50,247 nt of DNA, from contig JACPDY010000126.1 in NCBI GenBank assembly GCA_016183775.1, positions 1-50,247 of the forward strand. Reading direction: 5' to 3'. The stretch is from Bacteroidota bacterium. GTDB lineage: Bacteria; Bacteroidota; Bacteroidia; JABDFU01. The position numbers and the translations under genes are program-made. Position 1 is the stretch's first letter. The number at the start of each line of letters is the position of its first letter. Positions 1 through 50,247 of this stretch are shown piece by piece. The notes below the pieces were generated by a model that was given only the letters and a program-made list of their open reading frames with translations, did not search any database and had not been told where the DNA came from.

Positions 1-671
1 TCAGTATGCTCGGTATAACAAAACTGCCCGAGGGAAACTTCACCATAGTTGCCATGGCAGGTATATTATCCGGCATATTTCATGCTCCCCTAACCGCCAT
101 ATTCCTTATCGTTGAAATTACAGGAGGCTATGACCTGATGATACCACTCATGATCGTATCCGCTATCAGCTTTACTGTTGCAAAATATTTCGAACCATTT
201 TCAATGGACGCGAAAAAACTCGCGAAAAAAGGCCATATACTTACACACAGCAAAGATAAGAGCATCCTTGCATCACTTAAAATATCTACGATCATCGAAA
301 CTGATTTTCATAAAGTAATGCCTGACTCAAAGCTCCGCGAACTGGTAGAAGTAGTCGCGCATTCCAACCGTAATATTTTCCCCGTTGTGGATGCCGAGAA
401 TCATCTTCTGGGAGTGATCCTGCTTGACAATATCCGGGAAGTGATGTTCAAATCAGAGCTCTACGATACTGTTCTTGCAAAGGAACTCATGCGAAAACCC
501 GCTGCAACAGTTACCTCCGATGAATCTATGCACGCCGTTATGAAAAAATTTGATGAAGCCGGCGTGTGGAACTTACCGGTGATCGACCATGATCAGTATG
601 TAGGATTTATCTCGAAGTCCAGTATTTTTACAAAGTACAGGAAGGTTCTGATAAAAAGTAATATTGCTTAA
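1..671 (+). CDS. ClC-family chloride channel, C-terminal part with CBS domains (5' end outside window)
   Basis: The reading frame is open through the left edge, so the N-terminal part of the channel is missing. The visible part starts with the last hydrophobic helices typical of ClC proteins (GILSGIFHAPLTAIFLIVE), where the FHAPLTA stretch is a ClC family signature. After a short basic linker come two CBS-like halves, at roughly residues 95-150 and 165-215 of the visible segment, which in this family sense nucleotides and gate transport. The product should be an inner-membrane chloride channel or H+/Cl- antiporter. The next gene starts about 110 bases later and is unrelated. Identity as ClC with CBS domains is secure; ion selectivity cannot be read from this fragment. 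Confidence 0.9.
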   Translation, partial: SMLGITKLPEGNFTIVAMAGILSGIFHAPLTAIFLIVEITGGYDLMIPLMIVSAISFTVAKYFEPFSMDAKKLAKKGHILTHSKDKSILASLKISTIIETDFHKVMPDSKLRELVEVVAHSNRNIFPVVDAENHLLGVILLDNIREVMFKSELYDTVLAKELMRKPAATVTSDESMHAVMKKFDEAGVWNLPVIDHDQYVGFISKSSIFTKYRKVLIKSNIA

Positions 672-781
672 TTTAGTCCATTGCTCGCTGACGGTATACA
701 TAATTGATATTTTTCAATTTATGCCATATCTTCGAAGTGTGAATGTTTCTGCGAACAAGTCTACCACGATCGTATTAAACT

Positions 782-1705
782 ATGCATATACCAATTAAGC
801 GTATTTTAATAAAAGCAGTGCTTGCGCTGTTTTTTATCCCCACCATCAATGGCATGGCGCAGGAGGAAGAAACAGTCAATTCAGTAATTAAAAACGTAAA
901 GGGCTTTCATGCAGGATTAATGGTCGGCACTTTATTTGCCAATAAATACACGGCGAATCTGTATGATGGATATGGTTACGATATAAATAGTGCCAAAAAT
1001 GATTTCGCGAACAGCTGGATGTACCGCAAAATAATCATTGAATACGGAGGCGGTAACGGGCAGCCCGACAGGATAGCGCAGGCACTGAACGTGAATCACA
1101 CCGACTGGAGTTTTAGTGAAAGTGACATGCCGGTAAATGTAAGATACAACCTTGCCTTAATGGTGGGCGCTCAAACACGCTATTGCTTTAATAACAGGGA
1201 TGCGATCATATTAAACGTGAATGCTTCCAAACTTACAGTAAGCGGCGATTTTACCATTACGTTAACAACACCAAATATTAGCCCCACAACACCCGGCTAT
1301 ATCAATTACAAAACATTCTCAATAATTGGCGCTGAACAACGCCTTATGTTTCAACTCGGTTATCAGCGAATTTTGGGCGAAGAGGAAAATCCCCTTAATT
1401 TTTTCGTTGAAGGAGGCGCGGTTGTTTCCATGGCAAAGTTTGATAAAAATCAGATCCTGATCAATTACCTTCAGATAGAATTAACAACTTTTTACAACAA
1501 CATAGGTTACGTAACCTACCGGGCTAAAAATCTTACCGGAGTTGGATTTGGCGCCTTCGCCGGGCTTGGTATAAACCTTAACGCCACCGCAAAATGGACC
1601 CTGCAACTGCTTTATAATCCTTCTTACGAAAATATTAAGATCGGAACTGATCCAAAGCTTACATTACAGCATGTTGCGGGATTGAGAGCATATTATAACC
1701 TTTAG
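782..1705 (+). CDS. Secreted or outer-membrane beta-barrel-like protein, unknown function
   Basis: A 307-residue protein with a clear signal peptide (basic start, hydrophobic core, cleavage near GMAQEE). The mature part has alternating polar and hydrophobic stretches with many glycines and aromatic residues (GFHAGLMVGTLFAN, LMFQLGYQRIL, GFGAFAGLGINLNA) and ends in aromatic beta-strands with a terminal NL. This is the pattern of small outer-membrane beta-barrel proteins in Bacteroidota. No specific family is recognised. The hydrolase gene follows about 30 bases downstream on the same strand, so the two may be co-transcribed. The barrel assignment is inference from composition. Confidence 0.6.
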   Translation: MHIPIKRILIKAVLALFFIPTINGMAQEEETVNSVIKNVKGFHAGLMVGTLFANKYTANLYDGYGYDINSAKNDFANSWMYRKIIIEYGGGNGQPDRIAQALNVNHTDWSFSESDMPVNVRYNLALMVGAQTRYCFNNRDAIILNVNASKLTVSGDFTITLTTPNISPTTPGYINYKTFSIIGAEQRLMFQLGYQRILGEEENPLNFFVEGGAVVSMAKFDKNQILINYLQIELTTFYNNIGYVTYRAKNLTGVGFGAFAGLGINLNATAKWTLQLLYNPSYENIKIGTDPKLTLQHVAGLRAYYNL

Positions 1706-1737
1706 ATAAGGATACAAGCAATTCACCATTTTTGTTA

Positions 1738-2745
1738 ATGTCAGGAAAAAAAACTGTTCTCCGTGTATTCATTACAGCAGCTATACTTTCTGCAGGGTAT
1801 TTCCTTGGTCCTAAACCCAATGATCCTGAACTTGATAACCAGTTGCAAAAACTAAATATGACACCCCGAATGGTGGAACAGAACATCATCAGGCGGGAGA
1901 CTCTTATTAAAAACATAAAACCGGATAATGAGTCGCGTATAGTATGGAACGACAGCGTTAAAAAAGATAAAACTCCCTATTGTATTGTTTACCTGCACGG
2001 ATTTTCCGCAAGTCCCGAAGAAGGCGATCCGGTGCATCGCGATATAGCCCGTAAATTTGGCTGCAATTTATACCTGCCCCGTTTATACGCTCATGGACTT
2101 AAAGAACAGGAACCACTGCTTGAACTTGATGAAAAAAAATACCTGGCCACCGCCAAAGAAGCAGTAGCTGAAGCCGCATGCCTTGGCAAAAAAGTCATTA
2201 TTATGGGAACTTCCACCGGCTGCACATTTGCATTGTATATCGCTTCAGGAAATCCTGATATTGCAGGATTGATCCTTTACTCCCCGAATGTTGACTTGCG
2301 CGACTCCCGGTCATTCCTGCTAACCCGTCCCTGGGGATTGCAAATTGCAAGGATGATTGTAGGTGGAAATTATTACGCATTTCCGGGCCCCGCGAGTGCC
2401 GAAAAATACTGGAACATGAAATACAGGATAGAAGCAATTGTGTGTTTGAAAAATATATTAGAACACACCATGACAAAAGATGTCTTTAATAAAATTAAAC
2501 AGCCCGTATTAATGTGCTACTATTATAAAAATGAAAAAGAGCAGGACAATATTGTTTCAGTTCCTGCTATGCTCAACATGTTCGATCAATTAGGAACAGT
2601 TAACACTTTGAAAAGAAAAGTGGCAATACCGAATGCCGGCACTCATGCTATAGCCTCAGGTTTATGGAGCAAGGGCATTGCAGATGTGGAACATGAAACA
2701 ACAGGTTTCCTCGAAGAGACATTGAAAATGGAAATTTGGAAGTGA
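1738..2745 (+). CDS. Alpha/beta hydrolase (esterase/lipase-like), membrane-anchored or exported
   Basis: An alpha/beta-hydrolase fold protein of about 335 residues. A hydrophobic N-terminal segment (residues 6-22) suggests export or a membrane anchor. The oxyanion-hole HGF motif is at His87 (YLHGFSASPEEGDP). The nucleophile elbow is GTSTG with Ser159. A late NAGTHA motif with His303 is a good candidate for the catalytic histidine, and the acid is probably the aspartate in the EQDNIVS stretch. The substrate is unknown. I chose the ATG at 1738 rather than the TTG two codons upstream. The variant elbow (Thr instead of His or Tyr before the serine) is typical of carboxylesterase-like members. Confidence 0.8.
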   Translation: MSGKKTVLRVFITAAILSAGYFLGPKPNDPELDNQLQKLNMTPRMVEQNIIRRETLIKNIKPDNESRIVWNDSVKKDKTPYCIVYLHGFSASPEEGDPVHRDIARKFGCNLYLPRLYAHGLKEQEPLLELDEKKYLATAKEAVAEAACLGKKVIIMGTSTGCTFALYIASGNPDIAGLILYSPNVDLRDSRSFLLTRPWGLQIARMIVGGNYYAFPGPASAEKYWNMKYRIEAIVCLKNILEHTMTKDVFNKIKQPVLMCYYYKNEKEQDNIVSVPAMLNMFDQLGTVNTLKRKVAIPNAGTHAIASGLWSKGIADVEHETTGFLEETLKMEIWK

Positions 2746-2859
2746 CTTCCAATGTGATCATTAACTATTCTCTGCATACATATCAAAGTGCATCAGTACA
2801 CAGGTCAGAAATAAAAAAATTATCAATAGCTTTACGTATATCATTAAAAATAGTTTAAA

Positions 2860-3882
2860 ATGAAATTCACCGCCAGGCAAATTGCAGACCTTATTAAAGG
2901 ACAGATCGAAGGAAATGAAACCGCAGAAGTAACTAAATTATCAAAGATTGAAGAAGGCGAACCCGGCTCCATTTCGTTCCTCGCCAATCCCTTATATACA
3001 CAGTATCTTTATACAAGTAAGGCCACTTTAATAATTGTCAATAAAGATCTTGTTTTAACGGCTCCTGTTACTGCTACACTTATACGGGTTGACAGTGCCG
3101 AAAATGCATTTGCCAAATTATTGGAAATGTATAACCAGGTAAAACTCAATAAAACCGGAGTATCTAAAATGGCCTTCATTTCTGAAAGCGCTAAAGTGGG
3201 CAGCAATATTTATGCGGGTGAATTTGCCGTTATTGGCGAAAACGCGCGGATAGGAAACAATGTGAAAATATATCCCCAGGTATATATTGGCGACAATGTT
3301 GTAATTGGTGACAATACAACTCTGTTTGCGGGTGTAAAAATATATTCGGATTGCATGATCGGCAAAAACTGTATTATTCATTCGGGAGCAGTAATTGGAA
3401 GTGACGGATTCAGGTTTGCTCCTCAGAACGACAATAAAAAAATTCCGCAGATAGGTAATGTTATTATTGAAGATGATGTTGAGATAGGCGCCAACTGTGC
3501 CATTGACAGAGCCACACTGGGATCGACCATCCTTCGCAAAGGAGTAAAGTTCGACAACTTAATTCATATCGCGCACAATGTTGAAGTTGGTGAAAATACA
3601 TACATAGCAGCTCACGGTGTTGTGGCGGGCTCAACTAAAATAGGGAAGAATTGTATGTTCAGCGGACAGGTAGGAGTTGTTGGTCATTTACAGATCGCAG
3701 ATAACACAATGCTTGCTGCACAGGCAGGCGTTTCGAAAAGTATAACAAGAACCGGACAGACCTGGATGGGCTCTCCCGCATTCGAAGCTAATAAATACCG
3801 GAAATCATTTGTTCACTTCCGCAACTTAGATGCTATTGTGGAACGGATCGATAAACTGGAAAAGCAGGAAAAATCGGCTTGA
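2860..3882 (+). CDS. lpxD: UDP-3-O-acylglucosamine N-acyltransferase
   Basis: LpxD transfers a 3-hydroxyacyl chain from acyl-ACP to UDP-3-O-acylglucosamine, the third step of lipid A synthesis, in the cytoplasm. The 340-residue length fits the family. The N-terminal uridine-binding domain (residues 1 to about 100, with [10 protein letters not shown]) is followed by a long left-handed beta-helix of hexapeptide repeats (about 105-310) and a short helical C-terminus. The catalytic base is His239 in IAHNVEVG. In many Bacteroidota lpxD is next to lpxC/fabZ; here no other lipid A gene is adjacent. It stands alone between a hydrolase and an opposite-strand gene, so it probably has its own promoter in the 114-base gap upstream. 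Confidence 0.96.
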
Positions 3883-3913
3883 TGCCCTGGTAAAAGTGTT
3901 CTATTGTTGTTAT

Positions 3914-4993
3914 TCAATATGTCTTACCATTCAAATAAAAGTGAATATCGTTCAGTCCTGTTCTATACATCAATACATTATTTGTCAGCGTATAATTGTT
4001 AATTCTAATGTTAGAGACCTGCGTCGTCTGCCCGTCACAGAATAATTTCAGGTAGCCATACCTGTCAATGTAGGCCACAGAGTTAAAATCTTTCTGATAA
4101 TCTGTTGGCGTATTTTTTTCAAGTAAATGAATCTTCCCTTTGTAAAACACACTGAAATTTATATTCTCTGTTCCAAACACAACCACATTATCCGCAACCG
4201 AATAGAATTCAGGCTCAACGGTGCTTATCGTATAAACATCTCCCTTGTAAAAGATCTTAAAGTTTCCGCCGGCATCAACATAGGCAATCAAATTATCTCC
4301 AACCTGCATCGATCTGGGAGCAAGGTTTTCCAATGTGGCAATAATACCATCATAAAAAACTTTGAACGACTGACTATAATCGTCCATAAAAGCAATGAGG
4401 CCTGCGCCCGCTTTGTAAGCAGTTGTATTATTTGTTCCAAGGTCATAAAACCTGCCATGATAGAAAGCCTTCAACCTGCCGGCACTATTTCTATATGCAA
4501 TGGTATTATCTCCTGCAGTAAAGCTTGTCATTGAGTTCACGTCAAGCGCATCAGGCAGTATAATTAGCTCTCCCTTATAATATATTTTATAATACCCGCT
4601 GTTTTCATCAAAAAAGCCGGCAATACTATCTCCGACAACATAATTAACCGCCCATCCGGGTAAACGCATCGCATTTCCATTATCAAATACATAAAGTATT
4701 TTGTCATTATAGTAAGCCACTATATTATCAGTAGCCTGAAAATTGGATGGCGGAATATCAGCCAGAGTGTATACCTTGCCATTGTAAAAAACTTTAAAAT
4801 TGTCGCTGTTATCAATATATGCAACACTGCTTCCACCTGTTTTTAAAGTTTTTATAGGCATAAATTCCGCCTGGTTATATACCCCATTGTCAAAAACATA
4901 GAAATAATTCCGGTAGTCCGAATAAGCTCCAAGGTTTTGACCCATGGAAAATTGACAGACAATCAAAAATATATATATGGTATTTATCCTCAT
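3914..4993 (-). CDS. Secreted protein made of about ten 35-residue tandem repeats, unknown function
   Basis: A 359-residue protein with a signal peptide (cleavage near SMGQN) and then nothing but repeats. The core unit reads approximately N-x-[IV]-A-Y-x-D-x-x-x-x-F-K-V-F-Y-x-G-x-x-Y-x-L, then 10-14 variable residues. I count ten copies of the F/Y-hydrophobic-F/Y-x-G hairpin (for example NFKVFYNGKVYTL, NFKIFYKGDVYTI, NFSVFYKGKIHLL, ending with DIHFYLNGKTY). Spacing is about 35 residues. The pattern suggests a beta-propeller or a WG-repeat-like beta structure, with the N-terminal GAYSDYR half-unit possibly pairing with the truncated last unit. It has no catalytic motif I can recognise. It is transcribed alone, convergent with lpxD. 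Confidence 0.75.
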   Translation of the reverse strand: MRINTIYIFLIVCQFSMGQNLGAYSDYRNYFYVFDNGVYNQAEFMPIKTLKTGGSSVAYIDNSDNFKVFYNGKVYTLADIPPSNFQATDNIVAYYNDKILYVFDNGNAMRLPGWAVNYVVGDSIAGFFDENSGYYKIYYKGELIILPDALDVNSMTSFTAGDNTIAYRNSAGRLKAFYHGRFYDLGTNNTTAYKAGAGLIAFMDDYSQSFKVFYDGIIATLENLAPRSMQVGDNLIAYVDAGGNFKIFYKGDVYTISTVEPEFYSVADNVVVFGTENINFSVFYKGKIHLLEKNTPTDYQKDFNSVAYIDRYGYLKLFCDGQTTQVSNIRINNYTLTNNVLMYRTGLNDIHFYLNGKTY

Positions 4994-5200
4994 TTATAGC
5001 TTATTGGGCGAAAACTACAGAAATTCATTAAAATTAAGAGGAACGAACTTACATGAAAAATCGCATCCGGCAAATTATTTATCAAATGTGTATTTGCGTT
5101 AATTTTGGATTATCTTTATAGATTGTGGCGATTAGTAGGGCAATTGCCTATGTTATGATTTTTATAATTAAGTATTTGAAACTCTAAAAAATAAATAGTG

Positions 5201-6730
5201 ATGGGCAAAAAAATATTTATTGTAGCATTTTTATTTGTTGGATCGATCGGGGGATTTGCACAGGAAAAAAATACTTCTTTTAAACCAATTCCATTCGATG
5301 AAGCAACCTGCAGGGCTGAAGCCATAAAAGCCGGCATTCTCAAAACCGAACTGGATGGGTATGTTGAATACAGAAAACTGCTTTATTATTACTCGCAGGA
5401 ACAGAAATCCAGGCCATCGGTTATGTCCACTCCAGATGTGCAAAACCCATTAGCCGATGACCCCTGTTTAAATACTGATTTTGAAGCGCAGAACTTTAAT
5501 ACCTGGGAAGCTGATACCGGATCAATTAATTCAATTACTGATGTTGCGACTTATGCCACTGGTTTTTCAAATGCAGGGCCTAATGCTTCTTTTCGTAATC
5601 CATTGGCCCGGCACACAATTATGACAACAAAAGCTGCCGTTACCGTATTGCCTGTGCCTTCTCCTTATACCGGATATGATGACAGGCTTGACTTCATTGA
5701 TAAGGTAATGCCTATTGACTCAGCAGTAACCTATATTGCTCCCGATGGAAATAATATTTCCGTGAGATTAGGTAACGCTGTTTCAGGCGGGAAAACTGAA
5801 AGACTAAAGAAGACTTTTATTGTTGATAAAAACAGTTCGGCGTTTACCTATAGCTATGCCGCCATACTGCAAAATCCAACAGCACATTCAGCAACTGAAC
5901 AGGCAAGGTTTACTGTCCGGTTGCTTGACAGCATAGGAAATCAACTGCCCGGCCCTTGTTCTTTTTATGAAGTATATGCTGGAAAAGATAGTTCCTATAT
6001 TTCTCTTAATGATACCATATGTACTAAATCTCTTTTTTCGGGCAACTTCACTTGCTCTAATACTAACTTCAATTATAAAAACTGGACAACTGTTGGTGTA
6101 GATCTATCCGCATACATGGCACAAAAAATAACAGTTGAGTTTACCACCCGGGATTGCTCATTGAGCGGACATTTCGGATACGCTTATATTGATGCGAAAT
6201 GTTCCACTTTTGATATCAAGTCGAGTTTTTGTCCGGGCGAAAAAAAAGTAAAGTTAATTGCGCCTGCCGGTTATGTGAGTTATCTATGGAAAGATCCTGC
6301 AGGAAATGTAATTGGAAACCAACAAACAGTTGAAGTGAATAGTCCTAAATTGGGGGATGTTTATACTGTACAAATCGTATCCGTTACCGGTTGCCAGACA
6401 TTATTAAAATCTATAATTGAGCGCGACCCTCCACCGATCATGCCAAGCTATGAAATAACACAAAACATTATCACTCCGAATGGCGACGGCAAGAATGACC
6501 TGTTTAGAACCAACCAGTTTGATTACATTGGTTCCTTTAATATTGAAATATATAACAGGTGGGGCTTAAGGGTTTTTGAATCGGGTGATCCAACCAAGGA
6601 ATGGGACGGCAAAAGCAATGGCAAAGAGGTGGATGATGGTATATATTACTGGATTGCAAAATACCAGTCAACCTGCTTCGAAGACCCTAAGGACGTCCTG
6701 AGTAAAGGATTTGTGCACGTCTTACGGTAA
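5201..6730 (+). CDS. T9SS cargo protein with type B (gliding-motility-associated) C-terminal domain
   Basis: A large exported protein (509 residues from the ATG; a GTG lies one codon earlier). The N-terminal signal peptide ends near GGFAQEKN. The middle contains a lectin- or jelly-roll-like region with several cysteines (residues about 85-340), then an Ig-like stretch beginning SSFCPGEKKVKL (about 345-405). The last 90 residues are the CHU_C/TIGR04131-type sorting domain: ITPNGDGKNDLFR, FNIEIYNRWGLRVFES, WDGKSNGKEVDDGIYYW. This domain directs proteins through the type IX secretion system and is confined to Bacteroidota. The function of the middle region is not recognised; adhesion is plausible but only an inference. 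No T9SS machinery gene is visible in the window. Confidence 0.88.
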   Translation: MGKKIFIVAFLFVGSIGGFAQEKNTSFKPIPFDEATCRAEAIKAGILKTELDGYVEYRKLLYYYSQEQKSRPSVMSTPDVQNPLADDPCLNTDFEAQNFNTWEADTGSINSITDVATYATGFSNAGPNASFRNPLARHTIMTTKAAVTVLPVPSPYTGYDDRLDFIDKVMPIDSAVTYIAPDGNNISVRLGNAVSGGKTERLKKTFIVDKNSSAFTYSYAAILQNPTAHSATEQARFTVRLLDSIGNQLPGPCSFYEVYAGKDSSYISLNDTICTKSLFSGNFTCSNTNFNYKNWTTVGVDLSAYMAQKITVEFTTRDCSLSGHFGYAYIDAKCSTFDIKSSFCPGEKKVKLIAPAGYVSYLWKDPAGNVIGNQQTVEVNSPKLGDVYTVQIVSVTGCQTLLKSIIERDPPPIMPSYEITQNIITPNGDGKNDLFRTNQFDYIGSFNIEIYNRWGLRVFESGDPTKEWDGKSNGKEVDDGIYYWIAKYQSTCFEDPKDVLSKGFVHVLR

Positions 6731-6746
6731 TTATATACATTAGCGG

Positions 6747-6774
6747 TTGAAAAACCCGTTGATTAGTTTTTCAA
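6747..6774 (+). terminator. Hairpin between the T9SS cargo gene and dCMP deaminase
   Basis: Perfect 9-base arms TTGAAAAAC and GTTTTTCAA with a 10-base loop, 17 bases after the upstream stop codon and 26 before the next start. There is no clean T-run after it, so its role as terminator is uncertain. Confidence 0.4.
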
Positions 6775-6799
6775 ACTCCGAAATTTAAAAAGGATTTTT

Positions 6800-7270
6800 A
6801 TGCAAAAAACACGTCCGCGTTTTGAAGATATTTATATGGATCTGGCGCAAAGCCTCGCTTTACGTTCACATTGCGTGAAACTGCAGGTGGGCGCAGTACT
6901 TACAAAAGATACACGTATCATTTCGCTTGGATATAATGGTCCGCCTGCAGGCACGCATAACTGCGATGAGGAGTGGCCGGGAGTCGGCTGCCCACGCGAC
7001 AGCAAGGGCAGTTGTTCGCTGGCGTTACATGCCGAGCAAAATGCAATCCTTTATGCGGCAAAAAACAATGTTTCATTGGAAGGGGCTACAATATATGTAA
7101 CATTATCTCCCTGTATTGCCTGCTCCAAAGTGTTGTTCTCATTAGGCATTAAAAAAGTATTTTACCTGAACTCTTATGCCGAATACAAGGGTATAGCAAC
7201 TGACGAAGGCGTTGATTTTCTGAAAAAATTTGGCGTGGAAGTGGAGCGCTATCGGCCAAAAAATATTTAA
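6800..7270 (+). CDS. dCMP deaminase (deoxycytidylate deaminase family)
   Basis: A 156-residue zinc-dependent deaminase. It has the HAEQNAI motif (zinc ligand His77, catalytic Glu79) and PCIAC (Cys105 and Cys108 as ligands). The N-terminal half carries the family insert with GYNGPPAG and a cysteine-rich stretch (NCDEEWPGVGCPR) that binds a second zinc in dCMP deaminases, separating it from simple cytidine deaminases. It converts dCMP to dUMP for thymidylate synthesis. Together with the dUTPase and ribonucleotide reductase elsewhere in the window it belongs to deoxynucleotide supply. The S41 peptidase start is 44 bases downstream, so the two are likely co-transcribed, an arrangement with no obvious functional link. 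Confidence 0.93.
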   Translation: MQKTRPRFEDIYMDLAQSLALRSHCVKLQVGAVLTKDTRIISLGYNGPPAGTHNCDEEWPGVGCPRDSKGSCSLALHAEQNAILYAAKNNVSLEGATIYVTLSPCIACSKVLFSLGIKKVFYLNSYAEYKGIATDEGVDFLKKFGVEVERYRPKNI

Positions 7271-7314
7271 TCCTACATTTGCGGTCTGTTTTTACACATA
7301 CCGATCGAATTAAA

Positions 7315-8901
7315 ATGAATTCTTCAAAGCGATTTATATATCTTCCTTTGGTTTTTGCACTTCTGCTGGTGCTCGGTATATATATTGGCTATCGCTATAG
7401 CTTTATCAATAATCCAACAACCACTGCCAACAATGATAAGATCGCGAAATTACTCAGTTACATCCAAAAGAGGTATGTAGATACAGTAAACCAAACCCAA
7501 CTGGAAGATAAAGCGCTGAATACTTTACTTCAGAATTTAGATCCTCATTCATCGTATGTCACAGCAAAAGAAGCGCAGGCTATGAACGAACCCTTGCAGG
7601 GCAATTTCGGCGGTATCGGTATTGAGTTCAATATCATTAAGGATACTATTCGGGTGGTATCGGCTATATCGGGAGGTCCATCGGAAGCATTAGGTATACA
7701 GGCGGGTGATATGATCGTGAAGATCGAAGGAAAGAGCGCGGCAGGAGTCAGAATAACCAATCAACAGGTTATCGGGAAATTGCGAGGAGAAAGCGGAAGT
7801 AAAGTAAATATCAGTGTTAAGCGCAGAGGTGTAAAAAAACTCATTGACTTTTCCATCATACGCGGGGAGATCCCGATCTATAGCATTGATGCGGCATACA
7901 TGATCGATACAAAAACAGGCTATATTAAAGTCAGCCGGTTTGGCGCCACTACCTATGATGAATATATGAAAGCCTTCAGAGACTTGAGAAAAAAAGGCCT
8001 GTCATCTCTTATTCTTGATCTGCGTGGTAATCCGGGAGGATACCTAAACGCTGCTGTGATGCTTGCCGATGAATTCCTTGAGGCAGGAAAAGAGATCGTT
8101 CATACCCAGGGCCGTTCCGAACGAAAAAAAGTACACACAGCAACAATCAAAGGCGAATTTGAAAAGAATAAGTTGATCATACTCATAGACGAAGGCTCTG
8201 CCTCGGCCAGTGAGATCGTCGCGGGAGCGATACAGGATAATGATCGCGGGACAATAATCGGAAGGCGCTCATTCGGCAAAGGCCTGGTACAGGAAGAAAA
8301 AGAATTCGATGACGGCTCGGCAGTTCGTTTAACAATTGCACGCTACTATACCCCTACCGGACGCTGTATACAAAAATCTTACGAAGGCGGAGTAGAAGCT
8401 TATTACAGTGAAGAGATCGATCGCTACAATACCGGTGAACTTCAAAATGCCGACAGCATTAAGTTCAATGATTCGTTAAAATATAAAACTCCTGCCGGAA
8501 AAATTGTGTATGGCGGCGGAGGTATTATGCCTGATGTATTTGTTCCGCTTGACACAACAGGCCGCACTATTTACTTAAGCGAAGTAACTTATTCGGGTTT
8601 ACTCACCCAATTCGCGTTCGATTATGCCGACCGTAATCGTACACAACTTAAAGAATATGGCACCTTTGAGCGATTCAATAAAACATTTATTGTAAGTGAT
8701 CAGCTATTGGAGGAGTTCATTTTGTTTGCAGAAAAAGGCAAAGTGAAACGAAGAGAAACTGAGATCAAAAGATCCGCTGCAATAATAAAAATCCAATTGA
8801 AAGCACTTATCGCCCGAAATACATGGAACAGCAGAGGCTATTACCCGGTGGTACACTCGATCGATAATGCCTTCCGCAAAGCCGTGGAATTAGCTCAGTA
8901 A
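7315..8901 (+). CDS. C-terminal processing peptidase, S41 family, with PDZ domain
   Basis: A periplasmic serine protease of the CtpA/Prc type, 528 residues from the ATG at 7315. A TTG 12 codons upstream also opens the frame, but the ATG places a membrane anchor (residues 8-28) at the very N-terminus. The PDZ domain lies at about residues 95-180 (GGIGIEFNI, GGPSEALGIQAGDMI). The S41 core follows: SRFGATTYDEY, LDLRGNPGGYL, and the catalytic GSASASE (residues 294-300) with the catalytic lysine of FGKGLVQ at Lys322. A 130-residue C-terminal extension is helical. These enzymes trim or degrade periplasmic proteins after recognising C-terminal tails through the PDZ domain. Confidence 0.93.
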   Translation: MNSSKRFIYLPLVFALLLVLGIYIGYRYSFINNPTTTANNDKIAKLLSYIQKRYVDTVNQTQLEDKALNTLLQNLDPHSSYVTAKEAQAMNEPLQGNFGGIGIEFNIIKDTIRVVSAISGGPSEALGIQAGDMIVKIEGKSAAGVRITNQQVIGKLRGESGSKVNISVKRRGVKKLIDFSIIRGEIPIYSIDAAYMIDTKTGYIKVSRFGATTYDEYMKAFRDLRKKGLSSLILDLRGNPGGYLNAAVMLADEFLEAGKEIVHTQGRSERKKVHTATIKGEFEKNKLIILIDEGSASASEIVAGAIQDNDRGTIIGRRSFGKGLVQEEKEFDDGSAVRLTIARYYTPTGRCIQKSYEGGVEAYYSEEIDRYNTGELQNADSIKFNDSLKYKTPAGKIVYGGGGIMPDVFVPLDTTGRTIYLSEVTYSGLLTQFAFDYADRNRTQLKEYGTFERFNKTFIVSDQLLEEFILFAEKGKVKRRETEIKRSAAIIKIQLKALIARNTWNSRGYYPVVHSIDNAFRKAVELAQ

Positions 8902-8928
8902 CCTTCCTTATAAAAGAGTACCACCTTA

Positions 8929-9129
8929 TTATTTTTTTTGAGCACTGTCTACGGCACTATCCACATTTTTACTGGCGGCATTAAATAACGAATCCAGATT
9001 TTTTTGTTCCTGCACACTGTCTGTCTTTGCCTGAGTGTCAGGCGCCGTTTGTTCTTCAACTTTACCAGTACCGCATGCAGCTATTAACATGAATGTTGAG
9101 GCTGAGAACAGAAGGAATACTTTTTTCAT
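8929..9129 (-). CDS. Small lipoprotein, 66 residues, unknown function
   Basis: A 66-residue protein with a lipoprotein signal peptide ending in LIAAC (lipobox Cys19), followed by a short hydrophilic, Asp/Gln/Lys-rich tail that looks disordered or weakly helical. It is on the opposite strand to its neighbours and its stop is 28 bases from the S41 peptidase stop (convergent). The strong signal peptide and normal composition argue for a real gene. I do not recognise a family. Confidence 0.7.
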   Translation of the reverse strand: MKKVFLLFSASTFMLIAACGTGKVEEQTAPDTQAKTDSVQEQKNLDSLFNAASKNVDSAVDSAQKK

Positions 9130-9165
9130 TTGCGTATATTTTTAAAATTTATAATTGTCAGACGG

Positions 9166-9216
9166 AACATCCATGATGTCATCTGTGTTTTTGATACTGA
9201 AGGTATCATGGATGTT
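9166..9216. repeat. Nested inverted repeat in the divergent lipoprotein/sod intergenic region
   Basis: Two perfect 12-base arms, AACATCCATGAT at 9166-9177 and its complement ATCATGGATGTT at 9205-9216, are 27 bases apart. A second small hairpin, GATAC/GTATC (9193-9197 and 9203-9207), overlaps the right arm, so the two structures are mutually exclusive. The element lies just upstream of the small lipoprotein gene and about 150 bases upstream of sod. It could be a regulatory structure or a bidirectional terminator; the sequence does not decide. Confidence 0.5.
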
Positions 9217-9298
9217 TCATTTGTAGTATGATTTTTAAATTATTATTTATGAACGAATTACTTGTTTTTTCTAAAAATAATAAATATGCTTCAATCCA

Positions 9299-9329
9299 TT
9301 GTCATAGTACCGGTCATTTGGTATCTTTG
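9299..9329 (+). promoter_or_regulatory. Candidate Bacteroidota-type promoter for sod
   Basis: TTG at 9299-9301, a 20-base spacer and TATCTTTG at 9322-9329 match the Bacteroidota sigma factor consensus (TTTG or TTG, 19-21 bases, TAnnTTTG) very closely. The -7 box ends 40 bases before the sod ATG. Confidence 0.6.
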
Positions 9330-9369
9330 ATATCTGTTTATAAAAATACTAACCTTAAAACTTACTAAA

Positions 9370-9975
9370 ATGGCTTTCGAACTACCAAAATTACCTTATG
9401 CGTACAATGCGCTGGAGCCGACTATTGATGCCCGTACGATGGAGATCCATCATACCAAGCACCACAACGCATATGTAACGAATCTTAATAATGCCATTGC
9501 CGGCAAACCCGAAGAGAAAATGAGTATTGAAGATATTTGCAAGAACATTTCAAAATCTCCGGTTGCTATACGCAATAATGGCGGCGGACATTTCAATCAC
9601 AGTTTATTCTGGACGATCATGAAGCCAAAAGGCGGCGGAGAACCTTCCGGAGAGCTGGGAGATGCGATACAAGGAACTTTTGGCAGTTTTGCTGATTTTA
9701 AAACTCAATTTGGGAATGCCGGTGCTACTCGTTTCGGCTCAGGCTGGGCCTGGCTAAGCGTTTCAGCCGGAAAACTGGTGATCAGCTCCACCCCCAACCA
9801 GGACAATCCACTCATGGATGTGGCGGAAGTAAAAGGCACCCCGATTTTAGGACTTGATGTGTGGGAACACGCATATTATCTGCATTACCAGAACAGGCGG
9901 CCCGACTACATTACAGCATTCTGGAGTGTGATAAACTGGGACGAAGTAAGCAGGCGTTTTATGGCTGCTAAATAA
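9370..9975 (+). CDS. sodA: Superoxide dismutase, Mn/Fe family
   Basis: A 201-residue cytoplasmic superoxide dismutase. All four metal ligands are visible: His27 ([10 protein letters not shown]), His77 ([10 protein letters not shown]), Asp163 and His167 (DVWEHAYY). The active-site glutamine is in the second half (Gln144 in PNQDNPL) and a glycine-rich NNGGGHFNH occupies the first position. This arrangement favours a manganese or cambialistic enzyme over a strictly iron one. It is a single gene with its own promoter candidate. The family call is certain; the metal preference is inferred from these positions only. Confidence 0.96.
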
Positions 9976-10049
9976 TTAAATACTTTGAGTACATAGGGAT
10001 GGCCTCAAATAACTGATTTGGGTTCATCCCTTTCAATTTTACATTGACC

Positions 10050-10475
10050 ATGTTCCGGATTTGTATATTTATTCACCTTCTTTTATCCAGCATATGCCTC
10101 AATGCTCATATTAACAGGCGTTCCGAAATATCATTTTTAAATACTCACGATGACGTATTCCAAAACATCAATGATTACGAATTCACACAACAGATCGGTA
10201 TTAAAAGTCCTAACAGACTTTTGCTGAAAATAAAACGCCGTATTGAAAAATCCGGAAAAATTACAGCAGCTGTAATGGCGTTTCCTGTTCCCTTCGGGAT
10301 AGTGGGGCTGCACAGAATTTATCTTGGTACAGACCCTTATGTTCCCGTTGTTTATATCGCAACCGTTGGAGGGTGCTTTGGAATACTTCCGCTGATCGAT
10401 TTCTTTGTTATTGTCTTTGAAAAAGACACCGGGCAATACCTGAATAATCCACGTGTTTTTATGTGGGCCAGGTGA
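10050..10475 (+). CDS. Exported TM2-domain-like membrane protein
   Basis: About 141 residues from the ATG at 10050 (a TTG lies two codons upstream). An N-terminal signal peptide (residues 1-18) is followed by a polar linker containing a Lys/Arg-rich stretch (LLLKIKRRIEKSGK), then two hydrophobic segments around residues 70-115. The motif FGIVGLHRIYLG resembles the TM2 domain (G-x-x-G-x-H-R-F/I-Y-L-G), which typically is followed by a second helix, as here. TM2 proteins of this size with a signal peptide are common in Bacteroidota. The cellular role is unknown. Confidence 0.7.
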   Translation: MFRICIFIHLLLSSICLNAHINRRSEISFLNTHDDVFQNINDYEFTQQIGIKSPNRLLLKIKRRIEKSGKITAAVMAFPVPFGIVGLHRIYLGTDPYVPVVYIATVGGCFGILPLIDFFVIVFEKDTGQYLNNPRVFMWAR

Positions 10476-10637
10476 TCTTGTCTAAATTAATATTACCACT
10501 TTATTTCCGCCCGCAAATTAATCACGGTTTGAATATTTTTTACCCCCTTTTAATTGACAGCGTTTAAAAAAGTGAATTGTAGTACCACAGATTCCATTAA
10601 CTTTACTCTACAAATCAATAATTAGGTTCAACCGGGA

Positions 10638-11612
10638 ATGCTGACCATTGACCAGATAAAAACGCCTGTAAAACTTGAAATGGATGAATTCGAGGATAAG
10701 TTCCGCGACTCCATGCGCAGCTCTGTGCCCTTGCTGGATAAGATCACCAATTATATTGTAAAACGAAAAGGCAAACAGATCAGGCCGATGTTTGTTTTCC
10801 TCTCTGCCAAGATTTGTGGACAAATGAATGAATCAACTTACCGGGCAGCAGCCCTTATTGAATTATTACATACTGCCACATTAGTCCACGATGATGTAGT
10901 GGATGACTCAAACTTACGCCGCGGTTTTTTTTCGGTGAACGCCCTCTGGAAAAACAAGATCGCTGTATTAGTCGGAGATTATTTGTTGTCGCGCGGCCTT
11001 ATGCTTTCGACTGATAATAATGATTTTCATTTATTAAAAATTGTGAGCAATGCCGTTCGGGAAATGAGTGAGGGAGAGTTGTTGCAGATCGAAAAAGCGC
11101 GGAAACTGGATATAGATGAGAAAATATATTTTGATATCATTCGTCAGAAAACCGCCGTGCTTATTGCTTCCTGCTGTTCGTGCGGAGCAGCTTCAGTTAC
11201 AAATGACGCGGCGGTAATCGAACGGATGAGGCTGTTTGGAGAAATGGTGGGGATCGCCTTCCAGATAAAGGACGATCTTTTTGATTACGGATCAGGTGAG
11301 AATATTGGCAAGCCAACAGGTATTGATATTAAAGAAAAAAAAATGACTTTGCCGCTAATTCATGCCCTTAGCAAAGCCGGGTACCTGGAAAAACGAAAGG
11401 TCATAAATATTATTAAAAACAATAATAATGATCCTGAAAAAGTAGCCGAAGTAATTAATTTTGTGATTGGAAGCGGAGGCATTGAATATGCGGGACGACT
11501 CATGAATGAATACAAAAAAAGGGCACTCGACATCCTGGACACTTTTAGCAACAGTGATTCGAAAACTTCTTTACAACAACTTGTTATATTTACTACAGAA
11601 AGAAAAAATTAA
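10638..11612 (+). CDS. Trans-polyprenyl diphosphate synthase
   Basis: A 324-residue all-helical prenyltransferase that condenses isopentenyl diphosphate units on an allylic primer to make the side chain of menaquinone. Both aspartate-rich motifs are present: DDVVDDSNLRRG (first, around residues 84-95) and DDLFDYG (second, around residue 212). KGKQIRP near residue 47 binds pyrophosphate. Length and motifs fit the octaprenyl/heptaprenyl (long-chain) group; the exact chain length cannot be read by eye. The lipoprotein gene starts 4 bases after the stop, so the two are an operon. dxs, which feeds the same pathway, is 2 kb away on the other strand. Confidence 0.93.
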   Translation: MLTIDQIKTPVKLEMDEFEDKFRDSMRSSVPLLDKITNYIVKRKGKQIRPMFVFLSAKICGQMNESTYRAAALIELLHTATLVHDDVVDDSNLRRGFFSVNALWKNKIAVLVGDYLLSRGLMLSTDNNDFHLLKIVSNAVREMSEGELLQIEKARKLDIDEKIYFDIIRQKTAVLIASCCSCGAASVTNDAAVIERMRLFGEMVGIAFQIKDDLFDYGSGENIGKPTGIDIKEKKMTLPLIHALSKAGYLEKRKVINIIKNNNNDPEKVAEVINFVIGSGGIEYAGRLMNEYKKRALDILDTFSNSDSKTSLQQLVIFTTERKN

Positions 11613-11615
11613 ATC

Positions 11616-12050
11616 ATGAACCGAATATTTCTTTTTTTTATCCTGGTATCCCTTCTTGCAGCATGTAAAGGTCCTGCAAATGATCAGGCTGAACAAACAA
11701 CAGCAAAAGACACTGTTGCCATCGACAACCCTATGTTAAAACCTCCAACAGATCCGTTTCAAAAGAACGGAGAAGAGAAAACCAAATATTCTAACGGCGT
11801 ATTGCGCACACAGGGGAATTACAGGAACGGGAAGCGCGATGGACAGTGGTACAGCTGGTACAGTACAGGGAAACCCTGGAGTGAAACCTATTTTGAAAAT
11901 GGGATTAAAAATGGGCCGACTAAAACCTGGTTTGAGAGCGGAAAACTACGCTATGAAGGACAATTTACAAATGATGTCAAAACAGGGACGTGGAAATATT
12001 ATGATGAAAACGGGAACCTGGCAAAGGTTATAGATCATACCGGCAAATGA
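11616..12050 (+). CDS. Lipoprotein with MORN-like repeats (YwqK-type)
   Basis: A 144-residue lipoprotein, lipobox LLAAC with the lipidated cysteine near residue 17. After a Thr/Asp-rich linker come three MORN-variant repeats: GVLRTQGNYRNGKRDGQW, GKPWSETYFENGIKNG and GKLRYEGQFTNDVKTGTW. Repeats of this type occur in the family often named YwqK-like toxin-antitoxin antitoxin, but in Bacteroidota they are mostly general envelope proteins, so the antitoxin label should not be taken as a function. It starts 4 bases after the prenyl synthase stop and is translationally close to it. No partner toxin is visible. Confidence 0.8.
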   Translation: MNRIFLFFILVSLLAACKGPANDQAEQTTAKDTVAIDNPMLKPPTDPFQKNGEEKTKYSNGVLRTQGNYRNGKRDGQWYSWYSTGKPWSETYFENGIKNGPTKTWFESGKLRYEGQFTNDVKTGTWKYYDENGNLAKVIDHTGK

Positions 12051-12063
12051 TCATAGCAGGGTA

Positions 12064-12507
12064 TTACAGCTTCTTAAACCCAACCAATATTGAAACGCAG
12101 CCTTCCGGAATTATTTTGTTAGGAGAATCGGAGGGTGGAATTTCTACCTGTACACTTAAGGCTTGGGTGGCGGCCACATTAAAATCCCATTGTTTTGCCG
12201 CGGCCTTTTTGCTGTTGAATAATTCGTTTTTTTCCGCATCAAATACCTTAAAATTAACATTTCCCAAAACGGCTTCAGAACAAACCATCAGACGGTAATC
12301 CTGGCCGGCATAAAATGTCATCTGCACTTCCGCAGATTCCCCTGGTGCCAGTTTCGCGCTGTTAAATTGTCCGTTTTGAGTGTATGGCAATAGTGCCGGA
12401 AAGCATTGCTTCTTAGCGATATTGCGACACTGAGCCGATACATCCATGGTAATAAATAACAAAGATGTCACAAGCAGCACAAGTGTTCTGAAATAAGCGT
12501 TCATCAT
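12064..12507 (-). CDS. Secreted protein, 147 residues, unknown function
   Basis: A signal peptide (cleavage near VSAQC) and a mature domain of about 120 residues with four cysteines (CRNIAKKQC, MVCSE, EGCVS), which may form disulfides in the periplasm. The pattern of short beta-strands (AEVQMTFYAGQDYRLMV, ALSVQVEIPP) suggests a beta-sandwich similar to small carbohydrate- or ligand-binding folds, but I recognise no family. It follows the 304-residue lipoprotein gene by 6 bases on the same strand, so the two are an operon and may act together. Confidence 0.65.
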   Translation of the reverse strand: MMNAYFRTLVLLVTSLLFITMDVSAQCRNIAKKQCFPALLPYTQNGQFNSAKLAPGESAEVQMTFYAGQDYRLMVCSEAVLGNVNFKVFDAEKNELFNSKKAAAKQWDFNVAATQALSVQVEIPPSDSPNKIIPEGCVSILVGFKKL

Positions 12508-12513
12508 GTATTT

Positions 12514-13428
12514 TTATTTAATGATTTTTGCTCTTGTAGCGTTGATCTTTTCGGTGATCGTTTTAAGCTGCTCCGGAGTAATTGTAATTTTATTACCCCC
12601 TCCTATTGTGGTCACTCCTGTTTTAGAATCGGTTGTTGATTTGGAAGCAGATTTGGTCACATGCACCTGATCGTAAACTGTTTTCAGATCAACCAGTTCT
12701 TTGTGCATGCTTGCGACAGTTTCATCAAAATCATATTTTTTGAGCATTTTAACAAGGTTGTCCAGCGTGAATTTTTGTTCCGCTATTCGGGTTTCAATCT
12801 CCTTATTGCTGCTGGCCGCAGCAATTTTTGTAGCAATGTACAGTCCTTCAACCCATCCTCCGGCTATGATCAGTGAGGATGTTCCGGGCCGCTCATTGTC
12901 TTTCAAATAAGAGTCCGCGGTCCAGAATGATTCGGAAATAATTCCAAGAAGAGAATCCTTATTACTCTTATTAGCTTCCAGCCTGTTGGCTGTATTTTCA
13001 TCGAACGCACCACTTATTCCAAGCCCATTAGCTAAATTATTGGCACATTTTAAATACAACATCGACTCCTGAGTCTGATCGTAAATACTTGTAAAACTCA
13101 GATCCGATCCATAAACGCCAAGGTTAAGAGCCTTATCCCCGGTAGTGGTGTATTTCGACACATTCTGAATATCATTCAAATAATCTTTGTTATATGGCAC
13201 ACCGGCTCTCTGGATGAGTGTAGCCGTTTCTATAGGGGATGGAACAGAATAAAAAATATTTTCTACAATGGAATCTTTTTCAACAGCGGGCAGCCCGGAT
13301 TTGTCATCACCATCAACATTATCTGTTTCCCCTTTATCGCCACCGCCATCACAGCTAACAAGTGCAGCAATTACAAAAGCCGGAGCAAAAACAGCGGCAA
13401 GTTTTTTTTTGAAATACATTACGGCCAT
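12514..13428 (-). CDS. Lipoprotein, 304 residues, unknown function
   Basis: A lipoprotein signal peptide ends in AALVSC (lipobox), followed by a Gly/Asp-rich linker and a mostly helical domain of about 250 residues (for example MLYLKCANNLANGLGIS, SLIIAGGWVEGLYIATKIAAA). The C-terminal 60 residues contain a Ser/Thr/Lys-rich low-complexity stretch and a final helix. I do not recognise the family, although helical lipoproteins of this kind are common in Bacteroidota. First gene of a two-gene unit with the secreted protein that follows 6 bases later. ATG at 13428 chosen; a second in-frame ATG three codons on is equally possible. Confidence 0.7.
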   Translation of the reverse strand: MAVMYFKKKLAAVFAPAFVIAALVSCDGGGDKGETDNVDGDDKSGLPAVEKDSIVENIFYSVPSPIETATLIQRAGVPYNKDYLNDIQNVSKYTTTGDKALNLGVYGSDLSFTSIYDQTQESMLYLKCANNLANGLGISGAFDENTANRLEANKSNKDSLLGIISESFWTADSYLKDNERPGTSSLIIAGGWVEGLYIATKIAAASSNKEIETRIAEQKFTLDNLVKMLKKYDFDETVASMHKELVDLKTVYDQVHVTKSASKSTTDSKTGVTTIGGGNKITITPEQLKTITEKINATRAKIIK

Positions 13429-13504
13429 AATTCAAGTGTTTATACTTCAAATATAGTAATAAAGCCAATTATATATGCAATATCGAATGAAATAGGAATA
13501 AGGC

Positions 13505-15445
13505 CTATCCGGCAATGGCTTTTGAAGATATTTCTTTGGTTTCCAGTAATTCATGAGTGGCGGCAATTATTGCCATGCTATCATAACCACACTCAGCGTA
13601 AAGCTCTTTTTGTTCACCATGTTCAACGATCCGGTCAGGGATCCCAAGCCGCTTTACCCGGGCTGAGTAGCCTTTATCTGCCATAAATTCGATCACCGCA
13701 CTACCCATGCCACCCATAATACATCCATCTTCTACAGTAATTACCTTGTTGAATTTGGTGAAAACCTCATGTAGAAGTTCTTCATCAATTGGTTTTACAA
13801 AACGCATATCATAATGAGCAATACTTAGCCCTTCCTTTGCAAGCTCGGTAATAGCTTTCGCTGCATAATTTCCAATATGGCCAATGGTCAGGATAACTAA
13901 TTCATGTCCTTCTGTCACTTTACGACCTTTGCCAATTTCAATTTTCCGGAATGGGCGTTTCCAGTCAGGCATAACACCATTGCCGCGCGGGTAACGGATG
14001 GAGAAGGGTGCTTTTGTTTCTTCGAGCTGGGCGGTATACATCAGGTTACGGAGCTCCTCTTCATTCATAGGGGCCGAAACGATCATATTTGGTATACACC
14101 GGAAATAAGCAAAATCATATGCTCCATGATGCGTTGGGCCGTCAGAGCCGGCAAGTCCGCCACGATCCAAACAAAATACAACATGTAAATTTTGTAAGGC
14201 AACGTCGTGTATCACCTGGTCGTATGCACGTTGCATGAATGAGGAGTATATATTGCAGAAAGGCACAAGTCCTTGCGTTGCAAGGCCTGCCGAAAAAGTT
14301 ACCGCATGCTGCTCAGCTATTCCCACATCGAAAGCCCTGTCGGGCATGGCTTTCATCATAATGTTGAGTGAACAGCCGCTGGGCATGGCAGGGGTGATTC
14401 CCATTATTTTTAAATTTTTTTCGGCCAACTCAACTATGGTATGACCAAATACATCCTGGTATTTGGGCGGTTGAGATTCATTAGAAACCACTTTAATTAT
14501 TTCCCCTGTATGTTTATCAAATAAGCCCGGAGAATGCCACGTGGTTTGATTTCCTTCTTCAGAAAATTTATATCCCTTACCTTTTACAGTAAGGCAGTGT
14601 AAAATTTTAGGGCCGGGAATGTCCTTCAGGTCTTCAAGTACTTTTTTCACGCGTATCACATCGTGCCCATCAATCGGTCCAAAATAGCGGAACTTAAGCG
14701 ACTCAAATAAATTACTTTGTTGAAGCAATGTTGTCTTAACTGCGTTCTCCACTTTTGAAGCTATTTCCTGGGCATTAGGTCCGAATTTGCTAATTTTCCC
14801 AAGTAACCGCCAGATGTCATCTTTGACTTTATTGTAGGTATGTGATGTAGTAATGTCTGTAAGATACTCTTTAAGCGCGCCAACGTTAGGATCAATTGAC
14901 ATGCAGTTATCATTCAGTACCACGAGCATATCGGATTTGTCGAACCCTGCATGGTTCAGGCCTTCAAAGGCCATACCCGCTGTCATTGCTCCATCACCGA
15001 TAACGGCAATTATTTTACGGTCCCTTTCATTTTTATACCGCACAGCAGCAGCCATACCTACTGCTGCCGAAATAGAAGTGGAGGAATGGCCAACACCAAA
15101 CGTATCATATTCGCTTTCCTTACGTTTCGGAAACCCGCTTATGCCATTGTAAATCCTATTGGTTGGAAAAACTTCTCTGCGTCCGGTAAGTATCTTATGC
15201 CCATAGGCCTGGTGGCCAACGTCCCATATCAACTGATCGTAAGGGGTATTGAATATATAATGTAATGCCACCGTAAGTTCAACTACACCTAAACTTGCCC
15301 CAAAATGCCCGCCTTTTGCGGAAACTACGTCAATAATAAACTGGCGCAATTCATCACAAACCTGAGGTAATTGATCTTCGCTTAATTTACGCAGATCCGA
15401 GGGAAAAATGATCTTTTCGAGTAGTGTACCGGGCTTAAACTCCAT
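13505..15445 (-). CDS. dxs: 1-deoxy-D-xylulose-5-phosphate synthase
   Basis: Dxs condenses pyruvate and glyceraldehyde 3-phosphate with thiamine diphosphate, the entry step of the MEP isoprenoid pathway. At 646 residues it has full length. Visible: the N-terminal HFGASLGVVELTVALHY, the thiamine-binding GDGAMTAG followed by LNDNCMSID, the central transketolase domain with DVGIAEQHAVTFSAGLA (catalytic glutamate) and DRGGLAGSDGPTHHG, and a C-terminal domain with RYPRGNG and VEDGCIMGGMGSAV. It is a single minus-strand gene in a 15.4-13.5 kb unit, with the XRE regulator gene upstream in the same direction. Confidence 0.97.
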   Translation of the reverse strand: MEFKPGTLLEKIIFPSDLRKLSEDQLPQVCDELRQFIIDVVSAKGGHFGASLGVVELTVALHYIFNTPYDQLIWDVGHQAYGHKILTGRREVFPTNRIYNGISGFPKRKESEYDTFGVGHSSTSISAAVGMAAAVRYKNERDRKIIAVIGDGAMTAGMAFEGLNHAGFDKSDMLVVLNDNCMSIDPNVGALKEYLTDITTSHTYNKVKDDIWRLLGKISKFGPNAQEIASKVENAVKTTLLQQSNLFESLKFRYFGPIDGHDVIRVKKVLEDLKDIPGPKILHCLTVKGKGYKFSEEGNQTTWHSPGLFDKHTGEIIKVVSNESQPPKYQDVFGHTIVELAEKNLKIMGITPAMPSGCSLNIMMKAMPDRAFDVGIAEQHAVTFSAGLATQGLVPFCNIYSSFMQRAYDQVIHDVALQNLHVVFCLDRGGLAGSDGPTHHGAYDFAYFRCIPNMIVSAPMNEEELRNLMYTAQLEETKAPFSIRYPRGNGVMPDWKRPFRKIEIGKGRKVTEGHELVILTIGHIGNYAAKAITELAKEGLSIAHYDMRFVKPIDEELLHEVFTKFNKVITVEDGCIMGGMGSAVIEFMADKGYSARVKRLGIPDRIVEHGEQKELYAECGYDSMAIIAATHELLETKEISSKAIAG

Positions 15446-15507
15446 ATTACTATTGAGGGTCAGGCAAATGTAGTGATATTTCGGGAAATGCTAATTTAAC
15501 GTTATCC

Positions 15508-15520
15508 CACTAAGTTAGTG
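15508..15520. promoter_or_regulatory. Perfect 13-base dyad upstream of dxs
   Basis: CACTAA-G-TTAGTG is a perfect 6+1+6 inverted repeat, 63 bases before the dxs start and 81 bases after the XRE gene stop. It shares the ACTA/TAGT word with the dyads at 16012-16050 in front of the XRE gene, so the same regulator could bind both; that is a guess. Confidence 0.35.
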
Positions 15521-15600
15521 CAATAAGGCCTATAGATATGAATATAATTTAATGAAGCTTTCCCACTCTCTAAAAAAGACACGAAAAAGGGCACCCGATT

Positions 15601-15999
15601 TCACTTTTTGCGATTAATTCGCTTCTCGTTTTTTTTCTTCTTCAGCAAACCGATAATTTCTTTCAGATAATTGATCTCCTTCTTTTGATCCTCTACAATG
15701 CGTTGAAAATCTGAAATTTTTTCAGCAAGATCATTCAGCTGTTTTTGAACAGAATGATATCCGCCGGCAGACTCATTTACTTCATTTTTTGTATCGGGAT
15801 TTACATCAAGAAGTTGAGCGGGACTTATTTTTAAAATTTTAGCTATCCGGTAAAGCCGGGAAACACTTATCTCTGTTTTCCCCCGCTCAATATTTGAGTA
15901 CGCTCCAATTGACAAATCCAATTCATCTGCTATATTTTCCTGACTGAGGCTTTTGCTGACTCTTTGTATACGTATTCTCTCTCCTATTACTTTATTCAT
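15601..15999 (-). CDS. XRE-family transcriptional regulator with C-terminal coiled coil
   Basis: A 132-residue regulator. Residues 5-62 form the Cro/CI-type helix-turn-helix (RIRIQRVSKSLSQENIADEL, LSIGAYSNIERGKTEISV), followed by a linker and a predicted coiled coil (residues 85-125, QKQLNDLAEKISDF, EINYLKEIIGLLKKK) with a very basic tail. Small XRE proteins with a coiled coil are common in Bacteroidota and usually lack a ligand domain. The divergent small gene and the dyad cluster between them suggest autoregulation and control of the neighbour. The target is not known. Confidence 0.85.
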   Translation of the reverse strand: MNKVIGERIRIQRVSKSLSQENIADELDLSIGAYSNIERGKTEISVSRLYRIAKILKISPAQLLDVNPDTKNEVNESAGGYHSVQKQLNDLAEKISDFQRIVEDQKKEINYLKEIIGLLKKKKNEKRINRKK

Positions 16000-16000
16000 G

Positions 16001-16070
16001 TTAACTAAAGTACTAGTAGAAGCACTACAACTAGTTTAGTTTAACTAGTTATTATTTTATTTTAACTAAA
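16001..16070. promoter_or_regulatory. Operator-like cluster of short dyads between the XRE gene and its divergent neighbour
   Basis: The spacer contains ACTAGT at 16012-16017, AACTAGTT at 16029-16036 and AACTAGTT again at 16043-16050; these perfect palindromes are spaced by about 18 and exactly 14 bases. TTAACTAAA occurs at 16001-16009 and 16062-16070, flanking them. The regular repetition directly beside an XRE gene fits cooperative repressor binding and autoregulation. Binding itself is inferred. Confidence 0.55.
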
Positions 16071-16101
16071 AATGTTATATATTTAATGAAAAATATTAAG
16101 T

Positions 16102-16311
16102 ATGACAATGCAAAAAGCACCTGAAAAAACCGGCCCTGGTATTACAAATGACGAAACATCAATCAAAAAATTTGTTGTTGAAATAAATCATTTTACATTA
16201 AATGAGTCATTCTACACTATGCTCTCCGCATCAAATGCAGAGAGTGCGGAGAAATTGGCAAAAATGAAATTCAAAACCTATGTTGTAAATGTAGTCAGGG
16301 AAGTTAATTGA
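16102..16311 (+). CDS. Small protein, 69 residues, unknown function, divergent to the XRE regulator
   Basis: A 69-residue cytoplasmic protein with no signal peptide or membrane segment. The first 22 residues are polar, followed by a compact part (KKFVVEINHFTLNESFYTML, then AKMKFKTYVVNVVREVN) with alternating strand- and helix-like patterns. I recognise no family. It is supported as a real gene by its own start, by its divergent placement 102 bases from the regulator with shared dyads, and by the lack of any better frame there. A second ATG is two codons downstream. Confidence 0.5.
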   Translation: MTMQKAPEKTGPGITNDETSIKKFVVEINHFTLNESFYTMLSASNAESAEKLAKMKFKTYVVNVVREVN

Positions 16312-16349
16312 TTGTTTTCATTTTATTCCATGATCAAAGGCATCTGAGT

Positions 16350-17033
16350 TCATTTGGTTACTACTTCTCCGTCGTGTAACGTAATGATTCGATCCGTACG
16401 CTCCGCAAAGTTCATATCGTGTGTGACAATAAGTATGGATTGATTGAACTCCTTTTTAAGTTCCTGGAATATTTCGAAAACGTTCTCTGAATTTTTTGAG
16501 TCGAGGTTTCCTGTAGGTTCATCGCCAAAAATTATTTTGGGTTGATTGATAAGTGCCCGTGCAATGGCAACACGCTGCTGTTGTCCGCCCGAAAGCTTGT
16601 TGGCCTTTTTTAATGCCTGGTCACGCAAACCTAACAGATCGAGTTTTTTATACGCAAGTTCACTTATCTCTTCATTACTATATCTGCCCAGTTTAAGCGC
16701 TGGCAAACAAACATTTTCAAGGACAGTAAATTCAGGCAGCAAATAATGAAATTGAAAAACAAACCCTATTTTTTCGTTTCGAATTTCAGCCAATTGGTTT
16801 TTTGTCTTTGTGCTCAGGTCGTCTCCGTCAAAATAAATATGACCCTTATAATCAGTATCCAATGTACTTAGCACATACAGTAAGGTCGACTTTCCGCTGC
16901 CTGATGAACCCACAATCGCCACAAATTCACCCTGGTTAATTTTTACCTCAACATTCTTCAGGGCCTGAAATTCTACGGGGTCGTGGAAGAACTTATTAAG
17001 GCTTTGGGTTTCTATTATTGGTTTATCATTCAT
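16350..17033 (-). CDS. ABC transporter ATP-binding protein, MacB/LolD type
   Basis: A 227-residue ATPase with all motifs: Walker A GSSGSGKS, Q-loop FQFHYLLPEFTVLENV, signature LSGGQQQRVAIARAL, Walker B IIFGDEPTGNLDS and the switch histidine in VTHD. The QFHYLLPEFT segment and EPTGNLDS are typical of the LolD/MacB/FtsE group that powers mechanotransmission rather than classic uptake. It is the last gene of the operon whose permease and adaptor are upstream at 17.1-19.6 kb. I start at the ATG at 17033; a GTG four codons upstream also opens the frame. Confidence 0.93.
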   Translation of the reverse strand: MNDKPIIETQSLNKFFHDPVEFQALKNVEVKINQGEFVAIVGSSGSGKSTLLYVLSTLDTDYKGHIYFDGDDLSTKTKNQLAEIRNEKIGFVFQFHYLLPEFTVLENVCLPALKLGRYSNEEISELAYKKLDLLGLRDQALKKANKLSGGQQQRVAIARALINQPKIIFGDEPTGNLDSKNSENVFEIFQELKKEFNQSILIVTHDMNFAERTDRIITLHDGEVVTK

Positions 17034-17071
17034 TAGCTTACGCACCGACTTTAGTTAGCAAAGGGCAATTG

Positions 17072-17103
17072 GCAGTTGGCAAACGTTTGTCTTTGCCAAC
17101 TGC
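17072..17103. repeat. Inverted repeat between the ABC permease and ATPase genes
   Basis: Perfect 12-base arms GCAGTTGGCAAA and TTTGCCAACTGC with an 8-base loop, extended outwards by weak pairs. It fills most of the 84-base gap between two genes of one operon and consists of the repeated word TTGGCA, like the other junction repeats in this window. Confidence 0.6.
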
Positions 17104-17117
17104 TAACGCCAACCTTT

Positions 17118-18401
17118 TTATTTACTTCTTATTATATCTATCGGATCAACCTTAGAAGCCTTGCGTGCGGGAATATACCCGGCAATGGCTGTTACAACTA
17201 ATCCAAAACAATATGCAAAAATGAAAAATACAGGAGATGAATTGAAATGTAAATATTCCATCGACACAAATCCTTTAATATCCATGCGTATACTGCCTAC
17301 AATTTTTTGAAGTGCGCCGCCAAGCAGCAACCCGAGCAGGCCGCCAAAAAAACCTATGATAAGGGACTCGATCAGAAAAATAGCGCGTATGTCTTTATCT
17401 TTATACCCAATCGACTTGAGAATGGCAATATCCGGCATCTTCTCATAAATGATCATCATCAGGATGTTGAAAATGCCAAATCCTGAAACAACAAGTATGG
17501 AAGTAATAACAAGGTAGGTTATCATATTCTGGATCTTGAACACGCCGAAAATATTTGCATTCGCTTCTTTCCAATCCATAGCACGGAAACCAAATTTTCT
17601 CTGATAAAGTTTCGCCAGTTCTCCAGCCTTCTCGATATCCTTCAATTTAATATTTATATCAGTTATATATGATCCATCTACCTGGAGTAAACGTTGAGCA
17701 TTTCTCAGGTTTATATACGCCCTGCGATTATCAACCTCCGTAATTCCTGTGCGGTTAATCCCCACTACCTTCATCTCAAGTGTCACTCCTAAAGGAGAAG
17801 TTATATTCACATTGTCATTCATTTTCGCGCCGAGTTGCCCTGCCAAACCTTCCCCGAGAATAACCCCGTTCGAAGTGGTCTGCAACTTCAACATATTACC
17901 CTGGGTCATATACTGATCAACGTTAAACAAAATATTTTCACGGAGAATATCCACACCGGAAATTTTTCCGGCCACTTCCGCAATGCCCACTTTGAAAATT
18001 GCCTGTGCCCCGAGGAACGGTGACGCACCCGCCACTTCCGGATCCTTTTCAAGCAGTTGCATGATCTGCAAACCATTCCTGATCTTCGGCAATTCATCCT
18101 TTGGTTTTTGATTGTTTACAACTATCCAGTGATCGGATACCGGATACATTTTTGAAAGAATACTTGGCCGGCTCTTCTCCGCTTCATTATAAATACGAAT
18201 GTTAGCGGTCGTATTTATTGTCTGGTCAATAAACGTGCTTTGAAAGCCCGACATTAATCCTGCCTGGAAAATAAACATGGCAATACCAAACGTCACTCCC
18301 AGCATAGCCACAATGGTTTGACGCTTCTTGGAAAACAAGTGCGTTAACGCGATCTTTATGACGGGTGATTTATAGTTCAAAGTTCCAGGTTCCGCGTTCA
18401 A
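17118..18401 (-). CDS. ABC transporter permease, FtsX/MacB-like
   Basis: A permease with one N-terminal membrane helix (after KIALTHLFSKKRQTIVAM), a periplasmic domain of about 250 residues and three C-terminal helices (starting MITYLVITSILVV) plus the conserved FtsX ending IPARKASKVDPIDIIR. This is the MacB/LolC-type topology, and with the adaptor and ATPase it makes a MacAB-like complex for efflux or envelope maintenance. Start is unclear: there is no ATG in the first 30 codons. TTG at 18401 or TTG at 18380 are candidates, and both sit within or beside the inverted repeat at 18382-18463. Family alignments would favour a start near 18380. Confidence 0.88.
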   Translation of the reverse strand: MNAEPGTLNYKSPVIKIALTHLFSKKRQTIVAMLGVTFGIAMFIFQAGLMSGFQSTFIDQTINTTANIRIYNEAEKSRPSILSKMYPVSDHWIVVNNQKPKDELPKIRNGLQIMQLLEKDPEVAGASPFLGAQAIFKVGIAEVAGKISGVDILRENILFNVDQYMTQGNMLKLQTTSNGVILGEGLAGQLGAKMNDNVNITSPLGVTLEMKVVGINRTGITEVDNRRAYINLRNAQRLLQVDGSYITDINIKLKDIEKAGELAKLYQRKFGFRAMDWKEANANIFGVFKIQNMITYLVITSILVVSGFGIFNILMMIIYEKMPDIAILKSIGYKDKDIRAIFLIESLIIGFFGGLLGLLLGGALQKIVGSIRMDIKGFVSMEYLHFNSSPVFFIFAYCFGLVVTAIAGYIPARKASKVDPIDIIRSK

Positions 18402-18463
18402 GGTTAAAGATCAAAGTAGACGATTGAAAACAAACCTTGAACTTTGAACCCCGAACCCGGAAC
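18382..18463. repeat. Long imperfect inverted repeat spanning the permease gene start
   Basis: The arm at 18382-18405 (GTTCCAGGTTC, then GTTCAAGGTT) pairs with the arm at 18433-18463 (AACCTTGAAC, then GAACCCGGAAC), with a small internal bulge in the longer arm. It lies between the adaptor and permease genes, and its left arm contains the only upstream start candidate (TTG) of the permease. Confidence 0.6.
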
Positions 18464-18466
18464 ATA

Positions 18467-19558
18467 TTATGGTTTAACAATTTCAGTGCTTTCATCCAAC
18501 CCCTCCAATACTTCTACAAATTGCAGATCTTCCGCTCCCTTTTTTATTTCCCTTAATTCGCCGGAAGAATTAATTTTTACTTTACGGCTATCAATTAAAA
18601 ACTCGCGTGGTATAACAAGCGCATTTTTTTTCTCAGCAATTATAATATTCCCTTCAACTGACATACCTGAGTAAACATTTACAGATCCCGGCAGCTCAAT
18701 GGAGGCGACTATTTTAGATGTCTTATTTACCTGGTTGATCCGCGGATATGCTTCCATAACCTTTCCTCTTAAAGTCAATTCTTTGTATGCATCGATGACA
18801 TAAACAATATCCTGCCCTTTTTTAAGTAACGATATATCCATCTCGTCAACACTAAGTTCAACTTCATAATTGCTAATATCCCCAACTTCCATTATTACAT
18901 TTTGTGAACTGACTAACTCTCCTTCTTTTGGAATAATGTCGTACACCTTCCCATTCACAAGAGAGGCTATAATATAGTCACTTTTGTTAGACAGCTGCGC
19001 TTCATACTGAAGTTTGGCATTACCATATTCAGTCCGTACACGGTCGCGCGTGGTCATGTAATTATTGGCAGCTTTCAAAAATAGTTGTTTGGAAATTTCG
19101 AATTGTGTTTTTGACTGATCGAATTGCGCTTTAGAAGCGGCATTGTCCTTTAACAAATTTGTATACCGCGTGTAATTTGCAGAGTCTAATTCATACTTCG
19201 ACCTTGCCGCTACCACATCCTGCTTCAACGCCATTAATAACGGGGAATTGTCGCCCGCATTCTGTTCGGCAAGCTGCAATTGATTTTTAGCGACATCCAC
19301 ATTTAATGTACTTACTTCACTTTTTATTGTTACCAATGCCTGGCCGATCTTTACCGAATCTCCTACAGATACATGGATCCTTTCGATATAACCGGGCAGC
19401 TTGCTAATCACCTTATAATCGTTAAGCGGATAAATTTTACCGGATGCATAAACAGCTTGTGTAAGATCTTTACGCACTGCCATTGTGGTGCTGGCCGATC
19501 GTTTACAAGATGCCAGCGTTGTGGCAACTATAAAGATGGCTAAGAATCGTTGTATCAT
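18467..19558 (-). CDS. Periplasmic adaptor (membrane fusion) lipoprotein, HlyD/MacA type
   Basis: A 363-residue lipoprotein (signal peptide ending LASC) of the membrane fusion family. The N-terminal half has the barrel-sandwich segment (SGKIYPLNDYKVISKLPGY, VSVGDSVKIGQALVTI), a long alpha-helical hairpin (residues about 90-190), and the returning lipoyl half and beta-barrel domain (VYDIIPKEGELVSSQNVIM). It bridges the inner-membrane permease to an outer-membrane channel; no TolC gene is in this operon, so it may share one from elsewhere, such as that at 27.7 kb. Encoded 11 bases after the DUF4249 gene. Confidence 0.9.
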   Translation of the reverse strand: MIQRFLAIFIVATTLASCKRSASTTMAVRKDLTQAVYASGKIYPLNDYKVISKLPGYIERIHVSVGDSVKIGQALVTIKSEVSTLNVDVAKNQLQLAEQNAGDNSPLLMALKQDVVAARSKYELDSANYTRYTNLLKDNAASKAQFDQSKTQFEISKQLFLKAANNYMTTRDRVRTEYGNAKLQYEAQLSNKSDYIIASLVNGKVYDIIPKEGELVSSQNVIMEVGDISNYEVELSVDEMDISLLKKGQDIVYVIDAYKELTLRGKVMEAYPRINQVNKTSKIVASIELPGSVNVYSGMSVEGNIIIAEKKNALVIPREFLIDSRKVKINSSGELREIKKGAEDLQFVEVLEGLDESTEIVKP

Positions 19559-19568
19559 GTTCGTGTTT

Positions 19569-20441
19569 TTATTTTATTTTGATCCCGTTCGATGCAACTA
19601 ATGCCGTATTAAAAAAGCCGACAGCTTTGCCAGTTGAACCGGGATTTATGTTTTTAATATTGCTGATAACGTTCGCAGGTGGCGTGGCAAACAATCCTCC
19701 ATTTTGAGTTTGCTGCATTGTTTGCTGAAAAAAGAAAAATGTTTCCGGGTTAATGGAATGTAACTCCACAGAAATTGTATCGCCTGCCACAAGTCCTTTT
19801 TCAGGGTTAATGGACTGCCTGATCGGAAGAATAAACGGGAGCCCGTCTGCTCCTTCACCTCCGAAAGCGCCGTCCTGGGAAACAACAAGATCAGAAGGTT
19901 TATTTAAAAAAGCACCATTGACAAATGATTTGATCCAGTAAAAATTAGGCATCCCGCTGATATCCTTTGAATAAAAACTTGCGTAGTTGGCCTCCGCGGA
20001 GGAAGGTCCATTGCCTTTAAAAAATTCGTAATTCAATGAATCGACCAAAGGCACAGGAAATGCAAAGGACGTAGCTATGTATTGTTCGCCGTTATAATTA
20101 ACAGTTAATGTGTATGAATGGGCCAGCCTTAACAAGGTGTCCCCAACGGACGGGATCCACTCATATTTTCCAGTCCCGGAATTATCAATAAAATTATATA
20201 TGTTACTGTCATTGTCGGTAATGTAAACTGTTGCGCCAATTGCAGCAGGACATGCCTCATTATTAAAATAGCTTGCTGTTTTAGTCAGTTTTATTACCTG
20301 TGTCCCGGGTTTGTTATTAATAAACGCATCAACCGCCAATTGTGAGGTTCCCTCATCCAGCTTAATATCAATTACCTTTTCGCAGCTGACAAACGACAGT
20401 ATTAAAATTCCACTTACCAAAACATTAAAAATACTTCTCAT
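19569..20441 (-). CDS. DUF4249 lipoprotein
   Basis: A 290-residue lipoprotein (signal peptide ending SFVSC) of the DUF4249 family, which in Bacteroidota is coded immediately after a TonB-dependent receptor and is thought to be its surface or periplasmic partner. Visible traits: the CEKVIDIKLDEG start of the mature protein, a beta-rich N-terminal domain (LAVDAFINNKPGTQVIKLTK, AIGATVYITDND) and a second domain after LVDSLNYEFF. I use the ATG at 20441, one base after the receptor stop codon, rather than an ATG eight codons earlier that overlaps the receptor. The substrate is unknown. Confidence 0.88.
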   Translation of the reverse strand: MRSIFNVLVSGILILSFVSCEKVIDIKLDEGTSQLAVDAFINNKPGTQVIKLTKTASYFNNEACPAAIGATVYITDNDSNIYNFIDNSGTGKYEWIPSVGDTLLRLAHSYTLTVNYNGEQYIATSFAFPVPLVDSLNYEFFKGNGPSSAEANYASFYSKDISGMPNFYWIKSFVNGAFLNKPSDLVVSQDGAFGGEGADGLPFILPIRQSINPEKGLVAGDTISVELHSINPETFFFFQQTMQQTQNGGLFATPPANVISNIKNINPGSTGKAVGFFNTALVASNGIKIK

Positions 20442-20442
20442 T

Positions 20443-22803
20443 TTAAAATTTAAAGTTAAATGCAACCGCCGGAATTATTCTTCCAATAATAGAATACCTT
20501 ACCGCTTCAGTTAATCGGGCGTTATCAGCATTTTGCCTGAAGAAAACCGAGAACGGATTTTCCCTGTTGTAAACATTATAAACAGAAAAAACAAAATTTC
20601 CATCCCATTTGCGCTTTTCCTTTTTCTTTAACTGCAGGGTAGCTGAAAGGTCAAGCCGATGGTATGGGGGAATGCGGTAATTATTCCTTGCCTCATCCGA
20701 ATTGTGCGGAATAATATATCCCTGCACTTCTATACGATTAGTGGGAAATGTGGCCGGCGTACCTGTTGCAAAAGTAAATGTTGCAGATACATCAAATCTT
20801 TCAGTAAGGCCATAATTAGCAACAACATTCATATTGTGCAATTTATCAAAGCGATTGGGGTACCAATTGCGGCGGTTTATTCCTTCTACAAGGCGCTCAG
20901 TGCGCGCAAGAGTGTAGCTTATCCATCCTGTTAATTTACCATGGGTCTTCCGGACAAAAAATTCAATACCGTAAGCCCGCCCTTTACCGTTTAGCAAGTC
21001 CGCTTCCAGTTGTTCGTTCAAAAGTAAATTCGCGTTATCAATATAGTCGATCTGGTTTTGTAATATTTTATAGTATGTTTCAACAGAGCTTTCATACATA
21101 TTGTCCTTCCCGAAATTTTTAAAATATCCTATAGCCACCTGGTCGGCAAGCTGTGGTTTAACATTGTTCGTTGTAGGAGTCCATACATCAAGCGGCGTAG
21201 AAGCCGTGGTGTTTGAAATTAAATGCAGGTATTGAACAGTACGATTGTAGCTGGCTTTAACTGAACTTGTTTCGTTTACATCTACCTTTATCGAGAAGCG
21301 GGGTTCAATATTGCTGTATGTTTTTATAACCTCATTATTACCATAATTTTTTGTGGAAACAAGCGAGCGTCTTACATTAGGTGTTGTATCATTGTAAGTA
21401 AAAGCTTTTCCCTCGCCCAAATATTGCCAGGCAGAATAACGAAGTCCGTATTGCAAGACCACTAAAGCCCCTATCTTTTGTTCATTCTCTAAATAAACCG
21501 CGGATTCAAGCGCAAACTTATCCTTAAGGCCGAAGCTGCTGTATACGCCACTGCTTAAAGCTGTAGCCGTACCAGGTACAAAATCAAAATAGGTCGATTG
21601 AGCGCCAAACTTAATAGTGTTGTTTGTATTGGGGAAGTATGTAAACTCAGGCTTTACGCTATAATTGATGATCTTCGATTTCCACTCAAACGAATCGGTT
21701 CCTTTGCTGGTGAATAAAATGGAATAATCGTAATTGCTGTATATCAATGAAGTGTTAAGGAACAGCTTGTCGCCGAATACATGATTCCAGCGTAATGTGC
21801 CCGTTGCATTTCCCCAGTTAAAACTGAATTCGGTTGCGCCGAAAACATCACGACCAAAATAGCCGGAAAGGAAAAACCTGTTTTTATCATTAATTGTATA
21901 ATTTGCCTTTACTGTCAGGTCATAAAAATAAAATTTTGACTCCTTAAGTTCTTCCGACAAAAATGGTTTTGCCAACACATCAATATATGACCGGCGTCCC
22001 GCAATTATAAAAGATCCTTTCCCTTTTACTATGGGGGCCTCAATTGATAAACGGCTGAATATCACGCCAACCCCTCCGTTCACTTCCAGCTTTTTACTGT
22101 TCCCGTCCTTCATTCGTACATCAAGAATGGATGAAATACGTCCTCCATATTGGGCAGGAATACCACCTTTAATAAGTTTTACATCTTTAACTGCATCGGG
22201 ATTAAAAACAGAAAAAAAACCAAACAGGTGCGATGAATTATAAACCGGGGCTTCGTCAAGCAACACCAGGTTCTGATCAACACTGCCACCCCGCACATTA
22301 AACCCGCTGGCGCCTTCACCAACAGTGGTCACGCCCGGCAATAGCTGTATACTGCGCACCAGGTCTATCTCTCCCAAAAGAGCGGGAATTTTTTTTATTG
22401 TTTTAATATCGAGTTTATTAATACTCATTTCCACGCTCTTCACATTTTCATCCGGACGATCGGATTGAATTTCAACCGCTTCTAATTGCCTGGCCTCTTC
22501 TGAAAGTTCAACACTTTGAGTGATGTCCGCAGTAAGTTGAATTGATTTTATGATTGGTTGATATCCCAAGGATGTATAGGTGATGGTATAATTTCCCTCC
22601 GGAATTGAAACGGAGTAGAAGCCGTATACATTTGCCGCGGCACCTGTTTTTAACTCATTTACAAAAACAGTTGCGCCAATAAGTACCTCGCCGTTCTTTG
22701 CATCTTTAAGATAACCGCTGATAGTATATTTTTTTTGCGCGAAAAATATGGTGGTGACAAATAAGAAAATCAAAACGATTAATAATTTTTTCCTTATAAA
22801 CAT
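20443..22803 (-). CDS. TonB-dependent receptor with carboxypeptidase-like N-terminal domain
   Basis: A 786-residue outer-membrane receptor. After the signal peptide (ending FFAQKK) there is an N-terminal carboxypeptidase-regulatory-like domain (YTISGYLKDAKNGEVLIG, residues 24-105), then the plug with FNVRGGSVDQNLVLLDEAPV and GGIPAQYGGRISSILDVRMK, and a beta-barrel that ends in the aromatic VAFNFKF. It forms a unit with the DUF4249 lipoprotein, similar to SusC/SusD-type pairs but distinct from them. The MacAB-like genes follow in the same direction, which is unusual for a nutrient receptor and suggests that receptor and exporter are expressed together. Substrate not predictable from sequence. 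Confidence 0.92.
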   Translation of the reverse strand: MFIRKKLLIVLIFLFVTTIFFAQKKYTISGYLKDAKNGEVLIGATVFVNELKTGAAANVYGFYSVSIPEGNYTITYTSLGYQPIIKSIQLTADITQSVELSEEARQLEAVEIQSDRPDENVKSVEMSINKLDIKTIKKIPALLGEIDLVRSIQLLPGVTTVGEGASGFNVRGGSVDQNLVLLDEAPVYNSSHLFGFFSVFNPDAVKDVKLIKGGIPAQYGGRISSILDVRMKDGNSKKLEVNGGVGVIFSRLSIEAPIVKGKGSFIIAGRRSYIDVLAKPFLSEELKESKFYFYDLTVKANYTINDKNRFFLSGYFGRDVFGATEFSFNWGNATGTLRWNHVFGDKLFLNTSLIYSNYDYSILFTSKGTDSFEWKSKIINYSVKPEFTYFPNTNNTIKFGAQSTYFDFVPGTATALSSGVYSSFGLKDKFALESAVYLENEQKIGALVVLQYGLRYSAWQYLGEGKAFTYNDTTPNVRRSLVSTKNYGNNEVIKTYSNIEPRFSIKVDVNETSSVKASYNRTVQYLHLISNTTASTPLDVWTPTTNNVKPQLADQVAIGYFKNFGKDNMYESSVETYYKILQNQIDYIDNANLLLNEQLEADLLNGKGRAYGIEFFVRKTHGKLTGWISYTLARTERLVEGINRRNWYPNRFDKLHNMNVVANYGLTERFDVSATFTFATGTPATFPTNRIEVQGYIIPHNSDEARNNYRIPPYHRLDLSATLQLKKKEKRKWDGNFVFSVYNVYNRENPFSVFFRQNADNARLTEAVRYSIIGRIIPAVAFNFKF

Positions 22804-22810
22804 TTCTGTG

Positions 22811-22981
22811 TTGGGCTAAAGCCCAATTGAGGGGTTTTTGTTTCCCCCGACCTAAAGGTTGGGGTTATGAAAAGATGAATCCATTTTAAACCATGAACGC
22901 AGACGAAATTGATTTCTCATTACCCCGTCCGCCTGAGGTGGAGGGGGTATAACAACCAACAAACATTCGGCTTTAGCCCAA
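22811..22981. repeat. Cluster of G/C-rich hairpins between the RND gene and the TonB receptor
   Basis: Four elements in 171 bases: TTGGGCTAAAGCCCAA (perfect 7-base arms, 22811-22826); CCCCGACCT paired with AGGTTGGGG (22845-22864, one wobble); a 13-base stem TACCCC...GGGGTA (22921-22949, one mismatch, one wobble); and GGCTTTAGCCCAA (22969-22981), the exact complement of the start of the first element. They fill the gap between two minus-strand transcription units and are much more GC-rich than the surroundings. Confidence 0.6.
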
Positions 22982-23009
22982 ATAGGGGATGCCACTTATT
23001 TCCGTCAAC

Positions 23010-26000
23010 TTAATAAGCTTCGCGATAAATATTTTTACCAACGAATATCTTACATATCAAAATAAAGAATGGTACATACATCAACAGGTGCGGCAAATGC
23101 AAGTGATCAAGTATTTTAACGGATTGTCCTTTTAATCTATAGCTGATCATGTACATCGCGGGAACCAATATTAATGTCAAAAATGTTGCAAATCCTAACC
23201 CGAATATCATTGTCCATGATAAAGGGCCCCAGAAAGCAACACTGTCACCACCAAAGAAAATTTCAGGGTTGAGATGTGTAAATAATTTAACAAAATCGAT
23301 ATTCAGCCCGACGGCTAAAGGGATCAATCCGAGTATTGTGGCAGATGCGGTTAATATAACAGGGGTCATACGCGTGCGCCCCGCTTCCATTATTGCATCG
23401 CGGGCGCTCATTCCCTGTGCCAACATCAGATCTGTAAATTCTACTAAAAGAATACCATTCCGAACAACAATTCCTGCCAAAGCGACAATTCCGATGCCGG
23501 TCATAACGATCGACATGTCCATATTGAAAATGGCTGTTCCGAGCAATACGCCAATTATGCTGAAAAATATTTCAGTAAGAATAATAAAAGGTTTTGAAAC
23601 CGAATTGAATTGCATTACGAGGATTACAATGATCAATCCGATCGAAGTAAGCAATGCTCCCCCCAAAAAGTTCATCGTTTCAATTTGCTCTTCCTGTGAG
23701 CCCACCATTTTTACCTCTACTCCATCCGGGGCATGAAACTTTTCCACTTCCTTTTGTACTTTCAGCGCTACTTCATTTTCTGTTCCCTGCACAAGCACAT
23801 TGGATGAAAGTGTGATAACACGTTTCTGATTTTTTCTTTTAATCCCTCCGAATGTATTTTCATAACGAATGTCAGCAAAGGATGAGATCGGCACCTGGCG
23901 GATCATTCCGTTCATCGCCATATCGCGGTAAACAATGGTCATGTTCTTTAACTGGTCGATATTGTTCCTCTGTTTTTCATCATATCTTATTTGTATCGGG
24001 TATTCATCATCCAGATCGCGGAATTTAGATGTCCGCAGCTGACCAAAAACGGCATTGCGGATCTCGCTCCCGATCTGTCCGACAGAGATCCCCTCCCGGT
24101 TAGCCCGTTCACGGTCAATGTCAAAAACTATTTCCGGTTTGTTATCCTCAAAATCTGATCTTAATTCCTCGACACCTTCAATGTGCAGACTATCGAGGTA
24201 TCTTTTTACCTGCTTTGAAGTTATATTCATCGCCACCAGATCATCACCCGAAATCTCGACTGTAATGGCCTTTGGCTGAGGTGGACCGGCCTGTTCCTGG
24301 GTTACTGCAATGTCCGCTCCTGCAATTCCTTTCACTGCATCGCGTATTTCAGCAAGATAGGGCATAGTAGATATTCCATTTCGTTCTGCAAAAGGAACAA
24401 ATGATATTTGCAGCTTACCTCTGTTCGGATACTGTCCCTGATCTTCATCGGATGGATCGGTAACAGCAATAGTTACGTTAGAAATTACTGAAGAGACAAC
24501 GGGATTTTCTTTTCCATCGGGATATAAAACGGTACTCACTCTTTTTTCCACTATTTTCAGCACGCTGTCTGTATATGCAGGGTCGGTACCAACAGGAAGA
24601 GATACATATACAAATGCAAAATTAGGATCAGAACTCGGGAAGAATGTCGGGGCTTTTCCGCGAGCCATTGTTAATATAATTGATAAAACAAATAAGCCGA
24701 ATGTAATGGATAAGGTTGAATAAGGTTTTGTCAAAGCCCATGCCAGAATTTTGGAATAGCGATCAATGACCGCAGGCCAGATCTTTTGCTGAAATTTTTT
24801 CACCCAGCCAAGCAATACAAACCTGTAAAGCATATTTAATAAAAACATCATTACCAGAAAATTGGCAAAACCAAAATTTCCCCCAACATAAAAGAGTATT
24901 GCAAAGCCGAGCAAAACGGCGCTTGTTATTTTAACACCTCTTGTCAATTTTGATTTTCCTGTTTCGTGTTCAACCTCCGGTTTCATAAACGAAGCGGCGA
25001 AAACCGGGTTGATGATATAAGCAACGAAAAGTGAGGCGAGTAGAGTAATGATCAGCGTAACAGGCAGAAAGAACATGAATTGACCGATAACTCCATCCCA
25101 GAAGGCAAGAGGAATAAAAGGAGCGAGTGTGGTCAACGTACCGGAGAGGACAGGTAAAAACACTTCTCCTGCAGCCATTTTAGCCGCTTCAACAATACTT
25201 CGTTTTCCATTGGCAAATAACCGGTGCGTATTCTCGATCACAACGATCGCATCATCCACTACAATTCCGAGTGCGAGCAATAAGCCGAACAATACGATCA
25301 TATTCATAGTAAACCCAATACTTGGCATTATAAGAAATGCAATGAACATCGATAAAGGAACCGACATAGCAACGAAGATGGCGTTGGTGGCTCCCATGAA
25401 GAACATCAAGATGATGGTAACAAGAATAAAACCAATTACTATTGTATTGATAAGATCATGAAGTGTGGTTCGGGTTTGATTACTTTGATCTCCCGTAACA
25501 ACAACATTCAGGCCCTTCGGAAAATCTGATTCCTGCATTTCCTTTACAATAATTTTTATCTTATCCGAAGCTTCGATCAGGTTAAATCCGGCCCGCTTAA
25601 CAACGCTAAGTGTAATTACATTTTTGCCGCCAAGGCGGGCAAAACTCTCCTGTTCCTTGAATGTGTCTTTTATCTGAGCAATGTCCTTCAGGTAAATAGG
25701 AGCCCCGTTCGGTGATTTTACAATAAGGTTTTCAAGTTCAGTAACATTTTTAAATTCCTTTTTTACGTTGATCGTTCTCCGCATCCCATCCATTTTAACA
25801 GTACCTCCTGTAATGGTCATGTTCTCATAGCCAATCGCACGCTCAATATCGCCCAATGAAATCTGGGCTACCTGGGCTTTGTACATATCCACATTCACCT
25901 GTATTTCCCTCTCAAGGGCTCCGATCAGGTCAACACGGGTGATCTCTTTAAGCGACTCTATACGATCCTGCAATTTATCAGCATAGTTTTTAATTTTATT

Positions 26001-26471
26001 CAGATCAAAATCTCCTGAAACATTCACGAACATGATCGGTATTTCAGAAAGATTAATATCCATAACATTCGGATCAGCAGGAAGGTCGATCGGGAGGTCG
26101 GCTTTGGCTCTGTCAACAGCATCCTTTACCTTTTGCTTCGCAATATTTATTTTAACATCTGTATTAAATTCGATGATCACATTCGAATAGTCCTGGTAGG
26201 AATTACTTGTAACTTTTTTCACCCCCGCAATTGATTTCATTCGTTTCTCCAGCGGCTTGGTCACCAGGTTCTCCATATTCTCCGGTGATGTTCCGGGATA
26301 AACCGTGCTGATAAATATTTTGGGGATCACGATCACCGGAAAGTTCTCTTTAGGAAGGCTGTTGTAAGTAGAATAGCCCCACAACGCTATAATGATCGTG
26401 AAAATATAAATGCTTGTGCGGTTATTGATCGCCCAGCTGCTTGGTTTGAATTCTTTGAATATTTCTTTCAT
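23010..26471 (-). CDS. RND efflux pump, inner-membrane transporter (HAE1/AcrB-like)
   Basis: A 1153-residue proton-driven RND pump. It has the usual layout: N-terminal helix, large periplasmic loop, helices 2-6 with the proton-relay aspartate pair in ALGIVVDDAIVVIENTH, a second periplasmic loop, and helices 8-12 (GIVALAGIVVRNGILLVEFTD is the mirrored motif). An inserted hydrophobic/basic stretch around residues 500-570 (SAVLLGFAILFYVGGNFG) is longer than in E. coli AcrB. It exports drugs, metals or lipids together with the adaptor (26.5 kb) and TolC-like channel (27.7 kb) in the same operon. Substrate unknown. Confidence 0.94.
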   Translation of the reverse strand: MKEIFKEFKPSSWAINNRTSIYIFTIIIALWGYSTYNSLPKENFPVIVIPKIFISTVYPGTSPENMENLVTKPLEKRMKSIAGVKKVTSNSYQDYSNVIIEFNTDVKINIAKQKVKDAVDRAKADLPIDLPADPNVMDINLSEIPIMFVNVSGDFDLNKIKNYADKLQDRIESLKEITRVDLIGALEREIQVNVDMYKAQVAQISLGDIERAIGYENMTITGGTVKMDGMRRTINVKKEFKNVTELENLIVKSPNGAPIYLKDIAQIKDTFKEQESFARLGGKNVITLSVVKRAGFNLIEASDKIKIIVKEMQESDFPKGLNVVVTGDQSNQTRTTLHDLINTIVIGFILVTIILMFFMGATNAIFVAMSVPLSMFIAFLIMPSIGFTMNMIVLFGLLLALGIVVDDAIVVIENTHRLFANGKRSIVEAAKMAAGEVFLPVLSGTLTTLAPFIPLAFWDGVIGQFMFFLPVTLIITLLASLFVAYIINPVFAASFMKPEVEHETGKSKLTRGVKITSAVLLGFAILFYVGGNFGFANFLVMMFLLNMLYRFVLLGWVKKFQQKIWPAVIDRYSKILAWALTKPYSTLSITFGLFVLSIILTMARGKAPTFFPSSDPNFAFVYVSLPVGTDPAYTDSVLKIVEKRVSTVLYPDGKENPVVSSVISNVTIAVTDPSDEDQGQYPNRGKLQISFVPFAERNGISTMPYLAEIRDAVKGIAGADIAVTQEQAGPPQPKAITVEISGDDLVAMNITSKQVKRYLDSLHIEGVEELRSDFEDNKPEIVFDIDRERANREGISVGQIGSEIRNAVFGQLRTSKFRDLDDEYPIQIRYDEKQRNNIDQLKNMTIVYRDMAMNGMIRQVPISSFADIRYENTFGGIKRKNQKRVITLSSNVLVQGTENEVALKVQKEVEKFHAPDGVEVKMVGSQEEQIETMNFLGGALLTSIGLIIVILVMQFNSVSKPFIILTEIFFSIIGVLLGTAIFNMDMSIVMTGIGIVALAGIVVRNGILLVEFTDLMLAQGMSARDAIMEAGRTRMTPVILTASATILGLIPLAVGLNIDFVKLFTHLNPEIFFGGDSVAFWGPLSWTMIFGLGFATFLTLILVPAMYMISYRLKGQSVKILDHLHLPHLLMYVPFFILICKIFVGKNIYREAY

Positions 26472-26520
26472 ATTTTTTGGTTGAAAAAGTTTCAGGTTCA
26501 GACAACCCGAAACCAGTAAC

Positions 26521-27642
26521 CTAATATTTAATTATCTCCCCTTCATTCAGTTCCTGGTATCCTTTTACGATCAGCTGATCTCCTTCTTTCAACCCCTCTG
26601 TGATTTCCGCCCTGCCGTTATACATTTTCCCAACTTTTACCTTTATCTTTTTCACTTTAGTTCCTTCGGCAATAAATATAAAATCGCCTTCGCCTGCATG
26701 CTGAATAGTTCCAACAGGCACAATGAGCGCCTTGGGGTTTGAATAATCAATAATTTTCAAAACAGCTATCTGGTTGGGATGATATTCTTTGTTATTATCG
26801 AGGTTAACTGTTACAGTAAATGTCCTGTTCAATGGAGAGATCACTTTCGCGGAATAGGCGATTTTTGTTTTCACCGTATCCTTCATATCAGGGACAATGA
26901 TCACTACATCATTACCGGTTTTAACTTTTGCCCCGTATGATTCAGCTACTTCCGCTTTTACCTTTAAGTTGTTCATATTTACTACCCGGATCGCAGGAAC
27001 GCCGGGAGCGGCGGCTTGTCCGACTTTAATATCAACCGCATCAACTATTCCATTAATAGGCGAAATAATCTTTGTCATTCTTAATTGTTCCTGCACAGAA
27101 GCTATTCTTTTTTCCAGGGACTCTTTCTGATTCTTTGCCTGAAGGTATTGCATCTCGGTTCCGATTTTCTGATCCCAAAGATTTTTCTGTTTTTCAAATA
27201 GTGTCCTGGCCAGTTCAAGGCCATTTTGCAATTCAGCGAGTCCTTGCTGAATGGACTTTGAATCAAGTTCGGCTAAAACCTCACCGATAGTTACAGCATC
27301 ACCAACTTTTGCTATAACTCTTGAAATCGTGCCGGGCATTTCCGCAGTAATGGAAACATTTTCCTCCGCATCAACCCTTCCCTGTACATCAACGTAGTTA
27401 TTAAATGTTTGTGCCGAAACAATTTGCAGTTCAACAGTTTTAATTTTTTCTGATTTCGAAGTGTCGTCCTTCGTAATTTCTTCTTCAAGGCTTGCAATTT
27501 TAACCTGGAGGCCGGACATTTCCTTTTTCAGGCTGTCCAGTGTTCTTACCCTGTTGTCTTTCGATAGACTCTCGCTGTCACTATCTTTACAAGCGATCAG
27601 CAAAATTGAAATTGTTACGGCTGCGAATAGAATTTTCTTCAT
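26521..27642 (-). CDS. RND periplasmic adaptor lipoprotein
   Basis: A 373-residue membrane-fusion lipoprotein, lipobox LLIAC. A helical coiled segment lies near the N-terminus (SLKKEMSGLQVKIASLEEEI, residues 38-60), then the lipoyl/barrel-sandwich (GTISRVIAKVGDAVTIGEVL), a long helical hairpin (residues about 130-190), the second lipoyl half with ISPINGIVDAVDIKVGQ, and a beta-barrel (VIIVPDMKDTVKTKIAYSAK). The extra N-terminal coiled helix is common in Bacteroidota adaptors. It couples the RND pump 50 bases downstream to the outer-membrane channel upstream. Confidence 0.92.
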   Translation of the reverse strand: MKKILFAAVTISILLIACKDSDSESLSKDNRVRTLDSLKKEMSGLQVKIASLEEEITKDDTSKSEKIKTVELQIVSAQTFNNYVDVQGRVDAEENVSITAEMPGTISRVIAKVGDAVTIGEVLAELDSKSIQQGLAELQNGLELARTLFEKQKNLWDQKIGTEMQYLQAKNQKESLEKRIASVQEQLRMTKIISPINGIVDAVDIKVGQAAAPGVPAIRVVNMNNLKVKAEVAESYGAKVKTGNDVVIIVPDMKDTVKTKIAYSAKVISPLNRTFTVTVNLDNNKEYHPNQIAVLKIIDYSNPKALIVPVGTIQHAGEGDFIFIAEGTKVKKIKVKVGKMYNGRAEITEGLKEGDQLIVKGYQELNEGEIIKY

Positions 27643-27672
27643 TTTTATTTTGGTTTCAGGTTCAGGGTTACA

Positions 27673-27711
27673 GGTTACAGGTTCAGGTTAAATTAACCTG
27701 AACCTGTAACC
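27673..27711. repeat. 39-base perfect palindrome between TolC-like and adaptor genes
   Basis: Two perfectly complementary 19-base arms, GGTTACAGGTTCAGGTTAA and its complement, separated by a single A. It lies in the 74-base gap inside the efflux operon, 5 bases from the TolC-like gene stop. The arms are made of the words CAGGTT and GGTTACAGG, also seen in direct repeat just beyond the arm. Confidence 0.8.
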
Positions 27712-27716
27712 TTAAA

Positions 27717-29069
27717 CTATTTTATTAACGTTCCAATAGATTTCTGATAATCAACTTTTGCTATCAATGCATCATACAATGCACTGAAATAATTGGTTTG
27801 CGCTTCCTTTAGTGCGGTTTCGGCAGTTAACACTTCTAAGTTTGATCCGACGCCCTGTTCATATTTTAATTTCGATACCTTATAAATCTCTTCTGCCAGA
27901 ACAATGTTCTTCTTTTGCGTTTCTAAAGATGCCAGTGCATTTTGAAGCTGTGCGCTTGCATTGGCAACCTCCAGATCAATACTTTGCTGAACAAACTTCA
28001 GATCATTTTCCGCTTTTTGCATTCCGAGTTTCGATTGTTGTGCTTTATAATGTCGCTGCAGGCCGTTGAAAATGGGCATATTTAAGTTAAGACCCAGGAT
28101 GGCAAAGTTATACCATGATTTATTCGAATTGTAAAGGTCGAATTTGATGCCGCCTGTATTTGTACCTACGTTTGCAAACCCAACAAGTGTTGGCAAAAAA
28201 CTGTGTTTGTCATTTTTGTACTGCAGATAAGCCGCCCGTTTTTGGACTTCTGTCATCGAGTATTCGATCCGGCTGGGATAATTTACTTTTTCAAGCAAAG
28301 GTTCGGGCTGAAAAGCAATTGATGTAATGTTGTCGGTCAAAGTAAGAGCCGATTTCTGATCAAGCCCCATCTGATATTTCAATAATGAAACACTCAGCCC
28401 GGCCAATCGGTTTGCCTTTTCCTTTTCTGTTACAATAGAATTATAAACAAGGGTAATGCGGTCGAGATCTATTTTCTCAACAAAGCCGTTATCATTCAGT
28501 GCTTTTGTATCATCCATCAGTTTTTTCAAACGTACAACATTTGCATCCAATAACTTTAGCCGCTCCTGTGCCACCAAAACCGAGTAATATGCCTTTGAAA
28601 CAGTTTGGACTGTTTCAATTTTAGTGCGTTCGGCGGCCTTTTGCAAAAGCTGCTGATATGTTTTCGCCGCCTGCAATCCGATCAAAAACGAATTGCTGAA
28701 AATAAGCTGGCTGGCTGTTATACTTGCGCTTGAAGTATACTGAACACCGAAAGCAAGCGCGGTAATAACATCGGGGGGGGCTGCCGGATTGAATGCGTTC
28801 GCCGGAACAAACATTGTTTGAATTTTTTCCATGTCGGTTAAATTCAAGGCTCCGTTAATTTGCGGTAATCCCATGCCGAAAACTTCATTCACTTTATTTT
28901 TCGCGATGTCTTCATCAAAAGCTGCATTTTGTATCCTTGTATTGTTTTTTAACGCGTAATCGATCGCCTGCTGCAGTGAAAAGGAATAATTTGCCGTATC
29001 CTTTTGTTGAGCATTGGCACTCAATGCGAATGTGATTACAGCCATCCATAGCGAAAATTTTTTCTTCAT
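27717..29069 (-). CDS. TolC-family outer-membrane efflux protein
   Basis: About 450 residues: signal peptide ending near ANAQQKD, then the two repeated long-helix plus beta-strand halves of the TolC family (YSFSLQQAIDYALKNNTRIQN; AYYSVLVAQERLKLLDANVV; GLQRHYKAQQSKLGMQKAEN; VSKLKYEQGVGSNLEVLTAE). It forms the trans-periplasmic channel for the RND pump, and perhaps for the MacAB-like system, which lacks its own. I use the ATG at 29069, which gives a normal signal peptide, rather than one 13 codons upstream. The regulator gene ends 48 bases before this start in the same direction. Confidence 0.92.
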   Translation of the reverse strand: MKKKFSLWMAVITFALSANAQQKDTANYSFSLQQAIDYALKNNTRIQNAAFDEDIAKNKVNEVFGMGLPQINGALNLTDMEKIQTMFVPANAFNPAAPPDVITALAFGVQYTSSASITASQLIFSNSFLIGLQAAKTYQQLLQKAAERTKIETVQTVSKAYYSVLVAQERLKLLDANVVRLKKLMDDTKALNDNGFVEKIDLDRITLVYNSIVTEKEKANRLAGLSVSLLKYQMGLDQKSALTLTDNITSIAFQPEPLLEKVNYPSRIEYSMTEVQKRAAYLQYKNDKHSFLPTLVGFANVGTNTGGIKFDLYNSNKSWYNFAILGLNLNMPIFNGLQRHYKAQQSKLGMQKAENDLKFVQQSIDLEVANASAQLQNALASLETQKKNIVLAEEIYKVSKLKYEQGVGSNLEVLTAETALKEAQTNYFSALYDALIAKVDYQKSIGTLIK

Positions 29070-29116
29070 TTTGTATCTGTTTGCAATTGATGAGACGTTC
29101 ATGAACAAATAATATT

Positions 29117-29743
29117 TTATATCAATGTTTTTAACTTCAAGTCCTTCTCTTTACGCTTATTGATCAATTTGTGCCCTTTTAATGTACATATCCCATATAA
29201 AAAATGCTCGGCCATATTCAACTGCACTTCAGTTATATTGTATTTATCCAATGGAAAAATAGTCTGACTGAAACCCATTTCAATTTCCTCGATCCGTAAA
29301 CGGGCAAGTATCTTTACATTAATATCTTCACGGACATAACCATCTTTAATACCCTTCCGGAGCGTTTCTTCAACCATTTTTAAAATAAAGTTTGTTTTAA
29401 AATCACGGAAAAGCTTCCATGTTTGAGGATAATACTTTTGCAGATCATAAAACATAACCGGATTTCTGTTAGAGAACATGATCTGCATTTGCTTCATACA
29501 CAAAAAAACCTCTTCAATAATATCCTTTGATTTGCGCTGTATCTCCGAAAATATTTTACAATTTCCCTCCAACGTTTGAGTCATAAGCTGGTGCACTACA
29601 TCATCCTTGTCCTTGTAAAACCGATAGATCGTTTTTTTTGACATCCCCAAATGCTGGGCGATTTCGTCCATTGTAATGCTCTTTATCCCCAAACGGATAA
29701 AGAGCTCCTCTGCTCCTTTCAATATCCTTTCTTTCGTTTTCAT
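29117..29743 (-). CDS. TetR-family transcriptional regulator
   Basis: A 208-residue TetR regulator. The helix-turn-helix is at residues 5-50 (ILKGAEELFIRLGIKSITMD, IAQHLGMSKKTIYRFYKDK). The C-terminal ligand domain is helical with no recognised ligand motif, ending in a basic tail (KGHKLINKRKEKDLK). It is the first gene of the efflux operon and most likely represses it; the dyad at 29775-29804, 32 bases upstream of its start, is the obvious operator candidate. The inducer is unknown. Confidence 0.9.
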   Translation of the reverse strand: MKTKERILKGAEELFIRLGIKSITMDEIAQHLGMSKKTIYRFYKDKDDVVHQLMTQTLEGNCKIFSEIQRKSKDIIEEVFLCMKQMQIMFSNRNPVMFYDLQKYYPQTWKLFRDFKTNFILKMVEETLRKGIKDGYVREDINVKILARLRIEEIEMGFSQTIFPLDKYNITEVQLNMAEHFLYGICTLKGHKLINKRKEKDLKLKTLI

Positions 29744-29774
29744 GCACCTTCCGTAAAATACGGGTGCAAAACTA

Positions 29775-29804
29775 TGGAAACAGTTTCTATTTCCAAAGTT
29801 TCCA
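29775..29804. promoter_or_regulatory. Candidate TetR operator upstream of the efflux operon
   Basis: TGGAAAC (29775-29781) and GTTTCCA (29798-29804) are perfect 7-base arms with 16 bases between. A nested GAAAC-A-GTTTC palindrome (29777-29787) and further TTTCCA words fill the interior. It lies between the TetR gene (minus) and asnS (plus), so it could affect both directions, but the efflux side is closer. Confidence 0.55.
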
Positions 29805-29905
29805 TTAACTATTAGCTTGGATTACAGATTTTACCGATATAATTCACTTATTCATTGATAAATCGCTTAATTTTTGTTTTTTTGTACCCCTTTAATATTC
29901 AAACT

Positions 29906-31324
29906 ATGGAAAAATATAAAGTAGCTGATCTGCTCAGATCGACTGAATACGGGAAAGAAGTATCTATTAAAGGCTGGGTGCGTACCAAGCGCGGGAATAA
30001 GAATGTTGCTTTTATTGCGCTGAACGATGGTTCTGTTATTCACAATATACAGGCTGTTGTTGACCTTGCAAAAATTTCCGAAGAGGAGTTGAAACATGTC
30101 ACTACAGGCGCATGCATAGCTGTAACAGGAACGCTGACAAAATCGCAGGGACAGGGACAAAGTGTGGAGATTCAGACAACGAAATTAGACGTACTGGGAA
30201 TTGCAGATGAAACATTTCCATTGCAAAAAAAGGCTCATACGCTTGAGTTTTTGCGGGAGATAGCCCATCTACGGCCTCGTACAAATACATTCGGCGCTAT
30301 TTTGCGCATCCGCCACCACATGTCATTCGCCATTCATAAGTTTTTTAACGATCAAGGATTCTATTATCTCCACGCGCCTATCGTTACAGGTACTGATGCA
30401 GAAGGCGCAGGCGAAATGTTCAGGGTAACCACACTCGACATAGACAAACCTCCACGCAACCCCGATGGCACAATTGATTATAAGCAGGATTTTTTTGGCC
30501 GTCAAACCAACCTGACTGTTTCCGGGCAGTTGGAATCCGAATTAGCAGCAACCGCTTTAGGTTTGGTATACACTTTTGGCCCTACATTTCGCGCTGAGAA
30601 TTCGAACACTCCACGTCATTTGGCAGAATTCTGGATGATAGAGCCCGAGATGGCGTTTTACGAGATAAAAGATAATATGGACCTTGCTGAAAGCATGTTG
30701 AAATATCTTGTTCAATATGCCCTTGACAATTGCGGTGATGACATCGCGTTTTTAAACAATCGTGCAATTGAAGAAGATAAAACAAAAAAAGAGCACGAAC
30801 GAAGCAAAACTACATTATTGGAACGCCTGAATAATGTAAAAAATGAGCCGTTCAAACGTATTACATATACAGAAGCAATAGAAGTTCTTAAGCTGGGTAA
30901 AAAATTTGAATTCCGTCCCGAGTGGGGAAAAGACCTGCAAAAGGAGCACGAAAACTTTTTAGTAGATCATTTTAAAGTACCCGTTATTGTTACCGATTAC
31001 CCAAAAGGCATAAAAGCTTTTTATATGAAACAAAATGAGGATGGCAAAACAGTGCGCGCCATGGATGTTTTGTTCCCTTATGTGGGCGAAATGATCGGCG
31101 GTTCACAGCGTGAAGAAAATTACGATAAGCTACAGGCAAGGATAAAGGAAATGGGCATTCATGAGCAAAGCCTTTGGTGGTACATGGAAACACGCAAATA
31201 TGGCACATGCCCTCATAGTGGGTTTGGGCTTGGCTTTGAGCGATTGATATTATTTATTACCGGCATGACCAATGTACGGGATATCATTCCGTTTCCAAGG
31301 ACGCCGAAGAATGCGGAGTTTTAG
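29906..31324 (+). CDS. asnS: Asparaginyl-tRNA synthetase
   Basis: A class IIb aminoacyl-tRNA synthetase of 472 residues. The N-terminal OB-fold anticodon-binding domain ([20 protein letters not shown]) is followed by the catalytic core with motif 2 ([21 protein letters not shown]) and motif 3 ([15 protein letters not shown]). [11 protein letters not shown] separates it from AspRS-type sequences. The ATG at 29906 is used; earlier in-frame ATGs would add a hydrophobic extension absent from the family. The last 39 bases, including the stop codon, recur exactly at 32455-32493, so the present 3' end may be an element-supplied copy. Confidence 0.96.
31286..31324 (+). repeat. Left copy of the 39-base direct repeat (end of asnS with stop codon)
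   Basis: Begins ATTCCGTTTCC and ends GCGGAGTTTTAG; identical at all 39 positions to 32455-32493. Flanks differ: GATATC before and TTGAAG after. Confidence 0.95.
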
Positions 31325-31342
31325 TTGAAGCAGAAATGCTTA

Positions 31343-32425
31343 ATGGCATACATGGGAAAAGCAAAAAAGAAAATAACACCTGGTAGAATTAAGAAAACAG
31401 ACGTGCTGTTTAGCGAAATAAAATCGCGGATAGAACAAGCGCGGAAGGAAGTAGCTGTCCAAGTGAATCAATCATTGACACTGCTTTATTGGAACATTGG
31501 TAACATTATTCATCATCATATTCTGGACAGCAGCCGTGCAGGATACAGCAAAGAAATTGTCGTGACACTGTCGCGACAATTGACGGCAGAATATGGGAAT
31601 GGCTATAGCATTTCTGGATTATGGCGCATGGTTCAATTCAGACAATCATTTGCCAATTCTCAAATTCTCGCGACACTGTCGCAAGAATTGAGTTGGAGCC
31701 ATTTCACGGAACTGGTTACCATTGAAACAGAGGCTCAACGAATGTTTTACGCCCAAATGGCAATTATTGAACGATGGAGCGTGCGTCAGCTTCGGGAACG
31801 TATAGATAGCATGTTGTTTGAGCGGACCGCCCTTTCAAAAAAGCCTGAAAAACTTATTAAGCAAGAGTTGAGAAAACTTCCATCCGGCAGTATTGCCAAT
31901 CCTGATCTGGTTTTCCGCGATCCATACCTTTTAGATTTTCTTGGCCTTAAAGAAACTTATTCCGAAAAAGACCTAGAGGACGCAATACTGGCACAAGTAC
32001 AACAATTTATCATTGAGCTTGGCAGCGATTTTGCATTTCTGGCAAGGCAAAAACGAATCGTTATAGACGGTACAGATTATAAAATTGATCTGTTGTTTTA
32101 TCACCGTGGCTTAAAATGCCTCGTGGCGATTGATTTGAAACTGGGAAAATTCCGTGCCGCCGATAAAGGGCAAATGGAATTGTACTTACGCTGGCTCGAA
32201 AAACATGAGCAACGTGAAGGTGAAAATGCCCCAGTTGGCCTGATACTTTGTTCCGATAAATCGGATGAGCATGTTGAGCTTTTATTACTGAAAGAAAACC
32301 GGATAAAAGTGGCGCAATATTACACTCAATTGCCTTCCATGAAAATACTGAAAGATAAATTACATAAAGCAATACTCATAGCCCGGCAAAAAGAAGAAAT
32401 AAAACAACAGAAAAAGGGTAAGTGA
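31343..32425 (+). CDS. DUF1016 (YhcG-type) PDDEXK nuclease-domain protein
   Basis: About 360 residues. The N-terminal DUF1016_N domain (LLYWNIGNIIHHHIL, TLSQELSWSHFTELV) is followed by the C-terminal nuclease-like domain with SMLFERTALSKKPE, NPDLVFRDPYLLDFLGL, KIDLLFYHRGLKCLVAIDLK and GQMELYLRWLEKHE. The D...DxK spacing fits a PDDEXK active site (Asp in KIDLLFY, then IDLK, with Asp in place of the usual Glu). Family members are scattered and linked to mobile DNA and restriction loci; their biochemical role is poorly settled. The ATG at 31343 is used; a TTG directly after the asnS stop would add six residues. It is the sole gene between the repeats. Confidence 0.9.
   Translation: MAYMGKAKKKITPGRIKKTDVLFSEIKSRIEQARKEVAVQVNQSLTLLYWNIGNIIHHHILDSSRAGYSKEIVVTLSRQLTAEYGNGYSISGLWRMVQFRQSFANSQILATLSQELSWSHFTELVTIETEAQRMFYAQMAIIERWSVRQLRERIDSMLFERTALSKKPEKLIKQELRKLPSGSIANPDLVFRDPYLLDFLGLKETYSEKDLEDAILAQVQQFIIELGSDFAFLARQKRIVIDGTDYKIDLLFYHRGLKCLVAIDLKLGKFRAADKGQMELYLRWLEKHEQREGENAPVGLILCSDKSDEHVELLLLKENRIKVAQYYTQLPSMKILKDKLHKAILIARQKEEIKQQKKGK
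31555..31581. repeat. 27-base near-perfect palindrome, copy 1, inside the DUF1016 gene
   Basis: Arms AATTGTCGTGACA and TGTCGCGACAATT around a central C; 12 of 13 pairs match and the odd one is a T/G wobble. In frame it encodes part of IVVTLSRQLT. Confidence 0.8.
31663..31689. repeat. 27-base near-perfect palindrome, copy 2, inside the DUF1016 gene
   Basis: Arms AATTCTCGCGACA and TGTCGCAAGAATT around the same central C; 12 of 13 pairs match. Its centre is exactly 108 bases (36 codons) from copy 1, in the same phase, encoding part of ILATLSQELS. With one bulged A the stem can extend outward to CTCAA/TTGAG. Confidence 0.8.
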
Positions 32426-32454
32426 GAACAATTACTGTGAATGAAACAAAATCG

Positions 32455-32493
32455 ATTCCGTTTCCAAGGACGCCGAAGAATGCGGAGTTTTAG
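32455..32493 (+). repeat. Right copy of the 39-base direct repeat
   Basis: Identical to 31286-31324. Preceded by AAATCG and followed by AGGAGC, which supplies the ribosome-binding site of the next gene. It retains the reading of the asnS end ([11 protein letters not shown], stop) although it no longer belongs to a full gene. Confidence 0.95.
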
Positions 32494-32511
32494 AGGAGCG
32501 AGCCAAATGAC

Positions 32512-32844
32512 ATGAATATTCTTTTTATATGTAGTAGAAATAATTGGCGAAGCCCAACTGCTGAAAAAATTTATAAGAACAGACAAGACTTTAAAGTAAA
32601 ATCAGCTGGGACAGAGCCTTCTGCACGAATAAGAGTGACTGCAAAGCTTATTGACTGGTCTGATATAATATTTGTAATGGAAAAAACTCATAAACAACGA
32701 TTGACCGAAAAATTTCCTGACAACATCGTCAACAAATCTGTTTTCATTCTTGACATATCAGACGATTATGAATACATGGATACAGAACTTATTGAAAGTA
32801 TTAAAGCATCAGTTTCCCCATATCTAAAAAATGTCAAAAAGTAG
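32512..32844 (+). CDS. Small low-molecular-weight tyrosine-phosphatase-like protein
   Basis: A 110-residue protein related to low-molecular-weight phosphotyrosine phosphatases and arsenate reductases. It starts ILFICSRNNWRSPTAE, where CSRNNWR is the Cys-x5-Arg phosphate loop (Cys8, Arg14). VKSAGTEPSARIRVT and DIIFVMEKTHKQRL match the following family elements. It is shorter than the classical enzymes (about 150 residues), and the loop is SRNNWR rather than the usual xGNxCR. A ribosome-binding site GAGGAG lies at 32493-32498. Its 3' end overlaps the CxxC protein by 14 bases, so they are translationally coupled. Substrate unknown. Confidence 0.8.
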   Translation: MNILFICSRNNWRSPTAEKIYKNRQDFKVKSAGTEPSARIRVTAKLIDWSDIIFVMEKTHKQRLTEKFPDNIVNKSVFILDISDDYEYMDTELIESIKASVSPYLKNVKK

Positions 32845-33070
32845 AGAGAAGGACCTTTATTTAAAAGAATTCCCTGAAATACGCAAGTGGTTAAATGAAT
32901 GTCAGATTTGCCATGCCATTGGTTACAAACCAGAACTGCCGGTCAAAATATATCCTAGGCTTATGGCTGAAAATATTCGCGGGTTGTTTGGTCCCTTAAC
33001 GGTTAACTACATTAGTATTTGCGAAGATTGTGCCCGTCATTGGGAAGGCTTAAAACAAAAAGACCTATAA
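32831..33070 (+). CDS. Small protein with two CxxC pairs (zinc-ribbon-like), 79 residues
   Basis: Overlaps the phosphatase-like gene by 14 bases in another frame, a strong hint that both are real and work together. Two cysteine pairs, CQIC (residues 22-25) and CEDC (about 65-68), are spaced as in a treble-clef or zinc-ribbon domain. Between them is a basic and aromatic stretch (KIYPRLMAENIRGLFGPL). I recognise no named family. It could bind nucleic acid or act as a small partner of the phosphatase-like protein; neither is shown. Confidence 0.7.
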   Translation: MSKSREKDLYLKEFPEIRKWLNECQICHAIGYKPELPVKIYPRLMAENIRGLFGPLTVNYISICEDCARHWEGLKQKDL

Positions 33071-33192
33071 CAATTTGTTTTTCAAATGAAAGATGACAGT
33101 AGAAAAAATCATACCCCCATTTTGATTTTTGTCACACATTGCATAAGTACTCAAGATATTCGTAAATTCGTAACCATTCGTTATTCGTACCA

Positions 33193-34659
33193 ATGTTAAG
33201 ACAAAATTTAAGTCAAAAGCTACTTCAAAAACTGTCCCCGCAGCAAATTCAGCTCATGAAAATGCTGCAATTGCCTACTATTGCCCTTGAACAACGTATT
33301 AAGGAGGAAATGGAAGCCAATCCGGCATTGGAGGAAGGCGAAGAAGTAGAGGAAGAAGAAAACAAAGAAGACGAAGACATTCTCAGCGAGGAAACAGGTG
33401 ATGATGAAAATGAAGATGGCCTGGAGAAGGATGATTTTTCAATGGACGACTATATGGATGAGGATGAAGGAGAATCCTACAAGCTAAAAGTCAACAACGC
33501 GAGTGCGGATGATGAACGCAAAGAGATCCCGGTTACATCGGCCATAACATTACAGGAAATACTCGAAAACCAGCTTGGCTTGCAGGACCTGGATGACCAC
33601 AAATACCAAGTAGCGTTGTATTTGATAGGAAATATTGATGATGAAGGATATTTACGCCGGGATATTGTTTCGATCGTTGATGATATCGCTTTTTCACAAA
33701 ATATTATTACTACGGAGCAGGAGTTATTGGAAATGCTGCATATTATTCAGCGGTTCGATCCGCCGGGAGTCGGTGCCCGCGACCTGCAGGAATGTTTGCT
33801 GCTACAGCTACAGCGCAAGGATGATCGGTACATAGAGATCTCGCTGGCCATTGAGGTGGTTAAAAACCACATGGAAGAATTTTCCAAAAAACATTACGAG
33901 AAAATTCAGAAAAAGCTTGAAATAGACGAAGAGCAGCTAAAGGAAGTAATTCACGAAATTGTAAAACTCGATCCCAAACCAGGCAATTCAAGCGGCGACA
34001 ATCAAAAAAATATTCAGGAAATTATCCCTGATTTTATCTTAACCAACAGTGATGGCATCCTTGAACTATCCCTGAACTCGCGTAATCAACCGGAACTGCG
34101 GGTGAGTAAAGATTACCAGCAAATGCAGGATGAATACTCCAAAGCAAAAGATAAACAAAGCAAAGAAGCCTCTTCTTTTGTCAAACAAAAAATAGAAAGC
34201 GCCCGTTGGTTCATTGATGCCATTAAGCAGCGGGAAAATACATTAATGGCTACCATGCGCACCATCATGGAATACCAGTTCGAATATTTTTTAGAAGGCG
34301 ATGAGGCAAAGCTGAAACCCATGATACTTAAAGATATTTCTGATCGTACAGGGCTCGATATCTCCACTATTTCACGTGTTACCAACAGCAAATACGTTCA
34401 AACACAATTTGGCACGTTCCCGTTAAAATCTTTTTTCTCCGAATCCCTTTCCACCGATTCGGGTGAAGAAGTTTCATCAAAAGAAGTAAAAAAAATATTG
34501 CAGGATAACATCGCCGCCGAAAGCAAAAAGAAACCGCTTACTGATGATGCCCTCACTAAACTGCTGACAGAAAAGGGTTATAACATTGCCCGCCGCACTG
34601 TTGCCAAATACCGCGAAATGCTGGGGATACCGGTTGCCAGGATGAGAAAGGAGCTGTAA
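33193..34659 (+). CDS. rpoN: RNA polymerase sigma-54 factor
   Basis: A 488-residue sigma-54. Region I is the Gln/Leu-rich N-terminus (LSQKLLQKLSPQQIQLMKM) that contacts enhancer-binding activators. It is followed by a long acidic region II (about residues 47-100, mostly Glu and Asp), the core-binding region (IQRFDPPGVGARDLQECL), the helix-turn-helix part (LKDISDRTGLDISTISRVTN) and the RpoN box, here ARRTVAKYREMLGIP, which recognises the -24 element. No activator gene is in the window. The gene is preceded by the accessory patch after asnS and probably has its own promoter in the 122-base gap. Confidence 0.97.
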   Translation: MLRQNLSQKLLQKLSPQQIQLMKMLQLPTIALEQRIKEEMEANPALEEGEEVEEEENKEDEDILSEETGDDENEDGLEKDDFSMDDYMDEDEGESYKLKVNNASADDERKEIPVTSAITLQEILENQLGLQDLDDHKYQVALYLIGNIDDEGYLRRDIVSIVDDIAFSQNIITTEQELLEMLHIIQRFDPPGVGARDLQECLLLQLQRKDDRYIEISLAIEVVKNHMEEFSKKHYEKIQKKLEIDEEQLKEVIHEIVKLDPKPGNSSGDNQKNIQEIIPDFILTNSDGILELSLNSRNQPELRVSKDYQQMQDEYSKAKDKQSKEASSFVKQKIESARWFIDAIKQRENTLMATMRTIMEYQFEYFLEGDEAKLKPMILKDISDRTGLDISTISRVTNSKYVQTQFGTFPLKSFFSESLSTDSGEEVSSKEVKKILQDNIAAESKKKPLTDDALTKLLTEKGYNIARRTVAKYREMLGIPVARMRKEL

Positions 34660-34683
34660 GGAATTAAAAATTAAGAATCGAGA

Positions 34684-35319
34684 ATGACAAATGAAATTCC
34701 CCCCAGTCGCTCTGTATTAGCAAAAACCATTTCGTATATATTCCACCCTCTTTTAATTCCAACCATTGGCCTTTGGTTTATTTTTAATTCCCGATCATAC
34801 ATCAGCTTCATTATCACCCCTGAACTGCAAAACGCCTTATATGTAGTAGTGTTTATTGCCACTTTTGTATTTCCGGTCTTAAGCAGTATACTTCTGCTTA
34901 TTATAGGACGCATTAAGAGTCTGGAAATGGAAAGCCCGGAAGAAAGACGTATACCATATCTGCTCACTGCCATCTATTATTCACTCGGCTATTATATGCT
35001 TACCACAAAAGTTCCATTACCGGAGCAGATAAACCTGATGCTTTTAGGGGCAAATATATCGGTCGTGCTCACTATGCTTATTAATATTAAATGGAAAATA
35101 AGTGCGCACACCATTGGTATTGGAGGCTTAATCGGCACACTACTTGGTTTTGGGTACCAATTACAGGTTAATGTTATTAATGAATTAATATTAGCATTCC
35201 TTATCGCAGGTTTAATTGGTTATGCCCGGCTACGCCTCCATGCACATACTCAATCACAGGTTTACGTGGGTTACCTTGTAGGATTTTTGTGTGAGTTTTT
35301 ATTGTTTGTTTCCTTATAG
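34684..35319 (+). CDS. Integral membrane protein, degenerate PAP2-like phosphatase
   Basis: A 211-residue protein with about six membrane helices. Signs of the PAP2 superfamily: EERRIPYLLTA (motif 1-like), ISAHTIGIGG (motif 2 position, SAH instead of SGH) and ARLRLHAHTQSQVYVG (motif 3-like: Arg, five residues, His, three residues, then Gln instead of Asp). The Asp-to-Gln change would remove the residue that supports the catalytic histidine, so it may be inactive or use another substrate. Lies 24 bases after rpoN, probably in its transcript. Confidence 0.6.
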   Translation: MTNEIPPSRSVLAKTISYIFHPLLIPTIGLWFIFNSRSYISFIITPELQNALYVVVFIATFVFPVLSSILLLIIGRIKSLEMESPEERRIPYLLTAIYYSLGYYMLTTKVPLPEQINLMLLGANISVVLTMLINIKWKISAHTIGIGGLIGTLLGFGYQLQVNVINELILAFLIAGLIGYARLRLHAHTQSQVYVGYLVGFLCEFLLFVSL

Positions 35320-35460
35320 CCCTCCCCTCTGTGTGAGAGCCAGTGAGAAAGCGAGAGAGGGTGCGATAGGATGTAAACAGGAAGGGGTATGTTTCTGATG
35401 CAATTACGACTCCTTCCCCATCAAAGTTTTACGTATTTTTAGGCAACAAAAAACTCTACT

Positions 35461-36240
35461 ATGCCATTTGAAAACCTCCTCACAAAAACTGAAAACGGGG
35501 TCCATACTATTATTATCAACCGGCCCGATAAACTAAACGCTTTAAATAAAAAAACTGTACAAGAGATCGGTGCTGCTGTTAAAGAAGCCATTGCTGATAG
35601 TATAGTTAAAGGCATTATTATTACGGGTGCCGGGCCAAAATCATTTGTCGCCGGGGCTGATATATCCGAATTTGTCGGTCTTAGTGTTGAACAAGGCAAA
35701 GCAATGGCAAAAGCGGGGCAGGATGTATTTAAACTCATCGAAGAGTCGCCAAAACCTATAATTGCTGCCGTAAATGGCTTTGCTTTAGGAGGAGGCTGTG
35801 AACTGGCTATGTCATGCCATTTAAGGATTGCAAGTGATAATGCTAAATTCGGTCAGCCCGAAGTAAATCTCGGATTAATAGCCGGCTATGGAGGAACGCA
35901 ACGATTGACACAATTGATAGGAAAAGCCAGGTCACTGGAACTGCACATGACAGCCGATATACTGACAGCGCAACAGGCACTGCAATTTGGCCTAGTCAAT
36001 TACGTTATATCACCTGATCAATTGATGACCAAATGCCTTGAATTGCTCGAAAAAATAAAAACGAAAGCCCCCTTAGCCATTGCCGGAGTTATAGCAAGTG
36101 TTAATATGTATTATACAGATGGAGTAAATGGGTTTGACGCTGAAGTAAATGAATTTGGCAAATGCTTTTCCACAACTGATTTTAAAGAAGGCACAGCCGC
36201 CTTTTTAGAAAAACGCAAAGCAAATTTTGCCGGGAAATAA
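35461..36240 (+). CDS. Enoyl-CoA hydratase/isomerase (crotonase family)
   Basis: A 259-residue crotonase. The acyl-CoA oxyanion site is SFVAGADISEF and NGFALGGGCELAMSCH. Both catalytic glutamates are present: the one in GGCELAMSCH and the one in QPEVNLGLIAGYGGTQRL. This supports true hydratase activity, such as 3-hydroxyacyl- or 3-hydroxybutyryl-CoA dehydration in fatty-acid or amino-acid breakdown. It stands alone after a 140-base gap and ends just before a strong hairpin. Substrate chain length cannot be read. Confidence 0.92.
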   Translation: MPFENLLTKTENGVHTIIINRPDKLNALNKKTVQEIGAAVKEAIADSIVKGIIITGAGPKSFVAGADISEFVGLSVEQGKAMAKAGQDVFKLIEESPKPIIAAVNGFALGGGCELAMSCHLRIASDNAKFGQPEVNLGLIAGYGGTQRLTQLIGKARSLELHMTADILTAQQALQFGLVNYVISPDQLMTKCLELLEKIKTKAPLAIAGVIASVNMYYTDGVNGFDAEVNEFGKCFSTTDFKEGTAAFLEKRKANFAGK

Positions 36241-36247
36241 ATAAAAA

Positions 36248-36280
36248 AACTCTGTCAGGGTTTAGAACCCTGACAGAGTT
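36248..36280 (+). terminator. Strong hairpin after the crotonase gene
   Basis: Perfect 15-base arms AACTCTGTCAGGGTT and AACCCTGACAGAGTT with a TAG loop. It ends 8 bases before the TTG start of the flippase gene, so it separates the two transcripts or controls the second. The right arm shares CAGAGTT with the hairpin at 47168-47205. Confidence 0.7.
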
Positions 36281-36288
36281 CTATAAAA

Positions 36289-37773
36289 TTGAGTACACTT
36301 AAAAAATTAGCGGGACAAACAGCGGTATATGGTTTAAGCACCATAGTCGGACGACTATTGAATTACCTCCTTGTTCCGCTTTATACATATAACTTCAGTA
36401 CCAGCGAATATGGCGTGGTTACAGAAATGTACGCCTATATTTCATTTCTTATTATTGTTGTTACATATGGAATGGAAACTGCTTTGTTTAATTTCTCCGC
36501 TTCAGAAGAAAATAAAGATAAAGTATACAGCACCGCACTTATTTCAGTACTTGTAAGTACTGCAGTCTTTATTAGCCTGGTCATTTTATTTGCCGATCCG
36601 CTCGCAGTAATGATAAAACATCCGCAACATGCTGATTATGTTTTATGGGTCATCCTTATTATCGGGCTTGATGCATTTACATCTATCCCTTTCGCCAAGC
36701 TGCGGGAACAGAATAAAGCAGGACGGTTTGCTTTTATAAAGATCATCAACATTGCTATAAATATCGCGCTCAATATATTCTTTATCGCCATTTGTAAGAA
36801 CGCGTACAATAACCCTTCAAGCACCTTTTATTCCATTGCTAACGCGGTTTATAGCCCTGAAATAGGAGTGGGTTACGTATTCATCTCCAACCTGGCAGCA
36901 AGCTTCGTGGTGTTATTGCTATTGTTCCCAGAAGTTGTAAGGATCAAATACACGTTCGACCGCGAATTGTGGAAACGGATGATGACCTATGCGTTACCAC
37001 TTTTACTTGCAGGTTTAGCGGGAATGACCAATGAAACGATGGATCGCATCCTGCTTAAATATATGCTGCCAAAAGATATTGCTGAATCGCAGGTAGGTAT
37101 TTACGGAGCCTGTTACAAAATATCTATACTTATGACCATTTTCGTTCAAACGTTCAGGTATGCTGCAGAACCTTTTTTCTTTTCCAATTCACGTGAAAAA
37201 AATTCAAAGGAATTATATGCTGATGTAATGAAATATTTCATTATCGCCTGTTCTTTTATTTTTCTTGCCACCATGCTAAATTTATCGTGGATACAATATT
37301 TTGTTGGCAAAGAGTTCCGATCAGGACTTGATGTAGTACCGATACTTCTGATCGCCAATCTTTGTCTTGGCGCATTCTTTAACCTTTCCATTTGGTATAA
37401 GCTGACCAACAAAACAAAGTTTGGCGCTTATTTAACAGGTCTCGGCGCCGTAATCACGCTAACACTTAATTTTCTGCTTATTCCCGTTATGGGCTTTATG
37501 GGCTCGGCATGGGCAACATTAACTTGCTATGTCACCATGATGATTGCCTCCTATTTTCTTGGCAATAAACATTTCCCTGTTAATTACAATCTGAAACGCA
37601 TTTTGGGATACCTCACATTATCATTAGCTTTGTACTTTACTGGTTATTACCTCATTCCGGGAAATTCGGCCCTCACAATTGCGCTGAACAACTTGTTGGT
37701 TTTACTGTTTATTTCAACAGTATATTTCCTTGAACGTGATGGTATTAAAAAACTGATCAACAATGAAAATTAA
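36289..37773 (+). CDS. Oligosaccharide/polysaccharide flippase (Wzx-like, MOP superfamily)
   Basis: A 494-residue protein with about 12-14 membrane helices. It starts with the family N-terminus ([28 protein letters not shown], shown here in parts) and has [14 protein letters not shown]-like middle sequences typical of lipid-linked oligosaccharide translocases. It should move a lipid-linked glycan across the inner membrane. The start is TTG at 36289: no ATG is available upstream because an in-frame stop sits at 36271-36273, inside the hairpin. It overlaps dut by 11 bases and leads the envelope operon up to 43.2 kb. Confidence 0.87.
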
Positions 37774-38197
37774 GGTTATAAATAAGTCAAAGCATCCTCT
37801 GCCACAATATGCAACAGGTTCATCGGCAGGAGTTGACCTGCGTGCGAATATTGATTCGGCAATCGTTTTAAGATCATTGGAACGGGCAATTGTTCCTACC
37901 GGTTTATTCATTGAATTACCTGCCGGGTATGAAGCACAGATCCGTCCCCGCAGCGGATTGGCAGCGAAAAATGGCTTAACTGTACTTAACTCACCCGGTA
38001 CTATTGATGCCGATTACAGGGGCGAGATTAAAGTCATTTTGGTTAATCTATCCAAAGAAGATTTTACTATTAATGATGGTGAACGCATCGCACAAATGGT
38101 AATCGCAAAACATGAACAGGCCGAATGGATTGAAGTGCAGGAATTAATCGATACCGAACGCGGCGCGGGAGGATTTGGACATACGGGAACGAAGTAA
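37763..38197 (+). CDS. dut: dUTP diphosphatase
   Basis: A 144-residue homotrimeric dUTPase. All five motifs are visible: SAGVDLRA (1), [12 protein letters not shown] (2), [13 protein letters not shown] (3), GERIAQMV (4) and the glycine-rich [10 protein letters not shown] (5). It removes dUTP and supplies dUMP. It overlaps the end of the flippase gene by 11 bases, so it is coupled to the envelope operon although its own role is nucleotide hygiene. Confidence 0.97.
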
Positions 38198-38200
38198 AAT

Positions 38201-38278
38201 GGTTGTTAGTTGTTGGTTGTTAGTTGTTAGTTATAAAAGAACAAACAATCTAATAACTGACAACTTTTAACTGACAAC
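38201..38278. repeat. Word-like inverted repeat between dut and the nucleotidyltransferase gene
   Basis: Left side is built of GTTGTTAGTTGTT words (38201-38234); right side of ACTGACAACTTTTA words (38253-38278). The best arms are GTTGTTAGTTAT (38223-38234) and ATAACTGACAAC (38253-38264), one G/T wobble, 18-base loop. It fills the 94-base gap within an otherwise overlapping operon. Confidence 0.6.
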
Positions 38279-38291
38279 TTTTAAAACAACT

Positions 38292-39299
38292 ATGAAAATA
38301 ATCATTCCAATGGCCGGCATGGGTAAACGAATGCGGCCGCATACACTTACCACTCCCAAGCCTCTTATTCCCATTGCCGGAAAGCCAATGGTACAGTGGA
38401 TCGTGGAAGACATTACAAAGGTTTGTGACGAAAAAGTTGATGAGATCGCTTTTGTTGTTGGGCGCTTTGGTAAAGAGGCAGAAGGGCACTTAATTAAAGT
38501 CGCTGAAAAACTGGGAGCTAAAGGCACTATCCATTACCAGGACGAAGCGCTGGGGACTGCACATGCAATTATGTGCGCGAAAAGTGCATTGACCGGAAAA
38601 GTGGTTGTCGCTTTCGCTGACACTTTATTCAAAGCTGATTTTAAACTTGACTCTTCGAATGAGGGTATTATCTGGGTGCAAAAAGTTGAGGATCCCCGCC
38701 CATTTGGCGTGGTCAAGCTGAATAAAGACAATGTAATAACTGACTTTATTGAAAAACCGCAACAATTTGTCTCCGATCTGGCCATTATAGGCATCTATTA
38801 TTTTAAAGACGGTGGGTACCTTAAAAAAGAGCTGCAGTATTTGCTGGATAATAACATCAGGGAAAAAGGAGAGTACCAGCTTACGAATGCCCTCGAGAAC
38901 ATGAAACAAAAGGGAACAAAATTTGTACCGGGAAAAGTAACAGAATGGCTTGACTGTGGCAATAAAGATGCCACCGTACATACCAATCAACGTATACTTG
39001 AGTTTAATAAAGGAAACACCGCGATGATTTCAAAAACACATACCGAACAAAACAGCAGCATCATTGAGCCCTGTTTTATTGGCGAAAACGTTAAACTGAT
39101 TAACTCAAAAATTGGTCCGTATGCTTCCATTGGTGATAATTGCGTGATCGAGAATTCTGAAGTTAAAAATTGCATTGTTCAAACAAATACCAGGATCATA
39201 GGGGCTGTCCTTAGCAATTCAATGCTCGGAAATTTTGTTGAATTTTATGGAAAAAGCAGTGACGCGAGCATCGGTGATTATACTACAATTAAAAATTAA
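38292..39299 (+). CDS. Sugar-phosphate nucleotidyltransferase with left-handed beta-helix tail
   Basis: A 335-residue enzyme. The N-terminal Rossmann-like domain has the NTP-binding PMAGMGKRMRPHTLTTPKPL, the KPMVQWI substrate segment and FADTLF metal site. C-terminal hexapeptide repeats (from about residue 255: CFIGENVKLINSKIGPYASI) form a beta-helix. It makes an NDP-sugar from a sugar 1-phosphate, probably thymidylyl- or glucose-1-phosphate-type. Likely supplies precursors for the glycan moved by the flippase two genes upstream. The exact sugar is not determined. Confidence 0.88.
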   Translation: MKIIIPMAGMGKRMRPHTLTTPKPLIPIAGKPMVQWIVEDITKVCDEKVDEIAFVVGRFGKEAEGHLIKVAEKLGAKGTIHYQDEALGTAHAIMCAKSALTGKVVVAFADTLFKADFKLDSSNEGIIWVQKVEDPRPFGVVKLNKDNVITDFIEKPQQFVSDLAIIGIYYFKDGGYLKKELQYLLDNNIREKGEYQLTNALENMKQKGTKFVPGKVTEWLDCGNKDATVHTNQRILEFNKGNTAMISKTHTEQNSSIIEPCFIGENVKLINSKIGPYASIGDNCVIENSEVKNCIVQTNTRIIGAVLSNSMLGNFVEFYGKSSDASIGDYTTIKN

Positions 39300-39331
39300 A
39301 AACCTGAATCTTTTTGGGAAGGCCAATTAAT

Positions 39332-41083
39332 ATGAAAAAGTTATACCTCTGCATACTGGTTATCAGCACGCTGATCTTTACATCGTGCAAGACCACTACA
39401 AAAACCACTGCAGGTGCGGCGAAGGTGTCAGGCGCTTCTTCAAAAAAGGAATTAAGTGAAAAGGAACGGATTGACTTTGATTACCTGTTTTTTAACGCCA
39501 ATAAAGAGCTGATGCTTGGCAACTTTGAATTAGCCACCAATCTTTTTTTACAATGTATTAAGCTCGACCCCACTAATGCGACTCCAATGTATGAGCTTGC
39601 AAAAATATACAGCTATGCCGGAAATAAAGATAAGGCCCTTGAGCTGAGCGGTAAAGCAGCTAATATCGATCAAAAAAATATCTGGTATCAACTTTTGTAT
39701 GCCGATGGCCTAATGGCAAAAAAACAGTATAGCCAGGCAATAGAAATATATCAACGCATTATTAAAATCAACCCCGATCGGATCGATATGTATTTTGAAT
39801 TGGCAGAAACATACATGCTCGCCAACAAACCTCAGGAAGCTATCAAAGTATATGATCGTATTGAAGAAAAAACGGGTATTACTGAAGAAGCTTCGATTCA
39901 GAAGGTAAGAATTTATACTCAGCTAAAGAACACTGAAAAAGCCGTTAAAGAACTGAATAAACTGATCCGGCTTAATCCCAGAGAACCCAAATACTATGGT
40001 ATGCTTGGTGAAATATACCAGAATACCGGTCAGAAGGATAAAGCTATGCAAACCTACAACGACCTTCTGAAAGTGGATCCCGAAAATCCTTATGTACATC
40101 TTTCCATTGCCCAGCACTACTTCGAGGCAAAACAAGATGCGAAAGGCTTTGAGGAATATAAACTCGCTTTCCGTAATCCGAAACTGGATATTGACACAAA
40201 AATAAAGATCCTGCTTTCCTATTACGCTATCTCTGAAAACAAACCGGCTGTGAAGGACGACGCGCTTCAATTATGTAAGGCACTGATCGAAGCTCACCCT
40301 GACGAAGCCAAATCTTACGCGATGTACGGCGACTTCCTGTACCGCGATAAAAAAATGACTGAGGCACGCGATGCATACCGGATGGCAATTGCCCGCGACA
40401 AAACAAAATATGCTATCTGGAGCCAGGTATTACTCATTGATTCTGACCTCGGTGATTTTGACGCGATGCTATTCGACAGCAAACAGACCATTGAGCTTTT
40501 CCCCGCGCAACCTCTCGGATACTTTTTTAACGGAATAGCCAATATCCAGAAAAAAGAATACAAAAAGGGAGTGGAGGTATTAAGCGAAGGAAAAGATTAT
40601 GTAGTGGATAACGCTCCCCTGCTCTCCCAGTTCTATGCAAGCCTTGGTGATGCGAATCACCAGCTTAAAGAATACAAAGCCTCTGATGAAGCATATGAAA
40701 AGGCTCTTGAACTCGATGCTAAAAATACTTACGTGCTGAATAATTACGCCTATTATTTATCTCTGCGAAAAGAAAAGCTGCTTCGTGCCGAAGAGATGTC
40801 AAAGAAAACGGTCGACCTGGAGCCCGCCAACAATTCTTTCCTGGATACCTATGGATGGATCCTTTATCAAATGGGAAATTATGAAGAAGCGAAAAAATGG
40901 ATAGGAAAAGCTCTCGACAACGAAGCCCGTGGAAATGGCGTCATACTTGAACACTATGGCGATATTTTATTTAAGTTGGGAGAAACAGAAAAAGCGATGG
41001 GATATTGGAACGACGCGAAACAAAAAGGGGGAAATTCGGAGTTCCTTGATAAAAAAATTGCGGATAAAAAATTATATGAATAA
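39332..41083 (+). CDS. Tetratricopeptide-repeat lipoprotein
   Basis: A 583-residue lipoprotein: signal peptide ending TLIFTSC, a Lys/Thr/Ser-rich linker and then about twelve TPR units across nearly the whole length (for example NFELATNLFLQCIKLDPTNA, KQYSQAIEIYQRIIKINPDR, GNYEEAKKWIGKALDNEARG). It probably lies at the outer membrane facing the periplasm and binds partner proteins. The next gene overlaps it by 8 bases, so translation is coupled with the DUF4292 lipoprotein. The ATG at 39332 gives a proper lipoprotein signal. Confidence 0.9.
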   Translation: MKKLYLCILVISTLIFTSCKTTTKTTAGAAKVSGASSKKELSEKERIDFDYLFFNANKELMLGNFELATNLFLQCIKLDPTNATPMYELAKIYSYAGNKDKALELSGKAANIDQKNIWYQLLYADGLMAKKQYSQAIEIYQRIIKINPDRIDMYFELAETYMLANKPQEAIKVYDRIEEKTGITEEASIQKVRIYTQLKNTEKAVKELNKLIRLNPREPKYYGMLGEIYQNTGQKDKAMQTYNDLLKVDPENPYVHLSIAQHYFEAKQDAKGFEEYKLAFRNPKLDIDTKIKILLSYYAISENKPAVKDDALQLCKALIEAHPDEAKSYAMYGDFLYRDKKMTEARDAYRMAIARDKTKYAIWSQVLLIDSDLGDFDAMLFDSKQTIELFPAQPLGYFFNGIANIQKKEYKKGVEVLSEGKDYVVDNAPLLSQFYASLGDANHQLKEYKASDEAYEKALELDAKNTYVLNNYAYYLSLRKEKLLRAEEMSKKTVDLEPANNSFLDTYGWILYQMGNYEEAKKWIGKALDNEARGNGVILEHYGDILFKLGETEKAMGYWNDAKQKGGNSEFLDKKIADKKLYE

Positions 41084-41954
41084 TTCAATACTCCCTGCCA
41101 GACCAATTCCTTCTCTTTTCTTTCGCGCACTTTTATATTTCAGCTTTACACTTATCGTATTCTCTTCCTGTAAAACAGGAAAAAAAATTACTGCAACCCA
41201 TTCGCAGCATATCACCAAAAAATCGGCAAAGGAATTAGAACAACTGCTCAAAAAAAATGAATTCAGGTTCGATTGGATCAGCGCCAAATTCGCCGCAGAG
41301 ATAATACTAGATAGCATGCAAACTTCATTCAATGTGAATCTGCGGGGTCGTAAGGATAGCCTCCTGTGGATGTCAATTACCGCTCCCCTGATCGGTATTG
41401 AAGCCGCAAGGGCAGTTATTACAAAGGACTCAGTAAAGTTCATCGATCGGATCCATTCTGAATATTTTGCAGGCGATTTTATATATGTCAACAAGCTGCT
41501 TCATGCCGACCTTGATTTTGAACTTATACAATCCTTATTGATCGGCAATAGTGTTGATTTTTATGAAGACGATGACAAGCTTCACTCATCCGTAAGTGAC
41601 GGTCAGTATGTATTAAGTACGGTCCGGAAACGTAAACTGCGAAAAGTCATTGAACGCAATAAAGAACTGAGAGACCCCGCTCAAACCATCTGGCTTGATC
41701 CGCAGACATTTAAAATTGTGCGCGTGTTATTTAATGACTTTAATCAGAACAGAACCTTTACCGCCAATTTCGATAAGTTTGATAAAGTAGACTCATTGCT
41801 ATTTCCCAATAGCATGCATTATAATATTAAAGCGGAGAAGAACGTTGATATAAAAATTGAGTATTCGAAAGTCGGTATAAATACTGTTCAGACATTCCCT
41901 TTTAGTATTCCTGCAAAATATGAACGCATTGTTTACAAAGAAAAAGAGAAATAG
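41076..41954 (+). CDS. DUF4292 lipoprotein, LolB-like
   Basis: About 292 residues from the ATG at 41076, which overlaps the TPR gene stop. Signal peptide ends LIVFSSC (lipobox). The mature part has the run of strands seen in LolA/LolB-type proteins: FNVNLRGRKDSLLWMSITAP, LIGIEAARAVITKDSVKFID, then LHADLDFELIQSLLIGN, and a second half with TIWLDPQTFKIVRV and FDKFDKVDSLLFPNSM. This reads like the LolB core (lipid-accepting concave barrel), and DUF4292 has been proposed to be related to that fold. A role in lipoprotein or lipid handling at the outer membrane is an inference. Confidence 0.75.
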   Translation: MNNSILPARPIPSLFFRALLYFSFTLIVFSSCKTGKKITATHSQHITKKSAKELEQLLKKNEFRFDWISAKFAAEIILDSMQTSFNVNLRGRKDSLLWMSITAPLIGIEAARAVITKDSVKFIDRIHSEYFAGDFIYVNKLLHADLDFELIQSLLIGNSVDFYEDDDKLHSSVSDGQYVLSTVRKRKLRKVIERNKELRDPAQTIWLDPQTFKIVRVLFNDFNQNRTFTANFDKFDKVDSLLFPNSMHYNIKAEKNVDIKIEYSKVGINTVQTFPFSIPAKYERIVYKEKEK

Positions 41955-43167
41955 CCGCTTCATCTGCATTATGTTACCGATAATACTTTGTGCGGCTATT
42001 GCTATTCCTGTATCCGCTCAGAAACAATCAAAAACCGATCTTGAAGAAAAAAAGAAAAAACTTCAGCAGGATATCGAATACACAAACCAGTTGCTGAGTG
42101 AAACAAAAAAGAATAAAAAACTCTCGCTTAATCAGCTTCTTACACTCAATAAAAAATTATCCGACCGGCAGGAGCTTATCAACACTATAAGTGGACAGAT
42201 ATTTTTATTGAACCGAAGGATAAATGAAACAAATAAAAATATAACCGCACTTCAGGCCGAACTCAAAAAGCTTAAAGACGATTATGCCAAAATGATCTAT
42301 AACGCGTATCGCAACCGCGATGAGTACAGCAGGTTGATGTTTATTTTTGCTTCCACAAATTTTAACCAGGCTTATATCCGCCTTAAGTATCTTCAGCAAT
42401 ACAGCGACTACAGACATAAGCAGGCGGAACAAATCGAGCTCAAACAAAAAGAACTTAATGAAAAACTACAGGAACTTGAAGTGCGCAAAACTGAAAAAAG
42501 GGAACTCTTAGGATCGCAGGAAAACGAAAAGGAAGCACTCACAAAAGAGAAATCGGAAAAGGAGGAAGTATTGACTGAGCTTCAAAGCAAAGAGAAGCAG
42601 CTTAAAGCCGACCTGGATAAAAAGAAGAAAGATGCTGAAAAATTACAGCAGGCGATTATGCGTATCATAAAAGAAGAAATTGAAAAAGCCAATGCCAATA
42701 AAACCAGGCCAAGCAATAAACTTGTACTTACACCGGAGGCGCAACAGCTTTCAAGTTCATTCTCTAACAACAGAGGTAAACTTCCCTGGCCGGTGATACA
42801 GGGAGTTATCATTGACCGTTTTGGTGCGCATCCGCATCCTTCCATGCCCGAGATCACCATATCAAATAACGGAGTCGATATTGCGACTTCCAAAGGCGCG
42901 TTGGCCCGGGGTGTGTTTGACGGAGAAGTCACAGGCGTTGTGAATATCCCATCTTCCGGGCATGTCGTAATTGTACGTCATGGAGAGTTTCTCAGTGTGT
43001 ATGCCAACCTGAAGGAAGTGTATGTAAAAACAGGTGATAAAATAAAGACAAAACAAAATATCGGCTCCATTTTACTGGATGAAGAAGATGGAAAAACCGA
43101 ATTACATATAGAAATCTGGAAGGGCCAAACCAAACTTGACCCCGAAGAGTGGTTATATAGAAATTAG
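41920..43167 (+). CDS. EnvC-like murein hydrolase activator (coiled coil plus LytM domain)
   Basis: 415 residues: signal peptide (cleavage near VSAQK), two long coiled-coil stretches (about residues 38-115 and 160-265) and a C-terminal M23/LytM domain (about 285-410). The zinc site is degenerate: the usual HxxxD is NNGVD, and the HxH is ELH (in TELHIEIWKG). This matches EnvC-type factors, which activate amidases instead of cutting peptidoglycan themselves. It overlaps the DUF4292 gene by 35 bases, so the TPR, DUF4292 and EnvC-like proteins are made in coupled amounts. It ends base-to-base with the convergent phosphoesterase gene. Confidence 0.9.
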   Translation: MNALFTKKKRNSRFICIMLPIILCAAIAIPVSAQKQSKTDLEEKKKKLQQDIEYTNQLLSETKKNKKLSLNQLLTLNKKLSDRQELINTISGQIFLLNRRINETNKNITALQAELKKLKDDYAKMIYNAYRNRDEYSRLMFIFASTNFNQAYIRLKYLQQYSDYRHKQAEQIELKQKELNEKLQELEVRKTEKRELLGSQENEKEALTKEKSEKEEVLTELQSKEKQLKADLDKKKKDAEKLQQAIMRIIKEEIEKANANKTRPSNKLVLTPEAQQLSSSFSNNRGKLPWPVIQGVIIDRFGAHPHPSMPEITISNNGVDIATSKGALARGVFDGEVTGVVNIPSSGHVVIVRHGEFLSVYANLKEVYVKTGDKIKTKQNIGSILLDEEDGKTELHIEIWKGQTKLDPEEWLYRN

Positions 43168-44445
43168 TTACGCTTTTTGAAGTGTGATTACAGTAATCTC
43201 CGGCCATATCCCTACTCTTCCCGGGAAGCCAATAAAACCAAAGCCACGATTTACATACAGGTATTTATTTTTCTCCTCATACAACCCGGCCCAATTAGGA
43301 TAGCGGTATTGAACAGGACTCCATTTGATGCCCGGAATTTCCACCCCAAACTGCATTCCATGAGTATGGCCCGACAAGGTAAGGTGGATATGTTTGGAAT
43401 GATCAAGTGTTTGAGCTGTCCAATGTGACGGGTCGTGCGACAATAGTATTTTAAATGAATCGTTTGCAACATTACTTAATGCTTTTTCCAAATCACCATA
43501 TTTTGCAAAACCTCCGCTTCCCCAGTTTTCAATTCCCATCAGGGAAATTTTTTGTCCGTCTTTTTCTATATCAAAACTTTTATTCAACATCAGCTTAAAC
43601 CCAAGTTCTTTATGAATTTCCTTAATCTGGTTAAAGTTTTTTTGCTTCATCTCCTCCGATTCCCAGCTGACATAATCACCATAATCGTGGTTGCCGAAAA
43701 TGGAAAACATTCCCATTGGAGCATTCAACTGTTTGAATAAAGGAATCCATGGCTCCATTTCACTGGCAAGGTTATTCACCAAGTCCCCTGTAAAGAAAAG
43801 CAGGTCCGACTTTTGTTTATTTATCAGGTCAATGCCATGCTTTACTGCTGCTTCATCATCAAAACTGCCTGAATGTATATCCGATATTTGCGTAATAGTA
43901 AGTCCGTTAAAAGCTTCCGGCAGATCTTTAAACTTTAACGAAACGTGATGAACTTTATAATTATATTTCCCCTTTGTAATACCATACAAAATTGAAAAAA
44001 ACGGAATACTCGCCAATGCCAATGCCAACTGACTTAAAAACGTTCTTCTGCCTTCAAAATAAGGTGTGTCCGCGAAACTATCAGAAACCATTTTCCCGAC
44101 ACCTACCCCGCCTGCACGCAAGAGCCGACCAATATCTTCTATCAGCAAAAATGTGATCAGTATAAGTTTAGGAATATAAAGCAAAAAAAAGATTGTCATA
44201 ATAAGAACAAATACTCCCCCCCTTGGCCCGGTAAAGCGGTTGAATATAAATAATCCATATGTGGTTAAAAGCATAAAAAACACGTTGACTCCCCAGTAAA
44301 CCCAATTGATCACCTGTTTCGTTCGTTCCGATTGAATATCCGAATACGAAGTCTTTATGCTTCGGAATGCATAAAAATCGATGGCAACTAAAATCAACAT
44401 TACCAGGATTATCCTGAAAATGACTGTCGAAGGGGACGCGTGCAT
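43168..44445 (-). CDS. Membrane-anchored metallophosphoesterase
   Basis: 425 residues. The N-terminal 140 residues contain about four membrane helices. The catalytic calcineurin-like domain follows: DIHSGS (first metal site), TGDLVNN, GNHDYGDY, LSHDPSHW and LSGHTHGMQFG. This order is complete, so the enzyme should be active, with two metals. Substrate unknown; relatives act on phospholipid-like or nucleotide substrates. It is a single gene, convergent with the EnvC-like gene with no spacer at all, so both must share termination signals inside the coding regions. Confidence 0.9.
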   Translation of the reverse strand: MHASPSTVIFRIILVMLILVAIDFYAFRSIKTSYSDIQSERTKQVINWVYWGVNVFFMLLTTYGLFIFNRFTGPRGGVFVLIMTIFFLLYIPKLILITFLLIEDIGRLLRAGGVGVGKMVSDSFADTPYFEGRRTFLSQLALALASIPFFSILYGITKGKYNYKVHHVSLKFKDLPEAFNGLTITQISDIHSGSFDDEAAVKHGIDLINKQKSDLLFFTGDLVNNLASEMEPWIPLFKQLNAPMGMFSIFGNHDYGDYVSWESEEMKQKNFNQIKEIHKELGFKLMLNKSFDIEKDGQKISLMGIENWGSGGFAKYGDLEKALSNVANDSFKILLSHDPSHWTAQTLDHSKHIHLTLSGHTHGMQFGVEIPGIKWSPVQYRYPNWAGLYEEKNKYLYVNRGFGFIGFPGRVGIWPEITVITLQKA

Positions 44446-44640
44446 AATTTAATAGACGTGACTGTTAGTATAATATTTTAATAATTGTTTGTTAAAGGGT
44501 ATTATTCAGACTCAGTATGCAATTTACTGCCTGGAATGAGGTTGTATTCTGTCAAATTAATACGCAAAGGACTAATTCCATATTCTATACTCCATTTATA
44601 TTGACAAAATTCAATTTGCTAAATTTACGGCAAATAGCCC

Positions 44641-47163
44641 ATGATGAAAAAGAAATATTCACCTAATAAAATATATCCTTATAATGAGGTCTTAAAAGAA
44701 TGCCTTACTTATTTTAACGGGGACGAGTTGGCAGCAACCACCTGGATAAATAAATATGCAAGCCGTAATAATAAAGAAGAATTGCTTGAGATAACTCCAG
44801 ATGCAATGCACATGCGTATGGCAGCAGAGTTTGCCCGGATAGAAAAAAAGTTTTTCCGGAAAAAAATTAATAAAAAATTTTTTTCTGTCTACGGCCAAAA
44901 AAGAAAACCGCTAACCAAAGAGCGTATTTTCAAATACTTTGAAGCATTTAAATACATTATCCCGCAAGGCAGTGTTATGGCATCGCTTGGCAACAAAAAT
45001 GTAATTGCTTCCTATTCCAACTGCGTTGTATTACCCAAAATATTTGATTCGTATGGCGGCATATTATATACCGACCAGCAATTAGCTCAATTATTTAAAA
45101 GGCGATGTGGTGTAGGCATAGATATTTCATCACTTCGTCCTGAAGGAAATCCTGTATCTAATGCGGCTCGCACCACCTCGGGCGCTGTTTCATTTATGGA
45201 ACGATACTCTAATACTACACGTGAAGTAGCCCAGAAAGGCCGAAGGGGAGCGTTGATGATCACAATGGATATTGCCTATCCCGATATCGAAAAATTTGTA
45301 ACCGTAAAACAGGATCTTACAAAAATCACCGGTGCCAATATTTCTGTCCGCTTGTCGGATGAGTTTATGCAGGCTGTAGACAAGGATAGTATTTTTACGC
45401 TCCGTTGGCCGGTCGATTCAAAGCAGCCAAAAATAAAAAAGACAGTTAAGGCCCGCGACCTATGGCAAACCATTGTGCGTTGTGCCCATAATACTGCCGA
45501 ACCTGGACTTATTTTTTGGGACAAACAACACAATTATTCCACCTCCTCTATTTATCCGGGGTATGAAAATGTGTCAACTAACCCCTGTTCTGAAATTGCT
45601 ATGCAGGGCGGTGACAGTTGCCGCCTGATCGCGATCAATTTATATAGCTTAATCGAACAGCCTTTCACCCCACAGGCAAAATTTAATTATGAGAAATTTT
45701 ATGAAGTGGTTTATGAAGCCCAGCGGTTGATGGACGACCTTGTCGACCTTGAACTGGAAGCCATTGAACGTATACTGAAAAAAACAGAAAGTGATCCTGA
45801 GCCAACATATATTAAACAAATTGAATTGCAAACCTGGAAACTGCTTTATGAAACAGGCAAAAAAGGTAGAAGGACAGGTCTCGGCTTTACCGCGCTGGGC
45901 GATGCGATAGCCGCACTGGGACACTCATTTGATTCAAAAAAAGTGTTGATAGAAGTCGAGAAGATCATGAAGACCAAATGTGAAGCTGAATTCGAAAGTT
46001 CAATTGACTTAGCTATTGAACGTGGTAAATTTAAAGCCTTTGACCCCAGAATAGAAAGCAAATCCAGATTTGTTCAAATGTTGAAAAAAGAATTGCCTCA
46101 TGTGTACAAACGTCTGCTAAAGTATGGCCGAAGGAATATTTCCATAAGCACTGTAGCGCCCACAGGCAGTTTGAGCATTCTCACCCAAACTTCTTCAGGT
46201 ATTGAACCTGTTTATATGTTATCGTATAAACGACGAAGAAAAATAAACGCAAATGATAAAAACACAAAAGTTGACTTTGTTGACCAGTTGGGTGATGCGT
46301 GGCAGGAATTTACTGTTTATCATCCAAAACTAAAACAATGGATGGAAATAAGCGGGCAAACAGATATTTCCAAAAGCCCCTACCATGGCTCAACGGCATC
46401 TGAAATAGATTGGGTAAGACGCATTGAATTACAAGCTGTGGTACAAAAATATGTTACGCATTCCATCAGTTCTACCATCAACCTGCCTTCAAATGTAAGC
46501 ATCGAACAGGTCGGGGCAATTTATATGGAAGCATGGAAACGCGGATTAAAAGGCATTACTGTTTATCGTGATGGCGCAAGATCAGGAGTTTTGATAGCTG
46601 AAAGCCAAAGAGCCGGCATTGTTGAAACTCCTGCGCGGCCAAAAATATTGGAGTCGGAAGTTGTTCGTTTTACAAACTTTGATGAACAATGGGTAGCTGT
46701 TGTAGGTCTTATGAACGAGAGGCCTTATGAAATATTTACCGGCAAAGAGGATGGTCAGTTCTTTATTCCGGCAACTATTGAAAAAGGTTGGGTAGTAAAA
46801 CATAAATCGGGCTCCGTTTCCAGATATGATTTCAATTATACCGACGAAAACGGTCAGACAAAAACCGTTGAAGGGTTATCACGGGCATTTAACCAGGAGT
46901 ATTGGAATTATGCCAAATTGATCTCGGGCGTATTGCGACACGGAATGCCATTGACGCAGGTAATTGATCTTGTAGAGAATTTAAAACTATACAGCGATAA
47001 TATTAACACCTGGAAAAGCGGGGTAACACGTGCATTAAAACGTTATGTGAAAGATGGTGCAGTGCCTGCTGACCGCCAATGTCCATCATGTGGAGATACT
47101 GATGGATTGATTTATGAAGAAGGGTGCCTGAAGTGTAAAAGCTGCGGGTATAGTTTGTGCTAA
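44641..47163 (+). CDS. nrdJ: Adenosylcobalamin-dependent ribonucleotide reductase (class II)
   Basis: 840 residues, all in one chain as expected for class II. Visible: the ASYSNCVVLP cysteine (reduced disulfide partner), CGVGIDISSLRPEG (substrate-specificity region), NPCSEIAMQGGDSC (radical cysteine, with the second disulfide cysteine in GDSC), VAPTGSLSILT, and the C-terminal zinc/redox tail with CPSCGDTDG and CLKCKSCGYSLC. It lacks an N-terminal ATP cone. It makes dNDPs or dNTPs without oxygen or iron. I found no B12 riboswitch in the 195-base upstream region. It ends at the shared terminator with the next gene. Confidence 0.95.
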   Translation: MMKKKYSPNKIYPYNEVLKECLTYFNGDELAATTWINKYASRNNKEELLEITPDAMHMRMAAEFARIEKKFFRKKINKKFFSVYGQKRKPLTKERIFKYFEAFKYIIPQGSVMASLGNKNVIASYSNCVVLPKIFDSYGGILYTDQQLAQLFKRRCGVGIDISSLRPEGNPVSNAARTTSGAVSFMERYSNTTREVAQKGRRGALMITMDIAYPDIEKFVTVKQDLTKITGANISVRLSDEFMQAVDKDSIFTLRWPVDSKQPKIKKTVKARDLWQTIVRCAHNTAEPGLIFWDKQHNYSTSSIYPGYENVSTNPCSEIAMQGGDSCRLIAINLYSLIEQPFTPQAKFNYEKFYEVVYEAQRLMDDLVDLELEAIERILKKTESDPEPTYIKQIELQTWKLLYETGKKGRRTGLGFTALGDAIAALGHSFDSKKVLIEVEKIMKTKCEAEFESSIDLAIERGKFKAFDPRIESKSRFVQMLKKELPHVYKRLLKYGRRNISISTVAPTGSLSILTQTSSGIEPVYMLSYKRRRKINANDKNTKVDFVDQLGDAWQEFTVYHPKLKQWMEISGQTDISKSPYHGSTASEIDWVRRIELQAVVQKYVTHSISSTINLPSNVSIEQVGAIYMEAWKRGLKGITVYRDGARSGVLIAESQRAGIVETPARPKILESEVVRFTNFDEQWVAVVGLMNERPYEIFTGKEDGQFFIPATIEKGWVVKHKSGSVSRYDFNYTDENGQTKTVEGLSRAFNQEYWNYAKLISGVLRHGMPLTQVIDLVENLKLYSDNINTWKSGVTRALKRYVKDGAVPADRQCPSCGDTDGLIYEEGCLKCKSCGYSLC

Positions 47164-47167
47164 GCAT

Positions 47168-47205
47168 AACTCTGACAGAGTTTAAACCCCTGTCAGAGTT
47201 TTTTT
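47168..47205. terminator. Bidirectional terminator hairpin between nrdJ and the convergent gene
   Basis: Perfect 11-base arms AACTCTGACAG (47168-47178) and CTGTCAGAGTT (47190-47200), loop with an inner GTTTAAAC palindrome, then a run of T to 47205. For nrdJ it is a classical stem plus T-run. The convergent gene's stop codon (47193-47195) lies in the right arm. Confidence 0.8.
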
Positions 47206-48752
47206 AATTTGACCCGAACCTTCTCCCTAATAATTTCCTGTACCGGCCTTTTTTCAATTTTACTTTCCAGCCAGGAAATAATATCAAAATAGATGAACGC
47301 TTTTTTATCGTAAGGACTGGTTACAAGAGGCAATAATTCTCTTTTCAAATTCCTGAATGCCATGATCAGCGCCCTTTCATTGGCGGTTTTATAGGTAAGT
47401 TTTTTCAGAAAACCAAGGATGATCTTCTGAAATTTTCCGAGGTTGCCTCTCTTCAAAAGAAAACGGTAAGTAGATTTGATCTGGTATTCAACCAACTCTC
47501 CATGTCCTAATTCATAGTGGGAAATGAGATTCAATATTCTCGAAAAAGAGTGAATATCCTGCCGAAGATCCACGTCCTTACTATTGATGATCTTATTCAA
47601 CCATATCAGGGCTTTCTTGTAATTATCATTTCCAAAATAAAGGCAGGCGATCTTATAATAAAAAATAATAAGGGAATGTTTATTGAGTCTTAACATAAAT
47701 TTTTCAAGCCCTTCTTCCAGGCCTGATACAAGGGAAATACCTCCTTTAAAATCACCGCGCATATAATACAGGTTGATCGCATTCACGTACGAATATTTAA
47801 AAAGTATCATTCTCACGTGATCGGTTATTTTAACCCTCGGAATGTCAGGGATGGCCTGCAATCGTTTATTCATTTCAGCAAACTCCTGGTGCTTTAAAAG
47901 CTTAAACTGCGCCACCATGAGGTTGTTAATTCCTTTAATATACATCTCCAGCTTGGGACTAATCATTTCGGGGGTTTCATCGAATAGATACACCCATTTT
48001 TTTGCATACTGGTACCCGGTTTTAAAATCCTGGATGAAAAAATAATATCCCACATAAGAAAAATAGAGGTAAAGTTTTTCGTGAAATGAAAGTTCCTTCT
48101 CCTTGTACGCAGGCAAACTGGAATGAAAAAAATTTTGCACAGCATCAAAATCCTTCTTATTCCGTATAAAACCCATGCTGGAATAATAAGAATTCAATTT
48201 AATACTCAGGTTAGAAAAAATATTAATGTTTTTAATGCTTTCCGCCACATGTTCTGTCTCATTTACAATCACGTTAACACGGCTCACATTATTACTTTCA
48301 ATGGTTTGACTCACTACATTTTTCTCCAGTTCCAACAAATCCATCAGCAGAATGGACCGGTCGCTTTCGACAGCAACTTTTTTTGCCTTGTCGATCATTT
48401 TTACACACTGCTTGTACAGACATTTGTTAAAAAGCAACTGGGCATAATCGATCATATCGCGGATCTGCATATCGATCACATTGTTCGAATTAGACAATTT
48501 GAGTACCCGTAGTATCTGCTGGTATAGGTGGGCCTTCATGTTCGAAAGCTGTCCCGGCTTGAGCGCTTTTTCCCTGCTCATTATTTGTATTTCATCATAT
48601 ACTTTTTGTTTGTCAAGCAGGTTGAAAAGAAGCAGGTGTTTTTTTTCTTCACTACTATTTATACGGGCAACATACAGCTTAAAAGAGCGTTTCTCACTCT
48701 TGGAAAGTGATTTAATGAGCTGAAACAGGTAGTCGGAACTCGGTTTGGACAT
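47193..48752 (-). CDS. Helical-repeat protein, 519 residues, unknown function
   Basis: An all-helical, Lys/Leu-rich cytoplasmic protein without signal peptide. It begins LFQLIKSLSKSEKRSFKLYV and continues with antiparallel helix pairs resembling degenerate TPR units (for example YKQCVKMIDKAKKVA, YFGNDNYKKALIWLNKIINS). Proteins of this length and start are common in Bacteroidota but carry no assigned role that I know. The last codons are read through the shared terminator hairpin (stop TGA in its stem), so its C-terminal residues KKL come from element sequence. It is a single gene with about 155 bases upstream to leuA. Confidence 0.8.
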   Translation of the reverse strand: MSKPSSDYLFQLIKSLSKSEKRSFKLYVARINSSEEKKHLLLFNLLDKQKVYDEIQIMSREKALKPGQLSNMKAHLYQQILRVLKLSNSNNVIDMQIRDMIDYAQLLFNKCLYKQCVKMIDKAKKVAVESDRSILLMDLLELEKNVVSQTIESNNVSRVNVIVNETEHVAESIKNINIFSNLSIKLNSYYSSMGFIRNKKDFDAVQNFFHSSLPAYKEKELSFHEKLYLYFSYVGYYFFIQDFKTGYQYAKKWVYLFDETPEMISPKLEMYIKGINNLMVAQFKLLKHQEFAEMNKRLQAIPDIPRVKITDHVRMILFKYSYVNAINLYYMRGDFKGGISLVSGLEEGLEKFMLRLNKHSLIIFYYKIACLYFGNDNYKKALIWLNKIINSKDVDLRQDIHSFSRILNLISHYELGHGELVEYQIKSTYRFLLKRGNLGKFQKIILGFLKKLTYKTANERALIMAFRNLKRELLPLVTSPYDKKAFIYFDIISWLESKIEKRPVQEIIREKVRVKLKKL

Positions 48753-48837
48753 CGTAATTATAATACATATAACGTCGTAAAATTAAACTTTTTACATAAA
48801 TATAGCCTTTGAACACCGTATAAATGTATTTTTTTAA

Positions 48838-48869
48838 TTTGTCGCAGGCAAGAGGCCGAACTACCTTTA
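48838..48869 (+). promoter_or_regulatory. Candidate Bacteroidota-type promoter for leuA
   Basis: TTTG at 48838-48841, 20-base spacer, TACCTTTA at 48862-48869; one mismatch from the TAnnTTTG consensus. The -7 box ends 38 bases before the leuA ATG. Confidence 0.5.
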
Positions 48870-48907
48870 TTGCTCATTATATCAATACCACCTTTAATCT
48901 TTAAACT

Positions 48908-50074
48908 ATGAGCGACAAAAATAAAGTCCAAATTTTCGATACCACCCTGCGGGATGGAGAACAGGTTCCAGGTTGCCAGCTGAATACTACCGAAAAAATT
49001 GAAGTTGCCAAAGCACTTGAAGAGCTTGGCGTGGATATAATTGAAGCAGGATTTCCCATTTCAAGTCCCGGCGATTTTAAATCGATCGTTGAAATTTCAA
49101 AAGCGGTTACAAGACCCGTTATATGTGCTTTAACACGCGCAAAAAAGGAAGATATCGATTGTGCTGTTGAATCATTGAAATTCGCTAAAAGAAAAAGGAT
49201 CCATACGGGGATTGGAAGTTCTGATATTCATATTGAACATAAATTCCGCTCATCGCGTGCAGAGGTACTGAAGCAAGGAGTTGAAGCAGTACGTTATGCC
49301 AAAAAGTTTGTAGAAGATATAGAGTTTTATGCAGAAGATGCCGGCCGTGCTGATCTGCCATTCCTTGCAAAAATGATTGAAGAGGTAATTGCCGCAGGAG
49401 CAACAGTTGTAAATATTCCTGACACTACCGGATATTGCCTGCCCACCGAATATGGTGCCAAGATCAAGTACCTGGTGGATAATGTAAAAAATATCGACAA
49501 GGCCATCATCTCCGTTCATTGTCATAATGATCTTGGGTTGGCTACCGCCAATTCAATATCCGGGGTGATGAATGGTGCAAGACAAATAGAGTGTACGATC
49601 AATGGAATTGGCGAAAGGGCCGGCAACACTTCGCTTGAAGAAGTGGTGATGATCCTGCAAAGTCATAAAGACCTGCAGTTAACAACCGGAATAAATTCCA
49701 AAAGGATTTATCCAACAAGTAAACTGGTTTCCAGGTTAATGAGAATGAATGTTCAACCAAACAAGGCTATCGTCGGCAAAAATGCGTTCGCACATTCTTC
49801 GGGCATACACCAGGATGGATTTTTAAAACACCGTGATACCTATGAAGTGATCAACCCGGTTGATGTCGGTGTGGATAAATCCATGATCGTGCTAACTGCA
49901 AGAAGCGGAAGAGCCGCACTTAAGCACAGGTTAGAAGCCCTCGGGTATTCTGTTTCCAAAGATGAATTGGCTGAGCTTTATACAAATTTTATTGTAATGG
50001 CCGACGCTGAAAAACAAATTGAGGACAACCATCTACATGTTCTTTTTGAGAAATTTCACGCTAAAGTTAAATGA
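48908..50074 (+). CDS. leuA: 2-isopropylmalate synthase, short form without the regulatory domain
   Basis: 388 residues. The TIM-barrel catalytic domain is complete: [13 protein letters not shown] (metal and substrate), [37 protein letters not shown], and [15 protein letters not shown]. The second part ([22 protein letters not shown]) is the linker region typical for IPMS. The C-terminal leucine-binding domain of about 120 residues is absent. It adds acetyl-CoA to 2-oxoisovalerate for leucine synthesis; citramalate synthase is the main alternative. Its stop is about 40 bases before the IS end, and no other leu gene follows in the window. Confidence 0.88.
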
Positions 50075-50104
50075 TCACTGGTAAGTGAAAGGCTGCCACA
50101 ACAC

Positions 50105-50247
50105 TAAGAAACTGTTTAAAATTTATTCAATAATATTTTTATAGCTGCAAAATGAATCATTGCCTCACTTGTTTCAAGCAAATATTCAAAATCTTTACTC
50201 AATCTTCGTTGGTTTTCAAACCAAGAAAAAGTTCTTTCAATAATCCA
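50105..50247 (-). mobile_element. End of an IS5-type insertion sequence (continues beyond window)
   Basis: The transposase end at 50116-50247 marks an insertion sequence whose terminus should lie shortly after its stop, around 50105-50115 (AAGAAACTGTTT). The exact inverted repeat and target duplication cannot be set because the other end is outside. Confidence 0.55.
50116..50247 (-). CDS. IS5-family transposase, C-terminal 43 residues (rest outside window)
   Basis: Reading the minus strand from the right edge gives an open frame that begins [20 protein letters not shown] and ends [10 protein letters not shown] with a TAA at 50116-50118. This is the well-known C-terminal block of IS5-type DDE transposases: (W/V)(V/I)ERTF(A/S)W, RRLSKD(Y/F)E and TSEAMI. 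The Glu in IIERTF is the catalytic third acidic residue. It is cut by the window edge, so integrity of the element is unknown. Confidence 0.88.

Follow-up and report, generated by a model that had tools for sequence, protein, structure and literature searches.

Why does the reading frame of a predicted nuclease gene contain two 27-base palindromes set in the same codon phase? The gene lies in the window (the whole stretch analysed here, 50,247 nucleotides of a Bacteroidota contig), in which the first-pass annotation, made from the letters alone, had picked out both dyads and a compensatory difference between them, and had ventured that the nuclease might recognize its own gene. The features at issue are:

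31325..32425, plus strand: DUF1016/YhcG gene, encoding a predicted ParB/Noc-like DNA-binding domain and a predicted PD-(D/E)XK nuclease
31415..31825, plus strand: DUF1016_N, predicted ParB/Noc-type DNA-binding domain (Pfam, HTH_ParB, AF2, Foldseek)
31555..31581, no strand: palindrome copy 1 (site A), centre 31568, AATTGTCGTGACA-C-TGTCGCGACAATT
31663..31689, no strand: palindrome copy 2 (site B), centre 31676, AATTCTCGCGACA-C-TGTCGCAAGAATT, directly 5' of the LSWSH codons
32087..32140, plus strand: predicted nuclease active-site motif D246...D261-x-K263, nearly unchanged across 180 homologues

What kind of protein is this? Its likely start is the ATG at 31343 or 31352. The product matches PF17761 with 148.7 bits (cut-off 32.8) and PF06250 with 170.3 bits (cut-off 32.5), both above the gathering score, and PADLOC assigns the gene to PDC-S02, a candidate defence model; by Pfam and PADLOC, the protein is a full member of the YhcG/DUF1016 family (COG4804). 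The predicted PD-(D/E)XK active site is near-invariant and appears intact in nearly all DUF1016/YhcG genes: among 180 homologues, D246 is kept in 178/180, D/E261 in 179/180, K263 in 178/180, and E222 in 173/180. A whole-protein fold search matched the nuclease domain alone (EndoMS/NucS, XisH), and no PDB relative was found by sequence. Among the neighbors at 58 DUF1016 loci no gene recurs; the search for a cognate methyltransferase turned up only a few hsdM-like neighbors.

The two palindromes exist as claimed: each is 12/13 paired, they are spaced 108 nt apart in identical codon phase, and at offset 9 copy 1 has G/C where copy 2 has C/G. Their mismatches lie at offset 5 (T.G) in copy 1 and offset 7 (C.A) in copy 2. 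The window holds other palindromes as well: two related ones at 36264 and 47184 (TCTGTCAGGGTTTAGAACCCTGACAGA and TCTGACAGAGTTTAAACCCCTGTCAGA), unrelated to DUF1016, are probably terminator-like repeats, and a perfect palindrome with 13-bp arms at 27692 (AGGTTCAGGTTAAATTAACCTGAACCT) lies between two efflux-operon genes.

Are in-frame dyads peculiar to this gene? Odd-centered, in-frame palindromes of about 27 bp are present in nearly all DUF1016/YhcG genes examined, in Bacteroidota, Gammaproteobacteria, viral contigs, and E. coli K-12, with the family consensus AATT-N7-CA-N-TG-N7'-AATT. The AATT ends and the CA-N-TG center are conserved; offsets 3-9 use several pair types, reversals included, and the stems differ completely between genes, as do the peptides they encode, which are unrelated (IRQSLTAEL, IGDAVRHQL, IVQQAVGQL, IANALRSQL). 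The main palindrome usually stands directly 5' of codons for [LP]W[ST]H and is colinear with homologs that have no palindrome; some genes have a further site 36 codons upstream, and arrays repeating every 39 nt also occur. The three DUF1016 paralogs in the window's genome carry different palindromes near the same position, and paralogs within one genome are usually of different palindrome type. A strict exclusion of same-type paralogs was considered and rejected: two genomes (G259 and G195) hold same-core pairs.

To what extent do the codons themselves account for the pairing? The counts come from DUF1016 genes chosen without regard to palindromes, and the null was obtained by shuffling synonymous codons within those genes. 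An in-phase 27-nt palindrome with at least 11/13 pairs occurs in 106/156 Bacteroidota, 34/50 gammaproteobacterial, and 50/61 viral-contig genes, and the shuffles yield 2-5, 0-2, and 0-3, respectively. At a threshold of at least 10/13, the in-phase counts are 144/156, 42/50, and 54/61 (shuffles, about 19, 4, and 7); at 12/13 or better, they are 69, 22, and 36 genes (shuffles, 0-2). Codon phases in the Bacteroidota set, at 11/13 or better, are distributed 124 : 5 : 0. One further shuffle enrichment took in palindrome-selected loci and is left out of these unbiased figures; a single-sequence viral scan gave no match. The first-pass proposal that pairing is conserved beyond what the codons demand is borne out by counts far above the shuffle nulls, and relatives that keep the peptide while synonymous codons break the palindrome are not what is seen: there, the peptide changes and the palindrome persists. 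A palindrome imposed by the protein sequence is rejected by the same shuffles.

Does anything in the protein change with the bases of the palindrome? Protein residues were compared with the base pairs of the gene's own palindrome in 180 genes, with positions numbered from the first base of the ORF (31325). The five top couples exceed all 322 non-palindrome columns, and their residues all lie outside the palindrome codons:

31613..31615, plus strand: Ser88 codon counted from ATG 31352 (ORF position 97), covaries with offset 7
31625..31627, plus strand: Arg92 codon counted from ATG 31352 (ORF position 101), covaries with offset 5
31697..31699, plus strand: Ser116 codon counted from ATG 31352 (ORF position 125), covaries with offset 3; aligned to the G of the ParB motif GHAR
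31706..31708, plus strand: Thr119 codon counted from ATG 31352 (ORF position 128), covaries with offset 4; aligned to the R of the ParB motif GHAR
31781..31783, plus strand: Val144 codon counted from ATG 31352 (ORF position 153), covaries with offset 3

At offset 7, G accompanies Arg97 in 58/60 genes, and C accompanies Lys97 in 38/40 and Gln97 in 15/16; at offset 5, A goes with Tyr101 (44/46) and Asn101 (22/24); at offset 4, C goes with Arg128 (34/38); and at offset 3, C is paired with Gly125 (20/20) and Lys153 (21/21), and G with Tyr125 (8/8). The mismatched pairs of the window gene fall exactly where this code allows either of two bases, C or T at offset 5 for Arg101 and T or C at offset 7 for Ser97. 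At offsets 8-9 pairing is good and no residue stands out as a strong reader, so that part of the dyad is unexplained.

Could shared ancestry produce these couples? The same five head the ranking in 150 genes chosen irrespective of palindromes, with z of 23, 22, 14, 12, and 12 under a clade-preserving null in which permutation is allowed only within 50%-identity clusters. Among gene pairs at 55-95% protein identity, base 7 is shared in 92% if residue 97 is the same and in 40% if it is different. Base and residue also switch jointly between genes that are 85-90% identical: in L050/L036, offset 7 goes from C to G with Q to R; in L149/L024, offset 3 goes from A to C with S to T and F to K; and L322/L252 is a third near-identical pair showing a switch. 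A phylogenetic artifact is rejected by the clade-preserving permutations, the identity-binned pairs, and the dropping of palindrome-selected genes. Ordinary coevolution within the protein is disfavored because the code also holds for palindromes elsewhere and because matching sites occur outside the gene as well; for 95 held-out genes with palindromes in another part of the protein, the base was predicted in 68-87% of cases, compared with 29-58% when the residue was taken from a random gene.

What would do the reading? A 2005 analysis described YhcG as a predicted nuclease whose helical N-terminal domain was unassigned, and had no match for that domain (PMC1189080). AF2 gives a confident all-helical model of it (pLDDT 95, pTM 0.84); in a Foldseek search of the PDB the top 12 matches are all Noc/ParB, with probabilities of up to 0.99 and every E-value above 0.1, and the matches include 7ol9, a Noc-NBS DNA complex. 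HTH_ParB is matched by 22/59 DUF1016 members (best E 6e-6). Judged by Foldseek and HTH_ParB, DUF1016_N is a predicted ParB/Noc-like DNA-binding domain; ParBc, the ParB CTPase, is absent from the Pfam matches listed for the window protein and the 59 members. In ParB/Noc, contacts with the palindromic site come from helices 4, 6, and 8, specificity is switched through residues 173 and 201, and the G and R of GHAR contact parS/NBS (PMC7383237). Profile alignment places positions 125 and 128 on these G and R residues (ParB G201, R204), and the 97-to-125 spacing equals that from 173 to 201 in ParB/Noc. From this spacing we infer that the recognition helix corresponds to that of ParB/Noc, its alignment having been left ambiguous by profile comparison.

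Taken at the level of sequence, both palindromes are very probably binding sites for the encoded protein. A handful of residues on three helices would read each half-site, with 97 reading offset 7, 101 offset 5, 128 offset 4, and 125 and 153 offset 3; specificity and site would change together, generating many distinct protein-site pairs. That the DUF1016/YhcG protein recognizes the palindrome in its own gene can be put forward with high confidence, whatever the role of binding, and the early guess to this effect now draws strong support from the shuffles, the covariation, the switches, and the held-out predictions.

Does E. coli follow suit? Its gene is the following:

L129:4828-5996: E. coli K-12 yhcG, with three in-frame palindromes 39 nt apart

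A fourth K-12 palindrome lies 28 nt 3' of the stop codon, and strain 21F61 has a paired change in this post-stop copy. A divergent yhcG allele has a different, perfect first stem, and two E. coli types exist, with K or R at position 97 matched by C or G, respectively, at offset 7 of the first copy. In K-12, the base predicted from Lys97 is found at offset 7 in one of the three internal copies and is absent from the downstream copy. Unit number varies: an O157-type allele (L134) has lost two 39-nt units in frame, and two others (L133 and L136) have lost 80 nt and are frameshifted. A BLAST search with a 34-nt query of the downstream site found a median of 3 and a maximum of 6 places per genome (4 in the MG1655 record). 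In E. coli FDAARGOS_401 (L138:1500-2302), yhcG is broken near the end of the third palindrome, adjoining an annotated transposase gene, which suggests an insertion sequence that targets the palindrome. The yhcG gene is reported to be synthetic lethal with dnaB, dnaN, and parE alleles (PMC2672614), which is compatible with a role in DNA replication.

Where else do such sites occur? In the window's 4.5-Mb genome, the palindrome type (at most three mismatches of the specified bases) is found only at the two in-gene sites. With the window type confined to its own gene there and the E. coli downstream site found at so few places per genome, the natural chromosomal target appears to be the gene itself. 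Across 84,980 species genomes, an exact 23-mer of the window type turned up 60 times, in taxa ranging from Bacteroidota to Actinobacteria and Planctomycetes and including one archaeal bin; 54 of these are in DUF1016 genes, 53 of them within ORFs and in one phase and one in a frameshifted gene. A few solo sites adjoin genes unrelated to DUF1016: two genomes that are not related each have a solo GTCGCGACA palindrome next to an AAA_16 ATPase gene (L085:1663-1685 and L095:4217-4239), the latter genome with no DUF1016 match, and no clear link between these sites and the ATPase was found; another (L116:5426-5448) is just 3' of an hsdM-like gene. In a termite-gut Bacteroidetes bin with 13 DUF1016 matches, the interval from ftsW to murG contains three palindromes whose cores differ (L074:3532-4065), and a fourth, similar one lies nearby. 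DUF1016 genes are also found on plasmids and viral contigs.

How did the gene come to lie where it does? It is bracketed by a repeat:

31286..31324, no strand: direct repeat copy 1, the last 39 nt of asnS including the stop codon
32455..32493, no strand: direct repeat copy 2, 39/39 identical, 29 nt 3' of the DUF1016 stop codon

The gene and the asnS-end repeat are arranged in the same way in G002, of the same genus; in two other congeners (G003 and G004) and in two genomes from other families of the class, asnS is followed directly by rpoN, and no such palindrome is present at these asnS-rpoN junctions. The window gene has the appearance of an insertion of one gene, with duplicated host sequence on either side. 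Direct repeats of 22-284 bp closely bracket 34/255 DUF1016 genes (13%) versus 5/229 control blocks (2%; P=3e-6); a flanking repeat is absent from 87% of DUF1016 genes. Mobility like that of the Rickettsia elements, which the first-pass annotation had considered for the palindromes, is not upheld; the mobile unit may be the whole gene.

If the protein binds its own gene, what is the binding for? It would bind as a dimer and could restrain its own synthesis, as at an intragenic operator, and/or steer the nuclease to its own DNA for mobilization; at its own sites, the nuclease would be inhibited, conditional, or protected. Every carrier keeps its sites, which excludes constitutive cutting unless the sites are protected. 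The leading roles are intragenic autoregulation and self-directed mobilization, which possibly coexist; type-specific defence is less likely.

Autoregulation alone, with operators inside the ORF at which the protein acts as a roadblock to its own transcription while the nuclease has other targets, is a plausible reading that falls somewhat short of probable. It fits sites placed a few hundred nucleotides into the gene and the extra matching sites just upstream of some genes (L188, L289, and L106) or between tandem genes (L102), and autorepression would explain why there are several copies with one core and why specificity has to coevolve with the site. But promoter-proximal sites are rare, so classical operator control is not general, and a near-invariant nuclease, the absence of other genomic targets, and the fast diversification of specificity would go unexplained.

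Self-mobilization is a possible but rather doubtful alternative. The nuclease would act on its own palindromes, starting excision, copying, or transfer of a single-gene element, whose subsequent integration at short homologies would leave behind long direct repeats of host sequence. The excess of bracketing repeats over control blocks, the empty asnS-rpoN site, the conserved active site, the occurrence on plasmids and viral contigs, the same 23-mer across phyla, and the E. coli alleles missing two 39-nt units all speak for it. Yet a passenger gene that recombined illegitimately or homologously could account for the repeats, an empty site without the palindrome means that this is not ordinary homing, and cells tolerate several intact sites.

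Defence or conflict between elements, in which incoming DNA with the same palindrome type is attacked and types are driven to diversify, is unlikely. The PADLOC candidate model, the hypervariable types (the two of E. coli included), and paralogs that usually differ in type would suit it, but same-core paralogs in two genomes and intact sites beside the gene in every carrier would not, and a specific site of about 14 bp is too rare for restricting general phage DNA.

The first-pass annotation had left open whether selection acts on the dyad as DNA or as RNA. Its DNA half stands, upheld by the shuffles and the covariation; an mRNA hairpin with structure-dependent regulation is very improbable, near-perfect sense-strand stems of 12-13 bp notwithstanding. 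Sense-strand mismatches of the G.U and A.C types are equally frequent (35:35, and 74:70 at a looser cut-off), showing no tolerance of wobble and, hence, a dyad conserved as DNA rather than as an RNA hairpin; matching sites also lie outside the ORF, as 3' of E. coli yhcG, and the covariation with DNA-binding residues is base-specific. Least credible of all is an in-frame palindromic mobile element of the Rickettsia type, or a chance or protein-driven palindrome: coding palindromes in frame and E. coli arrays of varying unit number recall the former, but the sites are almost confined to DUF1016 rather than spread over unrelated genes (54/60), keep one phase and a fixed position, are colinear at the main site with palindrome-free homologs, and defy the shuffle null.

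In the boldest reading, slightly less likely than not, DUF1016/YhcG would be a selfish element of a new kind, a single mobile gene which uses its own hypervariable in-frame address to mobilize, police, or limit itself, reader and address coevolving so that bacteria, archaea, plasmids, and viruses carry many orthogonal types. The YhcG/DUF1016 papers found in open-licence PMC do not describe the palindromes or a self-site. For a very widespread, uncharacterized nuclease family that E. coli K-12 also carries, this names a specific target that can be tested, the gene itself. Its protein-site pairs, numerous and mutually distinct, would also lend themselves to orthogonal labeling of DNA. Should mobility or conflict be driven by self-recognition, this would be a class of self-addressed mobile genes that is absent from those papers.

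How does this arrangement compare with known systems? Like freestanding homing endonucleases, DUF1016 is a single nuclease gene, seemingly self-moving and found in phages and plasmids; unlike them, it does not have its site in the empty allele, which homing endonucleases recognize: the site is in the gene, and the empty asnS-rpoN junction lacks it. Autoregulators of the lac O2 type and the C proteins of restriction-modification systems share a palindrome in or by the gene, an HTH reader, and possible autorepression, but in DUF1016 the site is hypervariable and coevolves across phyla, the regulator is itself a predicted nuclease, and promoter-proximal sites are rare. Rickettsia palindromic elements and REP-RAYT also combine palindromic repeats, some of them coding, with, in RAYT, a nuclease-type protein tied to palindromes; DUF1016 palindromes, by contrast, are not dispersed and hold a fixed position and phase in one gene family. 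The newness would lie in the combination of nuclease, hypervariable in-frame self-site, and single-gene insertion, and would be smaller if the role is simple autorepression. ParB-parS and Noc-NBS share with DUF1016 the same predicted DNA-binding fold (Foldseek, HTH_ParB), a palindromic multi-copy site, and specificity set by a few residues at helix starts, here as judged by covariation. One B. subtilis parS even lies inside spo0J itself. DUF1016 differs from ParB-parS in having no reported ParBc match, a fusion to a PD-(D/E)XK nuclease, and no known partition role, and its sites differ from parS and NBS in being odd-centered, about 27 bp long, hypervariable, and almost always within their own reading frame. 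Each gene would hold both the DNA reader and the DNA that is read, so that genomes alone can yield a recognition code of the ParB/Noc type.
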